A stretch of DNA of 64,000 nt, from NCBI RefSeq assembly GCF_014873755.1, contig NZ_JADBEG010000001.1, forward strand, positions 7,848,501-7,912,500. The letters are read 5' to 3'. Under the pieces are notes generated by a model. The model did no database searches. It saw only the letters and a list, made by a program, of their open reading frames with translations, and was not told the DNA's origin. Shown in pieces: positions 1 to 64,000 of the stretch (positions within the stretch are counted from its first letter, which is position 1; every line of letters starts with the position of its first letter). The position numbers and the translations under genes were made by a program. This stretch comes from Amycolatopsis lexingtonensis (GTDB lineage Bacteria > Actinomycetota > Actinomycetes > Mycobacteriales > Pseudonocardiaceae).

Positions 1-75
1 TTCGTCGACGTCCACCCGGACTACACGACGCGGACCGAACCCGCGGACATCCTCGAAGCGGTCAAGTCGCTTTAG
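1..75 (+). CDS. C-terminal end of a gene cut by the window start
   Basis: Frame 1 is open from the first base and stops at TAG 73-75, giving a 24-residue tail that ends in EAVKSL. High G+C at third codon positions fits coding. Its last 14 bases overlap the end of the opposing DedA-type gene. Too little is visible to name a family, and it could also be a chance open frame. Confidence 0.4.
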   Translation, partial: FVDVHPDYTTRTEPADILEAVKSL

Positions 76-613
76 CGCCGCGCTTCACGCCGTAGGTGAT
101 CACCGAACCCAGGATCAGGGCGACGCCCAGGGAGAGCAGCAAGCTGATCCCGGGTTCGGTGACGATCCGGCCGCCCGCGTAGCCGAGGAAGGCCACGTAG
201 GACGTCCAGAGTGTGACGCCGACGGCCGAAGCGGTGAAGAACTCCGCCATCGGCCACCGGAGCGATCCGGCGAGGAGGGCGCCGATCGTCCCGCCCGACG
301 GGAGCCAGCGGGCGACCACCAGCACCGGCCGGGGGTGGCGCTGCAGCCGCCCGTCGAGCCAGCCGAGGCCGGCGGCGATCTTCTTCCGCCGGTCCAGCCG
401 GTCCAGCGCCGCCCGGCCACCGAACCGGCCGAGGGCGTAGAGCGCCTGGTCGGACGCCAGGCACCCGGCACTCGCCACGGCGATCACCAGCGCCAGCGAC
501 GTCCCGCCCTGCGCCGCCGCGATGCCCATGCCGAGGAGCGTCACCTCGGTGGGCAGCAGCGGCACCAGCGAGACGACGAACAGCAGCACCAGTCCCGTCG
601 TCGATCCGTCCAC
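62..613 (-). CDS. DedA/SNARE-associated family membrane protein
   Basis: A 183-residue integral membrane protein. Hydrophobic segments lie near residues 5-30, 38-60, 100-120, 125-150 and 155-175. A conserved-looking central part (ARWLPSGGTIGALLAGSLRW) resembles the R-x-x-P-x-x-G region of DedA (VTT-domain) proteins, which are linked to lipid carrier scrambling and membrane homeostasis. The GTG start at 613 has a GGAGG only 1-2 bases away, too close for a normal ribosome site, so the start is uncertain. It overlaps the opposing reading frame at 1-75 by 14 bases. The family call is fairly good; the substrate is unknown. Confidence 0.7.
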   Translation of the reverse strand: MDGSTTGLVLLFVVSLVPLLPTEVTLLGMGIAAAQGGTSLALVIAVASAGCLASDQALYALGRFGGRAALDRLDRRKKIAAGLGWLDGRLQRHPRPVLVVARWLPSGGTIGALLAGSLRWPMAEFFTASAVGVTLWTSYVAFLGYAGGRIVTEPGISLLLSLGVALILGSVITYGVKRGAKAT

Positions 614-743
614 ACCTCCATTAACCGCTCCGGTGGCGGCCGGGAGTCCCGATCACCGGGGACTCACAGCAACCCGACAGCTCGCCCACAGACTTCGCGA
701 ACCATGACAGGAGTTGTCATGGTTCGCCGCGACGCTCGGGAGC

Positions 744-1646
744 ATGAACAAACTTTCCGGAAAAACCGCACTGGTCGCGGGCGGCACGCGCGGCGCGAGC
801 CGGGCGATCGCGGTCGAGCTGGGCCGCGCGGGCGCCTTCGTGTACGTCACCGGCCGCACCACCCGCGCCGGCCGGTCCGAAGTGGACCGTCCCGAAACGA
901 TCGAGGAGACGGCCGAGCTGATCGAGCGCGCCGGCGGCCAGGCGGAAGCGATCCGCGTCGACCACCTGGTGCCCGAGGAGGTCTCGGCGCTGGCCGAGCG
1001 CGTGGGCCCGCTCGACATCCTGGTCGACGGCCTGTGGGGCGGCGACAAGCACCTCGGCTGGGGCAAGCCGGTGTGGGAGCACGACCTGGCCGCGGGCCTG
1101 CGCATGATCCGGCTGGGCATCGACGCGCACCTGATCACCAGCCACTTCCTGCTGCCCCTGGTCATCGGCCGCCCGGGCGGCCTGGTGGTGGAGCTGACCG
1201 ACGGCACGGCCGAGTACAACGCGAAGTACCGCGAAGGGACTTCGCTGCCGTTCTACCTGGCGAAGGCGTCGGCGCACCTGCTGGCGATCGGCGAGGCGGC
1301 CGAGCTGGCCCCGCACTCGTGCACGGCCGTCGCGTTCACCCCGGGTTACCTGCGCTCGGAGATGATGCTGGACATCTACGGCGTGACGGAGTCGAACTGG
1401 CGCGACGCGTGCGAGCGGGTGCCGCACTTCGCGATCTCGGAGTCCCCGACGTTCTGCGGCCGCACGGTGGTGGCGCTGGCAGCTGATCCCGCGCGGCAGC
1501 GGTGGTCCGGGCAGACGGTGAGCAGTGGGCAGCTGGCGCGGGAGTACGGGGTGGACGACGTGGACGGCAGCCGCCCGGACGCGTGGCGGTACATGGTGGA
1601 GGTGGCCGACGCGGGGAAGCCCGCGGACACGACCGGCTACCGCTGA
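744..1646 (+). CDS. SDR-family oxidoreductase, possibly altered active site
   Basis: A 300-residue Rossmann-fold short-chain dehydrogenase. The nucleotide-binding turn reads GGTRGASRAIA near residue 14, and a YVTGR strand follows near residue 40. ATG 744 is preferred to the upstream TTG 714 because the protein then begins MNKLSGKTALV, as SDR enzymes normally do. At the catalytic site the lysine is in FYLAKAS, but the residue four before it, normally Tyr, is Phe, with a Tyr one position later. The usual catalytic Ser is also not obvious (ELTDG). It may be a non-canonical or inactive reductase. The cofactor is probably NAD(P). It stands alone between the DedA gene and the repeats at 1841-1993. 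Confidence 0.8.
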   Translation: MNKLSGKTALVAGGTRGASRAIAVELGRAGAFVYVTGRTTRAGRSEVDRPETIEETAELIERAGGQAEAIRVDHLVPEEVSALAERVGPLDILVDGLWGGDKHLGWGKPVWEHDLAAGLRMIRLGIDAHLITSHFLLPLVIGRPGGLVVELTDGTAEYNAKYREGTSLPFYLAKASAHLLAIGEAAELAPHSCTAVAFTPGYLRSEMMLDIYGVTESNWRDACERVPHFAISESPTFCGRTVVALAADPARQRWSGQTVSSGQLAREYGVDDVDGSRPDAWRYMVEVADAGKPADTTGYR

Positions 1647-1840
1647 CCGTTGCGGGCCCCCGCCCTCCCTGGGGGGCGTGCCCTTGGCCAGTCTATCGGC
1701 GGCCTCCGACAAAACCGGCCGAAAGCCGGGTGGGGCCGCCGGTTGTCCACAGGCGCCCGGTGTTGTGGATACTCGCCCGTCGCGGGTGAGCGAAAGACTG
1801 TTCATGACTTCCGGTACCGCCGGTGACCGGCTTGCCCGAC

Positions 1841-1893
1841 GTCTTGAATGAGTCATTCAGGTCTTCGGAGGTCCTGAATGACTCATTCAAGAC
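1841..1893. repeat. 53-bp double palindrome, copy 1
   Basis: The arm GTCTTGAATGAGTCATTCAG (1841-1860) and its exact reverse complement (1874-1893) flank a 13-base spacer. Each arm also holds its own dyad, TGAATGASTCATTCA. The complete 53 bp recurs at 21750-21802 in the opposite orientation with no mismatch, spacer included. It lies between convergent genes. The rest of 1647-2037 shows no gene. Confidence 0.9.
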
Positions 1894-1940
1894 GGTTAGG
1901 GGCGGGCCGGGCTCGCGGGTGGCCAGGTCGGGTGAGTGGT

Positions 1941-1993
1941 GTCGCGAATGAGTCATTCGGGACCTCAGACGTCCCGAATGAGTCATTCGCGAC
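1941..1993. repeat. Related double palindrome with GAATGAGTCATTC core
   Basis: Two 23-base arms (1941-1963 and 1971-1993) are reverse complements apart from the central base and are separated by 7 bases. They share the core GAATGAGTCATTC with the element at 1841, but the flanks differ (GTCGC...GGGAC instead of GTCTT...). Two related but non-identical elements thus sit side by side in one convergent gap. Confidence 0.85.
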
Positions 1994-2037
1994 CTCGAGA
2001 ACCGGGTCGAAAGCCAAGGAGCCGGGCACCCCGCGGA

Positions 2038-4838
<2,801 letters not shown>

Positions 4839-4852
<14 letters not shown>

Positions 4853-4880
4853 GGCAGCGAAGCAGGAGAGCACGCGCCAC
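4839..4880 (-). CDS. Putative leuA leader peptide with three tandem Leu codons
   Basis: A 13-codon ORF starting with GTG at 4880 encodes MARALLLRCRDGA. It contains consecutive Leu codons CTC-CTG-CTT. It ends inside the loop side of the hairpin at 4819-4852, about 70 bases before leuA. This is the layout of ribosome-mediated transcription attenuation, known for branched-chain amino-acid operons in actinobacteria. A G-rich stretch (GGTGGGG) lies just upstream, rather close to the start codon. An overlapping longer frame (ATG 4892) runs to the leuA start but is not Leu-rich. Confidence 0.6.
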
Positions 4881-4984
4881 GGCCCCACCATAACCAGGGA
4901 ACGCCGCCGGAGGGAAGCCGGGCAGTCCCTTCCAGGGGTTACCTGTGGGTAGCACTTGGCCGGTCGCCGTGCGAAACTGCGGGC

Positions 4985-5353
4985 ATGGGTGAGCACGCAG
5001 AGTCGTCGTCGGAGGAGACCAAGGTCTCCCGCCGGGCTCCGGTCGATTGGCGCCGGACCGGGGGCCGGGTGGCGTCGGTGGTGGCGTCGATCGTCCGCTG
5101 GGTGGGGCTGGTCTTCGCCGCGTTCCTGGTGGTCCACGTGATCTTCACGGTCGGCTCGGCCAACCCGGACAACGGCATCGTCTCGTTCGTGAAGTCCTGG
5201 GCGGACGGCCTGGCACTGGGGTTCAGCGACCTGTTCACGCCGAGTGACGGGAAGCTGCGCGTCCTGGTGAACTACGGCATCGCGGCGGTCTTCTGGCTCG
5301 TGGTGTCGGGCATCCTCGCGAAGGTGATCCGCAGGGTGGGCGGCGCTTCCTGA
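4985..5353 (+). CDS. Small conserved-type membrane protein, function unknown
   Basis: A 122-residue protein. A charged, cytosol-like N-terminus of about 30 residues is followed by a hydrophobic helix at about 36-56 (SIVRWVGLVFAAFLVVHVIF). A short soluble stretch with a GFSDLF motif comes next. A second helix lies near 95-112 (YGIAAVFWLVVSGILAKVI), and the end is basic. No enzymatic motif is visible. It starts with ATG 4985 and is divergent from leuA, so the two may share the 218-bp promoter region. I do not recognise a named family. Confidence 0.7.
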   Translation: MGEHAESSSEETKVSRRAPVDWRRTGGRVASVVASIVRWVGLVFAAFLVVHVIFTVGSANPDNGIVSFVKSWADGLALGFSDLFTPSDGKLRVLVNYGIAAVFWLVVSGILAKVIRRVGGAS

Positions 5354-5360
5354 GCCCGAT

Positions 5361-5415
5361 GTCCGTGAATGCCACATTCACGGACACTTGGTCCCTCGAT
5401 GTGGCATTCACGGCC
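5361..5415. repeat. Hairpin pair with GAATGCCACATTC core
   Basis: 5361-5385 is an 11-bp stem with a 3-base loop (GTCCGTGAATG / CATTCACGGAC). A second, inverted half, ATGTGGCATTCAC (5399-5411), is complementary to bases 5364-5376 of the first, so alternative long or short hairpins can form. It sits in the convergent gap between the small membrane protein and the nitroreductase, and could act as a bidirectional terminator. Confidence 0.75.
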
Positions 5416-5417
5416 TT

Positions 5418-6026
5418 TCACACGGCCGGCTTGCCCCAGGAGTCCGTGAACGCGAACTCCGCCAGCGGCAGCCGCACCCGCTCCGCCTTCTCGCGCTCGA
5501 TCCGCCAGTCCTCCGCCAGCACGTCGGGCGACGCGACCGTCCCCACCGCGATCGCCACCTTCGGGACGGCGTCGTCCGGGAGCGAGAAGGTCGACCGGAC
5601 CGCGTCCGCCGAGAAGCCCGCCATCTGGTGCGCGATCAGCCCGAGCTCCACCGCCTGCAGCACCAGGTTCTCCGACGCCAGCCCGAGCCCGTACTCCGCG
5701 TACGGGACCTCGCCCTTCTCGTTCGTCGTCACCATCACGCCGACCAGCAGCAGGCTCGCCCGGTGGGCCCACGCCCGGTTGCCCGAGTTCAGCGTCGACA
5801 GGATCGCGTCGAACGCCGGGGTCCCGCGGACGCCCACCAGGTAGCGGGCCGGCTGGGTGTTGCCGAACGACGGGGCCCAGCGGGCCGCTTCCAGGAGGGC
5901 TCGCACCTGGTCCGTCGTCACGTGCGCGGACTCGTCGTAGGCCCGCGGGCTCCACCGTTCGGCCATCAGGTTCGCGATCGGGACGCTCGTCACAGCTGGC
6001 TTTCGCACGATCTTGACGATACCCAC
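5418..6026 (-). CDS. Nitroreductase-family FMN oxidoreductase
   Basis: A 202-residue protein. It has the nitroreductase signature MAERWSPRAYD near residue 21, then LLEAARWAPSFGNTQPARYLVG with the conserved Ser-x-x-N-x-Q-P FMN contact, and a late helix GLASENLVLQAVELGLIAHQM. This NfsB/FrmS-like fold reduces nitro compounds, quinones or flavins with NAD(P)H. The real substrate cannot be read from sequence. The start is GTG 6026; an internal GTG nearby is possible. It is a single gene, convergent with the gene to its left. Confidence 0.85.
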   Translation of the reverse strand: MGIVKIVRKPAVTSVPIANLMAERWSPRAYDESAHVTTDQVRALLEAARWAPSFGNTQPARYLVGVRGTPAFDAILSTLNSGNRAWAHRASLLLVGVMVTTNEKGEVPYAEYGLGLASENLVLQAVELGLIAHQMAGFSADAVRSTFSLPDDAVPKVAIAVGTVASPDVLAEDWRIEREKAERVRLPLAEFAFTDSWGKPAV

Positions 6027-6236
6027 GAGTGCTGTGCATCACTCGGGAGGAAGGGCTCCGCGCATTTCGTTGGTGTTACGGAAGATTTACTTCCGGGCGG
6101 CCGGTGCGAAGGGTCCGCCCCACGTCAAGAGGGTGGCGGGCCGTCGCGGCCCCGGTAGGCTCCGATGCAAATCATGGGACGCGGGGGCTCTCCGGTGCCC
6201 ACCAGGGAGCCGCCCGGCCCGCGAGGAGGTTCGGGC

Positions 6237-8539
<2,303 letters not shown>

Positions 8540-8549
8540 CGGCCACAGC

Positions 8550-8583
8550 GGAGGCCCCGCACCGGATCCGGTGCGGGGCCTCC
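8550..8583. terminator. Perfect 34-bp palindrome after asd
   Basis: Two 17-base arms are perfectly self-complementary around a central GGATCC. It lies 10 bases after the asd stop and 7 bases before the stop of the opposing gene. It has no T-run. It probably ends transcripts from both sides. Confidence 0.75.
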
Positions 8584-8590
8584 GCACGTG

Positions 8591-9688
8591 TCACGGGCGG
8601 GTCGCGCCGTGGCAGGCCAGGTAGCGCGTCTTGACGAACTCGAACACCGGCCTGCCGCCGTAGGCCCAGACGGCCGCGTCCGCGTGCGCGCCGAGCACCT
8701 TGAACTGCTCGACGGCTTCGTCGCAGCGGCCGTTCACCACCAGTGCCTTGGCCGCGTACGCGCGGTCACGGAGGTTCGACGGGTGGTCCCGGCCGTCGTC
8801 GGCCAGCCAGGGCAGGACGACGTCGAGCGCGCGTCCGGTCCGGTCGCTCTGCCACGCCTCGACCTTCTTCGCTTCCGCCTCGTGCGCGGCGACGAGGGCG
8901 AGACCCGCGAGCTTCGGCGCCTTCGCGGCGGCTTCGTCGGCGAAGGCGAACATCTGCTCGTGCGAACCGAACCACTTCTCGCACCAGTACTGCAGCGCCT
9001 GCTCGTGACCCTGCCGGTGGAGCGGGTCGCGGGCCACGAGCTCCGCCCAAACCGCGCGGAAGTCGTCGTTGCCGTACTGCCGCCCGCGGCCGACGGTGAG
9101 CAGGGTGGACCACGGGGTCGGGTCGTCCGGTGCCGCCTCGGCCGCGGCGCGGGCGGCCGCTTCGGCCTCCTCGAGCACGCGGAAGAACCCGGCCCACTGG
9201 TCCTGGGAAACGTGTTCGGCGGTGAACGACGAACGGATCTGCCAGGCCAGCGCGACCAGGCCCTGTGCGTGGACGGCTTCGGCGTCCGCGCTCCCGGCTG
9301 TCCGCCAGGCCTTCAGCGGAGCGTCGTCGTCCGCCGCGGCGTCCCCGAGCTGCTGCACGGCGGCGGCCCGGCGGTCCCAGTCCGTGCCGAGGTCGTCGAG
9401 CAGTGCGGCACCCGGCTGCCAGTCGCCGGCGCGGTAGGCCGCGACGGCTTCGGCGAGGCGGGCGTCGGCGACGAACTTCGTGGCCGTCACGGCGTCGTCC
9501 GGCGGGAGACCCCACAGCGCGACGTCAGGCATCTCGGTCTTCGGCTTGTCGTCCCGGGGCACGTACTGCGCGAGTTCGGCCGGGGAGAGCGTCTTCACGT
9601 AGTCCTCGACGTCCATGCCGCGGGCACGCGCGGCCTTCACCAGTGCGACGGCGGCCTTGCGGCGCTTGGAGTTGAACAGGGACAGCAA
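8591..9688 (-). CDS. Unnamed helical-repeat (TPR-like) protein
   Basis: A 365-residue protein made almost wholly of Ala-rich helices in repeating pairs, such as AVAAYRAGDWQPGAALLDDL and AAKALVVNGRCDEAVEQFKVLG. This suggests a tetratricopeptide-like superhelix for protein contacts. The phrase PWSTLLTVGRGRQ near residue 190 resembles uncharacterised actinobacterial proteins. The basic N-terminus (SKRRKAAVALVKAARARG) is not a clear signal peptide. The start is TTG 9688 with GAGGAG upstream. Its start lies 10 bases after the stop of the M48 protease gene, so they form an operon and may work together. The function is unknown. Confidence 0.75.
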   Translation of the reverse strand: MLSLFNSKRRKAAVALVKAARARGMDVEDYVKTLSPAELAQYVPRDDKPKTEMPDVALWGLPPDDAVTATKFVADARLAEAVAAYRAGDWQPGAALLDDLGTDWDRRAAAVQQLGDAAADDDAPLKAWRTAGSADAEAVHAQGLVALAWQIRSSFTAEHVSQDQWAGFFRVLEEAEAAARAAAEAAPDDPTPWSTLLTVGRGRQYGNDDFRAVWAELVARDPLHRQGHEQALQYWCEKWFGSHEQMFAFADEAAAKAPKLAGLALVAAHEAEAKKVEAWQSDRTGRALDVVLPWLADDGRDHPSNLRDRAYAAKALVVNGRCDEAVEQFKVLGAHADAAVWAYGGRPVFEFVKTRYLACHGATRP

Positions 9689-9698
9689 CGGGTTCTCC

Positions 9699-11177
9699 TC
9701 AGGACGGGACGGGAAGCGCGCCGGCCGCGGTGAGCAGGCGGCGCAGGGGGACGGTGTCGGGGTCGGCCGCCGCGGCGGCGTCGAGGGCGGCGGACAGCTC
9801 GGTGCCGTACGGCTCGTCGACGACCAGGTCGGCCGGGCCCGACCAGGACAGCTTCCAGCGCGCCACCCCGGCTTCCGCCAGCGCGGCGGAGACCATGGTG
9901 GACAGGTTTTCGCGGACGGAGGCGACGACGAACTCCCGCCGGGCCCGCGGCCCGGCGGTCGCCGGTGGCCGGCTGTCCGGGTCGGCGAACTCGCTCGCGT
10001 GCCCCTCGTCGATGCGCGTGAGCGCGTCCTCGAGCGTGCGCCCGTTCAGGAACGCCGTCGCCACCTTGGCCGCGGCGTGCCGGAAGCCGAGGTCCACCAG
10101 GCTGTCCCAGTCCGTGCGCCGCTTGGCCGCCGCTTCGGCGTTCAGGTCGGCGAACAGGGCCGCGTCCAGCGTCGCGTCGGCGTCCCGCAGGACGTCGCTC
10201 GCGGGGCGGTCGCCGCCCGGCGAGCCCGGTACCGCAGGCAGGGCTTCCAGCGCGGCGATCCGCTCCGGCGTCGCCGGGTGCGTGTCGTAGCGGGAGGTCT
10301 CCTCTTCCGGTAGCTCGCGCCGCAGCCGGTCGATCTGCTCGGCGCGCTCGGCGTCGGCGAGCAGCGCGAGGAACCCGGCGGCGGGCCGGTCCGGCAGGTA
10401 GCCCGCGTGCCAGCCGACCAGCAGGTAGTGGTCGACGTAGAACTTCCAGGCGACGTCGAGCGCGTCGACCTCGCGCAGCGCGCTGGTGGCGGCTTCGGTC
10501 CCGGCGAGCCGCGCCGCGGCGGCGTCGGCGGCGAGCTCCTGACGGCGGCAAACCGAGGCGGAGACCGCGAAGTAGAGCTTCGCGTAGAGCACGAACAGCT
10601 TCCGGACCAGTCCCGCGAACCAGCCGTCGCCGTCGAGCCCGGTCAGCGCTTTCTCGATCGACCGGCGGCCGCGGTAGGTCAGCCCGGCCAGGCGGGTGTC
10701 GCGGTTGGTGTAGTGCGCCAGCTCGTGCCCGAGCAGGGCGCGCAGCTGGTCGTGGTGCAGGCCCGCGAGCAGCTGCGCCCCGATGAACATCTCGCGGCGG
10801 CGCACCCGCAGCCCGAGCCAGCCGGTCCGTTCGCGAACCCCGGCGTTGACGTCGGCGATCAGCGAGATCGCGTCCGGCGGCCGGGTGCCGACGGTGTCGG
10901 CGAGCTCCCGCACGAGCGCCCACAGCCCGGGCTGGTCCGCCGGCGTCACCGGCACGCCCGGCAGGTCGCCACCGCGGGTCCGCTCGATCGCGAACAGGGC
11001 CTTGAGCAGCGCGAACGACACCGGGACGGCGACGATGCCGAGCTTGACCGCCAGCAGCCCGGAGTGCTGGAAGGCGTAGTACTCGGCAACGGCGAGGCCG
11101 CCGACGATCAGCAGCACGAGGACCGGGAACCCGGCCAGCAACAGGACGGCGACGAGCGCGCGCCACGACGTCTTCAC
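9699..11177 (-). CDS. M48-family membrane metallopeptidase (HtpX/Ste24-like)
   Basis: A 492-residue membrane protein. Two N-terminal membrane spans (about 8-30 and 33-60) precede a zinc protease domain with LLGHELAHYTNRDTRLAG near residue 168 (HExxH-like HELAH). A downstream glutamate zinc ligand is probable in RRQELAADAAAARLAG, which has the E-x-x-A-D form. HtpX-type enzymes degrade misfolded membrane proteins. A long C-terminal soluble part (about 300-492) extends beyond the usual size and resembles no family I know. GTG 11177 follows GGGGGAGG. It is first in a two-gene operon with the TPR-like protein. Confidence 0.85.
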   Translation of the reverse strand: MKTSWRALVAVLLLAGFPVLVLLIVGGLAVAEYYAFQHSGLLAVKLGIVAVPVSFALLKALFAIERTRGGDLPGVPVTPADQPGLWALVRELADTVGTRPPDAISLIADVNAGVRERTGWLGLRVRRREMFIGAQLLAGLHHDQLRALLGHELAHYTNRDTRLAGLTYRGRRSIEKALTGLDGDGWFAGLVRKLFVLYAKLYFAVSASVCRRQELAADAAAARLAGTEAATSALREVDALDVAWKFYVDHYLLVGWHAGYLPDRPAAGFLALLADAERAEQIDRLRRELPEEETSRYDTHPATPERIAALEALPAVPGSPGGDRPASDVLRDADATLDAALFADLNAEAAAKRRTDWDSLVDLGFRHAAAKVATAFLNGRTLEDALTRIDEGHASEFADPDSRPPATAGPRARREFVVASVRENLSTMVSAALAEAGVARWKLSWSGPADLVVDEPYGTELSAALDAAAAADPDTVPLRRLLTAAGALPVPS

Positions 11178-11334
11178 GATTCCTCCCCCACACCGTCCCT
11201 TCCGGACGGTCGGCTCATTCTGCCGGACCGATCGCGTCGGCCGGATTTCTTTTTGCTCACGAAGAAATCGCGTTGGTGTTTTGACGGCGGCCGGGAGATC
11301 CTGTGCACCGCAAGCAAGTCAAGGGGAGGAAATC

Positions 11335-12513
11335 ATGCACACCGCTGTCGAAGGGGCCCGCGTCCCGATCCGGATGTGGGCGGATCCCGCGTCGGTCGAA
11401 GACCAGGCCATGCGGCAGCTGCACAACGTCGCCAACCTGCCGTGGGTGCACGGCGTCGCCGTGATGCCGGACGTGCACTACGGCAAGGGGGCGACCGTCG
11501 GCAGCGTCATCGCCATGCGCGACGCCGTCTCGCCCGCCGCCGTTGGGGTGGACATCGGGTGCGGGATGAGCGCCGTCCGGACGTCGCTGACCGCCGCCGA
11601 CCTGCCCGACGACCTCGGGAAGCTGCGCCGTCGCATCGAAAGCGCCGTGCCCGTGGGCTTCGGGCTGCACAAGACGCCCGTGAACCCCGCGAAGGTGCAC
11701 GGGGTCGGCGGCTGGGACGCGTTCTGGAAGGGCTTCGGCGAGCTGCACGAGGGCGTCCAGGAGCTGCACGACCGGGCCGCGCGGCAGATCGGGAGCCTCG
11801 GGGGCGGGAACCACTTCATCGAGGTCTGCCTCGACGACGACGGCCGGGTCTGGCTGATGCTGCACTCGGGTTCGCGCAACATCGGCAAGGAGCTGGCCGA
11901 GCGGCACATGGCGGTCGCGCGCAAGCTGCCGCACAACGCCGACCTGCCGGACCGCGACCTCGCCGTGTTCGTCGCCGGCACGCCGGAGATGCAGGCGTAC
12001 CGGCGCGACCTGTTCTGGGCGCAGGACTACGCGGCGCGCAACCGCGCCACGATGGTCGCGCTGGTGAAGCAGGCGCTGAAGGACGTCGTCCCGCAGACGA
12101 CGTTCGACGACGCCATCTCCTGCCACCACAACTACGTCTCGGAGGAGACGTACGACGGTGTCGAGCTGCTCGTCACCCGCAAGGGCGCGATCCGGGCCGG
12201 ATCGGGTGACCTCGGGATCATCCCGGGCAGCATGGGGACGGGTTCGTACATCGTCCGCGGGCTCGGGAACGACTCGTCCTTCCAGTCGGCGTCGCACGGC
12301 GCCGGACGCCGGATGTCGCGCAACAAGGCCAAGAAGCTGTTCACCGCGGACGACCTCGCCGCCCAGACGGCCGGCGTCGAGTGCCGCAAGGACTCCGGCG
12401 TCGTCGACGAGATCCCGGCGGCGTACAAGGACATCGATTCGGTGATCCGGGCGCAGACGGACCTGGTCGAGGTGGTCGCGCACCTCAAGCAGGTGGTCTG
12501 CGTCAAGGGCTGA
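11335..12513 (+). CDS. rtcB: RtcB-family RNA ligase
   Basis: A 392-residue enzyme of the RtcB family, which joins 2',3'-cyclic phosphate to 5'-OH RNA ends using GTP and Mn. Visible hallmarks are MPDVHYGKGATVG, the metal-binding DIGCGMSA, GGGNHFIE, HSGSRNIGKE and CHHNYVSEE. The C-terminal histidine-guanylate region is GSMGTGSYIV followed by SHGAGR. ATG 11335 is preceded by GGGGAGGA. No archease, RtcA cyclase or RtcR activator is adjacent. It could serve RNA repair or release from ribonuclease damage; the physiological target is not shown by the context. Confidence 0.93.
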   Translation: MHTAVEGARVPIRMWADPASVEDQAMRQLHNVANLPWVHGVAVMPDVHYGKGATVGSVIAMRDAVSPAAVGVDIGCGMSAVRTSLTAADLPDDLGKLRRRIESAVPVGFGLHKTPVNPAKVHGVGGWDAFWKGFGELHEGVQELHDRAARQIGSLGGGNHFIEVCLDDDGRVWLMLHSGSRNIGKELAERHMAVARKLPHNADLPDRDLAVFVAGTPEMQAYRRDLFWAQDYAARNRATMVALVKQALKDVVPQTTFDDAISCHHNYVSEETYDGVELLVTRKGAIRAGSGDLGIIPGSMGTGSYIVRGLGNDSSFQSASHGAGRRMSRNKAKKLFTADDLAAQTAGVECRKDSGVVDEIPAAYKDIDSVIRAQTDLVEVVAHLKQVVCVKG

Positions 12514-12529
12514 CCGGTACCTTGGCGCC

Positions 12530-12910
12530 ATGACGAGGGGTGGAACGACGGCCGCGTTGCTGGCCGCGAGCGCACTGCTGTTGAGCGGCTGTGCCGAGGT
12601 CAGCGACGCGGTCGACCAGGGGAACCGGACCGCGGACAAGGTGAGCGCGTGCACGGAGGCGCTCGGGCTCGCGGATCTGAACCCGCTGGTCGACCCGGCC
12701 AAGCTCAAGGCCCGCGCGGCCGACAAGGAACGGCGGCTGCGCGAGCTGGCGGCGAACGTCCAGGACCAGGACGTCAAGAACGCGCTGCTGGGGATGGCGG
12801 GCTCGTACGTCGAGGTGCAGAAGGAACGCATCGAGGACGCCGGGGTCGTGGCCCAGTGGGTGCAGCGCAACGTCACGAAGCTCGACGCCCTGCGCGCAGC
12901 CTGCGGCTGA
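12530..12910 (+). CDS. Small predicted lipoprotein
   Basis: A 126-residue protein. The signal peptide with lipobox LLLSGC places lipid attachment at Cys21. The mature part is short, charged and mainly helical (KLKARAADKERRLRELAANVQDQDVKNALL), suggesting a coiled coil on the outer face of the membrane. Two further cysteines (SACTEAL and ALRAACG at the C-terminus) could form a disulfide. It lies 17 bases after rtcB on the same strand, so it is probably co-transcribed. I recognise no family. Confidence 0.75.
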   Translation: MTRGGTTAALLAASALLLSGCAEVSDAVDQGNRTADKVSACTEALGLADLNPLVDPAKLKARAADKERRLRELAANVQDQDVKNALLGMAGSYVEVQKERIEDAGVVAQWVQRNVTKLDALRAACG

Positions 12911-12922
12911 CCCCGCACCGGA

Positions 12923-12974
12923 CGTAGCTTTCACGTGAAAGCTACGCCCCAGGTGGGCGCTTTCACGTGAAAGC
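12923..12974. repeat. Paired CTTTCACGTGAAAG palindromes, locus 1
   Basis: 12923-12946 is a 24-bp perfect palindrome. A second, 16-bp one occupies 12959-12974. The shared 14-bp cores start at 12928 and 12960, 32 bp apart. The second overlaps the stop codon of the opposing MFS gene. The pair lies between convergent genes and probably acts as a bidirectional terminator. The same core recurs at 35101, 35133, 43768, 43801 and 48757. Confidence 0.9.
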
Positions 12975-14194
12975 TACGGTCGCTCGCCGCTGGTGGTGGC
13001 CATCGCCGGGACCGGGTCGGCCGCCGGTTCGTGGGTGCGGGAGTGACGGTGGAACAGGCCCGCCGCCGCGATCAGCAGGCCGCCGAGGCCGGCCGCCGCG
13101 AAGCCCCACGCCGGGCTCGAGTGGTCGATCGCGAAGCCGACGAACGGGCTGCCCAGCGCCAGGCCGAGCCGGGTCGACGCGTCCTGCAGGCCCATCGCCT
13201 CGCCGCGCACGCGGGGCGGGGCGATCTTGCTGACCGCCTCCGTGGTCGCCGCCAGGGTCGGGGCGCACAGCAGGTTCGTCGGGATCAGCACCAGCATCAG
13301 CAGCCACCACGGCTGGTCGGCCAGCCCGACCGGCACCACCAGCAGCGCCATCAGCAGCATCAGCACGCCCTGCGGCAGCGACCGCTTGACCGCACCGTGG
13401 ACGATGCCGCCGAGGATCGACGCCGCGCACATCACCGCGATGACCAGGCCGGTCACGCCGAGCTCGCCGTTCGCGCGCAGGGCCGCCAGCGTCGCCAGTT
13501 CGGTGCCGACCAGCACGAACAGCGCGCCGCCCGCGATCAGCAGCGCGGACACCAGCCGCCAGGACAGCCACGTGCGCAGCTTCGGGCGGACCTCGTCGAC
13601 GACCGGCTCGCGGTCGCCGCGGATCGGCGGGTCGACCAGCCAGATCAGGAACGCCGTGCCGCCGAAGAGCACGCCGAGCGCGCTGAGCGTGAACGTCGGC
13701 GGGAGCGACGTCATCGCCGCGATGCCGACCGCCGGGCCGATCATGAACGTCACTTCGATCGAGATGGTGTCCAGCGAGTACGCCGCCCGCCGCTCCGCCA
13801 CCGGGACGAGCGCCGCCAGGACCTGCCGGGCCAGCGAGCCCGCCGGCACCGAGAGCGCGCCGGCCGGGACCGCGACCGCGGCGAGCGCCGCGTACGGCAG
13901 GTGCGGTGCGGCGACCCAGAACGCCGTCGTGGCGATCCCGCAGACCGCGACGACCGGGCGCAGCCCGTACCGGTCGATGCACCGGCCGACCAGGGGCGCG
14001 CCGAGCGCCATCCCGAGCGTGATCCCGGCGCCGACCAGGCCGGCGGCACCGTAGCCGCGGCCCAGCCCGGTGACGACGTACAGCGTCATCATCACGCCGT
14101 TCATGGTCATCGGCAGCCGCGCCAGGAACATCAGCGCCATGGTCGAGGACACGCGGGGGACGGCGAGGACCCGGCGGTACGGCTGCAGTGGCAC
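12974..14194 (-). CDS. MFS transporter, 12-helix drug/metabolite exporter type
   Basis: A 406-residue protein with about 12 hydrophobic segments. The short loop between helices 2 and 3 holds the MFS signature GRCIDRYGLRPVV. A central hydrophilic stretch around residue 195-215 separates the two halves. The end is polar. It starts at GTG 14194. Sequence style matches the MFS protein at 55802-57070, and the two may be distant paralogues. The substrate is unknown. It is divergent from the second MFS gene with a 112-bp shared control region. Confidence 0.88.
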   Translation of the reverse strand: MPLQPYRRVLAVPRVSSTMALMFLARLPMTMNGVMMTLYVVTGLGRGYGAAGLVGAGITLGMALGAPLVGRCIDRYGLRPVVAVCGIATTAFWVAAPHLPYAALAAVAVPAGALSVPAGSLARQVLAALVPVAERRAAYSLDTISIEVTFMIGPAVGIAAMTSLPPTFTLSALGVLFGGTAFLIWLVDPPIRGDREPVVDEVRPKLRTWLSWRLVSALLIAGGALFVLVGTELATLAALRANGELGVTGLVIAVMCAASILGGIVHGAVKRSLPQGVLMLLMALLVVPVGLADQPWWLLMLVLIPTNLLCAPTLAATTEAVSKIAPPRVRGEAMGLQDASTRLGLALGSPFVGFAIDHSSPAWGFAAAGLGGLLIAAAGLFHRHSRTHEPAADPVPAMATTSGERP

Positions 14195-14277
14195 GTCCTC
14201 GATGAGAACGCACCTTGGTACGCGCGTGCAACAAAATTTCGCGCCTGGTGCTCCGTTAATTTGAGAGCTACTATCAT

Positions 14278-14294
14278 TTGGTAGTGACTACCAA
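14278..14294. promoter_or_regulatory. Operator-like inverted repeat TTGGTAGTGACTACCAA
   Basis: This is a perfect 8-bp inverted repeat around one central base. It lies 12 bases before the ATG of the MFS exporter and next to a TATCAT that could be a -10 box. Size and position fit a TetR operator. The TetR gene 15808-16407 in the same operon is the obvious binder, which would be drug-induced autoregulation. Confidence 0.7.
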
Positions 14295-14306
14295 TTGGGG
14301 GTAGCT

Positions 14307-15827
14307 ATGACTCAGTTCTATCCACGCAGGTGGTGGGCCCTCGGCGCGCTCGCGGTGAGCCTGCTGACCGTCGGCCTCGACCTGACCGTGCTCAACGTCG
14401 CCGTGCCGACACTGGCCGTCGACCTCGGCGCCACGACCACGCAGCTGCAGTGGTTCGGCAACGCCTACACGCTGGCGCTCGCCGCGCTCCTGCTCCCGGC
14501 GGGCCTGCTCGGCGACCGGTTCGGCCCGAAGAAGCTCCTGCTCGGCGCGCTCGCGGTGTTCGGGCTCGCCTCGCTGGGGTGCGCCTACGCCGGTTCGCCG
14601 GGCGCGCTGATCGCCGCGCGGGTGGTGCTCGGCGTCGGGGCCGCGTTCCTGATCCCGCTGTCGCTTTCGCTGCTCAACATCCTGTTCCCGCCGGAAGAAC
14701 GGGCGAAGGCGCTGACGACGTGGGTGATGGCGACGTTCGCCGGCATCCCGCTCGGGCCGCTGCTCGGCGGCTGGCTGCTCGACCACTTCGCGTGGGGCTC
14801 GGTGTTCCTCATCAACGTCCCGCTGACCGTCGTCGGCGTGGCCGCGGTGCTGTTCCTCGTGCCGTTCACGCCGGGGTCGGGCCAGGGCCGCGTCGACCTC
14901 GCGGGCATCGCGCTCTCGGCCGCCGGGCTGGTGGCGCTCACCTACGGCTTCGTCCACGCCGGCGAGCACGGCTGGACCGACCCGGTGACCTGCGGCCTCA
15001 TCGCGCTCGGCGTCGCGCTCGTCGCGGTGTTCTGCCGGACCCAGACGCGGGTGGCGGCGCCCCTCACCGACCTCGCGCTGCTGCGCGAACCGCGGTTCGT
15101 CTGGGGCGCGGTGCTCGCCACGATGGCGTCCTTCGCGCTGATGGGCCTGATGTTCGTGCTGCCGCAGCTGTTCCAGGCGGTGCAGGGCGCCGACGCGCTG
15201 CAGACCGGCCTGCGGCTCCTGCCGCTGATCGGCGGGATGCTGGTCGCGGCGAAGATCGCCGAGCGGCTGGTCGCCGCGGTGGGCGTGCGTGTGGTCGTCA
15301 CCGGCGGGTTCCTACTGCTCGCGGCGGGACTGGCGTGGGGGACGGCGCCGTCGGACGGCTACGGCGGGACCGTCGGCTGGGAGGTCGTCATCGGCCTCGG
15401 CACCGGGTGCACGCTGCCGCCGCTGATGTCGATGGCGATGGGCGCGCTCACCGAGGGCCGCTCGGGCGCCGGCTCGGCGCTGATCCAGGTGCTGCGCCAG
15501 GTCGGCGGCACCATCGGCGTCGCCGTGCTGGGCACGGTGCTCAACGGCGTCTACCGCGACGGCGTCGAGGTGGCGGGCCTGCCCGCGCCGGTGGCCGACG
15601 CGGCGCGGGGCAGCGCGTCCGCCGCGATCGCCGTCGCCGGGAAGCTCCACCTGCCCGGGCTCGCCGAGTCCGCGCGGACCGCGTTCACCGACGGCATGGC
15701 GGCGACGCTGTGGGTCTGCGCTGGGCTCGGCGTGGCCGGGGCGCTGCTGGCGGCGCTGTTCCTGCCCGGGCGGGCGGTCGCCGGGGCGCAGCCGCGAGAA
15801 TCGGGGCATGACGTCGTCGCCATCTGA
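14307..15827 (+). CDS. MFS transporter, 14-helix DHA2/EmrB-QacA type
   Basis: A 506-residue exporter. The first helix carries LDLTVLNVAVPTL (DHA2 motif D1), GDRFGPKKLLLGA is motif A and GVGAAFLIPLSLS is near motif C. About 14 membrane segments are visible. Such proteins use the proton gradient to expel drugs or secondary metabolites. ATG 14307 is preferred over the in-frame GTG just upstream, with a GGGGG ribosome site before it. Its last 20 bases overlap the TetR gene that likely represses it through the operator at 14278. Confidence 0.93.
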   Translation: MTQFYPRRWWALGALAVSLLTVGLDLTVLNVAVPTLAVDLGATTTQLQWFGNAYTLALAALLLPAGLLGDRFGPKKLLLGALAVFGLASLGCAYAGSPGALIAARVVLGVGAAFLIPLSLSLLNILFPPEERAKALTTWVMATFAGIPLGPLLGGWLLDHFAWGSVFLINVPLTVVGVAAVLFLVPFTPGSGQGRVDLAGIALSAAGLVALTYGFVHAGEHGWTDPVTCGLIALGVALVAVFCRTQTRVAAPLTDLALLREPRFVWGAVLATMASFALMGLMFVLPQLFQAVQGADALQTGLRLLPLIGGMLVAAKIAERLVAAVGVRVVVTGGFLLLAAGLAWGTAPSDGYGGTVGWEVVIGLGTGCTLPPLMSMAMGALTEGRSGAGSALIQVLRQVGGTIGVAVLGTVLNGVYRDGVEVAGLPAPVADAARGSASAAIAVAGKLHLPGLAESARTAFTDGMAATLWVCAGLGVAGALLAALFLPGRAVAGAQPRESGHDVVAI

Positions 15828-16407
15828 ACCGCAGGGACTGCGCGAACGGAAGAAGGCCAGGACGCGCGCCGCGATCCAGCGGCACGCGCTGCGGCTGTTC
15901 CACGAGCAGGGCTACAGCGCGACGACGGTCGACCAGATCGCGGCCGCGGCGGAGATCTCGCCCAGCACCTTCTTCCGGTACTTCCCGACGAAGGAGGCGA
16001 CGGTGCTGTACGACCCCTTCGACCCGCTGCTCATCGCCGCGGCGCTGGCGCAGCCGCCCGAGCTCAGCCCGATCGGCGCGCTGCGGGCGACCGTGACCAC
16101 CATCCGCGAGGTGCTCCCCGCCGACGAGTGGGAGCGCGAACGCCAGCGGCAGCGGCTGGTGCTGCGCGAACCCGAGCTGCGCACCGCGGCCATGGACAAG
16201 TTCGCCGAGGGGATCGACCTGCTGGCCGGGTTCGCCGCGCAGCGCACCGGCCGCGAGCCGGGCGGCTTCGAGGTCCGCAACTGGGCGGGCGCGGTGGTCG
16301 GCGTGGTGCTGGCCGCGTTCCTGGGGTCGGCGGCGGATCCCGAGGCGGACACGTTGGCGGTCCTCGACGAAGCCGTGGCGCACCTGGAAGCGGGTTTGCC
16401 GCTCTGA
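15808..16407 (+). CDS. TetR/AcrR-family regulator of the adjacent exporter
   Basis: A 199-residue protein. The N-terminal HTH covers about 15-62 (TTVDQIAAAAEISPSTFFRY followed by FPTKEATV). An all-helical ligand-binding and dimer domain fills the rest. The sequence after the HTH (ATVLYDPFDPLL) is typical of the MftR-like subgroup. It starts inside the end of the MFS gene (20-base overlap), so both are made from one message. The likely target is the perfect inverted repeat before the MFS gene. Confidence 0.9.
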   Translation: MTSSPSEPQGLRERKKARTRAAIQRHALRLFHEQGYSATTVDQIAAAAEISPSTFFRYFPTKEATVLYDPFDPLLIAAALAQPPELSPIGALRATVTTIREVLPADEWERERQRQRLVLREPELRTAAMDKFAEGIDLLAGFAAQRTGREPGGFEVRNWAGAVVGVVLAAFLGSAADPEADTLAVLDEAVAHLEAGLPL

Positions 16408-16689
16408 ATCGGCGAATCGTCTTCGCGTCTTCGCGCTGACCTGTGTGGGTGGCGGTGCGAGCGTGGGGGACTCCCCGTCTGGAGCAGTCCCGACACGCGG
16501 TCCGACGGAGTGATGAGGCCAATTGATCACCGTTTACGCCTGTGTGGGTGACCCAACTGTTCCATAGTGGACAGTGCTCACCACTGCGTGACGATCGGGA
16601 TCGGTCATGATGATCTTCAGGGGGAAGGGCAAGCTTTCGACGTTAATCAGATGCGGGCCAGTTCGCCCTTTCCGGATCCGGCACGTAAG

Positions 16690-16710
16690 GGTTAGAAAAC
16701 GTCTCTAACC
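16690..16710. promoter_or_regulatory. Inverted repeat GGTTAGA-N7-TCTAACC in 380-bp gap
   Basis: This dyad lies about 80 bases before the secreted protein gene and could be an operator. Elsewhere in 16408-16787 the 12-mer CCTGTGTGGGTG occurs twice (16440 and 16539). No further gene or strong hairpin is visible in this gap. Confidence 0.4.
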
Positions 16711-16787
16711 GGTGATCGGGTGGCTTATCTCCGATACGGCGGGTATCGATTTAACCCGTCAGGTCTCCCGAGGCCAGGAGGTAGGAA

Positions 16788-17312
16788 ATGAAAGGCAAGT
16801 TCGGGCGGTCCATCGCCCTGGTAGCCGCGAGCAGTCTGCTGGCGGTCGGAATGGCGGGGATCGCTTCGGCGAGCCCGGACGGGGGCAAGGGTTCCTCCAG
16901 CACCCAGGCCCTCGCCGCACAGGTGCTCCAGATGCGTGACGACCTGACCAAGGTGGCCTACGCGGGCAACGTCGGCGCCACGCGCGGCGACCTCGGGCAG
17001 TTCAGCCCGGTGCTCGCGGACATCGCGGCGGGCAAGCGCTACACGGTCCAGACCGACACCGAGCAGCTGGCCGGCCTGGCCAAGGGCCGGGCCGACGAGT
17101 CCAGCCGGCTGCTGGCCGACCCGACGGCCAAGGCGCGGCAGCTGCCGCCGCTGCCGCTGCCGATCCCGTCGCTGCCCGACCTGCCCGGCCCGCTGAAGAT
17201 CGTCAGCGACCTGGTGAAGGCGTTGCTGGCGGCCGTCACCGGCATCCTGGGCGGGCTGCTCGGTGGCCTGCCGGTACCGCCGCTGCCGGTGCCGCCGCTG
17301 CCCGCTCCATAA
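16788..17312 (+). CDS. Secreted protein with Pro-rich C-terminus
   Basis: A 174-residue protein. It has a clear signal peptide (basic MKGKFGR, hydrophobic core, cleavage after about ASA at residue 28). A helical region of about 60 residues follows, then a Pro/Leu-rich tail that starts with PPLPLPIPSLPDLPGP and ends with repeated PVPPLP units around a hydrophobic stretch (LVKALLAAVTGILGGLLGG). The final design suggests association with the wall or membrane. It is preceded by AGGAGG. A 13-bp-stem terminator follows. I do not recognise a family. Confidence 0.75.
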   Translation: MKGKFGRSIALVAASSLLAVGMAGIASASPDGGKGSSSTQALAAQVLQMRDDLTKVAYAGNVGATRGDLGQFSPVLADIAAGKRYTVQTDTEQLAGLAKGRADESSRLLADPTAKARQLPPLPLPIPSLPDLPGPLKIVSDLVKALLAAVTGILGGLLGGLPVPPLPVPPLPAP

Positions 17313-17332
17313 CCACAGGGAAAAACAGGGGG

Positions 17333-17378
17333 ATCCGGAGCCCGGCCCGCGGACATTTCTCCGCGCCGGGCTCCGGAT
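17333..17378 (+). terminator. Hairpin terminator after the secreted protein gene
   Basis: A 13-bp perfect stem (ATCCGGAGCCCGG at 17333-17345 and its complement at 17366-17378) with inner pairings around ACATTTCT. It also lies 6 bases from the stop of the opposing esterase, so it may serve both. Confidence 0.75.
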
Positions 17379-17383
17379 TCGTT

Positions 17384-18439
17384 TCACTCCGGTTTCTTGG
17401 ACAATCCCTGCCGCAGTGCGCCCGCCGTTTCGGCCAGTGCTTCGCGGAATCGCGTGCCGACGCCGGTGAAGTTGATGAACCCGTGGATCAGGTCCTCGTG
17501 CCGCCGCAGCGCGACCTCGACCCCGGCGTCCGCGAGCTTCTTCGCGTAGGCCTCGCCCTCGTCGCGCAGCGGGTCGAAGCCGGCCGTGACGACCAGGGCC
17601 GGCGGCAGGCCGCTCAGGTCGTCCGCGCGCAGCGGGGACAGGCGCGGGTCGGTCAGGTCGGTGCCCTCGGGCACGTAGTGGCCTTCGAACCACTTCATGT
17701 GCACGTCGGTCAGGAACAGGTCCTCGGCGAACAGGTCCTGCGAGCGGTAGCGGTGCGCGAAGTCCGTCGCGGGGTAGATCAGCAGCTGGAACGCCGGCGC
17801 CGGGCCGCCGCGCTTCACCGCCTGCTGCGCGGTCACGGCCGCGAGGTTGCCGCCCGCGCTGTCGCCGCCGACGGCGATGCGCGCCGGGTCGGCGCCGAGG
17901 TCGCCCGCCTTCGCCACCGCGTAGTCGAACGCCGCCAGCGCGTCGTCCGCCGCCGCCGGGAAGGGGAACTCCGGGGCCAGCCGGTACTCGATCGACAGCA
18001 CGCGCACCCCGGCGTGCTTGGCCAGGAAGCGGACGGCGTTGTCGTGGCTCGCGCGGGTGCCGATCACCCAGCCACCGCCGTGGAAGAACACGAGCAGCGG
18101 CGACTTCTCGGGCAGCCCGGCCGGCGTGTAGAGCGTCGAAGGCAGGTCGCCGTCCGGGGTCGGCACGGCGATCTCGCGCACCGAAACCGGTTCGACCGGC
18201 TTGCCGCTGACCAGGTGCCTGCCCAGGTCGAGCAGGGCGCGCGACTGCTCGACCGAACCGCGCACCAGCTCCGCGCGGGCGATCTTCTGCAGCCGGAGCA
18301 GCAGCTGGGCGTCGAGCGCCAGGTCCTGGCCGTCGATGCGGACGGTCCGCCCCGCCGCCGCGCGCCGGACCGGCGTGGGCAGCCAGAACGCCAGCTGGGA
18401 CGCGGCCGCCTGGACACGGATCGGGAGCGGGATCGCCAT
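17384..18439 (-). CDS. Alpha/beta hydrolase, HSL-type esterase/lipase
   Basis: A 351-residue hydrolase of the hormone-sensitive lipase group. The oxyanion motif is FFHGGGWVIG (near residue 125) and the nucleophile is in GDSAGGNLA (near 200). The catalytic Asp is in GFDPLRDEG and the His in HEDLIHGFINF. An N-terminal cap of about 100 residues is normal for the group. ATG 18439 has AGGAGG seven bases upstream; the longer open frame is rejected. It probably cleaves short or medium acyl esters; the natural substrate is unknown. It is divergent from the FMN reductase gene. Confidence 0.88.
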   Translation of the reverse strand: MAIPLPIRVQAAASQLAFWLPTPVRRAAAGRTVRIDGQDLALDAQLLLRLQKIARAELVRGSVEQSRALLDLGRHLVSGKPVEPVSVREIAVPTPDGDLPSTLYTPAGLPEKSPLLVFFHGGGWVIGTRASHDNAVRFLAKHAGVRVLSIEYRLAPEFPFPAAADDALAAFDYAVAKAGDLGADPARIAVGGDSAGGNLAAVTAQQAVKRGGPAPAFQLLIYPATDFAHRYRSQDLFAEDLFLTDVHMKWFEGHYVPEGTDLTDPRLSPLRADDLSGLPPALVVTAGFDPLRDEGEAYAKKLADAGVEVALRRHEDLIHGFINFTGVGTRFREALAETAGALRQGLSKKPE

Positions 18440-18472
18440 GGGTTCCTCCTGAGCGTCGATGCCGCCCCGGAC

Positions 18473-18492
18473 GTTACTTGTCAGTAGGTAAC
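18473..18492. promoter_or_regulatory. Imperfect dyad GTTAC-N10-GTAAC upstream of esterase
   Basis: GTTAC and GTAAC half sites enclose an inner ACT-N4-AGT dyad, 34 bases before the esterase ATG. The shape resembles TetR-class operators found before lipid-related genes. No regulator gene is adjacent. Confidence 0.35.
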
Positions 18493-18532
18493 AGGTCCAG
18501 TTGTGACCAGGACCTCCGTCCCAGAGTCTGGT

Positions 18533-18550
18533 CCTCCAGTTAACTGGAGG
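18533..18550. promoter_or_regulatory. Perfect 18-bp palindrome CCTCCAGTTAACTGGAGG
   Basis: It lies 17 bases before the GTG of the FMN reductase gene, where a promoter or operator would sit. The sequence is fully symmetric. Half of it also supplies the GGAGG ribosome-site sequence, so binding or folding could affect initiation. Confidence 0.55.
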
Positions 18551-18566
18551 GGTTAGCCTGGAAAGC

Positions 18567-19139
18567 GTGACTTCAGCCAGGACGCTCAACGTGCTCGGGA
18601 TCGGCGGCTCTCTCCGCGAGGGCTCCCAGTCCGAACGCGCGCTGCAGATCGCGCTCGGCGGCGCGGCCGAAGTCGGCGTCCGGACCCGGCTGCTGACCGG
18701 CCCGGAACTGGTCCTCCCCTTCTACGACGCCGGCGTGCCGGAGCGCGACGAACGCGCCACGCGGCTCGTCGAAGCCATCCGGGAGGCGGACGGGCTCATC
18801 GTCGTCTCGCCCGGCTACCACGGCGCACTGTCCGGCCTGGTCAAGAACGCGCTGGACTACGTCGAGGACCTGCGTGACGACCGCCGGCCCTACCTCGACG
18901 GCCGCGCGGTCGGCCTCGCCGCCGTCGCGTACGGCTGGCAGGCCGCGGTGACCACGCTCGAACAGCTGCGCACGATCACGCACGCGCTGCGCGGCTGGGC
19001 CACCCCACTGGGTGGTTCGATCAACTCGGCCGAGACCAAGTTCGACGAGGGCGGCGGCGCGTCGGACGAGAAGAGCGTGCGGACCCTTCGCCTGATCGGG
19101 CGCCAGGTGGCCGAGTTCGCGGTGGCGCGCACCGCATGA
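18567..19139 (+). CDS. NADPH-dependent FMN reductase family protein
   Basis: A 190-residue flavodoxin-like protein. The N-terminal GIGGSLREGSQSERAL is the phosphate-binding loop of the ArsH/SsuE/azoreductase group. The flavin contact SPGYHGALSGLVKNALDYVE is near residue 76. The YGWQAAVTTLEQLRTI segment fits the later dimer helix. It probably reduces FMN, quinones or a related acceptor with NADPH. GTG 18567 is the only sensible start. The palindrome immediately upstream suggests its own control. Confidence 0.88.
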   Translation: MTSARTLNVLGIGGSLREGSQSERALQIALGGAAEVGVRTRLLTGPELVLPFYDAGVPERDERATRLVEAIREADGLIVVSPGYHGALSGLVKNALDYVEDLRDDRRPYLDGRAVGLAAVAYGWQAAVTTLEQLRTITHALRGWATPLGGSINSAETKFDEGGGASDEKSVRTLRLIGRQVAEFAVARTA

Positions 19140-19273
19140 CGTTTCGCCCGGGGGCACCCGGGTAATCGATGTACGTGACGCCTGCCATGTGCGGGCACTG
19201 TTCCGCGGGTGCGGGATGTTGTGTCCGGTGAGACGCTCGTCGAGGAGCGTCCGGAACAGAAGGCAGGCTGAGC

Positions 19274-19696
19274 ATGGGTCAGGCGATCTACACGGCGGTG
19301 GCGACGGCGCGCGGCGACGGCCGCAACGGCGAGGTGACTTCGTCGGACGGCGTCATCGACGAGTCGCTGGCCATCCCGAAGGAGATGGGCGGCCCGGGCG
19401 GGGACAAGACCAACCCCGAACAGCTCTTCGCCGCCGGCTACTCGGCCTGCTTCCACAGCGCCCTGCAGCTGGTCGCCCGCCAGGCCAAGGTCCAGCTCCA
19501 CGACTCGACGGTGACCGCGGAGGTGAGCGTGCTCAAGCAGGAGGTCGGCTTCGGTCTCGGCGTCGCGCTCAATGTCTCCCTGCCGGGCCTCGAGCAGGCG
19601 CAGGCCGACCAGTTGGTCGAGCAGGCCCACCAGGTCTGCCCCTACTCGAACGCGACCCGCGGCAACATCGAGGTCGCGCTCTCCGCCACCGTCTGA
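19274..19696 (+). CDS. ohr: Organic hydroperoxide resistance protein (Ohr/OsmC family)
   Basis: A 140-residue thiol peroxidase. Catalytic cysteines are in AGYSACFHSAL (near residue 60) and HQVCPYSNATRGN (near 124), the Ohr pair that reduces organic hydroperoxides. The opening YTAVATARGDGRNGEV is typical Ohr. No OhrR regulator is adjacent. ATG 19274 lies about 40 bases before the dps-side stress genes' common region and shares their strand, with 41 bases between it and dps. Subtype (Ohr rather than OsmC) is from the spacing of the cysteines. Confidence 0.92.
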   Translation: MGQAIYTAVATARGDGRNGEVTSSDGVIDESLAIPKEMGGPGGDKTNPEQLFAAGYSACFHSALQLVARQAKVQLHDSTVTAEVSVLKQEVGFGLGVALNVSLPGLEQAQADQLVEQAHQVCPYSNATRGNIEVALSATV

Positions 19697-19737
19697 ATCC
19701 CCGCCGTCGAACCAGTCAGAGGAAAGGATCACGTCAG

Positions 19738-20214
19738 ATGAGCACCTCTCCGATCAAGAGCCCGCTTTCCGAGGCCGACAAGGAGATCACCGGCAACGCC
19801 CTGCAGGCGACGCTGGTCGACCTGGTCGACCTCTCCCTGATCGCGAAGCAGGCGCACTGGAACGTCGTCGGCGCGAACTTCCGCAGCGCGCACCTCCAGC
19901 TCGACGAGCTGGTCAACACCGCGCGCCAGTACGTCGACGAGGTCGCCGAGCGCGCCAACGCCATCGGTGTTTCGCCGAACGGCAAGGCGAAGACCGTCGT
20001 CGAGAGCTCGGGCGTGCCCGAGTACCCCGACAACTGGCAGTCGGTGGAGTCGACGGTCGCGGCGATCGTGGACATCCTCGCCGCGCTCATCGAGCGGCTG
20101 CGCAAGCGCATCGACGAGACCGACAAGAGCGACCTCGTGACGCAGGACCTGCTGATCGAGATCACCCGCGCGCTGGAAGAGGCGCACTGGATGTGGCAGG
20201 CGCAGCAGGCTTGA
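19738..20214 (+). CDS. dps: Dps-family DNA-binding mini-ferritin
   Basis: A 158-residue four-helix protein. The ferroxidase ligands lie in LIAKQAHWNVVG (near residue 35) and in LDELVNTARQYVDEVAERA (about 55-75). The late helix ends in EEAHWMWQAQQ. Dps dodecamers oxidise and store iron and protect DNA under oxidative stress. The N-terminus is short with few lysines, so DNA binding may be weak. ATG 19738 is used; a longer frame running through ohr is rejected. It is followed by a classical terminator and probably co-transcribed with ohr. Confidence 0.93.
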   Translation: MSTSPIKSPLSEADKEITGNALQATLVDLVDLSLIAKQAHWNVVGANFRSAHLQLDELVNTARQYVDEVAERANAIGVSPNGKAKTVVESSGVPEYPDNWQSVESTVAAIVDILAALIERLRKRIDETDKSDLVTQDLLIEITRALEEAHWMWQAQQA

Positions 20215-20226
20215 TTTTTTAACGCG

Positions 20227-20256
20227 AAAGGGCCGTTCCGGACGGAGCGGCCCTTT
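20227..20256 (+). terminator. Rho-independent terminator after dps
   Basis: AAAGGGCCG (20227-20235) pairs with CGGCCCTTT (20248-20256) around a 12-base loop that can pair further. TTTTT follows. It is the most classical terminator in the window. Confidence 0.9.
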
Positions 20257-20287
20257 TTCGTCGGCGGCGGTCGGTACGTTCGGTGGC

Positions 20288-21673
20288 ATGGTCTTGCATC
20301 AGGGGAAAGCCGATCGCGACCGCACGGCCGGGACGAACCCGCTCTACGCCGGGGCGAACCCGGCGCTGGCGGCGGACTTCGTCATGCCGCACGACAAGCT
20401 GCGCGACGACTCGCTGCAGCCGGACACCGCGTTGCAGCTCGTGCGCGACGAGCTGATGCTCGACGGCAACGCGCGGCTCAACCTCGCCACGTTCGTCACG
20501 ACGTGGATGGAGCCGCAGGCGCGCGAGCTGATGGCCGAGTGCGTCGACAAGAACATGATCGACAAGGACGAGTACCCGCAGACGGCGGAGCTGGAGCGGC
20601 GCTGCGTGAACATCCTCGCCGACCTGTGGCACGCGCCCGACCCCACGGACATCATGGGCTGCTCGACGACCGGGTCGTCCGAAGCCTGCATGCTCGCCGG
20701 GATGGCGCTTAAGCGGCGCTGGTCCAAGCTCGGCCGCACCGGGAAGCCGAACCTGGTGATGGGCGTGAACGTCCAGGTGTGCTGGGAAAAGTTCTGCGAG
20801 TACTGGGAAGTCGAGCCGCGGCTGGTGCCGATGGACGGCGACCGGTACCACCTCTCCGCCGAGGAAGCGGTCGCGCGCTGCGACGAGAACACGATCGGCG
20901 TGGTGGCCATCCTGGGCTCGACGTTCGACGGCAGCTACGAGCCGGTCGCCGAGATCGCCGCGGCGCTGGACGCCCTGCAGGAGCGCACCGGCTGGGACGT
21001 CCCGATGCACGTCGACGGCGCTTCGGGCGCGATGGTCGCGCCGTTCCTCGATCCCGAGCTGGAGTGGGACTTCCGGCTGCCGCGCGTGGCGTCGATCAAC
21101 ACGTCGGGCCACAAGTACGGGCTGGTGTACCCGGGCGTCGGCTGGGTGATCTGGCGCGACCGGGCCGCGCTGCCGCCGGAGCTGGTGTTCAACGTCAACT
21201 ACCTGGGCGGCGACATGCCGACGTTCGCGCTGAACTTCTCGCGCCCTGGCGCCGAGGTCGCGGCCCAGTACTACACGTTCGTCCGCCTCGGCCGCGACGG
21301 TTTCCGCGCGGTGCAGCAGGCTTCGCGGGACGTGGCGACGCACCTTTCTTCGGGGATCGCGGAGCTGGGCCCCTTCTCGTTGTTGACTCGCGGGGATCAG
21401 CTGCCGGTGTTCGCGTTCACGACCCGCCCGGACGCGGGGTTCGACGTCTTCGACGTGTCGCGCCGCCTGCGCGAGCGGGGGTGGCTGGTGCCCGCGTACA
21501 CGTTCCCGGAGAAGCGGACGGACCTGGCGGTGCTGCGGATCGTCGTCCGCAACGGCTTCACGCACGACCTCGCGGACCTGCTGCTGGCCGACCTGGAGCG
21601 GCTGCTCCCGGAGCTGGCGAAGGAGGGCGGCCACCCGAAGGACCCCGCGAAGGCGACCGCCTTCCACCACTAG
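20288..21673 (+). CDS. gadB: Glutamate decarboxylase
   Basis: A 461-residue PLP enzyme that converts glutamate to GABA and consumes a proton. The N-terminal NPLYAGANPALAADFVMPHDKL is close to GadB proteins. The conserved GCSTTGSSEACMLAG is near residue 125, and HVDGASGAMVAPF is near 240. The Schiff-base lysine lies in INTSGHKYGLVYPGVG (about residue 278). No glutamate/GABA antiporter (GadC) lies alongside, so the role may be GABA metabolism or redox balance rather than classical acid resistance. It stands alone, between the dps terminator and a double palindrome. Confidence 0.93.
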   Translation: MVLHQGKADRDRTAGTNPLYAGANPALAADFVMPHDKLRDDSLQPDTALQLVRDELMLDGNARLNLATFVTTWMEPQARELMAECVDKNMIDKDEYPQTAELERRCVNILADLWHAPDPTDIMGCSTTGSSEACMLAGMALKRRWSKLGRTGKPNLVMGVNVQVCWEKFCEYWEVEPRLVPMDGDRYHLSAEEAVARCDENTIGVVAILGSTFDGSYEPVAEIAAALDALQERTGWDVPMHVDGASGAMVAPFLDPELEWDFRLPRVASINTSGHKYGLVYPGVGWVIWRDRAALPPELVFNVNYLGGDMPTFALNFSRPGAEVAAQYYTFVRLGRDGFRAVQQASRDVATHLSSGIAELGPFSLLTRGDQLPVFAFTTRPDAGFDVFDVSRRLRERGWLVPAYTFPEKRTDLAVLRIVVRNGFTHDLADLLLADLERLLPELAKEGGHPKDPAKATAFHH

Positions 21674-21749
21674 TGCCACGCGTCAAGGTTGCTTGACACA
21701 CGGGACACGCCCGGGTGGCAGAACGCCGGCCCGGCAACGGCAACCAAAG

Positions 21750-21802
21750 GTCTTGAATGAGTCATTCAGGACCTCCGAAGACCTGAATGACTCATTCAAG
21801 AC
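21750..21802. repeat. 53-bp double palindrome, copy 2 (inverted)
   Basis: The arms 21750-21769 and 21783-21802 are identical to those at 1841-1893. The 13-base spacer (GACCTCCGAAGAC) is the exact reverse complement of that copy's spacer, so the whole 53 bp is repeated in inverted orientation. It again lies between convergent genes, here gadB and the flavin oxidoreductase. Confidence 0.92.
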
Positions 21803-21848
21803 GTTCGCACGTGGCCGCCGGCCGTCAACGAGCCTCGGACGCGCGACA

Positions 21849-22910
21849 CTAGTGCCAGGACTTGGCCCGGGCGTACTGGTCGGGCCAGCGCACGTCGGCG
21901 CCGAGGACGTTCGCCGCGCGCAGTGGCCAGTGCGGGTCGCGCAATAGCGCGCGGGCCAGGAACACGACGTCGGCCTGGTCGTTCCGGACGATTTCCTCGG
22001 CCTGGTGCGGGTCGGTGATCATGCCGACCGCGCCGGTCGGGAGGCCGGCTTCGGCGCGGATCCGCTCGGCGAACGGCACCTGGTAGCCGGGGCCGACGGG
22101 GATGTCCGGCTTCGGGACGTTGCCGCCGGTCGAGGTGTCGATGAGGTCGATCCCGCGCTCGGCCAGGAGCTTCGCCAGCCGGACCGAGTCGTCGAGGGTC
22201 CAGCCGTGGTCCGCCCAGTCGGTGGCGCTCAGCCGGGCGAAGAGGGGAAGGCCGGTCGTCGCGCGGACCGCGTCGGCGATCTCCAGCGCGAGGCGCGTGC
22301 GGCCCTCGAAGTCGCCGCCGTAGCGGTCGGTGCGGGTGTTGGACAGCGGCGACAGGAACTGGTGGACGAGGTAGCCGTGCGCGAAGTGCAGCTCGAGCAC
22401 GTCGAAGCCGGCGTTCTCCGCCCGGCGGGCCGCCTCGGCGAAGACTTCGGGGAGCGCGCTGACTTCGTCGGTGGTCAGCTCGCGCGGAGTGGCGTAGTCG
22501 CCGAACGCCGTCGCGGACGGACCGACGCTCTCCCAGCCCCCGTCCTCGGGCGCGACGCTGCCGGGCCCGTCCCAGGGCCGGTGCGTCGACCCCTTGCGCC
22601 CGGCGTGGGCGAGCTGCATGCCGATGGCGGTGTCCTGGCCGTGCACGAAGTCGACGATCCGGCGCCAGGCGTCCGCGTGCTCGTCGCTCCAGATGCCGGT
22701 GTCCTGCGGGCTGATCCGGCCTTCGGGGCTGACGGCGGTGGCTTCGGTCATGACGAGCCCGGCCCCGCCGGTGGCGAACTGACCGAGGTGGACGAGGTGC
22801 CAGTCACCGGGAAAGCCATCGGCGGCGGAGTACTGGCACATCGGAGACACCCAGACGCGGTTCGGCAGGGTCAGGCCGCGGACGGTGATCGGGCTGAAGA
22901 GTCGGCTCAC
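21849..22910 (-). CDS. Old-yellow-enzyme NADH:flavin oxidoreductase (YqjM type)
   Basis: A 353-residue FMN TIM-barrel ene-reductase. The YqjM-class cysteine is in VSPMCQYSAADG (near residue 25). Further hallmarks are LGQFATGGAGLVMTEATAVS, QLAHAGRKGSTHRPW and the substrate-site segment LHFAHGYLVHQFLSPLSNTR with RYGG after it. Such enzymes reduce activated C=C bonds with NAD(P)H. The start is GTG 22910. It is divergent from the TIGR03085-type gene, across a region carrying a large palindrome. Confidence 0.93.
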   Translation of the reverse strand: MSRLFSPITVRGLTLPNRVWVSPMCQYSAADGFPGDWHLVHLGQFATGGAGLVMTEATAVSPEGRISPQDTGIWSDEHADAWRRIVDFVHGQDTAIGMQLAHAGRKGSTHRPWDGPGSVAPEDGGWESVGPSATAFGDYATPRELTTDEVSALPEVFAEAARRAENAGFDVLELHFAHGYLVHQFLSPLSNTRTDRYGGDFEGRTRLALEIADAVRATTGLPLFARLSATDWADHGWTLDDSVRLAKLLAERGIDLIDTSTGGNVPKPDIPVGPGYQVPFAERIRAEAGLPTGAVGMITDPHQAEEIVRNDQADVVFLARALLRDPHWPLRAANVLGADVRWPDQYARAKSWH

Positions 22911-22960
22911 CTCTGGGGCAACGACAGGTGCCGGTGGTCTCTTCCCGTGCCCTGCCCCAA

Positions 22961-23045
22961 GCGCCCCAATGTGGCGTTGGTTGCGTCCAGCGCACCCAAT
23001 GTGGCGTTCGGTGCGTCAGACGCACCGAACGCCACATTGGGGCGC
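22961..23045. repeat. Three AATGTGGCGTT units forming a 45-bp palindrome
   Basis: Units at 22961-22980 and 22992-23015 are direct repeats; a third at 23021-23045 is inverted. Bases 22996-23040 form a perfect palindrome with two 22-base arms around one central A. Unlike the other repeats it lies between divergent genes, 50 bases from one start and 73 from the other. Confidence 0.9.
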
Positions 23046-23117
23046 TCAGGCGACCAGGTACGTGCGCGGCGTCTCTTCCCGTCGCCAATGCCTCTACCGG
23101 CGGGTAACCTCGGCCCC

Positions 23118-23744
23118 ATGGGTGTCGCTGCAGACGAACGCCAGGCCTTGAGCTTCCTCCTCCGCGAACTCGGGCCCGACGCGCCCACGTTGTGCGAAGG
23201 CTGGACGACCCGCGATCTCGCCGCGCACCTCGTCGTGCGCGAACACCGCCTCGACGCCGCGCCCGGGATCCTCATCCCCGCCCTCGCCGGGCACACGCAA
23301 AAGGTCCAAGACCGCTACGCCGCCAAGGCCTGGGGTGCCCTCGTCGAGCAGGTCAAGCAGGGCCCGTCCAAGTTCTGGCCCACCGCGATCGGCCCGCTCG
23401 ACGAGCTGACCAACACCGCCGAGTTCCTCGTCCACCACGAGGACGTCCGGCGCGCGCAGCCCGGCTGGGAACCACGCCCGGCCGACGCCACGAGGGATGC
23501 CGCTGCCTGGCGGTCGGCGAAACAGGCCGCCAAGCTCAACCTCCGCAAGGCGCCAGTCGGCGTCACGCTCCGGACCACCACCGGGCAGGAGGCCGCCGTC
23601 AAGACCGGGCCCGATCCCGTCGCCGTGATCGGGGCGCCGGTCGATCTGCTGCTGTTCGTGTTCGGCCGCGACGCCGTGCACCTGGAGTTCGAAGGCGACG
23701 CGGCCGCCGTCACGAAGCTGCAGGCCGTGAACCGCGGACTCTGA
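23118..23744 (+). CDS. DinB-fold TIGR03085-type metal-binding protein
   Basis: A 208-residue protein. The opening ADERQALSFLLRELGPDAPTL, then CEGWTTRDLAAHLVVREHRL, fits the actinobacterial maleylpyruvate isomerase/DinB-like superfamily (TIGR03085). Metal-ligand histidines are likely in AAHLVVREHR and in the HHEDVRRAQPGW segment near residue 110. The superfamily includes mycothiol-dependent enzymes, which would suit an actinomycete, but the reaction is unknown. Its end overlaps the opposing membrane gene by 35 bases. Confidence 0.82.
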   Translation: MGVAADERQALSFLLRELGPDAPTLCEGWTTRDLAAHLVVREHRLDAAPGILIPALAGHTQKVQDRYAAKAWGALVEQVKQGPSKFWPTAIGPLDELTNTAEFLVHHEDVRRAQPGWEPRPADATRDAAAWRSAKQAAKLNLRKAPVGVTLRTTTGQEAAVKTGPDPVAVIGAPVDLLLFVFGRDAVHLEFEGDAAAVTKLQAVNRGL

Positions 23745-24402
23745 CCGAAACCCACCGGCCCACCGGCAGCGACACGACGATCGCGGCCAGCACCAGGTGC
23801 ACGGCCATGAAAGCCACCGCGGCCGGCACGCTCGGCGGCCCGCCGAGGAACACGATCATGTGCGACGCCCACTTCAGCTCGGTCGGTTTCGTGCCCGCCG
23901 CCCAGACGTCGTTGAGCGCCCAGAACGTCAGGTCGTTCACGCCGGAGATCACCACGAGGATCGACGCGATCCCGACCTTCAGCACGTTCGCCGTCCGGCC
24001 GCCGCCGAGGCGGTAGGCCAGCAGCGCGAACAGCACGATGAACGTCGTCACGAACAGCTCGAACTGGTACACCGGCTGGAAGTCCTGGTCGGGCGAGCGC
24101 GCGAACCCCTGCACCCGCATCACCAGCTCGGTGTCCAAATAGGACATGTAGACGAAGACGGCGAACACGATCAACGCCGGCCCGAAGCGGCCGCGCGGGA
24201 ACAGCGACACCGTCAGCACCGCGAAGACGAACGGGCACAGCTTGAACGCCCAGTCGCCGACGTTGTCCAGCGTCTGGTCCGGCGGCAGCACCACCATGAT
24301 CAGCAGCGTGGTGACCACCGCCGGGACGGCGGCGACCAGCCACAGCCACTGCCGCCGCCGGTACAGGGCGGCGACCAGGCCGGGCGATTCCAAGAGCGTC
24401 AC
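23710..24402 (-). CDS. Six-helix membrane protein at end of the glycan-like operon
   Basis: A 230-residue protein with six hydrophobic segments at about 15-36, 48-68, 75-98, 115-138, 145-165 and 182-212. The conserved-looking polar motifs YLDTELVMR and GVNDLTFWALND lie at membrane edges. I recognise no family. GTG 24402 overlaps the carbamoyltransferase stop (GTGA), so it is the last gene of the coupled operon 24399-29707. Its 3' end overlaps the convergent neighbour by 35 bases. It may be a transport or membrane-anchored modifying partner. Confidence 0.8.
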   Translation of the reverse strand: MTLLESPGLVAALYRRRQWLWLVAAVPAVVTTLLIMVVLPPDQTLDNVGDWAFKLCPFVFAVLTVSLFPRGRFGPALIVFAVFVYMSYLDTELVMRVQGFARSPDQDFQPVYQFELFVTTFIVLFALLAYRLGGGRTANVLKVGIASILVVISGVNDLTFWALNDVWAAGTKPTELKWASHMIVFLGGPPSVPAAVAFMAVHLVLAAIVVSLPVGRWVSVRVRGSRPAAS

Positions 24403-26198
24403 AGTTCCTTCTCCACCCAGAACGGTCCGAGGGCCAGCGCGTCGACGTCGGTCTTGAGGTAACACGCGATCGCGTCGGCCGGGCTGGCCACGATCGGCTC
24501 GTTGTTGTCGTTGAACGAGGTGTTGACGACCATCGGCACCCCGGTCAGCTTCTCGAACTCGCTGATCATCCGGTAGTACAGCGGGTTGTCCGCACGACTG
24601 ACAGTCTGCACCCGCGCGGTGCCGTCGACGTGCGTGATCGCCGGGACCTCGGCGCGCTTGTCCGGCAGGACGTCGAACACCAGCAGCATCACCGGTGACG
24701 GGTAGTCGCTGACGAAGTACTCGCCCGCGCGCTCCTCCAGGCACGAAGGCGCGAACGGCCGGAACGCCTCGCGGTGCTTCACCTTCTCGTTCATCCGCGT
24801 CTTCGACTCGGGATCGCGCGGGTCGGCGACGAGCGACCGGTTGCCCAGCGCCCGCGGCCCGCACTCCATCCGGCCCTGCACCCAGCCGACGATCTTGCCC
24901 TCGGCCACCTTCGCCGCGGTGTGCGCCGCGATGTCGTCGACGCGCTCGTACTCGACGCCGGCGTCCTGCAGCGCCAGTTCCATCTCGGCCTCGGTGTAGT
25001 CGGGGCCGGTGTAGGTGTAGCCGTCGCGCGGGCGCGGCTTGCCGTACTTGGCGACCGAGACGTCCAAAGCCGCGCCGAGCGCGCAGCCGTCGTCGGCCGC
25101 CGCGGGCTGGGCGAAGAAGTCCTCGAACGGCGTCTCCAGCAGGATCCGCCCGTTCATGACGCTGTTCAGCGCGACCCCGCCGGCGACGCACAGCCGCTTC
25201 GAACCGGTCTCGCGCTGCAGCCAGCGCGCCAGGTGCAGGCCCGCTTCTTCGAGCGTCACCTGCAGGGCGTACGCGATGTCGCAGTAGTGCTGGGGAACGG
25301 GATTCGCAGCCGTGACGCGGGTTTTCGGCCGCGCCGGGCCGAAGGCGTCGGTGAACTTCCGGGACATCACGTGCTTGCCGGTGCGGTGGTGGCCGAACCA
25401 GCTCAGGTCGAGTTCGAAGCCGCCGTCGTCGTCGAGGTGGATGAGCTGCTTGAACGCGTCGACGTAGGTGTCCTCGCCCAGCGGCGCCAGGCCCATGATC
25501 TTGCCTTCGTCGCGGGTCGGGAAGAAGCCGAGGTAGCCGGTGACGCCCGCGTACATCGCGCCGAGCGAGTGCGGGAACTTGATCCGGCGCAGGTCGACGA
25601 TCTTGTTCCCGCGGCCGTGCGCGAGGTAGGTCGCCGTGCCGTCGCTGCCGATGCCGTCGAACGTCATGACCGCCGACTCGTCCCACGGCGAGATGAAGTA
25701 CCCGCTGGCCGCGTGCGCGCGGTGGTGGTCCACGAGGTGGGTCTTGAACTTCGTCGGCCCGGTCCAGCCGACGGCTTCCTTGACGTCGTTCGCCAGCGTG
25801 TAGGACCGCTTGATGTGGGCCAGAACCGCGCCGCCGACGTGGTAGTCGTCGTGGCCGGAGCCGCCCCCGGTCCGGAAGGTGTCGACCATGCCCGCGGACT
25901 TGCCGCCCTCGTCGCCGTTGGCGTTGCGGAAGACGTCCAGCGTGCCGGGGAAGTACCGCGCGAACACCTTGGCCGCGTGGATGCCTTCCTTCCAGCGCTG
26001 CCAGTAGTAGGCCACGTGGTCGACGTCGGCCAGGGTGATCCCGGCGCGCTCCAGGCAGAACTTGATGGCCTCGGCGGGGAAGCCGCCGTCGTGCTTCACG
26101 CGCGTGAAGCGTTCTTCCTCGGCGAACGCGATGATCTCGCCGTCGCGCACGAGTGCCGCCGCCGAGTCGTGCACCCGGCTGATGCCCAGTACGTACAT
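24399..26198 (-). CDS. NodU/CmcH-type O-carbamoyltransferase
   Basis: A 599-residue enzyme. The opening YVLGISRVHDSAAALVRDG with EEERFTRVKHDGGFP, and HLVDHHRAHAASGYF near residue 125, match the Kae1-like N-terminal domain of NodU-type carbamoyltransferases. GGVALNSVMNG near 340 and the C-terminal RALGNRSLVADPRDP are the TobZ-like carbamoylation region. It would transfer carbamoyl from carbamoyl phosphate via carbamoyl-AMP to a hydroxyl of a sugar or natural product. GGGAGAG precedes ATG 26198. It lies 16 bases after the flippase-like gene in one operon. Confidence 0.93.
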   Translation of the reverse strand: MYVLGISRVHDSAAALVRDGEIIAFAEEERFTRVKHDGGFPAEAIKFCLERAGITLADVDHVAYYWQRWKEGIHAAKVFARYFPGTLDVFRNANGDEGGKSAGMVDTFRTGGGSGHDDYHVGGAVLAHIKRSYTLANDVKEAVGWTGPTKFKTHLVDHHRAHAASGYFISPWDESAVMTFDGIGSDGTATYLAHGRGNKIVDLRRIKFPHSLGAMYAGVTGYLGFFPTRDEGKIMGLAPLGEDTYVDAFKQLIHLDDDGGFELDLSWFGHHRTGKHVMSRKFTDAFGPARPKTRVTAANPVPQHYCDIAYALQVTLEEAGLHLARWLQRETGSKRLCVAGGVALNSVMNGRILLETPFEDFFAQPAAADDGCALGAALDVSVAKYGKPRPRDGYTYTGPDYTEAEMELALQDAGVEYERVDDIAAHTAAKVAEGKIVGWVQGRMECGPRALGNRSLVADPRDPESKTRMNEKVKHREAFRPFAPSCLEERAGEYFVSDYPSPVMLLVFDVLPDKRAEVPAITHVDGTARVQTVSRADNPLYYRMISEFEKLTGVPMVVNTSFNDNNEPIVASPADAIACYLKTDVDALALGPFWVEKEL

Positions 26199-26214
26199 GA
26201 TCTCTCCCAGTGGT

Positions 26215-27462
26215 TCAGAATCGGCGGACCAGGCGCCGCAGGACGGCCGCCTTCACCGCGAGCGCGAGGACGAGCGCGGCGAACCCGCCGACCGGCCCGA
26301 GGACGGGGACGAGCAGCGCCGCGGCGACGGCGGTGGCGACGAGCGACACGACGGCGGTGCCGGACGTCAGCGTCAGCACCTTGCTGTTGGTGTTTTCGAT
26401 GAGGAAGCCCGCGTACAGCCCGGTCGCGTACAACGCCGTCTCGACGAGCACGAGCACCCCGAGGACGACGTAGGCGTCTTCGGCGGTGAGCAGGGCGCGG
26501 GTCCCGGGGATGGCGAGACCCGCGCCGAGCACGAGGACCACGCCGATCCCGGCGCGTTCGACCAGCCGCAGCAGTGAAACCGCCCGCGCCCGCCCGGCCG
26601 CCGCGCCCGTGCCGCGCATCCGCCGTGACGCCGCCGGCTGGTGCAGCTTGAGCTGGTAGTACAGCAGCGAGCAGAACGCGCTCGACACCAGCAGCGCCAG
26701 GTAGAACGGGCCGCTGTCGGTGGTCCGGCCGGACAGCGCGAGCACCGCGAACACGACCGACGTCGAGATGACGTCGAGCAGTTCGGTCAGGCCGAGCAGG
26801 ACGGTGCTGCGGCCGAACGCGGGCAGCAGCCGGTGTCCGGGGACACCGCCACCCCGCAGCCACGGGCGCGGCAGCAGGGCGACCGAGGTACCGAGGATGA
26901 CGAGGATCCCGCCCAGCAGCATCGCCAGGTGCGTCTCGGGCGGCCAGCGCACCGCCCACGTCACGCACGTCACGACGCCGACCACGACCGAGCCCGCGGC
27001 GAACGCCAGCGCGTCCAAAGTGGACTTGTCACGCAGCCGGTGCAGGCCGGACACGGTCATCAGCAGCCCGCCGGAGATTGACCAGGCCGCCGCCGTCAGG
27101 TACAGCGCCGCGTCCGAGCGCGGAGCCACCACCAGCGCGACGGCCGTCGCCACCAGCACCGCCAGCACGGGCACCGCGGCCAGCCGGACCGCGAGCGCCG
27201 CGACGGCGTCCCGGGTCCGGTGCAGCCGCGGCAGGCTCTTCAACGCCGACTTCTCCGCCGCGGCCGGCACGAAGTTGAGCCAGGTCATCAGGCCCAGCGC
27301 GTTCGCGAAGCGCCCGTAGTCGCGGGCGCCCCACGCCGTGATCAGGACCAGCCCCATCACCTGGACCGACAGCCGGAAAACCCCGCGGCCGGCGAGCAGC
27401 CGCAGCACCACCGCCGGTCGCGGCGGGGCCGCGACCGGCGAAGCGGCGGAGGGCGCGGTCAC
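26215..27462 (-). CDS. Polysaccharide-flippase-like (MOP superfamily) membrane protein
   Basis: A 415-residue protein with about 11-12 hydrophobic segments. The RLLAGRGVFRLSVQVMGLVL opening and GARDYGRFANALGLMTWLNF resemble Wzx/MurJ-type lipid-linked oligosaccharide flippases, in which the second helix often contains LG..EYG.F. GTG 27462 overlaps the ATP-grasp stop by four bases (GTGA). In context it would move a lipid-linked or amphipathic product across the membrane. Similarity is general, so the substrate is open. Confidence 0.8.
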   Translation of the reverse strand: MTAPSAASPVAAPPRPAVVLRLLAGRGVFRLSVQVMGLVLITAWGARDYGRFANALGLMTWLNFVPAAAEKSALKSLPRLHRTRDAVAALAVRLAAVPVLAVLVATAVALVVAPRSDAALYLTAAAWSISGGLLMTVSGLHRLRDKSTLDALAFAAGSVVVGVVTCVTWAVRWPPETHLAMLLGGILVILGTSVALLPRPWLRGGGVPGHRLLPAFGRSTVLLGLTELLDVISTSVVFAVLALSGRTTDSGPFYLALLVSSAFCSLLYYQLKLHQPAASRRMRGTGAAAGRARAVSLLRLVERAGIGVVLVLGAGLAIPGTRALLTAEDAYVVLGVLVLVETALYATGLYAGFLIENTNSKVLTLTSGTAVVSLVATAVAAALLVPVLGPVGGFAALVLALAVKAAVLRRLVRRF

Positions 27463-28700
27463 GGCAGGGGTACCGCCATGTCCTGGTCGTGGAGCAGGAA
27501 CTTCAGCGTGCCGCGGACGGCGTTCTCCGCCGTGAGCAGCTCCGGCACCGAGCCGGCGGTGAGCACGACGTACCCGAGCTTGTGCCCCGCCTGTTCGTAC
27601 GGCCGGACGAACGAACCCTCGTCGGCGAACAGGTGCAGCCCGACCAGACCCGGCATCGCGCGCACGTCGTCGATACCGTCCACTCGGGACAGGTGACCGC
27701 CGCGGTCGGACGCGAGGATGTGCACCAGGGTCGGCTTCGGCTCGTGCAGGTCCAGCGTGACCTCGCCGCCGGTGGCCGCGGCGATCCCCGCGCCGATCAG
27801 GTCGGCGCCGTGGCAGTGCGCGATCGCCTCGGCGAGCCCGTTGCCGCCCATCCGCGCGCCCATTTCGACGAGGTACAGCCGCCCGTCCCGGCCCAGGACG
27901 GCGTCCAGCGTCAGCGGTCCGGTCCGGTAGCCGAGCTCGGTGCAGATCCGGTCGAGGGCTTCGATCAGGCCCAGCTCGACGTCGGCGGGCAGCTCGGCGG
28001 GCAGCAGGTGCGACGACGTCACGAAGAACGGCGGCGGCGTCAGCACGCGTTCGGTGACGGCGTGGAAGACGATCCGGCCGTCGACGACCAGCGCCTCGAT
28101 GGTGAAGTGCGAACCGTCGAGGTGCTCCTCCACGACCAGTCGCCCGGACGGCGAGAACGCGAGCGACTCGGTGAACGCCTTGGTCAGCAGGCCGGGGCCG
28201 GGGCACGAGACGACCCCGCGGCTGCCGGAGGAGTCGACCGGCTTGACGAGCGCGGGGAACCGCAGCTGCTGCGCGGCGTGCACGAGCTCCGGGCCCGGGC
28301 GGCCGTCGACGCTGCGGTAGCTGGGCAGGGCCAGGTGGTCGCACAGCGCGCGGAACACGGACTTGTCCGTCGACGCCCGGACCGCGTACTCGGGCAGCGG
28401 ATCCGGGAGCCCCCAGTGCCGGGTCAGCCACGCCAGCGCGGGCAGGCCGACGTCGCTGGCCGGGCACAGCACGCCCGCGAGGTCGCGGCGGCCCTCCAGC
28501 GCCGCCGCGATCTGCTCCGGTGCCCGGACGCTGACCTGCAGGAACTCGTCCGCGTACGCCACCGCCGGCGCGCCGGGCCGGACGTCGACGCAGATCGTGC
28601 GGAACCCCAGTTCCCGCGCCCGCTCGTAGGTGCTGACCGAACCGTCCGCGCCCCCGAGGATCACCAGGGTTCTCGCGGGGTCCTTCTTCGAACTCGTCAC
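27459..28700 (-). CDS. ATP-grasp ligase
   Basis: A 413-residue protein. An N-terminal Rossmann-like pre-ATP-grasp domain opens with TLVILGGADGSVSTYERA. The ATP-grasp core has FPALVKPVDSSGSRGVV (near residue 145), VVEEHLDGSHFTIEALV (near 188) and the Mg-binding LYLVEMGARMGGNGLAEA (near 280). The family forms amide or ester bonds from a carboxylate through acyl phosphate. The layout is like carbamoyl-phosphate-synthase/BL00235-type amino-acid ligases. GTG 28700 overlaps the GT2 stop. Probably it joins an amino acid or acid to the pathway's intermediate. Confidence 0.9.
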   Translation of the reverse strand: MTSSKKDPARTLVILGGADGSVSTYERARELGFRTICVDVRPGAPAVAYADEFLQVSVRAPEQIAAALEGRRDLAGVLCPASDVGLPALAWLTRHWGLPDPLPEYAVRASTDKSVFRALCDHLALPSYRSVDGRPGPELVHAAQQLRFPALVKPVDSSGSRGVVSCPGPGLLTKAFTESLAFSPSGRLVVEEHLDGSHFTIEALVVDGRIVFHAVTERVLTPPPFFVTSSHLLPAELPADVELGLIEALDRICTELGYRTGPLTLDAVLGRDGRLYLVEMGARMGGNGLAEAIAHCHGADLIGAGIAAATGGEVTLDLHEPKPTLVHILASDRGGHLSRVDGIDDVRAMPGLVGLHLFADEGSFVRPYEQAGHKLGYVVLTAGSVPELLTAENAVRGTLKFLLHDQDMAVPLP

Positions 28701-29707
28701 GCCGAAACGCCTTTCCCCAGTTGCACATCGATGAGCCGGGGACCCGCCGGGTCCGCCGGGGTGAAGAGCCGGTCCTCGGCGTCGACGACGACGTTCGCTT
28801 CCCGGACGTAGAACTGCCGCGGCCGCGGCTGACCCGCGCCGACCACGACGAGGTAGCGCACGGTCAGCGACGCCACCAGCAGCAGGACCGCGAGCAGCGC
28901 GAACAGCAGCGTCGCGGTGACCCCGGCGCCGAGCAGGCCGAACGCCGCCGCGCCGCCGGCGAGCACCGCGATCCCCGCGGCCAGCAACGCCGTCGCGGAC
29001 GCCGCGGTCGTGAGCCGCCGGGTGAACCCGACGAAGAGTTCGATGGCGTGCGAAGCCAGGAACCCGAAGCCCACTTTGGACTCGCCGCGCTCGCGGGCCC
29101 GGTGCGCGACCTGGACGCAGGTGTACCGGCTGGTCAGCCGGGGGACCGTGGCCAGGAAGTACGGCGTGCCGAGCCGCAGGTCGACGATCTTGCGGGCCAG
29201 TTCCGCGCGGACCAGCCGGAACGCCGTGGCGCCCGGCGGGATCTCGATGCGCAGCACGCGCCGGCCGAGGAAGTGGAACGCGGCGGTGCCCCACCGCCGC
29301 AGCCGCGGGTCCTGGCGGTTCGTGCGGACGCCGAAGACCGCGTCGTTGCCCTGCTCGGCCGCCGCGACGAGCTTCTCCGCCTCGGCGGCGGGGAACTGCT
29401 GGTCGGCGTCGACGTGCAGGACCCACGGTTGCGACGCGTAGCGGTAGCCGGCCGAGAAAGCGGCCTCGAAACCGAAGTTCCGGGAAAAGGACAAATACCG
29501 CACGCGCGGGTCCGCGGCCGCGAGCGCGCGGATCTTGTCCAGCGTTCCGTCGACGCTCCCGTCGTCGACGTAAAACAGTTCCAGCGAATAGTGGCCTAGT
29601 TCGTTGGTTATTTCCCGATAGGACGGTTCTATGTTGTCGACTTCGTTGAAGCACGGAATGACTACGGTGAGTCCACTGTGGGCCGGCCCCGGGAAAGGGG
29701 TGGTCAT
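28697..29707 (-). CDS. Membrane GT2 glycosyltransferase (GtrB/DPM1-like)
   Basis: A 336-residue protein. The GT-A domain has LTVVIPCFNEVDNI, FYVDDGSVDGT and HVDADQQFP (a DxD site). Two hydrophobic helices follow at about 230-250 and 258-285, then a 45-residue soluble tail. This layout matches polyprenyl-phosphate monosaccharide synthases and GtrB. It would load a sugar on a lipid carrier on the cytosolic face. It is the first gene of the leftward operon and is divergent from the acyltransferase operon. ATG 29707 has only a weak ribosome site. Confidence 0.92.
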   Translation of the reverse strand: MTTPFPGPAHSGLTVVIPCFNEVDNIEPSYREITNELGHYSLELFYVDDGSVDGTLDKIRALAAADPRVRYLSFSRNFGFEAAFSAGYRYASQPWVLHVDADQQFPAAEAEKLVAAAEQGNDAVFGVRTNRQDPRLRRWGTAAFHFLGRRVLRIEIPPGATAFRLVRAELARKIVDLRLGTPYFLATVPRLTSRYTCVQVAHRARERGESKVGFGFLASHAIELFVGFTRRLTTAASATALLAAGIAVLAGGAAAFGLLGAGVTATLLFALLAVLLLVASLTVRYLVVVGAGQPRPRQFYVREANVVVDAEDRLFTPADPAGPRLIDVQLGKGVSA

Positions 29708-29980
29708 CTGCCCTGCTCAGGTGGGTGTACCGAATTCGTGTCCGCGCGGTCACCGACAGTGTGAATTGTGATCATGAATCCCCCAGCCGGATCCGGTAAG
29801 GCCGCTTGCCGATTGCGGTGTGGCGGGAGTTATAAGCAGATGGATCGGGAAACGGCGACGGTACTTCTACGAATTCCACCGTTCAGCCCCAGACCAAAGT
29901 AGTAACCCATCCGGCATTCGGGGTGACCTGACGGCCAGGTCCTTCCCCGCGGGCCGGTCGGTGGCGCAGACTCCCCGGCC
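29708..29980. promoter_or_regulatory. 273-bp divergent control region of the two coupled operons
   Basis: No ORF of note. It should hold promoters for both operons. It is locally richer in A/T than its surroundings (for example around 29755-29780 and 29825-29890), as promoter DNA often is. A TGTGAATTGTGATC at 29760-29773 is only a weak partial match to a Crp site. No clear dyad was found. Confidence 0.5.
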
Positions 29981-30739
29981 ATGTGGAATCTGGGGGCGGG
30001 GGTCGTGTGGCGTGCCGCCTACGTCCGGGCGGTGCGCTCGGCGTTCGCGACGGTGCCGTTCTACCGCGAGCGCTGGGCGCTCGACGGCCGGGAGGACCCG
30101 GTCGTGGTGCCCGGGCGCACCGGGACGAACGGCGGCGCGGCACCCCTCGCGGAAGCCGTGCACAAACTGGTCGACCTCGTGCCGCTCGCCGGCGGCGCCC
30201 GGCGGCCCGAGCCGGCGCGCGGGCTCGGGCGGGTCCTGCGGACGGCCCGGCGGCCCGGTCCGGGCAGCCTGGTCGTCCTGCTGGGCCCCGACGACCTGCG
30301 CCCGCCCACCGACCTGCCGAAGGGCGTCCGGGGCTGTGTCGCCGATCCGGACGCGCCTAGCGCCTCGGTGCTGCGCGAGGTCGCGGCCGTGCTGGACCGC
30401 GGGCGCCGCGTGCTCGCCGTCGGCGACGACAAGGCGATCGCGGCGTTCACCGAGGACCACCGCGTCGAGGCCGTGCCGCACCGCGAGCTCGATTCGCTGG
30501 ACGCCGGCCCGTACGGCGTGCTGCACGACCCGGTGCTCGGGTACCTCGGCGCGCTGGGCGGCTGCGGGCGGTGGCACCTCGACTGGCCGCACGTCTACGC
30601 CCGGGAGACGGCCGCCGGGCTCGCGTTCACGTTGCTGCGCCAGGCTTCCCCGCGGTTCGTGGACGTCGTCCCGGCCGGCGGGGTGCCCGGCGAGATCGCG
30701 TTCTGCCCGCGGCACGGCACCCCGGTCGTCCTGGCATGA
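29981..30739 (+). CDS. Unrecognised protein heading the acyltransferase operon
   Basis: A 252-residue protein. The opening YVRAVRSAFATVPFYRERW weakly recalls the first helix of CapK/PaaK-type adenylate-forming enzymes, but the ATP-binding core of that family is not visible. A later segment, LHDPVLGYLGALGGCGRWHL, then LLRQASPRFVDVVPAG, looks like a compact conserved domain. It could be a reduced adenylation protein or something new. GTG 30005, just after a G-rich stretch, is an alternative start. ATGA at 30736 couples it to the first acyltransferase. Confidence 0.65.
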   Translation: MWNLGAGVVWRAAYVRAVRSAFATVPFYRERWALDGREDPVVVPGRTGTNGGAAPLAEAVHKLVDLVPLAGGARRPEPARGLGRVLRTARRPGPGSLVVLLGPDDLRPPTDLPKGVRGCVADPDAPSASVLREVAAVLDRGRRVLAVGDDKAIAAFTEDHRVEAVPHRELDSLDAGPYGVLHDPVLGYLGALGGCGRWHLDWPHVYARETAAGLAFTLLRQASPRFVDVVPAGGVPGEIAFCPRHGTPVVLA

Positions 30740-31767
30740 GGTTCGCGGTCCACGACCCCCGCGCCGACCCGGCACCCGCGGGGTGGGCGGCGTTCTCGCG
30801 CGCCGCACGGCTGCACCCGGTGTGGGACTACGGCGTGATGGGCCTCGAAGCCTGGGGCGCCCGCAACCCGCAGCTGCTGGTCGTCGCGGCCGACGGGGAC
30901 GAGCTCGTCGCCGCGGTCTCCGTGCTGGTCTGCCGTCCCCGGGTGGCGCCGCGGTTCGCGCCCCGGCCCGGGAAGCGCTTGCTGCGGCCGTTCTGGGCCG
31001 AGGTCTGCCAGCCGTGGCTCAGCGGCTACCCGGGGATCGCGTTCGCGCCGGGCGTGGCCGACCGGCCGGCGCTGGTGCGCGAGTTCGAACGGGAACTGGG
31101 CCGCCGCCTCGGTCCCGGCCTGCTCGGGGTCGTCCACCGCGCGCTCGGCGAGGACCTCGCCGCCGGGCTCGGCGGCCGCGGCCGGCTCGTCAAGCGCGTG
31201 GATCCGGTGGCGGTGCTGGACAACCGGTTCGAGTCCGAAGAGGACTGGATCGCGTCGCTGGGGAAGTCGCGGCGGGCGGGGTTGCGGCGGCAGCGGCGCC
31301 GGCTCGCCGAGGACACCTCCCTGGTGATCCGCGGCGGACCGGGCCGCACCGACCTCGACGGCGCCGAGCTGGCCGGGTTGATCCAGGCGCACCGCGAGCG
31401 GTACGGGCGGCTGGCGCTCGACACCCGCACACCGCCGTCGGCGGGGTTCCTTGACCGGTTCGTCCGGCGGCCGGACGTGCACACCCTGACCTACACCGAC
31501 ACCGGGGGGAAGCTGCTCGCCGTGCAGACGCTGCTCGACCACCCGGACACCCCCGTCCTGCAGCACTGGGCCGCGTTGCCACCGGACGCGGGCGGGAAGA
31601 AGTGGCTGTACTTCGACTCCTACGTGCGCGCGGTGCGCTTCACGGCGAAGCGCGGAGCCCGGGAACTGTCCGCCGGCCGCGGCATGATCGCGCTGAAGCA
31701 GGAGCTGGGGTTCCGGCCCCGGCCGGTCTACACGGCCGCCGTGCCGAGGCCGGTGCTGGGCCGGTGA
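30736..31767 (+). CDS. BioF2/FemAB-like GNAT acyltransferase, paralogue 1 of 4
   Basis: A 343-residue protein in the GNAT fold class of the Acetyltransf_6 type. Shared family features run in order: HDPRADPAPAGWAAF at the start, WDYGVMGLEAW near residue 30, GPGLLGVVHRAL near 130, and a basic helix SLGKSRRAGLRRQRRRL near 175. The acyl-site half has LDHPDTPVLQHWAALPP and SAGRGMIALKQELGF. It ends in VPRPVLGR. The FemAB relatives add amino acids from aminoacyl-tRNA; others use acyl-CoA or acyl carriers. The donor is unknown. Confidence 0.8.
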   Translation: MRFAVHDPRADPAPAGWAAFSRAARLHPVWDYGVMGLEAWGARNPQLLVVAADGDELVAAVSVLVCRPRVAPRFAPRPGKRLLRPFWAEVCQPWLSGYPGIAFAPGVADRPALVREFERELGRRLGPGLLGVVHRALGEDLAAGLGGRGRLVKRVDPVAVLDNRFESEEDWIASLGKSRRAGLRRQRRRLAEDTSLVIRGGPGRTDLDGAELAGLIQAHRERYGRLALDTRTPPSAGFLDRFVRRPDVHTLTYTDTGGKLLAVQTLLDHPDTPVLQHWAALPPDAGGKKWLYFDSYVRAVRFTAKRGARELSAGRGMIALKQELGFRPRPVYTAAVPRPVLGR

Positions 31768-32822
31768 AGACCGTCGTCGCAGTGTCGCAAGTGGACGTTC
31801 ACGACCCGCGCGTCGACCCGCCGCCGGAGGGCTGGGCCGCGTTCCGGGCCCGGTGCCTGCCTCCGGTGTGGGACTACGAGTTGCTGCGCCGCGAGGCGTG
31901 GCTGGCGAAGAACCCGCCGGTGCTCGCCGTGGTCCGGCAGGGCCCGGTGGTCGTCGGCGCGCTGTCGGTGATGGTGTGCCGGGGCTGGGGCGGCGGCACG
32001 TTCGGGCCCGTCTCCGGCGGCCGGTTCCGGCCGCGCTGGGCCGAGGTCTACCTCCCGCTGCTCAGCGGCTATCCGGCGTCCGTGTTCGACGAGGACTTCA
32101 CCGATCGGCGCACGGCGATCCGGCGGTTCGAGCGGGCACTGCGCGAGTACGTCGGCCCGGGGCTGCTCGGGGTGGTCTACCGCGCGATGAACCCGGAGCT
32201 GGTGCCCGCGCTGGCCGGGCGGGCGCGGGTCAGCCGCGAGATCGACCCGGCCGCGGTGCTGGTCAACCGGTATTCCACTGTGGACGAATGGGCGGCGGGG
32301 CTCGCGCCGGACGTCCGCCGGTACCTGAACCCGGACGTCGAAACGGAAGCGGCGGCCGGGCGCACCGACCTCGATCCGCACGAGCTGGCCACGCTGCTCA
32401 ACGCCCACCGCGCCCGGCAGGACGAACGCGCGTGGGCCGGCGGCCAGCGTTCCCGGGTCGGTGGGCTGCACCTGGACACCCGCAGCCCGATCGCGCCGGC
32501 GTACCTCGACGGGCTCGTCCGGCGGCCCGACGTCGTGACCCGGACCTACCGCGCCGGGGACGGCCGGCTGCTCGGCTTCAACGCGATGATCGACCAGGAC
32601 CGCGGCTGCGCGGTCCACCACTGGGCCGCGCTCCCGAGCGCGGCCGGGGGCCGGAAGGGTCTCTATGTCGACTGCTACGCCCGGTGCGTGGCCCACATGA
32701 TCGCCGCGGGACGACCGGAACTGACCGCCGGCCGCGCGATGCTGCCGGAGAAGAAGGCGCTGGGCTTCGGCACACGAAGCCTCTTCTCGGTGGCCGTCCC
32801 GAGGCCGGTGCTGGGCCGATGA
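31764..32822 (+). CDS. BioF2/FemAB-like GNAT acyltransferase, paralogue 2 of 4
   Basis: A 352-residue protein clearly homologous over its whole length to the preceding gene product. Markers are DVHDPRVDPPPEGWAAF, WDYELLRREAWLA, PLLSGYPASVF, GPGLLGVVYRAM, HHWAALPSAAGGRKGLY and the C-terminal VPRPVLGR. The basic central helix is shorter (LAPDVRRYLNPDV instead of RRAGLRRQRRR), so this copy has diverged at a likely donor- or tRNA-binding surface. GTG 31764 overlaps the previous stop by four bases. Confidence 0.8.
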   Translation: MKTVVAVSQVDVHDPRVDPPPEGWAAFRARCLPPVWDYELLRREAWLAKNPPVLAVVRQGPVVVGALSVMVCRGWGGGTFGPVSGGRFRPRWAEVYLPLLSGYPASVFDEDFTDRRTAIRRFERALREYVGPGLLGVVYRAMNPELVPALAGRARVSREIDPAAVLVNRYSTVDEWAAGLAPDVRRYLNPDVETEAAAGRTDLDPHELATLLNAHRARQDERAWAGGQRSRVGGLHLDTRSPIAPAYLDGLVRRPDVVTRTYRAGDGRLLGFNAMIDQDRGCAVHHWAALPSAAGGRKGLYVDCYARCVAHMIAAGRPELTAGRAMLPEKKALGFGTRSLFSVAVPRPVLGR

Positions 32823-33862
32823 CCTGGACCGTCCGGGTGCTCGACCCGCGCACCGACCCCGAACCCGCCGGCTGGGCCGCGTTCCTCGAAGCCCAGCAGG
32901 CCCCGCTGACCTGGGACTACGGCCTGTTGTGCACTGAGTCGCGGTGCTCACGCAGCCCATACCTGCTCACGGTCGTCAGCGACGGCGAAGAGCTCGTCGC
33001 CGCCGTGCTCGCGATGGTGTGCCATCCCGGCGGCTCGGCCGAGCCCGGCGCGGTCGACGGCGTCGCGCGGTGGACGCCGCGCTGGCTGGAGGTCCAGCAC
33101 GCCTGGCTGTCGTGCTACCCCGCGTGGCTGTTCGCCGAAGCGCTCGACGCCGCCGCGCGCCGCGAGATCCTGCGCCGGTTCGAACGTGCCGCCTGCCGGC
33201 GCACCGGCCCGGGCTGCCTCGGCGTGGTCTACCGCGCGGCCACCCCGGACACCGCCGGGCTGGTGGCCGGGCGCGGCCGGCTCGTCCGCGAAATCCAGCC
33301 CGCGTTGGTGCTGGAGAACACCTTCGGCGACCTAGACGACTGGCTCGCCTCGCTGAGCCGCAACCGGCGGTCGAGCCTGCGCGGCCAGATCCGCAAGATC
33401 GCCGCGGACCCGGCGATCGTCGTCCGCGAGGGGACCGCGCGGGACGACCTCGACCCCGAAGAGCTGGCCGCGATGCTGCGGGCGCACCGCGCCACCAAGG
33501 GGCCGGTGAAGTTCGACCAGCGCGGCCCGGTCACCGCCGAGTACCTCGGGGAGCTGATCCGCCGCCCCGACGTCGTCACCACGACCTACCACGACGCCGA
33601 CGGGCGCCTGCTCGCCTTCACCGACCTGCTCGACCACCCGGTGATGCCCCTGCACCAGCACTGGGCCGCGCTGCCGCCCGGCGGCGGCCGGCCGAAACAC
33701 CTCTACTTCGACGTCGTCGTGCGGGGAGTGCGGCACATGATCGAGAACAACCGGAAGTTCCTGTCGCTGGGCCGCGGGGTCACCGACCTCAAGGCGTCGC
33801 TGGGGTTCAGCCCGAGCCCGATGACCGGCGTGGTCGTGCCGAGGCCGGTGACGCGGTGGTGA
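32819..33862 (+). CDS. BioF2/FemAB-like GNAT acyltransferase, paralogue 3 of 4
   Basis: A 347-residue protein. The opening VLDPRTDPEPAGWAAFLEAQ, then TWDYGLLCTESRC, HAWLSCYPAWLF, GPGCLGVVYRAA, the basic helix SLSRNRRSSLRGQIRKIAAD, HQHWAALPPGGGRPKHLY and SLGRGVTDLKASLGF are in the same order as in its neighbours. It has three extra cysteines in the first third. ATG 32819 overlaps the previous stop (ATGA). It ends in VPRPVTRW, close to VPRPVLGR of copies 1 and 2. Confidence 0.8.
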   Translation: MTWTVRVLDPRTDPEPAGWAAFLEAQQAPLTWDYGLLCTESRCSRSPYLLTVVSDGEELVAAVLAMVCHPGGSAEPGAVDGVARWTPRWLEVQHAWLSCYPAWLFAEALDAAARREILRRFERAACRRTGPGCLGVVYRAATPDTAGLVAGRGRLVREIQPALVLENTFGDLDDWLASLSRNRRSSLRGQIRKIAADPAIVVREGTARDDLDPEELAAMLRAHRATKGPVKFDQRGPVTAEYLGELIRRPDVVTTTYHDADGRLLAFTDLLDHPVMPLHQHWAALPPGGGRPKHLYFDVVVRGVRHMIENNRKFLSLGRGVTDLKASLGFSPSPMTGVVVPRPVTRW

Positions 33863-34893
33863 TCGACGTGCTCGACCCGCGTCACGACGCGGAACCGGCG
33901 TACTGGACGGCGTTGCGCGCGCGGGCCGGCCTGCGCGCCGACTGGAGCTGGCCGGTGCTCGCCACCCAGGCGTGGGCCGCGCGGACCCCGCAGCCGGTGA
34001 CCGTGCTGCGCGAGGGCGGCGAGCCGTGCGGGGTGGTCAGCGCCGCGTGGGTCACCGGCCGGACGCGGCGGCACCGGTTCGCCGGCCCGGGCCGTGGCTG
34101 GTTCGGCGGCCTCGACGTCCGCGGTCCGGGTGCGGGTTCGCAGCCGGGCTGGTGGTTCGCCGACGCGGGCGACGACGGCGGCGTCACGCGCCTGCTCGAG
34201 GCGTACGTCCCGGCCATGCGGGCCGAACTCGGCCGCGGCCTGCGCGGGCTGCTGGTGCGGCAGGTCGGCGAGCCGGGCGTGCCCGCGGTCGACGGGCGGT
34301 TCCGGCTGGTGCGGCGGACCGAGGACATCGCGGTGCTCGACGTCGCCGCGTTCGGCTCCCGCGACGACTGGATGAACTCGCTGGCCCGCAAGCGGAAGCA
34401 GAACCTGCGCAAGATCTTCCGGACCTTCGACGCCGACCCGTCGGTCGAGGTGCGGTTCGTGCCGGGCAAGGACGCCGACCCGGTCGCCGTCGCCGAGGTG
34501 CTGCGGCACAACGAGCGCAAGCACCACGACGTGCCGATCGTGCCGTTGCCGCACTTCACCGGCTACCTGGCCGCGCTGCTGAGCGAGCCGGACGTCTCGG
34601 TGATCGAGTACCGCGACACCCGCACCGGACGGCTGATCGCGCTGGCCACCCTGCTCGACCACCCGGACCTGCCGATCGCCCGCCACTGGGGCGCGCTGCC
34701 GCCGTCGGACGGCGGCCGGCCGAACCTGTACTTCCACTTCTACGGCGAGGCGGTGCGCTGGGCGATCGCGAACGGCCGGGCGTCGGTGGTGTTCGGCAAG
34801 AAGATGACGGAGATGAAGGCGACCCTCGGCGCGCGGCTCGTCCCGCAGTTCGCGGCGGCCGTCCCGGTGCTAGCTTCGCGGCGTCCCGCCTAG
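33859..34893 (+). CDS. BioF2/FemAB-like GNAT acyltransferase, paralogue 4 of 4
   Basis: A 344-residue protein, the most divergent of the four. Retained features are DVLDPRHDAEPAYWTAL, a Trp-rich start, MNSLARKRKQNLRKIFRTFD (near residue 170), LLDHPDLPIARHWGALPP and VFGKKMTEMKATLGARL. The SGYP segment and VPRPVLGR tail are lost. GTG 33859 overlaps the previous stop (GTGA). Such divergence suggests it handles a different acceptor or donor. It is followed 14 bases later by a tautomerase gene. Confidence 0.78.
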   Translation: MIDVLDPRHDAEPAYWTALRARAGLRADWSWPVLATQAWAARTPQPVTVLREGGEPCGVVSAAWVTGRTRRHRFAGPGRGWFGGLDVRGPGAGSQPGWWFADAGDDGGVTRLLEAYVPAMRAELGRGLRGLLVRQVGEPGVPAVDGRFRLVRRTEDIAVLDVAAFGSRDDWMNSLARKRKQNLRKIFRTFDADPSVEVRFVPGKDADPVAVAEVLRHNERKHHDVPIVPLPHFTGYLAALLSEPDVSVIEYRDTRTGRLIALATLLDHPDLPIARHWGALPPSDGGRPNLYFHFYGEAVRWAIANGRASVVFGKKMTEMKATLGARLVPQFAAAVPVLASRRPA

Positions 34894-34907
34894 TACCAGG
34901 AGCCGCC

Positions 34908-35093
34908 ATGCCCATGATCAGCGTTGCCATGTTCCCCGGCCGCACCCCCGCCCAGAAGAGCGCGCTGGTCCGCGAGCTGACCGACGCCTTCGTCCGCACG
35001 TGCGGCGGCAAGCCCGAAGGCGTCCAGGTGACGCTCGTCGAGATCGGCGCGGACCACTGGGCCACCGGCGGCGTCCTGCACTCGGAACGCTGA
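34908..35093 (+). CDS. 4-oxalocrotonate tautomerase-like protein
   Basis: A 61-residue protein, the usual size of the family. Processing would expose Pro1 of PMISVAMFPGRTPAQKSAL, the general base of these small hexameric tautomerases. The VTLVEI and HWATGG stretch near the end fits family members. ATG 34908 has AGGAG seven bases upstream. It is on the same strand, 14 bases after the acyltransferase operon, so it may belong to that pathway or merely read through. The substrate is unknown. Confidence 0.85.
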   Translation: MPMISVAMFPGRTPAQKSALVRELTDAFVRTCGGKPEGVQVTLVEIGADHWATGGVLHSER

Positions 35094-35096
35094 AGC

Positions 35097-35150
35097 GCCA
35101 CTTTCACGTGAAAGCTACGTCTTGGGGCGTCGCTTTCACGTGAAAGTGGC
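35097..35150. repeat. Paired CTTTCACGTGAAAG palindromes, locus 2
   Basis: Two 19-base arms (35097-35115 and 35132-35150) are exact reverse complements, and each contains the 14-bp core (35101-35114, 35133-35146). Core spacing is 32 bp, the same as at locus 1. It lies between the convergent tautomerase and peptidase genes. Confidence 0.9.
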
Positions 35151-35157
35151 GGGTGGG

Positions 35158-37008
35158 TCAGCGGAGGCCGAGGGCGCGCAGGGCGAAGTGGACCTCGATC
35201 GACGTCTGCTTGATCGTCTCCGCGATCACCAGGGAGCCGTGGCCCGCGTCGTAGCGGTAGAACTCGTGGTGGAGGTCGCGGCCGGTCAGGCGGTCCAGGT
35301 AGTTCTCGATCTGGCGGATCGGGCAGCGCGGGTCGTTGTCGCCGGCCAGTACGAGCACCGGCGCCGTCACGGCGTCGACGTAGGTGATCGGCGAGCACTC
35401 CCGGTACACCGCCGGCACGTCCTCCGGCGAACCGCCGAAGAGCGCGCGGTCGAACGAGCGCAGCTGCTCCATCTCGTCCTCGTACGCGGCGACGTAGTCC
35501 GCCACCGGCACCCCGGCGACGCCCGCCGCCCACCGCGTCGGCTGCGTGCCGAGCGCGAGCAGGGAGAGGTAGCCGCCCCAGGAAGCGCCGTTGACGACGC
35601 ACTTGGCCGGGTCGCTCAGTCCACTTTGGACCGCCCAGTCGTGCACCGAAGCGACGTCCTCCAGCTCGGTCAGCCCGGGCCGGCCTTCGATGGCGTCGCG
35701 CCAGGCCGAGCCGTAGCCGGTCGAGCCGCGATAGTTGACCTCGACCACGGCGAACCCGGCGTCGAGCCAGGTCGCCCGATAAGCCGAGAAGCGGTCCTCG
35801 TCCGCGGCGTGCGGGCCGCCGTGCAGGGAGAAGACCGTGGGCAGCGGGCCGTCGGGCGCGCCGGACGGCCGCGAGACCAGCGCGTGGATCCGCCCGCCGA
35901 CGCCTTCGACGAACGCGTCGGTCACCGGCTCCGACCCCGGCGCGCGCTCGCCCGGCGGTTCGAGCAGCACCGAGTCGGCGCCGTCGGCGGTGCGCGCGCG
36001 GACCGCCGACGGTTCGGCCGCGCTGGACCACGAGTACTCGACCGTGCCGTCCGGGCGGACGCCGGCGCCGCCGATCCGGCCGGCGGGGGTGTCCACTGAG
36101 GACAATTCGGCCGTGTCGAGGTCGTAGCGGTACAAGGAATTGCGGCCCTCGTGGAAGTGGACGACGAGCAGGGCGCGCGCGTCCGGGTACCAGCCGGCGA
36201 CGACCTCGCCGGGCAGGTCCAGCTCGAGCTCGGTCTCGGTGTCCGCGCGGACGTCCCAGACGAGCAGCTCCTCGCGGCCCCGCCGTTCGTGCAGGACGAG
36301 CAGCCGCTGGTCGCCGGGCAGCGGCGAGAACTCCAGCGCGGACAGGCCCTTGCCCTCGCCGTCCCACTTCTCGGCGACGGTGCCGAAGCCGTCGGTGGCG
36401 AGCACCCGCAGCGCGGGGTGCCGCGAATCGCCGTGCTCGGAGTGCGAGATCGCGATCAGGCTCTCGTCGCGGGAAAGCGACGCGATGCCGGCGTCGTCCG
36501 CGTGGCTGTAGAAGCGGTGCGTCTCGCCGTCGATCCGGGCGAACAGCTCGCTGCCGTCGTCGGTCGAGACGCCGACCGCGACGAGCTTCGCGCCGATCTC
36601 GAGCCCGGCCGGGTAGCCGTCGTGGACGTCCGGGACGCCCTTCTCCGGCTTGCTCCCCTCGGTCGCGGCGAACGGCTCGCGCACCCACGAGCCGAACTCG
36701 TCGCCGTCGGTGTCGTCGAACCACCAGATCCACTCGCCGTCCGGGGACGGCGTCGCGTGCAGGGTGCCGTTGGGCCGGTCGGTGACGCGGCGGTGCTCGC
36801 CGGACGCCCGGTCCCAGGCGTAGACCTCCCAGACGCCACTGGAATTGGAGACGTAGATGTTGGCGTCGGGCGCGTCACGGGCCCAGTCGGGCGTGGAGAT
36901 GCGCGGCGCGTGGAAGCGGGCGCGCCAGCGGTTCTCGGCTTCGGCGTCGTCGAACAGCCGGTCCGGGACCACCGCGGGCGGATATTGGTTCGCTGACTGC
37001 GTGCTCAC
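35158..37008 (-). CDS. S9-family serine peptidase (prolyl oligopeptidase type)
   Basis: A 616-residue protein with no signal peptide, so probably cytosolic. The first about 370 residues form a beta-propeller, with repeats such as WEVYAWDRASGEHRRVTDRP and ELLVWDVRADTETELELDLP. The C-terminal alpha/beta hydrolase has LHGGPHAADED, the nucleophile in NGASWGGYLSLLALG, the Asp in AGDNDPRCP and the His in YDAGHGSLV. It likely trims small peptides or acyl-amino acids. GTG 37008 opens MSTQSANQYPP; the longer upstream frame runs into the divergent gene and is rejected. Confidence 0.9.
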   Translation of the reverse strand: MSTQSANQYPPAVVPDRLFDDAEAENRWRARFHAPRISTPDWARDAPDANIYVSNSSGVWEVYAWDRASGEHRRVTDRPNGTLHATPSPDGEWIWWFDDTDGDEFGSWVREPFAATEGSKPEKGVPDVHDGYPAGLEIGAKLVAVGVSTDDGSELFARIDGETHRFYSHADDAGIASLSRDESLIAISHSEHGDSRHPALRVLATDGFGTVAEKWDGEGKGLSALEFSPLPGDQRLLVLHERRGREELLVWDVRADTETELELDLPGEVVAGWYPDARALLVVHFHEGRNSLYRYDLDTAELSSVDTPAGRIGGAGVRPDGTVEYSWSSAAEPSAVRARTADGADSVLLEPPGERAPGSEPVTDAFVEGVGGRIHALVSRPSGAPDGPLPTVFSLHGGPHAADEDRFSAYRATWLDAGFAVVEVNYRGSTGYGSAWRDAIEGRPGLTELEDVASVHDWAVQSGLSDPAKCVVNGASWGGYLSLLALGTQPTRWAAGVAGVPVADYVAAYEDEMEQLRSFDRALFGGSPEDVPAVYRECSPITYVDAVTAPVLVLAGDNDPRCPIRQIENYLDRLTGRDLHHEFYRYDAGHGSLVIAETIKQTSIEVHFALRALGLR

Positions 37009-37047
37009 CCCTCGATCCTGCCACCTTCTGGCCGTACTGTGTGCGGG

Positions 37048-37812
37048 GTGCTGGAGGGTTACGCGCCGGGCTACGGGCGAGACGCGGTTTCGATGATGTC
37101 CGCGCGCACGGCTGCCGAGCGCGCGGCGTTCGCCCAGCCGCTGTTCGCACCGGGGATGTGGGTGGTCGACCTCGGCTGCGGCCCGGGCTCGATCACGCTC
37201 GGCCTCGCCGCGGAGTCCCGGGTGGCCGGCGTGGACCTCGACGCGGGGCAGATCGCGATGGCCCGCGAAATCGCGCGCCGGGCCGGCAGGTCCACAGTGG
37301 ACTTCCTGGTGGCCTCGGCGTACGACCTGCCGTTCGCCGACGGCAGTGTGGACGTGGCGTTTTCGCACGCGCTGTTCGAGCACCTGTCCCGTCCGCTGGA
37401 CGCGCTGGCGGAACTGCGCCGGGTGCTGAAGCCGGGTGGCAGGCTCGCTTTGTCCACATCGGACTGGAGCAAGGCCCGGTTGCGTCCGAAGACGGCGAAC
37501 GTCGACGCGGCGCTGAGAGGGCACTACCTGCTGCGCCGCCAGGCGGGCGGCAACCCGTTCGCGGGCCGGGTGATCGCCGACCAGTGCGTCACGGCGGGGT
37601 TCACCGAGGTCGTGTCGAGAGCCCGCTACCGCTCGGACATGAGCTACCGCGACCTGGCGAAGTACGTGGAGGCCCGGTTGGAGGCGGCGCTCAAGGAGGA
37701 GGGCCGCGACCGTGACCAGCTGGCGAGCGCGGCGCGTTCGGCCTGGGTGTGGACCCGCGGCGGGGACGGCGACTTCAGCCAATGCTGGGTGGAAGTGACC
37801 GCGACCCGCTGA
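37048..37812 (+). CDS. Class I SAM-dependent methyltransferase
   Basis: A 254-residue protein. SAM motif I is VVDLGCGPGSITLGLA (near residue 35), motif II AGVDLDAG, and the post-motif region is ASAYDLPFADGSVDVAFSHA with VLKPGGRLALS. This is the UbiE/Coq5-like fold; the methyl acceptor cannot be inferred. GTG 37048 is chosen over GTG 37039 because it gives MLEGYAPGYGRDAV; both are possible. It is divergent from the S9 peptidase with only 39 bases between, and is followed by a terminator shared with the tRNA. Confidence 0.85.
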   Translation: MLEGYAPGYGRDAVSMMSARTAAERAAFAQPLFAPGMWVVDLGCGPGSITLGLAAESRVAGVDLDAGQIAMAREIARRAGRSTVDFLVASAYDLPFADGSVDVAFSHALFEHLSRPLDALAELRRVLKPGGRLALSTSDWSKARLRPKTANVDAALRGHYLLRRQAGGNPFAGRVIADQCVTAGFTEVVSRARYRSDMSYRDLAKYVEARLEAALKEEGRDRDQLASAARSAWVWTRGGDGDFSQCWVEVTATR

Positions 37813-37818
37813 AACCAG

Positions 37819-37848
37819 AAGAGCCGGTGTCCGAAGACACCGGCTCTT
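37819..37848. terminator. Bidirectional hairpin between methyltransferase and tRNA
   Basis: A 13-bp perfect stem (AAGAGCCGGTGTC and its complement) is closed by the tetraloop CGAA. It follows the methyltransferase stop by 6 bases. On the other strand it lies 6 bases beyond the 3' end of the tRNA. Confidence 0.85.
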
Positions 37849-37853
37849 ACTCG

Positions 37854-37927
37854 TCGGGGTGGCGGGATTCGAACCCACGACCTCCTCGACCCGAACGAGG
37901 CACGCTACCAAGCTGCGCCACACCCCG
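37854..37927 (-). tRNA. tRNA-Pro (anticodon CGG)
   Basis: The 74-base gene folds with acceptor CGGGGTG/CACCCCG, anticodon stem CCTCG/CGAGG with loop TTCGGGT (anticodon CGG, reads CCG) and T arm GTGGGTTCGAATCCCGC. The discriminator base is A. CCA is not encoded. No integrase or repeat of its 3' end is seen nearby. Confidence 0.95.
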
Positions 37928-37956
37928 AGGTACTGCTTAACGGGTCGTGGAGAAGT

Positions 37957-38937
37957 CTAGCGGACGGTGTTTCGCGCTTTCCGCGGGGCCAGCTTTCGCG
38001 GCTTCGCGGGCTCCGAACCACGCGGGACCAGCGTCAACAGGCTGGCCTCCGGCGGGCAGGCGAACCGGGCCGGCGCCCACGGCGACGTCCCCAAGCCGGC
38101 CGAGACGTGCAGCCACATGTGCGCGCCCCACCGCGAAGCACCGCGTGCGCGGCTGCGATCCAGGTCACAGTTGGTGACGATGGCGCCGTAACCCGGGAGC
38201 CGCAGCTGGCCGCCGTGCGTGTGGCCCGCCAGCACCAGGTCGTAACCGTCCGTGGCGAACGTGTCGAGGACCCGCGGCTCCGGCGAGTGCGTCACGCCGA
38301 TGCGGACGGCCGCGCCGCTGTCGGCCGGGCCCGCGATGTCGGGGTAGCGGTCGCGGCGCAGGTGCGGGTCGTCGACGCCGGCCGCGAACACCGCCTGCCC
38401 GCCGACGTCGATCGTGCGGCGGACGTGCGTCAGGTCGGTCCAGCCGTGCTCGACGAACGCCGCGCGCAGGTCGCGCCAGGGCAGCTGGACGCCGTGGATG
38501 CGCTTCTTCTTGCCCTTCGGCATCAGGTACCGGGCCGGGTTCTTCGGCTTGGGCGCGTAGTAGTCGTTGCTGCCGAAGACGAACACCCCCGGCCGGTCGA
38601 GCAGCGGGCCCAGCGCGCGCAGCACGGACGGGACGGCCGTCCGGTGCGAGAGGTTGTCGCCGGTGTTGACGACGAGGTCCGGGTTCAGCTCGTCGAGCGC
38701 GGCGACCCAGCGCTGCTTGCTGCGGTGGCCCGGCAGCATGTGCAGGTCCGAAACGTGCAGGATCGTGAAGGGCCGGGACCCGGGCGCCAGCACCGGGAGC
38801 TCGGCGGTGCGCAGGGTCCAGTGGCGCCGTTCGATGCCGACGGCGTAACCGAGGGTCGCGACGCCGAGCGCCACCGTCCCCGCGGCGAGGCGCTTCGCGG
38901 TCGCCCCCGACGTGCTTGTGTTACTGAGCGTGCTCAC
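37957..38937 (-). CDS. Membrane-anchored metallophosphoesterase (Rv3683-like)
   Basis: A 326-residue protein. One N-terminal hydrophobic segment (about 16-34) is followed by a calcineurin-like domain. Metal motifs are LHVSDLHML, VNTGDNLSH, FGSNDYYAP and LAGHTHGGQL. The third motif is GSND where most relatives have GNHE/D, and one metal ligand may differ. The closest relatives are YkuE/Rv3683-type phosphoesterases of unknown substrate, perhaps lipid or nucleotide phosphates. The position next to ponA2 and whiB4 matches mycobacteria, although a kinase gene has come between. It starts at GTG 38937. Confidence 0.9.
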   Translation of the reverse strand: MSTLSNTSTSGATAKRLAAGTVALGVATLGYAVGIERRHWTLRTAELPVLAPGSRPFTILHVSDLHMLPGHRSKQRWVAALDELNPDLVVNTGDNLSHRTAVPSVLRALGPLLDRPGVFVFGSNDYYAPKPKNPARYLMPKGKKKRIHGVQLPWRDLRAAFVEHGWTDLTHVRRTIDVGGQAVFAAGVDDPHLRRDRYPDIAGPADSGAAVRIGVTHSPEPRVLDTFATDGYDLVLAGHTHGGQLRLPGYGAIVTNCDLDRSRARGASRWGAHMWLHVSAGLGTSPWAPARFACPPEASLLTLVPRGSEPAKPRKLAPRKARNTVR

Positions 38938-39054
38938 GAGCTCCAGGATACGTGCTCAACAGTTGGATGAACTCGCCGCCGTTCTGGGGAACCTGCCGAT
39001 TAGCATCTGCGTCGGCCCGTAGACGGGTGACCAGCCGGGGGGTTGGGGAGAACG

Positions 39055-40902
39055 ATGGAGCAGTTCGGGCCGTACAAGATCGAAGGCCTGCTCGGCCGAG
39101 GGGGAATGGGCGAGGTCCACCGCGCCTACGACACCGCGCACGACCGCGTCGTCGCGCTCAAGCTGCTGTCCGGCCCGAACGCGGGCGACGAGGCGTTCCG
39201 CGCGCGGTTCCGCCGCGAGTCGCAGATCGTCGCGCGGCTGCGCGAACCGCACGTGATCCCGATCCACGCCTACGGCGAGATCGACGGCCGGCTCTACCTC
39301 GACATGCGCCTGGTCGAAGGCAAGGACCTCAAGGAGTTGCTGGAGGACGGGCCGCTGTCGCCCGAGCGGGCGGCGGCGATCGTCGAGCAGGTCGCGGGCG
39401 CGCTCGACGCCGCCCACGAAGACGGCCTGGTGCACCGGGACGTCAAGCCGTCCAATGTGCTCGTCACGAGCGCCGATTTCGTGTACCTCGTGGACTTCGG
39501 CATCGCGCGGTCGATGACGGCGGAGGGGACCTCGATCACCGGTACCGGCAACGTGATCGGCACGCTCGACTACATGGCGCCGGAACGCTTCGGCGAGGCA
39601 CCGATCACCGGCCTGGTCGACGTCTACGCGCTCGCGTGCGTGTTCTTCGAGTGCGTCACCGGCCGCCGCCCGTTCCTGGGCGAGGGCGCGGCCGCGCAGA
39701 TGGGCGCGCACCTGACCGCGCCGCCGCCGGCGCCGTCGCAGGTGCGCCCGGGCCTGCCCGCCGCGCTGGACGCCGTGGTGGCACACGGGATGGCGAAGAA
39801 CCCGGCCGACCGCTACCCGACGGCGAAGGCGTTCGCGGACGCCGTCCGCGCGGCGCTGACCGCGCCGGCCCCCGCGATCCCGACGTGGCAGAAGACCCTG
39901 CCGGGCCCGGTCACCCCGCGGCCCACGCCGACCGCGCCACCCCCGACGTTGACCGGCCCGCCGACCGGGCTCGGGCACCCGGGGCCGCCGACCCCGACGG
40001 GCACTCCGGCGGTCGGCACCCAGGCCGGGCCGTACTCCGGGCCCTACCCCGGGCCGCCGACCCCGCCGGGCCAGCCCGCGGTGGCCGCCCCGTATCCCGG
40101 TCCGCCGACCGGCTCCTACCCTGGGCCGCCGACGGGCCCGCAGCCCGTCCGGTTCACCGGCCCGTCGGGCAAGGTGGCCCCGACCGGCCCGCCGAAGGCG
40201 CAACGCAACCGCTGGATCGCCCTGTGCGCCGCGCTGGCGGGTGTCGTCGTGGTCGCGCTGGTGATCACCTACGTGGTGACCAAGGACGACACCCATACGG
40301 CCGGCCCCGGCCCGAACACGCCGACGACCGTCTACTCGACGCCGCCGCCCACGACGTCCGAGACACCGGAGCCGACACCGTCCACTTCGGAATCGAAGGC
40401 CGCGCCCGACACCAAGCTGTTCGACGCGCTTCCCGCGGTCTACAAGCAGTACACCTGCGTGCCCGCCGCCGCGCCGCCCGGCACGGCCGCGGCGGCCGAG
40501 TGCACGGACTCGAACGTCGGCGACGTCCGGATCGGCAACGTGATGTTCCCGCAGCCGACCGGGGCGAAGTTCCTGCGCTTCCCGGACTCGGCGGCGATGG
40601 ACGCGTTCTTCCAGGACGTCGTGAAGACCCAGGGGCTCACCCGCAACGACGCCCAAGGCGCGTGCCGGCCGGACAAGTACCCGAAGATCTGGGGCACGTA
40701 CTACCGCGCGGAGGTCCCGAACCCGGTCCCGGGCGAGTACCTCACCTGTTTCCTCGGTGACCCGGCCCAGCTGGTGTGGACGGAGAAGAAGAACCTCGTG
40801 GCGGGCATCCTGCTCTCCACCAAGGTGACGACCAACGACGAGCTGGACAAGCTCTACCAGTGGTGGAACACCGAAGTCCTGTCGGAGATGCCGAAGAACT
40901 GA
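39055..40902 (+). CDS. Transmembrane Ser/Thr protein kinase with Cys-rich sensor
   Basis: A 615-residue receptor-like kinase. The kinase domain (about 8-275) has [41 protein letters not shown] and [13 protein letters not shown] Pro/Thr/Gly-rich juxtamembrane linker of about 110 residues carries repeats like PGPPTP. The membrane helix (about 389-410) is followed by a Pro/Thr linker and an outer domain of about 170 residues with four cysteines, likely two disulfides. No PASTA repeat is seen. ATG 39055 follows GGGGAG. It faces the ponA2-like gene across a shared terminator. Confidence 0.94.
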
Positions 40903-40934
40903 AGAAGGGCCCGCGGTTTCCCGCGAGCCCTTCT
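40903..40934. terminator. Hairpin between kinase and penicillin-binding protein genes
   Basis: The 14-base arms 40903-40916 and 40921-40934 are complementary except for one position, around a TTTC loop. It starts at the kinase stop and ends 6 bases from the ponA2 stop. It probably ends both transcripts. Confidence 0.8.
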
Positions 40935-40940
40935 CCGGCG

Positions 40941-43115
40941 TTACCGGGCGCCGCCGCCCATGTACTGCGGGTCCGGTGGTGGTAGCTGCATGACCGGCTG
41001 GCTGGCGTCGAGGATGTTCTTCATCGCGCCGAACCACGTCCGCGCCGGGGCCTTGCCACCGAAGATGTTGCCGCCACCGCCGCAGACGCGGACGTTGCCC
41101 GGGCCGGCGTCGCAGATACCGCCCTGCCCGCCGCCGAACTTGAACGTCATCGCCGCGCCCGCGAGCTGCGGGGTGCCGCCGACGAACGCCGCCGAGACGT
41201 TGCCCTGCGTGGTGCCCGTCTTGCCGATGATCGGGCGGTTCCAGCCGACGTCGGCGGCGGCCTTGGCCGACGTGCCGCCCGGCTGGTCGTCCTTGCTCAT
41301 GCCGACGGCGAGGGTGTTCGCCAAGCCTTCGGGCACGGCCTGCTCGCACGGCGCTTCCTTGATCGGCACCGGCTTGCCGTTGCGGTCGGTCACCCCGGCG
41401 ATCGGGGTCGGCGGGCACCAGACCCCGCCGGAGAGGATCGTCGCGGCGACGTTGCCCATCTCCAGGCCGCTGACCGGGCTGAACCCGAGCGTGAACGCGC
41501 CGTAGCCCGGGCTGTTGCCGTTGGGCCCGTACGCCTCCGCCTGGCTCTGGTTCTTGCCCTTGACGTTCGGGTCCACCGGGCCACCGCCGGTGTTGCTCGC
41601 CATCGTGTCGCGCAGGCCGAGCCGCTTCGCCATGTCGATGGCGGGGCCGGTGCTGCCGAGCTTGTCCTCGAGCGCCACGAACGTGGTGTTCGGGGACGTC
41701 GCCAGCGCCGTCTGGAGCGTGGCGTTGGCGCCCACCCGGCTGTAGTCGCCCGCGTTGCCGACGCAGTACCAGTACGTGGCGGGTTTCCCGGTCGGCGTCG
41801 TGCTGCAGCCGCCCTTGCCGGTCGAGAACACGTGTGACGTGTAGGAGTCCGGCATGTCGACCGGCGAGTAGATCCCCGCGATGCCCTTGTCGAGGACGGC
41901 CGCCGACGTGAAGATCTTGAACGTCGACCCCGCGCCGCCGGTGTTGTAGACGCCCGCGGGCAGCGCGTACGTCGTCTGCCCGGCGTCCTGGTCCTGGCCG
42001 TAGTCGCGGTTCGCGGCGAGCGCCACCACCTCGTGCCGGTTCTTGCCCGGTCTGATCAGCGACAGCGTGTTCGCGACGTACTTCTGCGTCTTGTCGACCT
42101 GCGCCTCGGCCGAGACCTTCGCCTCGTGGTTGGCGCGCTCGTCCAGCGTGCTCTTGATCGTGTAGCCGCCGGTGTAGAGCTGGTCCTTCGTCATCCCGGA
42201 CTTGAGCAGGTAGTCCTCGACGTACTGGCAGAAGAACCCGGACTCCGGGCCGGCGCCGATGCAGTTGGCCGGCGGCTTCGCCGGGAAGTCCGGCACGACG
42301 CCCAGCGGCTCGCCCTTGAAGCGGTCGGCGTCGGCCTTCGCCAGCTTCTTGTTCTCGACCATCCGGTCGAGGACCAGGTTGCGGCGCGCGGTCGCCTTGT
42401 CCGCGTGCTTCCACGGGTCGTTGTTGATCGGGTTGTTCACCAGGCCGGCCAGCAGCGCGGCCTGCGGCACGGTCAGCTTCTCCGGCGTGGTGTTGAAGTA
42501 CGCGTGCGCGGCGGCGCCGATGCCGTAGATCTGCCGGGAGAACTCGACGATGTTGAGGTAGCCGGCGAGGATCTGCTGCTTGCTCAGCTTCGTCTCGAGC
42601 TGGATCGCGATCCGCGCTTCCTTGAGCTTGCGGGCGATCGACTGCTCCTGGGCCTTCTTCTGGCCGATCGGGTCGTTCCGGTAGACGACGTTGATCAGGT
42701 AGTTCTTGGTGTACTGCTGGGTCAGCGTGGAGGCGCCCTGGGTGTCCGCGCCGGTGCTGTTGCTGACGGCCGCGCGCAGCGTGCCCTGCCAGTCGACGCC
42801 GTGGTGGTCGTAGAACCGCTTGTCCTCGACCGAGACCAGGGCCCACTTCATGGCCTCGTTGATCTGGTCCGGCGTGATCGGCAGCCGGTACTGGTCGTAC
42901 AGCGTGGCGATCGGCTTCCCGGTGCTGTCGGTGACCGTCGTCACCAGCGGTGGGGGGATGTCGGCGAGGTCCGACGACGTCTTCTCCACCGTCTCGCTGG
43001 CCTGGTTCGACATGACACCGGCCGCCCCCACGACCGGGAAGAGCATGCCGGCGACGAGCACCCCGGCGAGCAGGCAGAGGCCGATGAGCTTGAACAAACC
43101 ATCCGCTTTTCGCAC
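40941..43115 (-). CDS. ponA2: Bifunctional penicillin-binding protein (PonA2 type)
   Basis: A 724-residue class A PBP. The membrane anchor lies at about 9-33. The GT51 glycosyltransferase has SVEDKRFYDHHGVD (catalytic Glu), QGASTLTQQYTKN and ARKLKEARIAIQLE. The transpeptidase has SxxK in GAGSTFKIFTS, TSPNT and the KTG motif in IIGKTGTTQGN. It polymerises and cross-links peptidoglycan outside the cell. The C-terminus is a short Pro/Gly tail, and the PASTA domain known from M. tuberculosis PonA2 is absent. It is divergent from whiB4 as in mycobacteria. It starts at GTG 43115. Confidence 0.94.
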   Translation of the reverse strand: MRKADGLFKLIGLCLLAGVLVAGMLFPVVGAAGVMSNQASETVEKTSSDLADIPPPLVTTVTDSTGKPIATLYDQYRLPITPDQINEAMKWALVSVEDKRFYDHHGVDWQGTLRAAVSNSTGADTQGASTLTQQYTKNYLINVVYRNDPIGQKKAQEQSIARKLKEARIAIQLETKLSKQQILAGYLNIVEFSRQIYGIGAAAHAYFNTTPEKLTVPQAALLAGLVNNPINNDPWKHADKATARRNLVLDRMVENKKLAKADADRFKGEPLGVVPDFPAKPPANCIGAGPESGFFCQYVEDYLLKSGMTKDQLYTGGYTIKSTLDERANHEAKVSAEAQVDKTQKYVANTLSLIRPGKNRHEVVALAANRDYGQDQDAGQTTYALPAGVYNTGGAGSTFKIFTSAAVLDKGIAGIYSPVDMPDSYTSHVFSTGKGGCSTTPTGKPATYWYCVGNAGDYSRVGANATLQTALATSPNTTFVALEDKLGSTGPAIDMAKRLGLRDTMASNTGGGPVDPNVKGKNQSQAEAYGPNGNSPGYGAFTLGFSPVSGLEMGNVAATILSGGVWCPPTPIAGVTDRNGKPVPIKEAPCEQAVPEGLANTLAVGMSKDDQPGGTSAKAAADVGWNRPIIGKTGTTQGNVSAAFVGGTPQLAGAAMTFKFGGGQGGICDAGPGNVRVCGGGGNIFGGKAPARTWFGAMKNILDASQPVMQLPPPDPQYMGGGAR

Positions 43116-43459
43116 GAGGGCCAGGCTACCCGGAACGAGTCAGGCGACGGTGACGCCCTGTCTCCGCAAGTGTGAATTCAGTGACAAAACCGACCCCCTT
43201 CAGTGACTTCTGGTAACGGAAGGCATTCTAGGTCTCGACGGGGGGAACCGAGGGCCCCTACAGTCCGTCAACGTCTCACGAAGAAAAGCCGACGGATGGA
43301 TCAACGCGAGTGGGAGCTCGCCTGCTCCGTTCGGCGGCACCGGCACCGGGGAGGTGCCCGGGTAACCGACGTGAGCTGAGGGAGACACGCTCGCGGGGGC
43401 AGGGAGCGCAGTGCCTTTCCCCGCTGGTGCGTCGATCACCAGGGTAGGGAGCTGGGGGT
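43116..43459. promoter_or_regulatory. Divergent ponA2/whiB4 control region
   Basis: 344 bp with no convincing ORF. TTCAGTGAC occurs twice (43177-43185 and 43199-43207), 22 bp apart on the same face of the helix. TGTGA-N6-TGACA at 43171-43186 is a one-mismatch relative of a Crp/GlxR site and overlaps the first copy. The promoters themselves cannot be assigned with confidence. Confidence 0.4.
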
Positions 43460-43756
43460 ATGGAAACCAACCAGTCGAGCTGGCGAATCAACGCGTCCTG
43501 CCGGGACGCCGATCCGGACGGCCTGTTCGTCCGGGGTGCCGAGCAGAACCGGGCCAAGGCCGTGTGCCTTGGCTGCCCGGTCCGCACGGAATGCCTCGCC
43601 GAAGCACTCGACGGCCGCATCAACTTCGGGGTCTGGGGTGGCATGACCGAACGGGAACGGCGGGCGTTGCTGCGCCGCCGCCCCGACGTGGAGAGCTGGG
43701 CGGACCTGCTCGAAGCGGCCAAGCGCGACGCGGAAGAGCGGGTCGAAGTCGGCTGA
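43460..43756 (+). CDS. whiB4: WhiB-family iron-sulfur regulator (WhiB4-like)
   Basis: A 98-residue protein. Four cluster-binding cysteines (Cys14, 36, 39, 45) sit in the pattern C-x21-C-x2-C-x5-C, followed by the turn GVWGGMTERERRALLRRRP with its basic DNA-contact tail. The C-terminus is acidic and helical. WhiB proteins bind a [4Fe-4S] cluster and sense redox or NO; WhiB4 controls oxidative-stress and antibiotic-tolerance genes in M. tuberculosis. The symbol rests on order: between ponA2 and the ArsA pair, as Rv3681c. ATG 43460 is well placed. Confidence 0.9.
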   Translation: METNQSSWRINASCRDADPDGLFVRGAEQNRAKAVCLGCPVRTECLAEALDGRINFGVWGGMTERERRALLRRRPDVESWADLLEAAKRDAEERVEVG

Positions 43757-43767
43757 CGACGCCGTCG

Positions 43768-43814
43768 CTTTCACGTGAAAGCTCCGCACCCAGGTGGTCG
43801 CTTTCACGTGAAAG
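43768..43814. repeat. Paired CTTTCACGTGAAAG palindromes, locus 3
   Basis: Cores at 43768-43781 and 43801-43814 are 33 bp apart. The sequence between them resembles that of locus 1 (CTCCGCACCCAGGTGGTCG against CTACGCCCCAGGTGGGCG). It again lies between convergent genes. Confidence 0.9.
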
Positions 43815-43821
43815 TGCCGCG

Positions 43822-44931
43822 TCAGCCGGCGAGCTTCACGCCGATGTCGCGCAGGCCGTCCAGGTCGTGCACGTCACCGGCGAGCGCGGGCACCCGGGCC
43901 AGCGCCACCTCGGGGTGCGCCCGGGTGAACCGCGCGAGCAGCCGCTCCTCGCGGGCCGCCAGGTCGACGCGGTCCGCGTGCAGCCGCAGCACCGCCTCGG
44001 CCAGCGGCGCGTTCTGCAGCGTCTCGGCCGCGGCCAGCGCCTCCGCGCCCGACAGCTTCGCGAGCACCGGGTGCGTGCGGTTCGCGATCAGCCCGGCCAG
44101 CGGCATCGACTCCGACGACAGCCGCTCCACGAAGTAGGACGCCTCGCGCAGCGCGTCCGGCTCCGGCGCGGCCACCACGAGGAACGACGTCCCGGACGAG
44201 CGCAGGAGCTCCGCTGTCTTGCGCGCGCGCTCGCGGAAGCCGCCGAACATGCTGTCGAAGGCCTGCATGAACGCCGACGCGTCGGTCAGCAGCTGGCCGC
44301 CGATGATCGTCGACACCGCTTTCGCGAACATCGAGAACCCGGCGTTGACGACCTTGCGCAGGCCCCAGCCGCCGGCCTTCGCCGGGCCGGTCAGCAGGCG
44401 GATCATCCGGCCGTCCAAAGCGGACGACAGCCGCGTCGGCGCGTCCAGGAAGTCCAAAGCGGACCGGCTCGGCGGGGTGTCCACGATGATCAGGTCCCAG
44501 TCGCCGGTCGCCGCGAGCTGGCCCAGCTTCTCCATCGCCATGTACTCCTGTGTGCCGGAGAACGACGTGGAAATGGTCTGGTAGAAGGGGTTCTTCAGCA
44601 GCTGCTCGGCGCGTTCCGGGCCGGCGTGCACGCGCACCATGTCGTCGAAGGTGCGGCGCATGTCGAGCATCATCGCCCACAGCTCGCCCTTGGGCTCGAA
44701 CCCTTCGACCTGCACCTGCTTCGGGTGGTTGCCGAGTTCGCGCAAGCCGAGCGCCTGCGCCAGCCGCCGCGCCGGGTCGATGGTCAGCACCACCGTCTGG
44801 CGGCCGCGCTCGGCCGCGCGCAGCGCCAGCGCCGCGGCCGTGGTGGTCTTGCCGACGCCGCCGGAGCCGCAGCAGACGATCACGCGGCTTTCCGGGTCGT
44901 CCAGCATCGCGTCGATGTCGATGGTCGTCAC
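43822..44931 (-). CDS. ArsA/GET3-family ATPase, second of a pair
   Basis: A 369-residue protein. The deviant Walker A is [20 protein letters not shown] near residue 22, switch II is [16 protein letters not shown] and the A-loop-like ending is [12 protein letters not shown]. It corresponds in order to Rv3679/Rv3680, ATPases that form a complex in mycobacteria and are reported to bind ATP and affect wall or glycerol stress. No arsenic genes are near, so arsenite export is unlikely. GTG 44931 overlaps the stop of the first ATPase (GTGA). Confidence 0.9.
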
Positions 44932-45935
44932 AACCGCACCCCCTGGTCGGTCAGGGCCTCGGCCAGGTCGTAGAGGGCCGCGACGTCGACGCCGTCGGTC
45001 AGGTCCGGCAGTTCGAGCGTGGGCAGGTCGGCCTCGGCGAGCTGCTCCCGCGCCCGCTGCTCGGCGGCGACCCGCACGGCGTGCTCGACGGTCTCGTCGA
45101 CCAGCGCCTCCAGCGTCTCCTGCGGCAGCTTCAGCCCGGCCGACGCGAGCCCGTCGCGGACGCGGGAAGCGTCGACGCGCCCGTCCGCGGCGGCGGTCAC
45201 CGAGCGGGCCGGCAGCCGCGGCGGCCGGACCCGGTTGACGAGCACCGCGCCCGGGCGCAGGTCGGCGCCGTCCAGTTCGGCCACGGCCTCGACGGTCTCG
45301 CGGACCGGCATCTCCTCCAGCAGCGTGGCGAGGTGGATCACGGTCTCGCCGGAGTGCAGCAGCCGCACGACGCCCTCGGCCTGGCCGCGGATCGGGCCGG
45401 TCTTCGCGAGGTCGGTCAGTGCCTTGGTGACGTCGAGGAACTTGACGACCCGGCCGGTCGGCGGCGAGTCGACGACGACGGCGTCGTAGGTGTGCCGCCC
45501 GTCGGACTCGGTGCGCCCGACGCACTCCTTGATCTTCCCGGTGAGCAGGACGTCCCGCAGGCCCGGCGCGAGCGTGGTCGCGAACTCGATCGCGCCCATC
45601 CGCCGCAGCGTCCGGCCGGCGAAGCCCAGGTTGTAGAACATTTCGAAGTACTCGAGCAGCGCGGCTTCGACGTCGACGTGCAGCGCGCGCAGCTCGCCCC
45701 CGCCGGGCACGGCGGCGATGCGCTGCTCGGCGTAGGGCAGCGGCTCGGTGTCGAAGAGCTGGGCGATGCCCTGGCGCCCCTCGACCTCGATGAGCAGCAC
45801 GCGGCGGCCTTCGCGGGCGAGCGCGAGGCCGAGCGCGGCGGCCAGCGTCGTCTTGCCGGTCCCGCCCTTGCCGGTGACGAAGTGCAGCCGGGCGCGGGCA
45901 AGCTCGTCGGTCCAGCCGGCATGGGAAGTGGTCAC
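44928..45935 (-). CDS. ArsA/GET3-family ATPase, first of a pair
   Basis: A 335-residue protein. The P-loop [20 protein letters not shown] is near residue 20 and [19 protein letters not shown] follows. Switch-type [16 protein letters not shown] is near 155. A long helical insert comes before a short C-terminal end. The two ATPases share the fold but differ in the inserts, so a heteromeric complex is likely, as proposed for mycobacteria. It starts at GTG 45935. It is the first of the pair and lies 21 bases downstream (leftward) of a small membrane gene. Confidence 0.9.
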
Positions 45936-45956
45936 TTCTTCACCCTAAATCAGCTC

Positions 45957-46205
45957 TCAGCTGGCCAGCAGCATGACGCTGACCGCAGCGGCGACCGCCG
46001 CGACCAGTGCCCAGGCCACGGCGCCGGGCAGCACCGTGAGGGTGAGCACGCCCACCACGACCAGCAGCGTGAAGGTGATCACCCCGCCGAGGGCGACCTG
46101 GCCCGAGCTCTGCGTCCGGTCGCGCACCTTCGCCATCACGACGAGCACCAGGGGCAGTCCGGCCGCCGCGAGCAGCGCCGTCGCGATCACGCGCCAGGTA
46201 TCCAC
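45957..46205 (-). CDS. Small membrane protein
   Basis: An 82-residue protein with three hydrophobic segments (about 6-24, 38-58 and 62-80) and a short basic loop AKVRDRTQSSGQ. No motif is recognised. GTG 46205 starts the frame. It is on the same strand as the two ATPase genes and immediately before them, so it may be part of that operon and anchor them. It is divergent from the DUF4177-type gene. Confidence 0.65.
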   Translation of the reverse strand: MDTWRVIATALLAAAGLPLVLVVMAKVRDRTQSSGQVALGGVITFTLLVVVGVLTLTVLPGAVAWALVAAVAAAVSVMLLAS

Positions 46206-46310
46206 GGGCCAACGCTAGCGGCGTGAGATGAACCACACTCCGGCGCGTCGCGAGCCGAAACACGGCGGTGGCCCCCGGCGCACTTGCCCGCTTGGTTACG
46301 CTCCCGATCC

Positions 46311-46472
46311 ATGAGCGCCACCAAGTGGGAGTACGCGACCGTCCCTCTGCTGATCCACGCCACGAAGCAGATCCTCGACCAGTGGGGCGAGGACGGCTGG
46401 GAGCTGGTCACCGTGCTGCCGAACCCGACGGGCGAGCAGCACGTCGCGTACCTCAAGCGTCCGAAGGGCTGA
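46311..46472 (+). CDS. DUF4177-type small protein (Rv3678A-like)
   Basis: A 53-residue protein. The pattern KWEYATVPLL, then QWGEDGWELVTVLP and a basic end (LKRPKG), is the compact beta-alpha-beta fold of DUF4177. Function is unknown across the family. Position before the RidA gene matches the mycobacterial block. ATG 46311 is chosen over an upstream in-frame ATG. The next gene starts 5 bases after its stop, so they are one transcript. Confidence 0.75.
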   Translation: MSATKWEYATVPLLIHATKQILDQWGEDGWELVTVLPNPTGEQHVAYLKRPKG

Positions 46473-46477
46473 TCCGC

Positions 46478-46933
46478 GTGAGCTGGAGCGAACGGCTGAA
46501 GGAACTCGGCATCGAGCTGCCCGGCGTGGCCGCTCCGCTGGCCGCCTACGTGCCCGCCGTCCAGAGCGGGAAGCACGTCTACACCTCGGGCCAGCTGCCC
46601 TTCGTCGACGGCGTGCTCGCCGCGACCGGCAAGGTCGGCGCGGAGATCAGCCCCGAAGAGGCGAAGGGGCACGCCCGCACGTCGGCGCTCAACGCGCTCG
46701 CGGCCGTGCACGCGCTGGTCGGCATTGACAACGTCGCGAGGATCGTCAAGGTTGTCGGCTTCGTGGCTTCCGCGGAGGGCTTCACCGGTCAGCCCGCGGT
46801 CGTCAACGGCGCGTCCGAGCTGCTCGGCGAGGTCTTCGGCGACGCGGGCATCCACGCCCGCTCGGCCGTCGGCGTCGCGGAGCTGCCCATCGGCTCGCCG
46901 GTGGAGGTCGAACTGATCGTGGAGGTGCAGTGA
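46478..46933 (+). CDS. RidA/YjgF-family protein (Rv3678c-like)
   Basis: A 151-residue protein. It opens SWSERLKELGIELPGVAAPL, a longer N-terminus than enteric RidA. The fold motifs are YTSGQLPFVDG, QPAVVNGASELLGEVFGDA and the late HARSAVGVAELPIGSPVEVE, where the catalytic arginine of RidA is expected (the R of HARSAVG). Family members hydrolyse reactive enamine/imine intermediates from amino-acid catabolism. GTG 46478 is the start. Its TGA overlaps the next ATG by one base (TGATG). Confidence 0.9.
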   Translation: MSWSERLKELGIELPGVAAPLAAYVPAVQSGKHVYTSGQLPFVDGVLAATGKVGAEISPEEAKGHARTSALNALAAVHALVGIDNVARIVKVVGFVASAEGFTGQPAVVNGASELLGEVFGDAGIHARSAVGVAELPIGSPVEVELIVEVQ

Positions 46934-47559
46934 TGGACCCGGACATCGAGCAGTCCACCCACGAGCTGCTGCTCCGGCTGGCCGGGCGGCTGCCCGACCA
47001 GCTGCTGTGGCGGTTCCGCGACTGGCTCGGCGAGGGCGCGATGGGCACCCTCGCCCGGACCCTGCCGAGGTCTTTGCTTAAGCACAGGATCGACCTCGAC
47101 CAGACGGAGTACCGGCTGCTCGTGGCCGGTCTCATCCCGCACGGCGCGGACTGGCACCAGGTCAGTTCGACGCTGGGGGTAGACGACGTCACCGAGAACC
47201 GGTACACATTCACGTCGAGTGCGCCCGAATGGGTTAACTCGGTCGACTCCGTGTCCGTGTTGATCCACGCAACGTTGCGGGGACGCCCGGATGTGGGGGA
47301 AGTGCGGCAGAGCTGGCGACACGTCGGTGTGGTCGGGCAGGGAACCGCCAAGCGCGTCCTGCTGATCACCGCGCAGGCGGGTTTGCCGAGGTTGACCGGC
47401 GAGCTGCAGCGGGTGCTGCGGGTCTTGGGCGACGAAGAGCCCAGCGTCGAAGTCATCCCGCCGCGTTTCGACCTGCCGGGGTACCACCGGGCCGCGCTGG
47501 CCGACTCAGAGCTGGTCTGCGTGGGCGCGGTGGCGGGGAACCGGCTAGTAGCCGCATAA
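46933..47559 (+). CDS. Unknown protein, member 1 of a tandem related pair
   Basis: A 208-residue protein. A helical region of about 60 residues (STHELLLRLAGRLPDQLLWR then FRDWLGEGAM) leads to LVAGLIP. A mixed region follows with VRQSWRHVGVVGQG, KRVLLITAQAG, SVEVIPPRFDLPGYHRAAL. The same succession appears in the next gene. No named domain is recognised. It is coupled to the RidA gene (TGATG) but is not part of the mycobacterial block as I know it. Confidence 0.7.
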   Translation: MDPDIEQSTHELLLRLAGRLPDQLLWRFRDWLGEGAMGTLARTLPRSLLKHRIDLDQTEYRLLVAGLIPHGADWHQVSSTLGVDDVTENRYTFTSSAPEWVNSVDSVSVLIHATLRGRPDVGEVRQSWRHVGVVGQGTAKRVLLITAQAGLPRLTGELQRVLRVLGDEEPSVEVIPPRFDLPGYHRAALADSELVCVGAVAGNRLVAA

Positions 47560-47595
47560 CGCTCGCCCGCCAGCGAGCTGGGAGGGAGCAAGGCA

Positions 47596-48735
47596 ATGGT
47601 GGAGGTCCACGACGGCCCGCCCATGGACGGGTTCTCGGTGCCCCTGCGCCTGCACAACCTGTTACTGGCCCTGGCGGGCCGGATCGACGACAGCGCACTC
47701 ACCGAAGCGCGTGAGCTGATCGCCCGGGCGCACATCGACGAGGCGGTCGAGCTGACCACCGGCACGCTCATCGCGGGCCGGATCCCGGTCAGCTCCGCCG
47801 AGCAGCGCGAGCTGGCGCTGGTGCTCGAGATGAGCCGGTCGGACGCGACGCTGGCGAACGACCTGCTGGTCGACGAGGCCGAGCCGGTCAACACGCACCG
47901 GTTCAGCGGCGAGAACTCCCCGGAGTTCGGCATCGCCGAGGCGCTCGACCGGACGCTGCAGGTGCTGCCGGACGTCCGGTCGGTGCACGCGGTGTGGCGC
48001 AACACCCCGGCGGGCAGCGTGCCGGGCGCGTTGCCGCAGCGCGTGGTGCTGGTCGAGCTGGGGCCGGAGGGCAACCCGCCGGCCGTTGCGTTCCGCGTCG
48101 ACACGGCGCTGCGCCGGGCCGGGATCCACTCGGTCGTCGAGGTCAGCGGTCCCGGGGTGGCGCACTCCGAGTACCACCAGGCGGCTTCGGCCGCCGCGTC
48201 GCCGGCCTGGGTGACCGGGAGCGCGACGTCGAGCGCGTCGTCCTTTCGGCCCGACCCGGTCGTCAAGCCGCCGGCCCCGGTGACGCCGGAGCCGGTCGCG
48301 GAGTCGGGCAGCAGGCACAGCATCCGCTCGAGCGGCACCACGACGGCGCCGCCCGAGCCGGTCGCCCCGGTGGTGCCGATCGTGTCGCCGCCGCCCGCCC
48401 CGGAGCCGCCCCGCAAGGCGCGGTCCGAGCGGTCGGAGACGCGCGCGGAGCGCACCGCCGACCTGACGCCGGCGGAGGTCGCGCAGCTGCGGCAGGCGCT
48501 GGCCGAAGACCCGGAGAAGGGCCGCGAGATCGCCGCGGGCAAGCCGTCGATGCACGAAGTCGTCGAGCTGCCGGCGCTGGACCTCGACGACCCGAGCCTG
48601 AGCGAGCGCGACCGGGCGCTGCTGCGCGAGCTGCACGCCGAGCTGGCCGAGCGTGAGCGGGCCGAAGCGGCGAAGATGCGGCTCAACGGTGCTTCCCGCT
48701 CCGGCGGCGAGCAGCGCGGCTGGACCGCCCCCTAG
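47596..48735 (+). CDS. Unknown protein, member 2 of pair, with disordered arm
   Basis: A 379-residue protein. Residues about 15-210 parallel the neighbour: LHNLLLALAGRIDDSALTEA, LIAGRIPVS, DVRSVHAVWRNTPAG, QRVVLVELG, VVEVSGPGVAHSEYHQAA. Then come a Pro/Ser/Thr-rich low-complexity stretch (about 215-285) and a charged, probably coiled-coil C-terminus (LTPAEVAQLRQALAEDPEKG and the later ELAERERAEAAKMRL). This looks like a scaffold or polar structural protein. AGGGAGC precedes ATG 47596. Confidence 0.7.
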   Translation: MVEVHDGPPMDGFSVPLRLHNLLLALAGRIDDSALTEARELIARAHIDEAVELTTGTLIAGRIPVSSAEQRELALVLEMSRSDATLANDLLVDEAEPVNTHRFSGENSPEFGIAEALDRTLQVLPDVRSVHAVWRNTPAGSVPGALPQRVVLVELGPEGNPPAVAFRVDTALRRAGIHSVVEVSGPGVAHSEYHQAASAAASPAWVTGSATSSASSFRPDPVVKPPAPVTPEPVAESGSRHSIRSSGTTTAPPEPVAPVVPIVSPPPAPEPPRKARSERSETRAERTADLTPAEVAQLRQALAEDPEKGREIAAGKPSMHEVVELPALDLDDPSLSERDRALLRELHAELAERERAEAAKMRLNGASRSGGEQRGWTAP

Positions 48736-48745
48736 GTTCGTCTCG

Positions 48746-48781
48746 AAAAGGCGGAGCTTTCACGTGAAAGCTCCGCCTTTT
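48746..48781. terminator. 36-bp perfect palindrome with CTTTCACGTGAAAG core, locus 4
   Basis: Two 18-base arms are fully complementary, flanked by AAAA and TTTT, so it can serve as a terminator in both directions. The 14-bp core is the same as in the three paired loci, but only one copy is present here. Unlike the others it is between genes on the same strand. Confidence 0.88.
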
Positions 48782-48842
48782 CCGTGTCTGGGATGCCACA
48801 ACTGCGCGACGGGACGTCGGGTACCGGAGGTATGTTGCCCGG

Positions 48843-49661
48843 GTGGAGCAGCCAACGGAGTTTGTCTTCGACATCCCGGTCGGCGCCGGGGTCGCCACCC
48901 GTGCCAACGCGGACGGCCCGCCGGCGACGCCGAAGGACGCGGCGACCGTGATCCTGGTCCGGGACGGCGCCGAGGGCGTCGAAGTCTTCCTGCAGCACCG
49001 GGTCAAGGGCATGCCGTTCGCGGGCGGGATGACCGTCTTCCCCGGCGGCGGGGTGGACCAGCGCGACGCCGACGCGTCGGTGGCGTGGGCCGGCCCGGAG
49101 CCCTCGTGGTGGGCCTCGCGGTTCGGTTGTGACGAGGCTCTCGCGCGGGCGCTGACCTGCGCGGCGGTGCGCGAGACGTTCGAGGAGTCCGGGGTGCTGC
49201 TCGCGGGCAGTGCGGAAACCGTGCTCACCGACGTCGTGCCGTACGCCGCCGCCCGCCAGGCGCTGGAGACGCGGGAGGTGTCGCTGGCCGGGTTCCTCGC
49301 CGACGCGGGCCTGACGCTGCGTGCCGACCTGCTGCGCCCGTGGGCGCACTGGATCACGCCCGAGCAGGAGCCGCGCCGCTACGACACCCGGTTCTACGTC
49401 GCGAAGCTGCCGGAGGGCCAGCAGGCCGACGGCGCGACGTCGGAGGCGTCGAGCTCCGGCTGGCAGCGCCCCGACGACGCGATCGCCGACGCGCGCGAAG
49501 GCCGGCGGATGCTGATGCCGCCGACGTGGCTGACGCTGAGCGAACTGGCGAAGTTCGCGACCGCCGACGACATCCTGAACGAGCAGCGGGAGATCGTCCG
49601 CATCGCGCCGACGCTCATCCGTGAGAACGACCACGTCCGCGTCGTACTGGAGAAGCGATGA
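48843..49661 (+). CDS. NUDIX hydrolase (NUDT19-like layout)
   Basis: A 272-residue protein. The Nudix box is split by a large insert: GGMTVFPGGGVDQRD near residue 60 and CAAVRETFEESGVLL near 105. This is the layout of NUDT19/RP2p-type CoA diphosphatases rather than MutT. Substrate is therefore possibly CoA or an acyl-CoA; not provable here. GTG 48843 gives MEQPTEFVFDIP. The stop overlaps the MBL gene (ATGA at 49658), forming a three-gene chain with the glutaredoxin-like gene. Confidence 0.88.
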   Translation: MEQPTEFVFDIPVGAGVATRANADGPPATPKDAATVILVRDGAEGVEVFLQHRVKGMPFAGGMTVFPGGGVDQRDADASVAWAGPEPSWWASRFGCDEALARALTCAAVRETFEESGVLLAGSAETVLTDVVPYAAARQALETREVSLAGFLADAGLTLRADLLRPWAHWITPEQEPRRYDTRFYVAKLPEGQQADGATSEASSSGWQRPDDAIADAREGRRMLMPPTWLTLSELAKFATADDILNEQREIVRIAPTLIRENDHVRVVLEKR

Positions 49662-50428
49662 CTGCCCCCGCGTACGGCGTGCTGCGCCAGGTCACCGAGA
49701 CGGCGTCGGTGCTGCTGGAGAACAACCCGTCGTCGATGACGCTCGAAGGCACCAACAGCTGGGTGCTGCGGGCGACGCCGTCGAGCCCGGCCGTGGTCGT
49801 CGACCCGGGCTACCGCGACCTCGAGCACCTCGAACTGCTCGCCGCGGTCGGCCCGGTCGAACTCGTCCTGCTGACCCACTTCCACCCCGACCACGCCGAG
49901 GGCGCGCCGTGGTTCGCCGAGCGCGTCGGCGCGCCGGTGCGGGCGTTCGATCCCGCGCTGTGCATCGGTGCAGCGTCCTTTGTGGACGGCGAGGTGATCA
50001 AGGCGGGCGGCCTGTCCACCCAGGTGCTGCACACGCCGGGCCACACGGGCGACTCGGTCTCGCTGGTCCTCGACGGCCAGGTGCTGACCGGCGACACGGT
50101 CCTCGGCCGCGGCACGACGGTGCTGCACGACCTCGGCGACTACCTGCGCTCGCTGCGGAAGCTCATCGAGCTGCCGCCGGGCACGACCGGCCTGCCCGGC
50201 CACGGCCCGGAGCTGCCCGATCTCCCGGCTACCGCCCGTGAGTACCTGGCCCACCGGGAACAGCGGCTCGACCAGGTGCGTTCGGCTCTTCAGGAGCTGG
50301 GGCCGGACGCCACCCCGCGCCAGGTCGTCGAGGTCGTGTACGCCGACGTCGACCGGGCGCTGTGGGCGCCCGCCGAACTGAGCGTGCAGGCGCAGCTGGA
50401 CTACTTGCGGTCGGAGGAACAGGGATGA
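49658..50428 (+). CDS. Metallo-beta-lactamase-fold hydrolase (Rv3677c-like)
   Basis: A 256-residue protein. The metal motif THFHPDHAEG (near residue 70) supplies H-x-H-x-D-H. Further ligands are in HTPGHTGDSV, GDTVLGRGTT and GLPGHGPEL. A C-terminal helical extension (HREQRLDQVRSALQELG, then an Arg/Tyr-rich end) resembles LACTB2-like members, which act as RNA or thioester hydrolases. It is the orthologue by order of Rv3677c. ATG 49658 overlaps the NUDIX stop; its own stop overlaps the next ATG at 50425. Confidence 0.9.
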   Translation: MTAPAYGVLRQVTETASVLLENNPSSMTLEGTNSWVLRATPSSPAVVVDPGYRDLEHLELLAAVGPVELVLLTHFHPDHAEGAPWFAERVGAPVRAFDPALCIGAASFVDGEVIKAGGLSTQVLHTPGHTGDSVSLVLDGQVLTGDTVLGRGTTVLHDLGDYLRSLRKLIELPPGTTGLPGHGPELPDLPATAREYLAHREQRLDQVRSALQELGPDATPRQVVEVVYADVDRALWAPAELSVQAQLDYLRSEEQG

Positions 50429-50679
50429 GCAACGTCGAGGTCGAGTTCTACTGGCGCCCGGGGTGCGGCTTCTGCGCCGCGCTCGACCGGCCGATGTCGA
50501 AAAGCGGCTTCAACATCCGCAAGATCAACATCTGGGAGGACCCGGCGGCGGCCGCACGCGTGCGCGAGGTGGCGAACGGGAACGAGACGGTCCCGACCGT
50601 GATCGTCGGGTCGACGGCCATGGTCAACCCGTCCTTCGCGGAGGTCGAGGCGGCGGTCAAGGCAGCTTCGGCGGGCTGA
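50425..50679 (+). CDS. Glutaredoxin/mycoredoxin-like protein
   Basis: An 84-residue thioredoxin-fold protein. The active site WRPGCGFCAALDR (C-x-x-C near residue 12) and the cis-proline in ETVPTVIVG (near 57) are clear. In mycothiol-using actinobacteria such proteins reduce mixed disulfides with mycothiol. ATG 50425 overlaps the MBL gene stop (ATGA); the longer frame is rejected. The last 23 bases overlap the end of the convergent esterase gene. Confidence 0.88.
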   Translation: MSNVEVEFYWRPGCGFCAALDRPMSKSGFNIRKINIWEDPAAAARVREVANGNETVPTVIVGSTAMVNPSFAEVEAAVKAASAG

Positions 50680-51823
50680 TGGTGCCGGGCGGCGTTCCGT
50701 GGAGGAACGCGGCCCACACTTCGCGCAGCCCGGTCTCCGTTTCGAGGCCCTTCGGGGCGCCTTCGAGCATCGGCGCGGCCCAGACGTCGTGGGTGCCGAA
50801 GAGGAACGGGATGTCGATGCAGTGGCAGGCGCCGAACCGGTTGCCGGGCGCCTGCCAGTCGAAGCGGTAGGTGACGGCGTCGAGCTTCTTCACCAGCCGG
50901 TCGCTGGTGAAGAAGCTGTTCGCCCGCTCGATCGCGTCTCGCGGTGCGTCGGGGACGAAGGCGCGTAGCTCTTCTCGCGTCCAGCTGATCAGCGCGGGCC
51001 CGTGCGGTGCGGCTTCGATCAGGTCGGCCGCGACGAGGTCGTCGTCGGCGATCAGCTGGAACGGCGGCTCGATCGAGCCCGGCTTGCCCGGCACCGCGAG
51101 CTGCGCGGCCAGCAGCCGCTCGACCGGGGCGGTCCGGATGTCGTCGCCGCCCAGCCCTTCGATGAGCCGTTCGGTGGCCACCGCGGCCTCGTCTCTTGTG
51201 GACGGTCGCATCCCGAGCGGTGCGCTCTGCAAGGCGATCCGCTTGATCAGCCCGTGCGTCCGCGGCGACGACCACAGGGCGAGCGTCGACTGCGCACCGG
51301 CCGACTGCCCGCCGAGGGTGATTTCGGCCGGGTCCCCGCCGAACGCGGCGATGTTGTCCCGCACCCAGTCGAGCGCGGCGAGCTGGTCGGCGAGCCCGAG
51401 GTTCGGCGGGATTCCGTCGGCGCTCAGGAACCCGAGGACGCCCAGGCGGTAGTTGAGCGTCACGACCACGACGTCGGCCTCGCGCGCCAGGCGCGTGCCG
51501 GTGTACCAGACCTGGCCGCCCGAGCCGCTGGAGAACCCGCCGCCGTGGACCCACACCAGCACCGGCCGGCTCCCGGTGGTCGACGGCGTGAAGACGTTGA
51601 GGGACAAGCAGTCTTCGCTCTGCGGCAGGGGCATCGGCCCGAGCGCGTGCTCCAGCCGAGACGGCGGCTGCGGCGCGGCGGGACCGGGTTCGAGCGCGTC
51701 TTTGACCCCGCTCCACGGCTTCAGCGGCGTCGGCGATTCGAAGCGTTTCGCGGTGGCGTACGGGATTCCCTTGAACGCGCCGTGCGCGCCACGAACCCGT
51801 CCGGCGGTGGTTTCGACGATCAT
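50657..51823 (-). CDS. Type-B carboxylesterase, shortened form
   Basis: A 388-residue esterase. Family motifs are AFKGIPYATAKRFESP, SEDCLSLNVFTP, VWVHGGGFSSGSGG (oxyanion) and GGQSAGAQSTL (nucleophile, near residue 170). The usual length is near 500, and the C-terminal portion is trimmed, with a possible catalytic His in ACHCIDIPFLFG. ATG 51823 has GGAGG eight bases upstream and overlaps the stop of the VOC-type gene (ATGA). The two are probably co-expressed and co-regulated by the divergent Lrp-like gene. Confidence 0.9.
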   Translation of the reverse strand: MIVETTAGRVRGAHGAFKGIPYATAKRFESPTPLKPWSGVKDALEPGPAAPQPPSRLEHALGPMPLPQSEDCLSLNVFTPSTTGSRPVLVWVHGGGFSSGSGGQVWYTGTRLAREADVVVVTLNYRLGVLGFLSADGIPPNLGLADQLAALDWVRDNIAAFGGDPAEITLGGQSAGAQSTLALWSSPRTHGLIKRIALQSAPLGMRPSTRDEAAVATERLIEGLGGDDIRTAPVERLLAAQLAVPGKPGSIEPPFQLIADDDLVAADLIEAAPHGPALISWTREELRAFVPDAPRDAIERANSFFTSDRLVKKLDAVTYRFDWQAPGNRFGACHCIDIPFLFGTHDVWAAPMLEGAPKGLETETGLREVWAAFLHGTPPGTISPPKLP

Positions 51824-52641
51824 CGTGCCTCCTCGAAGTACAGCGCGGCGCCACCCGCGTCCGCGGCGCGGACGAAGAACCCGCCTGGGCGGGTGATGGC
51901 CGGGACGTGCTCCTCGACCAGTTTCCGCGCTTTCGCGAGATCCGTGACGACCACGCCGTGGGCGGCGAAGTAGGGGAGTTCTTTCGGGGGTTCGCCGGGC
52001 AGGACGGCGTCGAGATCGCTCACCCCTCGGACGTCCACCAGCCGGCCTTCGCCGGTGATCACGGCATAGCGATCCCGGTACGCGGCGACCTCGGCGTCGG
52101 GCACGACCAGCAGGATCCCGGCGACGCCGCGGGCGCCGTTCGGGTGCCCGAGGTACCGCGGCTGGTGGACGTACTCCGGGGTGAGGTGCTCGGCGGTGTG
52201 CAGGATGCCCTCGGGCGTGTGGTCCCGTCTGATGTGGACACTGCGGAAGCGTGCGGTGCGGGTGCCTTCCGGCAGTTCGACGTCCCGCTGCAGCTTCAGC
52301 ACGCCGGAGTTCGAGAGTCCGGCTTCGCGGAGCCGGCGCTCGGCTTCCGCGGAGTCGCCGACGCCGAAGGAGCAGCCGTGCAGGCCGTCGCCGCGGGCGT
52401 CCAGGATCGGCAGGACGCGCCACGGATCGCCGGCGGCTTCGTCGACGATGCCGATCAGTTCGAGGAACGACTCCCCGAAGTAGGCGCAGCGGTTGGCGGT
52501 GCAGCTCGGGACGGGTTCGCTGCCGCCGGTGCGGGACGCGAAGTGCCGCGACGGCGGGCTCAGCGTGAAGCCGAGTTCTTCGTAGCGCCGCCAGGTTTCG
52601 GCGTACTTCCTGGTCAGGAAGACCGTGTGGTCGATGGGCAT
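51820..52641 (-). CDS. VOC/glyoxalase-like protein (Glyoxalase_3 type)
   Basis: A 273-residue protein. It begins IDHTVFLTRKYAETWRRYEE with LGFTLSP, the first beta-alpha unit of the vicinal oxygen chelate fold. Likely metal ligands are His4, a Glu in FGESFLELIGIVD and another later in PEYVHQPRYLGHPNG. A second half repeats the unit (GILLVVPDAEVAAYRDRY). These proteins act in dioxygenase, lyase or resistance reactions. The substrate is unknown. It is the first gene of a two-gene operon. Confidence 0.82.
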   Translation of the reverse strand: MPIDHTVFLTRKYAETWRRYEELGFTLSPPSRHFASRTGGSEPVPSCTANRCAYFGESFLELIGIVDEAAGDPWRVLPILDARGDGLHGCSFGVGDSAEAERRLREAGLSNSGVLKLQRDVELPEGTRTARFRSVHIRRDHTPEGILHTAEHLTPEYVHQPRYLGHPNGARGVAGILLVVPDAEVAAYRDRYAVITGEGRLVDVRGVSDLDAVLPGEPPKELPYFAAHGVVVTDLAKARKLVEEHVPAITRPGGFFVRAADAGGAALYFEEAR

Positions 52642-52724
52642 GCTCCGAGTTTTGCCTCTCGGTGGCCTTTTCTCCGTTCACCGCGCATTTGTGCTCGAAA
52701 TCCGACACTGGTTAGGCTCCGCTG

Positions 52725-53690
52725 GTGGAATCCGGCTTGCTCGACGACCTCGACCGGCGGCTGGCGAACGCACTGCAGCTCGACGGCCGGGCGTCGTTCA
52801 GCACGATCGCGTCGGTGCTGGGTGTCTCGGACCAGACGGTGGCCCGCCGCTACCGGAAGCTGCGCTCGTCCGGGGTGCTGCGCGTGGTCGGCGTCCCGGA
52901 AGCGGCGCCGCTGGGCCAGGTCCACTGGCTGATCCGCCTCGGCTGCGTCCCGGACGCGGCGGCCGCGATCGCCGCCGCGCTGGCCCGCCGCGACGACACG
53001 CAGTGGGTCAGCCTGATGTCCGGCGGCACGGAGATCGTGTGCTTCATCCGGGCGCCGCTGCGCGAGGAGGCGGACGGGCTCCTGCTGGGCCAGCTGCCGA
53101 AGACACCCCGGGTGGTGTCGATGACGGCGTACCGGTTGTTGCGCCGGTTCGCCGGCGGCCCCGCGGGCTGGCCGGGCCGGTCGAGCGCGCTGTCGGCCGC
53201 GGAGGTGGCCGCGTTGCGTCGCCCACCGGCGTCGATGGTCTACCGGCCCGAACCCGGAGACCCCGCCCTCCTGGCCGCGCTGGCCCGCGACGGCCGAGCC
53301 GACATGTCGACATTGGCTGTGGCGTCGGGTCGCTCGGAGTCGACGGTCCGCCGTCGCCTGGAGGCCCTGCGCACGTCGGGCGCGCTGTACTTCGACGTCG
53401 AGGTGGACGCGGCCCTGCTGGGCTACCCCCTGACGGCGACGCTCTGGCTGACGGTGGCCCCGTCGGCCCTGGAGTCGGCAGGCCAGGCGCTGGCAACGCA
53501 CCCCCAGGTCGCCTTCGCGGCGGCGACGACGGGCCCGGCGAACCTGGTGGCCAACGTGGGCTGCCGCGACGACGCGGCGCTGTACTCGTACCTGGCCGAC
53601 GACCTGGGCGGGCTGCCGGGCGTGCGCCAGGTGGAGACGGCGCCGATGATCAGGACGCTGAAGCGCTTCGGCACGTTGGCGCCGGTGTAG
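52725..53690 (+). CDS. Double Lrp/AsnC-type transcriptional regulator
   Basis: A 321-residue protein with two tandem Lrp modules. HTH 1 is at about 8-55 (FSTIASVLGVSDQTVARRY) followed by an AsnC-like sensor domain. HTH 2 is at about 180-225 (MSTLAVASGRSESTVRRRL) followed by a second sensor domain ending TLKRFGTLAPV. The two-in-one form is common in actinobacteria. GTG 52725 starts it. It is divergent from the VOC/esterase operon with 83 bases between and probably controls that operon in response to a small acid or amino acid. Confidence 0.9.
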   Translation: MESGLLDDLDRRLANALQLDGRASFSTIASVLGVSDQTVARRYRKLRSSGVLRVVGVPEAAPLGQVHWLIRLGCVPDAAAAIAAALARRDDTQWVSLMSGGTEIVCFIRAPLREEADGLLLGQLPKTPRVVSMTAYRLLRRFAGGPAGWPGRSSALSAAEVAALRRPPASMVYRPEPGDPALLAALARDGRADMSTLAVASGRSESTVRRRLEALRTSGALYFDVEVDAALLGYPLTATLWLTVAPSALESAGQALATHPQVAFAAATTGPANLVANVGCRDDAALYSYLADDLGGLPGVRQVETAPMIRTLKRFGTLAPV

Positions 53691-53721
53691 CACCTGGAGC
53701 CACTCCGGCGACTCACCGCCT

Positions 53722-54684
53722 GTGGACGACGAGCGCGCGATCGACTTCGTACTGAACGGCGAGCAGCATCGCCTGAGCCGCGCTGACGTGCAGAGCGCGG
53801 CGGCGCGCGGTGGACCGGAACCGATTCGCACGCACTGGGTCTCCGTCGGGGACCAGCGGTGGCCGCCGCGGCAGCTCTTCGAGCGCGCCGTGGGGGTGTC
53901 GCGGACGGAGTTCATCTCGCACGCCGCGATCCGCCAGTTCCGGCGGCTGGGCTTTCCGACGAGCCCGCTGCCCGACGAGCGAGAAGCCCCAGGCGAGCCT
54001 GAGCAGGCCGCCGAGCCGTTGGCGCCCAGGAGCGACCTCGGTGCCGCGGTCAAGTCGTTCATCGACCTGCACGAGTTCTTCGGCCAGGAGGCCTTGTCCA
54101 GCCGCGTTGCGCGGCTGGAAGAACTCCTGGAGGGCGCCGACAGCACCGCCCTCGACGCTCGGGTGGCACCCGAGGGCCTGACCGACGACCTGCTCCGGGG
54201 CGCGCGGCTGGTGCGGCAGCACGCCGGGCGGGTCAACGACCTCATCCACGCCGCCATGATCGTCCGTGCGCTGCCGTCGATCCTCGAACCGGGCGAGCGG
54301 ATCGTCCGGCGCCCGTCACTGGCCGCCGGGAACGATCCGAGCCGGAAGTTCGACCTCGAGACCGATCGCCGGGTGGCCGAGTTCAAGGCCGCCGAGTGGA
54401 AGGGCCGCGACGCGATGCGCAAGCGCACACTCGTGGCCGACCTGGTTGGCCTGGTCCTCGAACGTGGCGACCGCCGGGCCGAGCTCTACGTACTCGGCAG
54501 CCTGCCGATCGATTACCTGCGTACCAGCACCACGAAGGTCGAATGGGCCCTCGGCCGCTCGTCGCCGAACCTTCGGGAGGCCTACAAGCAGCGCTTCGGG
54601 AGCGCCGAGCTGACCGTCAGCCAGTTCACCGCCGGGCCGGCGGCCGACGTCGTCCTGCGGGACCTCACCGAGATCATCGGCTGA
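53722..54684 (+). CDS. Putative restriction-type protein: McrA-head + PD-(D/E)XK-like
   Basis: A 320-residue protein. The N-terminal about 80 residues contain THWVSVGDQRWPPRQLFERA, then VGVSRTEFISHAAIRQFRRL, which resemble the ScoMcrA-type N-terminal head seen in restriction-related proteins. A helical middle region follows. The C-terminal part has KFDLETDRRVAEFKAAEWKG, where an Asp and the E-F-K triplet could be the acidic and lysine residues of a PD-(D/E)XK nuclease. That would make it a defence or DNA-repair nuclease. Domain calls are by eye only. Its end overlaps the DnaN-like gene by 11 bases. Confidence 0.65.
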   Translation: MDDERAIDFVLNGEQHRLSRADVQSAAARGGPEPIRTHWVSVGDQRWPPRQLFERAVGVSRTEFISHAAIRQFRRLGFPTSPLPDEREAPGEPEQAAEPLAPRSDLGAAVKSFIDLHEFFGQEALSSRVARLEELLEGADSTALDARVAPEGLTDDLLRGARLVRQHAGRVNDLIHAAMIVRALPSILEPGERIVRRPSLAAGNDPSRKFDLETDRRVAEFKAAEWKGRDAMRKRTLVADLVGLVLERGDRRAELYVLGSLPIDYLRTSTTKVEWALGRSSPNLREAYKQRFGSAELTVSQFTAGPAADVVLRDLTEIIG

Positions 54685-55735
54685 GCATCGGCATCAGGTA
54701 GTACGTCAGTTCCACCTCCCCCGGCTCCGCCGACCGCAGGATGCACGCCCGCATCCCCGGCTGGATCGACAGCACCACCCGCTCCCCGTCGAACGCCTGC
54801 AGTGCGTCGAGCAGGTAGCGGGCCTGGAACGACGGTGACGTTCGGCCGCCGGTGACGTCCGCCTTCAGGGTTTCCTCCGCTTCGCCCGTGTCCTGGCGGG
54901 CGCTCGCCAAACGGATGTGGGCGTCGCCGACCTCCAGGGTCAGGACCCGGCGGTCCTCCGCGTACACCCCGACTCGGCGGACGGCCGCCGCCAGGGCGTC
55001 TGCCGGTAGGGACACCGTCGTGTCGACCGCGCCCGAGTGGATCGAGTCCTCGGACAGGAAGCCCGCGTCCAGGACCGCCGTGCCGACGAGGCCGCCGGGC
55101 CAGCTCACCCCGAAGCGGCCGGGGCTGACGTGCAGGCCGACCCGGCCGCGGGCTTGGCGGGCCGCTTCGGACAGCAGGGCCGCCGGGACCAGGACGTCCA
55201 GCTCGCCCGGTGCGAGCAGGGGCAGGCGTGCCACCGCCATCCGGTAGCGGTCCGACGCCGTCAGCGTCAGGCGGTCGCCCGTCGACTGCAGGCGGACGCC
55301 CGTGAACAGCGGGAGGGGGTCGTCCTTCGCCGCCGTTCCGGCCACGATCCGCAACGCCGACGCGAACGCCGCACCGTCCACTTCGGACACCTGGGCGGGC
55401 GGGCCGGCGGCCGCCTCGACGTCCGGGAGGAGGGGGAGCGCGAAGCGGGCGTTGTCCAGCCGTAGCGCCAAGCGGCTGCCCTCGACGATCAGGCGCACCA
55501 GCTCGGCGTCGAGCACCTTCAGCGTCTCCACCAGCGGCGCCGCCGGGATGACGACCGAGCCGTCGGTGTGCGTGGTCGCCGGGCAGTCGAACCGGACGGT
55601 GAGATCCGGGTCGCTGCCGGCGACCGTCAGCCCCGCCGCGCCGGCCCGCAGCCGTAGCCCGGCGCGGGCGGGCAGCAGGCGCGACGCGGCGGTGACGGCC
55701 GCCGAGAGGCGGTGGGCAGGCGCGGTGACGTCCAT
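54674..55735 (-). CDS. DnaN-like sliding-clamp paralogue
   Basis: A 353-residue protein laid out as three clamp domains of about 115 residues each: LSAAVTAASRLLPA, then FASALRIVAGTAA with TASDRYRMAVARL, then LPADALAAAVRRVGVYAEDR. It ends in VELTYYLMPMLSR, the DnaN C-terminus pattern. The chromosomal dnaN is normally beside dnaA, which is absent here, so this should be a second clamp. It may act in repair or compete with the main clamp. ATG 55735 is preferred to GTG 55765. It is convergent with the putative nuclease. Confidence 0.85.
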   Translation of the reverse strand: MDVTAPAHRLSAAVTAASRLLPARAGLRLRAGAAGLTVAGSDPDLTVRFDCPATTHTDGSVVIPAAPLVETLKVLDAELVRLIVEGSRLALRLDNARFALPLLPDVEAAAGPPAQVSEVDGAAFASALRIVAGTAAKDDPLPLFTGVRLQSTGDRLTLTASDRYRMAVARLPLLAPGELDVLVPAALLSEAARQARGRVGLHVSPGRFGVSWPGGLVGTAVLDAGFLSEDSIHSGAVDTTVSLPADALAAAVRRVGVYAEDRRVLTLEVGDAHIRLASARQDTGEAEETLKADVTGGRTSPSFQARYLLDALQAFDGERVVLSIQPGMRACILRSAEPGEVELTYYLMPMLSR

Positions 55736-55801
55736 GCCCGCCAAGCTAGCGCCGGGCACCGACAAAAACCGCGCCGCAAGCCGCTGAGCTGCGAAAACGA
55801 C

Positions 55802-57070
55802 CTACTTAGTGGCGCCGACCAGCTCCGGAGAAGAGACGGCCGAGGGCTGCGAAGCCGGCCGGACCGTTCCGCGCAGCAGCCAGACGACGGCCGCGAGCAC
55901 CAGGCCCGCCACGCTCGCCGCCAGGAAGGCCGCGCCCGGGCCCGCGTGCTCGACGAGGTAGCCGCTCACCGACTGGCCGCCGGCCAGACCCAGCGTCACC
56001 GCCGTCAGCACCCAGCCGAACGCCTCCGCCGCGGTGCCCTCCGGGGCGACCAGCTCGATCGCCGCCGAATGGGCCGTCGACTGCGGTGTGATCAGCGCGC
56101 CCGCGAGCAGCATCATCAGGGCCAGGCCCCACAGCGAGGACGGCCACGCGAGCAGCGCCACCAGCGCGCCGAACCCGCCGAGCAGTACCGGCAGCCGCAG
56201 GCCCAGCTTCCGCGGCCACGGGCGCAGGCTGTACGCCACGCCGAATGCGACCGAGCTCAGCGACCACGCCGAGAGCAGCAGCCCGCCGAACGAGGGAGCG
56301 CCGGCCTCGGTGGCCGACGCCGGCACGGCGACCTCGACGAACCCGATCACCACGCCGAAGCCGAGCGCGGCCAGCGCCAGCGTCCGCATGCCCGGGCTCG
56401 CGAGCGCGCCCAGCAGAGAACCGGACGAAGCCGTCGAAGGACCCCAGGCCCGCACTGCCGGGCTCAGCGCGAACAGCACCGCGCCGGTGAACTGCAGCGC
56501 GACGCCCAGCACCAGGCCGGTCCCCGCCCACGGCGCCAGCACCAGCAGCCCGGCGACACCGGGGCCGAGGATGAAGAAGACCTCCATGCTGATCGCCTCG
56601 TATGAGAACGCGGCATTGCGCGCGCCACCCGGCGGGAGCAGCCGCGTCCACAGCGCCCGCGACGCCGACCCGACCATCGGTTCCGACAGCCCGGTGAGCG
56701 CGCCCAGCGCGACGAGCACGGCCGTCGCCGCGTGGGACTCGATCGCCGTCACCAGTGCCGCCATCGAGAGCGCCGAGAGCAGGGCGAAGACGAGCAGCGG
56801 CCGCGTCGGCCCGAACCGGTCGATCAGCCTGCCCTGCACGACGGCGCCGACCGACACCCCGACGAGTGAACCGGCCGAGACGAGCCCGGCGGCGGCGAAG
56901 GATCCGGTTTCGCGCTGGACGTAGAGCAGCGCCGAGATGCCGATCATGGCGATCGGCAGGCGGGCGAGCACGGACGCGACGGCGGGCCGCCGGGCCGCGC
57001 GGGTCGTCAGCGCGGTGCGGTAGTCGGCGAGGGACGTGCGGCTTTCGTGGTTCGAGGCAGACTGGGACAC
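55802..57070 (-). CDS. MFS transporter, 12-helix type
   Basis: A 422-residue protein with about 12 hydrophobic segments. The motif-A-like loop VQGRLIDRFGPTRPLLV lies after helix 2, and the second half opens with PGMRTLALAALGFGVVIGF. GTG 57070 is chosen because the longer frame upstream lacks a credible start and has poor coding character. It shares layout (RFGPTRP, SYEAISMEVFFILGP) with the MFS protein at 12974-14194. An operator-like repeat of GTACCA lies just upstream. The substrate is unknown. Confidence 0.88.
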   Translation of the reverse strand: MSQSASNHESRTSLADYRTALTTRAARRPAVASVLARLPIAMIGISALLYVQRETGSFAAAGLVSAGSLVGVSVGAVVQGRLIDRFGPTRPLLVFALLSALSMAALVTAIESHAATAVLVALGALTGLSEPMVGSASRALWTRLLPPGGARNAAFSYEAISMEVFFILGPGVAGLLVLAPWAGTGLVLGVALQFTGAVLFALSPAVRAWGPSTASSGSLLGALASPGMRTLALAALGFGVVIGFVEVAVPASATEAGAPSFGGLLLSAWSLSSVAFGVAYSLRPWPRKLGLRLPVLLGGFGALVALLAWPSSLWGLALMMLLAGALITPQSTAHSAAIELVAPEGTAAEAFGWVLTAVTLGLAGGQSVSGYLVEHAGPGAAFLAASVAGLVLAAVVWLLRGTVRPASQPSAVSSPELVGATK

Positions 57071-57091
57071 GCGTACCAGTATGCCGCAGAG

Positions 57092-57107
57092 TGGTACGTC
57101 GGTACCA
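57092..57107. promoter_or_regulatory. Inverted repeat TGGTAC-GTCG-GTACCA before MFS gene
   Basis: A 6-4-6 dyad 22 bases before the MFS start. A third copy of the half site (GTACCAGT) is at 57073-57080. The arrangement suits a repressor operator. No regulator gene adjoins it. Confidence 0.5.
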
Positions 57108-57366
57108 GTTATTTGGCGGTCGGGTGCGTCACCGGCAGACTGGAAGTGGATCACGTGAAGTCTCGATCCGGTAACAGTCACGATATTCTCCGTGGACTCG
57201 TGCAACGAAACGGCCCAGGCGGCGTCCTTGAGAGTGAATGGCCTTGAATTCGTGGGTATGGGCCGTGATGGTTGAACAACAGCACAGAACCCAGCTCCCT
57301 CCGGCATATGGGTCGGGGCCTGGTCCGGAGGGCGGGGAGCGCGGATCGTCGGGGGATGGTCCGCGC

Positions 57367-57420
57367 AACAACGAAGAGCCGGTGCGCCACGTCGGGGGTG
57401 GCGCCCGGCTCTTTGTTGTT
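57367..57420 (+). terminator. Imperfect long hairpin followed by T-rich tail
   Basis: A stem of AAGAGCCGG...CCGGCTCTT with further GCGCCAC/GTGGCGC pairing and outer ACAAC/GTTGT is followed by TTTGTTGTT on the + strand. It is independent of the crp terminator 15 bases later. In the 57110-57366 stretch no gene is evident. It may end a short unidentified + strand transcript. Confidence 0.5.
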
Positions 57421-57434
57421 GTCGGCCAAGGCAA

Positions 57435-57472
57435 GAAGAAGGCCCCCTCACCCAGGTGAGGGGGCCTTCTTC
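57435..57472. terminator. 18-bp perfect stem terminator after crp
   Basis: GAAGAAGGCCCCCTCACC (57435-57452) pairs with 57455-57472 over a CA loop. On the minus strand it follows the crp stop by 10 bases and is flanked by A/T-rich bases. It is strong in either direction. Confidence 0.88.
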
Positions 57473-57482
57473 GAAAACAGAC

Positions 57483-58157
57483 TCAGCGAGCGCGACGAGC
57501 CAGGCGCTCCGGGTCCAGGATCAGCACGCTCTTGCCTTCGAGCCGCAGCCAGCCGCGGTGGGCGAAGTCGGCGAGGGCCTTGTTGACGGTCTCGCGGGAC
57601 GCGCCGACGTACTGGGCGATCTCTTCCTGCGTCAGGTCGTGCGTGACCCGCAGCAGGCCCGCCTCCTGGCTGCCGAACCGCTGCGCGAGCTGCAGCAGCG
57701 CGCGCGCCACGCGGCCGGGGACGTCGGTGAAGATCAGTTCCGCGACCATGTTGTTCGTCCGGCGCAGGCGGCGCGCGACCACGCGCAGCAGCTGCTCGGC
57801 GATCTCCGGGCGGGTCGAAATCCACTGGCGCAGGGCCGGGCGGTCCATGGTGACCGCGCGGACCTCGGTGACCGTGGTCGCGCTCGACGTCCGGGGGCCG
57901 GGGTCGAAGATGGACAGCTCGCCGAACATGTCCGACGGGCCGAAGATGCCCAGCAGGTTCTCGCGGCCGTCCGGGGACTTGCGGCCGATCTTCACCTTGC
58001 CGGACTGGATGATGTAGAGCTTGTCGCCGGGTTCACCCTCGTTGAAGATGACATGGCCGCGGGGGAACTCCACGGATTCCAAGGTCTGGGCCAGCGCCTC
58101 CGCCGCTGCCGGCTCCACACCCTGGAAAATGCCCGCACGGGCCAGGGTTTCGTCCAC
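57483..58157 (-). CDS. crp: Crp/Fnr-family global regulator (Rv3676/GlxR type)
   Basis: A 224-residue protein. The cyclic-nucleotide domain (about 15-125) has [20 protein letters not shown] and the phosphate-binding cassette [18 protein letters not shown]. The long dimer helix is at about 110-140. The C-terminal winged HTH has [19 protein letters not shown]. This fits Rv3676/GlxR, which bind TGTGA-N6-TCACA sites. GTG 58157 has GAGGAGG nine bases upstream. A leader dyad (58186-58214) lies before it. It is in the same place as in M. tuberculosis, next to nth. Confidence 0.94.
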
Positions 58158-58307
58158 CTCGGGTGCCTCCTCGTCGAGAAACGTTCACGCCCCTCCCTTG
58201 GCTGGAGGAGCGTGACGCCGATCACTTGCGCGTCAGTCTAGGGCGTACTCCCGAGATCGCCCGTCGGACGCGCGGCCCGCCGAAACGATCTCGTTCGAAC
58301 GTGGAGC

Positions 58308-58559
58308 CTAACTCCGCACGCGACGCGCGCGTAGCCTGGCTGCCCGTCCGCCCAGCCTACGCAGCCGGAACAGCTCGAGGGCCCGGCCGATGCCGTGGCC
58401 GTAGAGCGCCCTGACCTCGTTGGGCTGCGCCTGCTCGAGGAACTCTTCGACCTCGTTCTCCTGCACCGCGACGTGCTTGAGCCTGCTTTCGACGCGCTCC
58501 ATGAAGAGCGCGAAGAACATGATCACGAGGGGGACCAGGATGACGAACCAGACAGTCAT
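58308..58559 (-). CDS. Small single-span membrane protein (Rv3675-like position)
   Basis: An 83-residue protein. The N-terminal helix MTVWFVILVPLVIMFFALFM is followed by a charged cytosolic helix (ESRLKHVAVQENEVEEFLEQ) and a strongly basic C-terminus rich in Arg. This is a type-II-like anchor with a possible coiled coil. ATG 58559 is chosen over ATG 58577. Its place between crp and nth matches Rv3675 of M. tuberculosis. Function unknown. Confidence 0.75.
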   Translation of the reverse strand: MTVWFVILVPLVIMFFALFMERVESRLKHVAVQENEVEEFLEQAQPNEVRALYGHGIGRALELFRLRRLGGRAARLRARRVRS

Positions 58560-58708
58560 GACCGGACCCCGAAACACTCAGTGAAAAGCATCTACTCCAG
58601 ATCCTCGCTCATGGCGGCCGGAAAACTGCGCCGAGGTGGTGCTCTGGCGTGTCGGTCGTCCACCGGTGCACTGACCGGCTCGTCCGACGGCGCCCGTAGG
58701 CTATCGGG

Positions 58709-59470
58709 GTGCCTCCTGCCACCACGAACGCCCCCCGTGAGGGCGCTGGTGAAAGCCGATTGGCTCTGGTGAGACGCGCCAGGCGGATGAAGCGTTGCTT
58801 GGACGACGTGTATCCCGGCGCCCACTGTGAGCTCGACTTCACCACGCCGCTGGAACTGCTGGTCGCGGTCGTGCTGTCCGCGCAGACCACCGACGTCCGG
58901 GTGAACCTGGTCACGCCGGCGCTGTTCAAGCGCTACCGGACCGCCGCCGACTACGCGGGCGCCGACCGCGCCGAGCTGGAGGAGTACCTCCGCAGCACCG
59001 GCTTCTACCGGGCCAAGGCGAACTCCGTGATGGGGCTCGGCGCGGCGCTGGTCGAGCGCTTCGACGGCGAGGTGCCGGGCAAGCTCGAGGACCTCGTCAC
59101 CCTGCCCGGCGTCGGCCGCAAGACGGCGAACGTCGTGCTCGGGAACGCCTTCGACGTCCCCGGCATCACCGTCGACACGCACTTCGGCCGGCTGGTCCGG
59201 CGCTGGGGCTGGACGGCGGAGGAGGACCCGGTCAAGGTCGAGCACGCGATCGGCGAGCTGATCCCCCGCAAGGAGTGGACGATGCTCTCGCACCGGGTGA
59301 TCTTCCACGGCCGCCGCGTCTGCCACGCCAAGAAGCCCGCCTGCGGCGCCTGCCCGCTGGCCAAGGACTGCCCGTCGTACGGCACCGGCCCGACCGGGTT
59401 CGAGGAAGCCGCGAAACTGGTCAAGGGTGTCGAAAAGGACCACATCCTCGCCCTGGCGGCGCCCCGGTGA
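58709..59470 (+). CDS. nth: Endonuclease III
   Basis: A 253-residue DNA glycosylase/AP lyase of base-excision repair for oxidised pyrimidines. The helix-hairpin-helix [17 protein letters not shown] precedes the catalytic Asp in [11 protein letters not shown]; the catalytic Lys is in [11 protein letters not shown] (TTD) to hairpin region. The iron-sulfur loop C-x6-C-x2-C-x5-C is in [17 protein letters not shown]. An N-terminal basic extension of about 25 residues is normal in actinobacteria. GTG 58709 is used. The end overlaps the thioredoxin-like gene (GTGA). Confidence 0.95.
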
Positions 59471-60066
59471 CGAGAGTCACCAAGTGGGCGCTGGCCGCCG
59501 CGGTGCTGGCGGTGGCGCTGATCGTCGCGCTGCTGCCCCGCGGGGGTGCCGACACCGCCGCGAAGCCGTCCGAAGACCTCGCGCCGGCCCGGTCGGCGGC
59601 GGCGCTCCAGCCGTGTCCCGCACCGGGCTCCGGACCGCCGGTGAAGCAGCTCGAAGGCGTCAAGGCGGACTGCCTGGGCGACGGCGCGAGCGTCGACGTC
59701 GGCCAGGCCCTCGCCGGCGCTCCGGTGCTGGTCAACGTGTGGGCGTCGTGGTGCCAGCCGTGCCGGACCGAGCTGCCCGTGCTCCAGGAGTACGCGAAGC
59801 AGCCGGGTGCCGTGCGCGTCCTCGGCGTCCAGGTGCAGAGCCCGGCGAAGGACGGCTTGGACCTCCTCGCGCGGCTGGGTGTGCACCTCCCCTCGGTGTT
59901 CGACGGGGACGGCGGCAGCGGCCCGGTCCGGACGGCGCTCAAGGTGCCTTCCGCGCTCCCGGCGTCCTACCTGGTCACCGCCGGCGGTGAGATCCGGTTC
60001 ATCGCGAATCCCCGGACCTTCGGGAACACTGACCAGGTGCGCGCGGCAGTCGAGGGGGCATCGTGA
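59467..60066 (+). CDS. Membrane-anchored TlpA/ResA-like thioredoxin (Rv3673c-like)
   Basis: A 199-residue protein. An N-terminal helix at about 5-22 ([19 protein letters not shown]) anchors an extracytoplasmic thioredoxin domain. The active site is [18 protein letters not shown] (near residue 95) and the cis-Pro region SALPASYLV near 165. Two extra Cys (QPCPAPG and KADCLGD) precede it. It reduces disulfides outside the cell, perhaps for cytochrome or MarP maturation. GTG 59467 overlaps the nth stop; its own stop overlaps the NUDIX start. Confidence 0.92.
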
Positions 60067-60761
60067 TCGGACCACTGGTCGAGCCGGAGTCGGTCCCCGA
60101 GTGGCTGCGGCCGCTGGTCAAGGTGAGCGGCGAGGTCGATTCGAAGACGTTCACGCGGTTCAGCCCGCCCGAAGCCGCGTACACGCGCGCCGCGGCGGTG
60201 CTCATCCTCTTCGGCGAGCGGGAAGCCGACGGCGAACCCGACGTCCTGCTCCAGCGGCGCGCCGACACGCTCGGCTCGCACGCCGGCCAGGTCTCGTTCC
60301 CCGGCGGCGGCGCCGAGGAGGGTGACGGCGGCCCGATCGGCACCGCGCTGCGCGAGGCCGAGGAGGAAACCGGGGTCGTCCCGTCCGGCGTCCGGCCGGT
60401 CGCGGTGCTGCCGGAGCTGTTCGTGCCGGTCTCCAGCTTCGCGGTGACACCGGTGCTGGCGCACTGGGCGGAGCCGTCGCCGGTGCACGCGGTGGACCCG
60501 GCCGAGACGGCGTCCGTCGCCCGCGTCGCCGTCGGCGACCTGGTCGACCCGGCGAACCGGTTCACGGTCAAGAAGGCCGGCGCGCCGTGGAAGGGGCCCG
60601 CCTTCGAGGTCAACGGCCTGTTCGTGTGGGGGTTCACCGCCGGGTTGCTGTCGGTTCTGCTGAACCTGGGAGGCTGGGAGCGCGAGTGGGACGCGGGCGA
60701 CGTCCGGGATCTCGACGAGGCGCTGGCGGCGTACCGGGCACGGGTAACAAGCGAGGGGTGA
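60063..60761 (+). CDS. NUDIX CoA-pyrophosphatase-like hydrolase (Rv3672c-like)
   Basis: A 232-residue protein. The Nudix box GGGAEEGDGGPIGTALREAE and EETGV is intact, preceded by LLQRRADTLGSHAGQVSFPG. That phrase is the UPF0035 signature of NudL/CoA pyrophosphatases. The enzyme would split CoA into phosphopantetheine and 3',5'-ADP. GTG 60063 overlaps the previous stop, and the marP start follows its stop by 4 bases, giving a four-gene nth-marP operon. Confidence 0.92.
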   Translation: MIGPLVEPESVPEWLRPLVKVSGEVDSKTFTRFSPPEAAYTRAAAVLILFGEREADGEPDVLLQRRADTLGSHAGQVSFPGGGAEEGDGGPIGTALREAEEETGVVPSGVRPVAVLPELFVPVSSFAVTPVLAHWAEPSPVHAVDPAETASVARVAVGDLVDPANRFTVKKAGAPWKGPAFEVNGLFVWGFTAGLLSVLLNLGGWEREWDAGDVRDLDEALAAYRARVTSEG

Positions 60762-60765
60762 CACG

Positions 60766-61950
60766 GTGAACTGGGTCGATGTGCTGGTGCTGCTGCTCGC
60801 GTTGCTGGCGGCGGTGTCCGGCGCGTACCAGGGCGTGATCATCGCGCTGCCGTCGCTGGTCGGGGTCGTGCTCGGCGCGATCGTCGGCATCAAGCTGGCG
60901 CCGGTGGTGGTCTCGTTCTTCGACGACCCGGTGTGGAAGGTCGCCTTCGCGGTCGCGACCGTCGTGTTCCTCGTCGCGTTCGGCGAGGCCATCGGCGTCT
61001 ACGTGGGGCGCAAGCTCCGGCAGAAGATCCGGCCCGACAAGCTCTCCGGCGTCGACAAGACGCTCGGCGCGGTCGTGCAGGCCTTGGTCGTCTTCGTGGT
61101 CGCGTGGCTGATCGCGACGCCGCTGACGACCGTGTCCGGCCTGCCAGGGCTGGCCAAGGCGATCAACGGCTCGGTCGTGCTCGGCAAGGTCAACGACACC
61201 ATGCCGGCGGCCGCGCAGGGCTTCCCGAGCCAGCTGCGCAAGCTGCTCGACGCGTCCGGCTTCCCGTCCATCATGGATCCCTTCGAGAAGGCGCCGACGG
61301 CGGACACCTCGCCGCCGGACCCGGCCCTGCAGAGCAGCGGGACCGTCCAGCAGCTGCACGGCAGCGTGGTCAAGATCCGCGGCAGCGCCAGCTCGTGCTC
61401 GCGGTCCCTCGAAGGCAGCGGGTTCGTGATCGCGCCGCAGCGGGTGATGACGAACGCGCACGTCGTGGCCGGCACCGACACCGTCGGCATCGAGACGACC
61501 CAGGGCGACTACCCGGCGCGCGTCGTCTACTTCGACCCGGAGGTCGACATCGCGGTGCTCGCCGTGCCGCGGCTGCGCGCCGAGCCGCTGCAGTTCGCCC
61601 CGGAGACGGCGCGGGCGGGCGACAGCGCGATCGTCCTCGGCTACCCCCTCGACGGCCCGTACCGGGCGACGCCGGCCCGCGTGCGCGGCCGGATCAACCT
61701 GCGCGGCCCGGACATCTACGAGGCCAACACCGTCCAGCGGGACGTCTTCACCGTCCGCGCGGAGATCCGCAGCGGGAACTCCGGCGGCCCGATGGTGACC
61801 CCCGACGGCAAGGTCATCGGCGTCGTCTTCGGCGCGGCGGTGGAAGACCCGGAGACGGGCTTCACGCTGACGGCCGAGCAGGTCCGCGCCGAGGTCGACG
61901 CGGCGCCGTCGCAGACGTCGAACGTGTCGACCGGCTCCTGCGCCGCCTAA
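60766..61950 (+). CDS. marP: MarP-type periplasmic serine protease
   Basis: A 394-residue protein. Four membrane helices (about 3-30, 32-55, 62-82, 100-122) form a CvpA-like region. A trypsin-like domain follows with the triad His in TNAHVVAGTD, Asp in DPEVDIAVLAV and Ser in RSGNSGGPMVT. Cysteines in SSCSRS and in the final STGSCAA fit the regulatory disulfide known in mycobacterial MarP, which supports acid resistance and wall hydrolase processing. GTG 60766 is 4 bases after the NUDIX stop. Its TAA overlaps the next gene's stop. Confidence 0.95.
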   Translation: MNWVDVLVLLLALLAAVSGAYQGVIIALPSLVGVVLGAIVGIKLAPVVVSFFDDPVWKVAFAVATVVFLVAFGEAIGVYVGRKLRQKIRPDKLSGVDKTLGAVVQALVVFVVAWLIATPLTTVSGLPGLAKAINGSVVLGKVNDTMPAAAQGFPSQLRKLLDASGFPSIMDPFEKAPTADTSPPDPALQSSGTVQQLHGSVVKIRGSASSCSRSLEGSGFVIAPQRVMTNAHVVAGTDTVGIETTQGDYPARVVYFDPEVDIAVLAVPRLRAEPLQFAPETARAGDSAIVLGYPLDGPYRATPARVRGRINLRGPDIYEANTVQRDVFTVRAEIRSGNSGGPMVTPDGKVIGVVFGAAVEDPETGFTLTAEQVRAEVDAAPSQTSNVSTGSCAA

Positions 61951-62828
61951 CGCCCGAACCGCAGGGCGAGGCCGTCCAGCAGCGCTCGCATGCCCGACTC
62001 GAAGATGTTGTCGAGGACCAGGTCGTAACCGGTTTCGGTCAGGTCGGCGAGCATCCGCGCGAACGTCGGGTGCCCGGCCGTCATCGCCATCACGGCGGCC
62101 CCTTGGTGGTCCATCCAGTCCTCCTCGGTCAGCCCGGAGGACGCCAGGGCGCTCTGCTCGCGTTCCAGGTGGACCGCCATGCCCTGGACGTGGCTGAAGA
62201 ACAGCACGTGCAGGTCGCACAGGGTCGCGGCGTCGACCCCCAGCTCGGACAGCGCGGACAGTGCCCACTCGCCGTGAGTGGCGAGGTTGCGCAGCGGCAG
62301 CGGCCGCGTGATCGGCCCGAGCTGCGCCAGCCACGGGTGGCGCTTGAAGAGCGACCAGAGCGTGCGGCCGCCGAGCGTCAGCCGGGCGCGCCAGTCGCCC
62401 GACGGCTTCGCCGGGTAGCCGCGCTCGCCGAACGCGGCGTCGGCCATGAGCAGCACCAGCTCGTCCCGGCCGCGCACGTACCGGTACGGCGCCATCGGGG
62501 CGACCCCGAGCCGGGCCGCGACGCCCCGTATCGACAGCGCGCCGAGCCCTTCGGCGTCGGCGATGTCGATGGCCGTGCGCACGAGCCGGTCGCGGGTCAG
62601 CCCGCGCTGGCTGCCCCGGCTTTCGCGGCCCGCGACGACCGTGCCGGACCGCGGTTCCGCGCGCACCAGGCCTTCCTGGCCCAGCAGGGCGAGCGCCTTC
62701 GCCGCGGTCGCCATCGCGACGCCGTGGTCGGCCGCGAGCCGCCGCGTCGAGGGCACCCGCGCGCCCGGCGCCAGCTCACCCCGCGCGATCCGGCCGCGCA
62801 GCTCTTCGGCGATGACCACGTACTTCAC
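61947..62828 (-). CDS. GntR-TetR fusion transcriptional regulator
   Basis: A 293-residue protein. A GntR-type winged HTH occupies about 1-65 (ELRGRIARGELAPGARVPST and later AMATAAKALALLGQEGLVRA). It is followed by a TetR HTH at about 80-125 (LSIRGVAARLGVAPMAPYRY) and a TetR-C-like ligand domain. This two-HTH architecture occurs in actinobacteria. GTG 62828 has AGGAG 8 bases upstream; the longer frame is rejected. It probably represses the divergent FAD monooxygenase gene through the dyad at 62842. Its stop overlaps that of marP. Confidence 0.9.
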   Translation of the reverse strand: MKYVVIAEELRGRIARGELAPGARVPSTRRLAADHGVAMATAAKALALLGQEGLVRAEPRSGTVVAGRESRGSQRGLTRDRLVRTAIDIADAEGLGALSIRGVAARLGVAPMAPYRYVRGRDELVLLMADAAFGERGYPAKPSGDWRARLTLGGRTLWSLFKRHPWLAQLGPITRPLPLRNLATHGEWALSALSELGVDAATLCDLHVLFFSHVQGMAVHLEREQSALASSGLTEEDWMDHQGAAVMAMTAGHPTFARMLADLTETGYDLVLDNIFESGMRALLDGLALRFGR

Positions 62829-62841
62829 GGCTTCTCCTGAC

Positions 62842-62867
62842 CTAGTACAGCAGGGCATCTGTACTAG
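62842..62867. promoter_or_regulatory. Operator-like CTAGTACAG-N8-CTGTACTAG
   Basis: A perfect 9-bp inverted repeat lies 14 bases before the GntR-TetR start and about 70 bases before the monooxygenase start. It is well placed for divergent control and autoregulation. The related half sites CTAGTACAG and CTGTACTAG are unique in the window by eye. Confidence 0.7.
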
Positions 62868-62937
62868 CACAGATTTGGCCATACACCTGCATGAACTCCA
62901 GTGTGGTGCACAGCAGTGTACGACTCTGGAGGAAAAC

Positions 62938-64000
62938 ATGCGGAACATCCTGATCTCCGGCGCTGGCGTCGCCGGCAGCACCCTGGCCTGGTTCCTGGCC
63001 CGCGACGGCTGGTCGGTGACCGTGGTCGAGCGCGCGCCCGGCCCGCGCACCGGCGGCCAGGCGATCGACGTGCGCGGTGCCGCGCTCGACGTCGTCGACG
63101 AGATGGGCCTCGGCGACCGGATGCGCGCGCTGCGCACCCGGATGCGGGGAATGTCCATGGTGGACGGTCAGGGCCAGGAGCTGTTCCGGTCCGAGGAGTA
63201 CACCTACAGCAGCGGACGGCTCGACAACGACGACTTCGAGGTGCTGCGCGACGACGTCGTCGCGATCCTGCACGAGGCGGCCGACGTCGAGTACGTCTTC
63301 GGCGACGCGATCACGGCGCTGACCGAAGAGGCGCACGGCGTGCGCGTCGAGTTCGAACACGGGGGCTTCCGGACGTTCGACCTCGTCGTCGGCGCCGACG
63401 GCCTGCACTCGGCCGTGCGGCGGCTCGCCTTCGGGCCGGAGGAGGAGTTCGTCCGCCACCTCGGGCAGTACCTGGCGATCTTCCCGGCGCCCAACTTCCT
63501 CGGCCTCGAGGACTGGCAGGTCTGGTTCCGCCACGACCACACCGGCGGCGTCGCGTACCCGGTGCGGGACAACACCGAGCTGCGCGTGACGCTCGGGTTC
63601 GGCTCGGAGCCGCTGCCCCGGATGAGCGTCCCGGAGCAGAAGCGGCTGATCGCCGAACGGCTCGGCGGCGTCGGCTGGGAGGTGCCGAAGCTGCTCGAAG
63701 CGATGGCCGCCGCGGACGTCTTCTACTTCGACGCGATGGCCCAGATCGAGCTGGACCGCTGGTCGTCGGGCCGGATCGCGCTGGTCGGCGACGCCGGTTA
63801 CTGCGCCTCGGCGCTGTCCGGCCAGGGGACGAGCCTCGCGCTGGTCGGTGCGTACGTCCTCGCGCAGGAACTGGGCCGCGCCGGCCACGAGGAGGCGTTC
63901 GCGGCCTACGAACGGCGGATGCGGCCGTTCGTCGCGCTCAACCAGGCGCTGGCGACGGAGAACCCGGAGGGCGGCCCGGCCGAGGAGTCGGTGGACCGGG
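62938..64000 (+). CDS. FAD-dependent monooxygenase, cut by window end
   Basis: 354 codons are visible with no stop, so the C-terminus is missing. FAD motif GAGVAGSTLAWFLARDG is at about residue 8. The DG motif VVGADGLHSAVRRLAF is near 150 and the second FAD site IALVGDAGYCASALSGQG near 280. This is a group A aromatic-hydroxylase/TetX-like enzyme that may oxidise a drug or aromatic. GGAGG lies 8 bases before ATG 62938. Divergent control by the GntR-TetR fusion suggests response to its substrate. Confidence 0.92.
   Translation, partial: MRNILISGAGVAGSTLAWFLARDGWSVTVVERAPGPRTGGQAIDVRGAALDVVDEMGLGDRMRALRTRMRGMSMVDGQGQELFRSEEYTYSSGRLDNDDFEVLRDDVVAILHEAADVEYVFGDAITALTEEAHGVRVEFEHGGFRTFDLVVGADGLHSAVRRLAFGPEEEFVRHLGQYLAIFPAPNFLGLEDWQVWFRHDHTGGVAYPVRDNTELRVTLGFGSEPLPRMSVPEQKRLIAERLGGVGWEVPKLLEAMAAADVFYFDAMAQIELDRWSSGRIALVGDAGYCASALSGQGTSLALVGAYVLAQELGRAGHEEAFAAYERRMRPFVALNQALATENPEGGPAEESVDR

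Follow-up and report, generated by a model that had tools for sequence, protein, structure and literature searches.

Two divergent operons in Amycolatopsis lexingtonensis

Two divergent operons, both reported in an earlier note on this DNA, are present at the positions given there within a 64,000-nt stretch of NZ_JADBEG010000001.1 from Amycolatopsis lexingtonensis (the window). All coordinates below are positions within this window.

23710..24402, minus strand: small integral membrane protein (invariant residues in a 12-sequence alignment; no Pfam match up to E 0.1 and no PDB match)
24399..26198, minus strand: NodU/TobZ-type O-carbamoyltransferase (Pfam N and C domains, PDB matches, HHxxHA)
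26215..27462, minus strand: polytopic membrane protein, probable lipid-linked glycan flippase (hydrophobic segments, UniRef names, shared 11-genome occurrence with the small membrane protein)
27459..28700, minus strand: ATP-grasp amide ligase of the L-amino-acid-ligase type (LAL_C2, PDB matches; 4-base overlap with GT2)
28697..29707, minus strand: GT2 polyisoprenyl-phosphate glycosyltransferase of the GtrB/ArnC/DPM1 type (Pfam, PDB matches, motif)
29829..29890, no strand: conserved stretches GTTATAAGC then AATTCCACCGTTCAGCC in the shared intergenic region (22-locus alignment)
29967..29972, plus strand: CAGACT, putative -10-like hexamer with leaderless spacing (motif spacing across loci)
29981..30739, plus strand: degenerate PaaK-fold protein, N-terminal domain alone (fold, motif layout)
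30736..31767, plus strand: F1, tandem GNAT transferase of Fem/MprF fold
31764..32822, plus strand: F2, paralogue of F1 (alignment, tree)
32819..33862, plus strand: F3, paralogue of F1 (alignment, tree)
33856..34893, plus strand (start 33856 or 33859): F4, deepest-branching array paralogue (34 of 35 loci, tree)
34908..35093, plus strand: 4-oxalocrotonate tautomerase family protein, outside the conserved core (NCBIfam)

The junctions are also as previously described, with three 4-base overlaps and a 16-base gap between the flippase and NodU-type genes on the left, and overlaps throughout on the right as far as F4, followed by a 14-base gap before the tautomerase gene. Gene order and orientation are kept across many genomes, beyond what chance would give. 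The earlier inclusion of the tautomerase in the cluster was not supported; it was found only in close Amycolatopsis relatives sharing the flanking genes, its NCBIfam match (3.1e-17) falls under that model's cut-off, and it is the sole listed gene outside the conserved unit.

Assignment of the encoded proteins

The family matches support reading the left half as one of glycosyl transfer, ATP-grasp ligation, carbamoylation and export, the last through protein size, hydrophobic segments and the names of relatives. The GT2 protein matches Pfam PF00535 (1.4e-30) and, in the PDB, sll0501 (6e-23), ArnC (1e-21) and DPMS (7e-12); it carries DADQQ at residue 100, with D[ADG]Dx[QD] present in 62 of 62 aligned rows, and the GtrB/ArnC/DPMS similarity together with a DxD motif places it among polyisoprenyl-phosphate glycosyltransferases. 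The adjacent protein combines ATP-grasp (ATP-grasp_4, 3.1e-11) and LAL_C2 (6.5e-15) domains, as L-amino-acid ligases do, and matches 4dim and the BL00235 ligase 3vot in the PDB. Carbam_trans_N (2.1e-58) and Carbam_trans_C (6e-72) domains assign the NodU-type protein to the NodU/TobZ O-carbamoyltransferases, with decarbamoylnovobiocin carbamoyltransferase, GdmN and TobZ as PDB matches (best 5e-100). Its HHxxHA motif at residue 158, which we take to be the iron-binding site, is kept in 49 of 50 rows.

The polytopic membrane protein possesses about ten hydrophobic segments and matched no Pfam family up to E 1; we label it a flippase, a candidate of the Wzx/MATE type, because of its size, these segments and the UniRef naming of some relatives as 'O-antigen/teichoic acid export membrane protein', and it is probably a lipid-linked glycan flippase. 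Within the class sample, it and the small membrane protein occur in an identical set of 11 genomes, and the two co-occur in glycan-type operons of another family. For the small membrane protein, seven hydrophobic segments at the chosen cut-off come close to the six helices previously counted; K54, R131, D157, H181 and H202 are invariant across 12 aligned sequences taken from genomes of two families, and the protein is likely a membrane enzyme or export partner.

The first rightward product, formerly an unknown protein, can now be given a fold, that of the PaaK/ANL N-terminal domain, with the ATP-binding motifs missing. Its 252 residues stop at the equivalent of residue 322 of the 423-residue PaaK1 chain, and the C-terminal lid is absent. 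None of 61 family rows (43 distinct sequences) carries the P-loop (SSGTTG or [ST][SG]GT[TS]G) or the RTRD motif ([FY]R[TIVL].D), both of which are found in the true PaaK-like proteins of relatives; a Cys/His quartet is present (C195, H199, C242, H245). Since a profile comparison with true PaaK gave just 7.8% probability (E 0.0044, one comparison), the identification rests on fold and motif layout. A TAL-effector likeness of the alignment, accounting for nearly all of 27 PDB sequences, was rejected as chance repeat-array matches with partial coverage. The protein would be a pseudo-ligase devoid of PaaK-style ATP binding.

Among the four transferases, Pfam Acetyltransf_6 was matched above cut-off by F1 and F3, below it by F4 and not by F2; F3 gave a sub-threshold FemAB_like PF04339 match (16 bits, 27 needed), NCBIfam named none of the Fem-type proteins, and querying the PDB with the aligned transferase sequences alone gave no matches. 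The F1-type model displays the double GNAT fold characteristic of FemABX/MprF. Ranked by Foldseek E-value, acetyl-CoA GNATs are interleaved with tRNA enzymes (2wpw at rank 4, E 9.9e-11; VipF at rank 14); TM-scores are 0.36–0.49 for the former against 0.51–0.65 for the Fem, MprF and Sba18/Sbb17 rows, and aminoacyl-tRNA enzymes stand above acyl-CoA GNATs by a structural Z gap of about 3. Of the acylation or aminoacylation previously envisaged, this comparison of a modeled structure thus tilts toward aminoacylation, with aminoacyl-tRNA rather than acyl-CoA as the array's donor.

Lys321 is present in 136 of 136 array copies and lies 19 residues before the aligned end, as compared to 21 for the catalytic Lys305 of FemX, a likeness in end distances and not a residue-level alignment; a FemAB profile alignment (9 of 16 loci) reached an HH probability of just 55% and stopped before Lys321. 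Canonical FemAB, PF02388, was not listed for the array up to E 0.1, and this genome, array included, holds no PF02388 candidate (E<=1e-20). We therefore describe the array as predicted to work like FemABX/MprF, not as a member of that Pfam family. The acyl-CoA motif [QR]xxGx[GA] occurs in at most 61 of the 136 copies at any one column, which corresponds to F1 residues 123–128 at the end of modeled helix 110–125 rather than in a loop following a strand. F4 is present at 34 of 35 non-redundant NodU-type loci; at the remaining one (L096) the contig ends within F4. It branches deepest in the tree and closes the array at nearly all loci. Single array members have been lost naturally, so that several species keep only three of the four; besides F1-F2-F3-F4, the arrays F2-F3-F4, F1-F3-F4 and F1-F4 occur.

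Conservation of both halves and of the region between them

The rightward PaaK-like and leftward ATP-grasp genes occur in an identical set of 26 of 200 Pseudonocardiaceae genomes, A. lexingtonensis included, and neither occurs in the other 174, which bears out the view of the operons as a single unit. Clusters with two to four transferases are found in Amycolatopsis, Prauserella, Saccharomonospora, Goodfellowiella, Actinophytocola and one Actinokineospora; a rearranged form (type 2) without NodU, found in Actinokineospora and Labedaea, holds the GT2, ATP-grasp, flippase-like, membrane protein, PaaK-like and Fem-type genes inside about 12 kb. The cluster is confined to some members of one family. 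The halves adjoin across 27 compared regions, L084 excepted. One half without the other, the finding that had been named as refuting, turned up in a single case: Actinophytocola xinjiangensis has an additional, partial right half (L084/L118), yet its genome also carries a near-complete cluster (L083).

The locus survey found no flippase gene in the L081/L113 cluster; in the conserved unit, genes for regulation, resistance or core scaffold synthesis were likewise absent. As had been claimed, the conserved core is free of polyketide synthase and NRPS genes; it is also free of sugar-nucleotide, tRNA synthetase and aminotransferase genes. The statement that all steps are present was too strong, because no core gene makes the activated sugar. 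The locus sets L063–L089 and L090–L125 overlap partly in source genomes and their counts are kept separate. Distances of left and right genes correlate (r 0.87–0.94, 35 loci), mostly through shared ancestry, and are for that reason not used as proof of unity.

Support was found for a common intergenic region, with conserved stretches across a 22-locus alignment. GTTATA is present in 19 of the 22 loci (four genera), and CCG.TC[AG]G or CC[ATG]TTCAG in 21, the strict form CCGTTC[AG]G in just nine. CAGACT ends 8 bases upstream of the PaaK-like start codon; CA.[AG]CT followed by a start-like codon after 5–9 bases recurs at 26 of 28 NodU-type loci and at all eight others (seven type 2 and the partial copy L118), which suggests a -10-like hexamer with leaderless spacing. 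A promoter search with the consensus found none. A looser motif scan of 20 loci revealed nothing clearly matching the intergenic block ahead of the remaining transcription units in rearranged clusters, so co-regulation in these is at most putative.

A candidate pathway, its alternatives and known systems

The genes present, their linkage, the folds predicted for their products, the lost motifs and the conservation are observed; which reactions take place and in what order, which tRNAs act as donors, which sugar is the acceptor, and where the product ends up, we infer. We hold it an even chance that the two operons constitute one pathway to an aminoacylated, carbamoylated, lipid-linked sugar. 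GT2 would load a sugar onto polyprenyl phosphate, and the ATP-grasp ligase and two to four Fem-type transferases, the latter drawing on aminoacyl-tRNA, would successively add amino acids via amide (or ester) bonds. The NodU-type enzyme would O-carbamoylate the sugar, the polytopic membrane protein would flip the product, and the small membrane protein might act on it, or with it, at the membrane; the PaaK-fold pseudo-ligase could be a scaffold or binding partner of the Fem-type enzymes. The cell envelope is a somewhat likelier destination than secretion. Our fuller proposal is tentative: a Fem-type array on a dead PaaK-fold partner may build a short peptide on a carbamoylated, flipped polyprenyl sugar, yielding a Pseudonocardiaceae envelope conjugate not yet described. 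Open-licence PubMed Central yielded no description of this gene set among the matches listed.

Several points weigh against the one-pathway reading: i) the sugar-nucleotide, tRNA synthetase and aminotransferase genes missing from the core, ii) the acetyl-CoA GNATs interleaved in the Foldseek ranking, and iii) type 2 clusters without NodU, L081/L113 without a flippase gene and a small membrane protein without a known fold. Fold likeness is moreover no proof of tRNA use, because indirect evidence points to HfsK, placed among the GNAT N-acetyltransferases, as a modifier of Caulobacter holdfast material (PMC5362036). This precedent, the Acetyltransf_6 matches of F1 and F3 and the high Foldseek ranks favor polysaccharide or glycolipid acylation, with acyl-CoA as the donor for the GNAT-type proteins and a single amino acid contributed by the ATP-grasp enzyme; the Z gap and the patchy acyl-CoA motif at a helix end render it improbable.

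A secreted antibiotic or signal, a peptidyl aminosugar akin to streptothricin or BD-12, deserves more weight, though we still consider it unlikely; here the membrane proteins would export and GT2 would glycosylate a lipid or soluble acceptor. The array's best structural matches include Sba18/Sbb17, aminoacyl-tRNA synthases whose structures were determined with streptothrisamine, BD-12 employs the Fem-like Orf11 (PMC12945691), and the NodU-type PDB relatives are antibiotic tailoring enzymes. Countering this are the polyisoprenyl-phosphate type of GT2, the joint recurrence of both leftward membrane proteins in glycan-type operons, and a conserved unit lacking regulator, resistance gene and core scaffold synthase. 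Two independent operons sharing the promoter region alone, suggested by the right half without left at L084/L118, were already disfavored and are very improbable given the identical 26 genomes and the compact type 2 clusters. Peptidoglycan cross-bridge formation by the array is hardly credible despite its Fem fold, considering the lack of PF02388 candidates in this genome (E<=1e-20), the GT2, carbamoyltransferase and flippase-like genes to which the array is linked, and the restricted occurrence.

Were the one-pathway reading true, ribosome-independent, tRNA-fed peptide building would extend past peptidoglycan, phospholipids and single-step antibiotics to a glycolipid, and this in a genus valued as an antibiotic source; in the PaaK-fold pseudo-enzyme, a catabolic ligase fold would have been put to an unusual new use. 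The natural loss of array members offers a ready series for the idea of one enzyme per amino acid.

Among known systems, MprF is a single protein with its own flippase domain, and the aminoacyl-phosphatidylglycerol synthases of this type differ from the separate genes and glycan context seen here. To our knowledge, HfsK has no NodU or ATP-grasp partner. It is likewise a GNAT-type protein within a glycan pathway (PMC5362036), with acyl-CoA as its presumed donor. Staphylococcal FemX, FemA and FemB add bridge residues 1, 2–3 and 4–5, respectively, in the S. aureus bridge (PMC4964394), and resemble the array in their tandem GNAT fold and in several paralogues acting together; the array is a separate sequence family with lipid-glycan gene linkage and no indicated bridge role. 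Peptide building by ATP-grasp and tRNA-using, GNAT-fold Fem/MprF-type ligases was surveyed among non-ribosomal peptide systems in PMC2922099, the main text of which names neither Amycolatopsis, Saccharomonospora nor a carbamoyltransferase. The NodU-type protein shares domains and HHxxHA with TobZ, NovN and GdmN, but its gene lies outside aminoglycoside, aminocoumarin and ansamycin clusters. PaaK1, AjiA1 and NatL2 share the N-terminal domain fold, the Cys/His quartet resembling that of relatives' PaaK-like proteins, and differ in possessing the P-loop, RTRD motif and C-terminal lid. Finally, relative to Sba18, Sbb17 and Orf11 of streptothricin and BD-12 biosynthesis, the present cluster is set apart by its two to four array copies and by the flippase-like protein and polyprenyl-type GT2 encoded with them.

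Distribution of the two operons

The gene coordinates and junctions of both operons agree with those of the earlier note. The host genome (genus Amycolatopsis) comprises 10.74 Mb in a single contig, and the features considered here are as follows:

23710-29707, (-) strand: leftward operon, in the order GT2, ATP-grasp ligase, flippase-like protein, NodU, small membrane protein
29981-35093, (+) strand: rightward operon, in the order unknown protein (degenerate PaaK fold, hereafter PaaK-like), four Fem-type transferases (F1-F4), tautomerase
29967-29972, (+) strand: CA.[AG]CT hexamer, lying 5-9 bases ahead of the PaaK-like gene, with which the rightward operon begins

The nearest match to the PaaK-like protein in a scan of genome contigs is from A. 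eburnea (96%). Downstream, a 97-base tRNA-Ala call by ARAGORN (35275-35371) falls within a peptidase gene and is probably spurious; a tRNA-Pro (cgg) at 37853-37927 looks real.

Among 200 genomes of the family, the PaaK-like query matched 26 at E<1e-20, the window's own genome counted, and the ATP-grasp ligase query matched 26 at E<1e-60, both cut-offs having been chosen after gaps in the E-values were seen; either query picks out exactly the same 26 genomes. Weaker PaaK-like matches (14 further genomes, E 1e-5 to 1e-3) are short parts of longer reading frames, and the 126 further genomes matched by the ATP-grasp query at E 7e-34 or weaker are taken to hold other ATP-grasp proteins. The proposal that the two operons form one unit is supported by these identical sets and by the gene maps, in which both halves are present in 26 of 27 fetched regions. 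The exception, L084, is from a genome that also carries a near-complete cluster, L083, with a split PaaK-like reading frame. L084 (7472-11412; L118 in a second scan) is an extra partial right half in Actinophytocola xinjiangensis, made up of PaaK-like, F1 and an F4 fragment; by eye, it adjoins NRPS, MbtH, ABC transporter, other ATP-grasp and PanD-like look-alikes, and PanD-like and MbtH-like genes likewise follow the main cluster in L083.

A one-genome-per-species scan returned 36 loci, one titled only 'Actinomycetes bacterium' MAG and the rest titled by genus; we assign the named genera to Pseudonocardiaceae. Within the fetched flanks, GT2 and the small membrane protein each occur in 35/36 (all but L118), an ATP-grasp of the same kind in 34/36 (missing from L118 and from L119, whose sequence ends ahead of it), the flippase-like gene in 34/36 (missing from L118 and L113), and NodU in 28/36 (missing from L118 and seven type 2 loci). 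The earlier note counted the tautomerase with the rightward operon; it is found in only seven maps (L063, L090-L095), close relatives sharing the same flanking genes, and its membership of the pathway is not supported.

Cluster variants and the shared intergenic region

Two cluster types emerge. Type 1 clusters possess NodU and the divergent arrangement. Type 2 clusters, from Actinokineospora and Labedaea, retain the GT2, ATP-grasp, flippase-like, small membrane protein, PaaK-like and Fem-type genes, though shuffled, within ~12 kb and gain a sugar epimerase-type enzyme (PF01370 7.1e-44, L085); NodU was not found in them within the fetched flanks. One Actinokineospora genome, G045, carries both types (L081 and L089). 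In Actinophytocola, clusters L069 and L082 gain another ATP-grasp, and L082 and L083 gain an epimerase. Most type 2 clusters also hold a Cys-containing protein of no assigned family (L087:9420-10334 and relatives) and another PaaK-like protein, itself diverged, together with Fem-type copies of a fifth clade (F5) and, as judged by eye, a small protein resembling SnoaL. A conserved protein of ~180 aa, with no confident Pfam match, lies at the edge of several clusters (L083:3326-3874, L069:820-1353, L081:14414-14953).

The divergent region spans 273 bases, with conserved stretches at 29829-29890. Alignment of 22 such regions from four genera revealed GTTATA in 19 and a CCGTTCAG-like site in 21 in its loose form, the strict form occurring in only 9. 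As raw counts, the hexamer precedes the PaaK-like start in 26/28 type 1 loci, L113 and L120 being the exceptions, and in 8/8 other loci; its 5-9 base spacing from the start would fit a leaderless transcript.

Array make-up was assessed in 35 non-redundant type 1 loci, with copies labelled by best match. The full F1-F2-F3-F4 array is present in 23, F2-F3-F4 in six, F1-F2-F4 and F1-F3-F4 in two each, F1-F4 in one, and F1-F2-F3 in one (L096, in which the contig end falls inside F4). A tree was built with 59 copies, taken from 19 of the 39 loci; in it, F2, F3 and F4 each fall to one side of a branch, and the F1 copies are not one clade.

The small membrane protein and the flippase-like protein

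A class-sample search (394 and 388 genomes; E<=1e-3 for the small membrane protein, E<=1e-12 for the flippase-like protein) recovered both proteins in the same 11 genomes, namely the window's genome, G045 and nine of one other family, of which three sequences were already in the flippase query alignment and none in the membrane-protein alignment. In these nine actinobacterial genomes (L140-L150) the pair belongs to a distant operon of glycan type. Its neighbours there are a distant GT2 (26-32% identity), a protein resembling CofD (PF01933 5.7e-28, L145), which is odd for a glycan locus, and, by eye, HAD phosphatase, nucleotidyltransferase and GT4 glycosyltransferase look-alikes. This setting supports a role of the pair in lipid-glycan export. 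In the small membrane protein, five charged positions do not vary among 12 sequences from both families, which suggests that it is an enzyme.

Proposed pathway and comparison with known systems

The GT2 groups with sll0501 (GtrB), ArnC and DPMS; GtrB, ArnC and DPMS transfer a sugar onto polyprenyl phosphate. NodU groups with the novobiocin carbamoyltransferase, GdmN and TobZ, and the C-terminal domain of the ATP-grasp protein is of the L-amino-acid-ligase type. In the most economical reading, whose chances we consider about evenly balanced, a polyprenyl-linked sugar would be aminoacylated stepwise, and the conjugate O-carbamoylated and flipped. The main rival is a secreted, streptothricin-like product. 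The donor is probably aminoacyl-tRNA, and we consider it similarly likely that the acceptor is lipid-linked.

Among the matches listed from the open-licence PubMed Central literature, there was no close description of the gene set. The model for stepwise aminoacylation by the array is the successive peptide extension in S. aureus, where, as excerpted from PMC4964394, FemX, FemA and FemB lengthen the peptide step by step. The parts are of known kinds; as far as could be tested, the novelty lies in how they are combined and in the degenerate PaaK partner.
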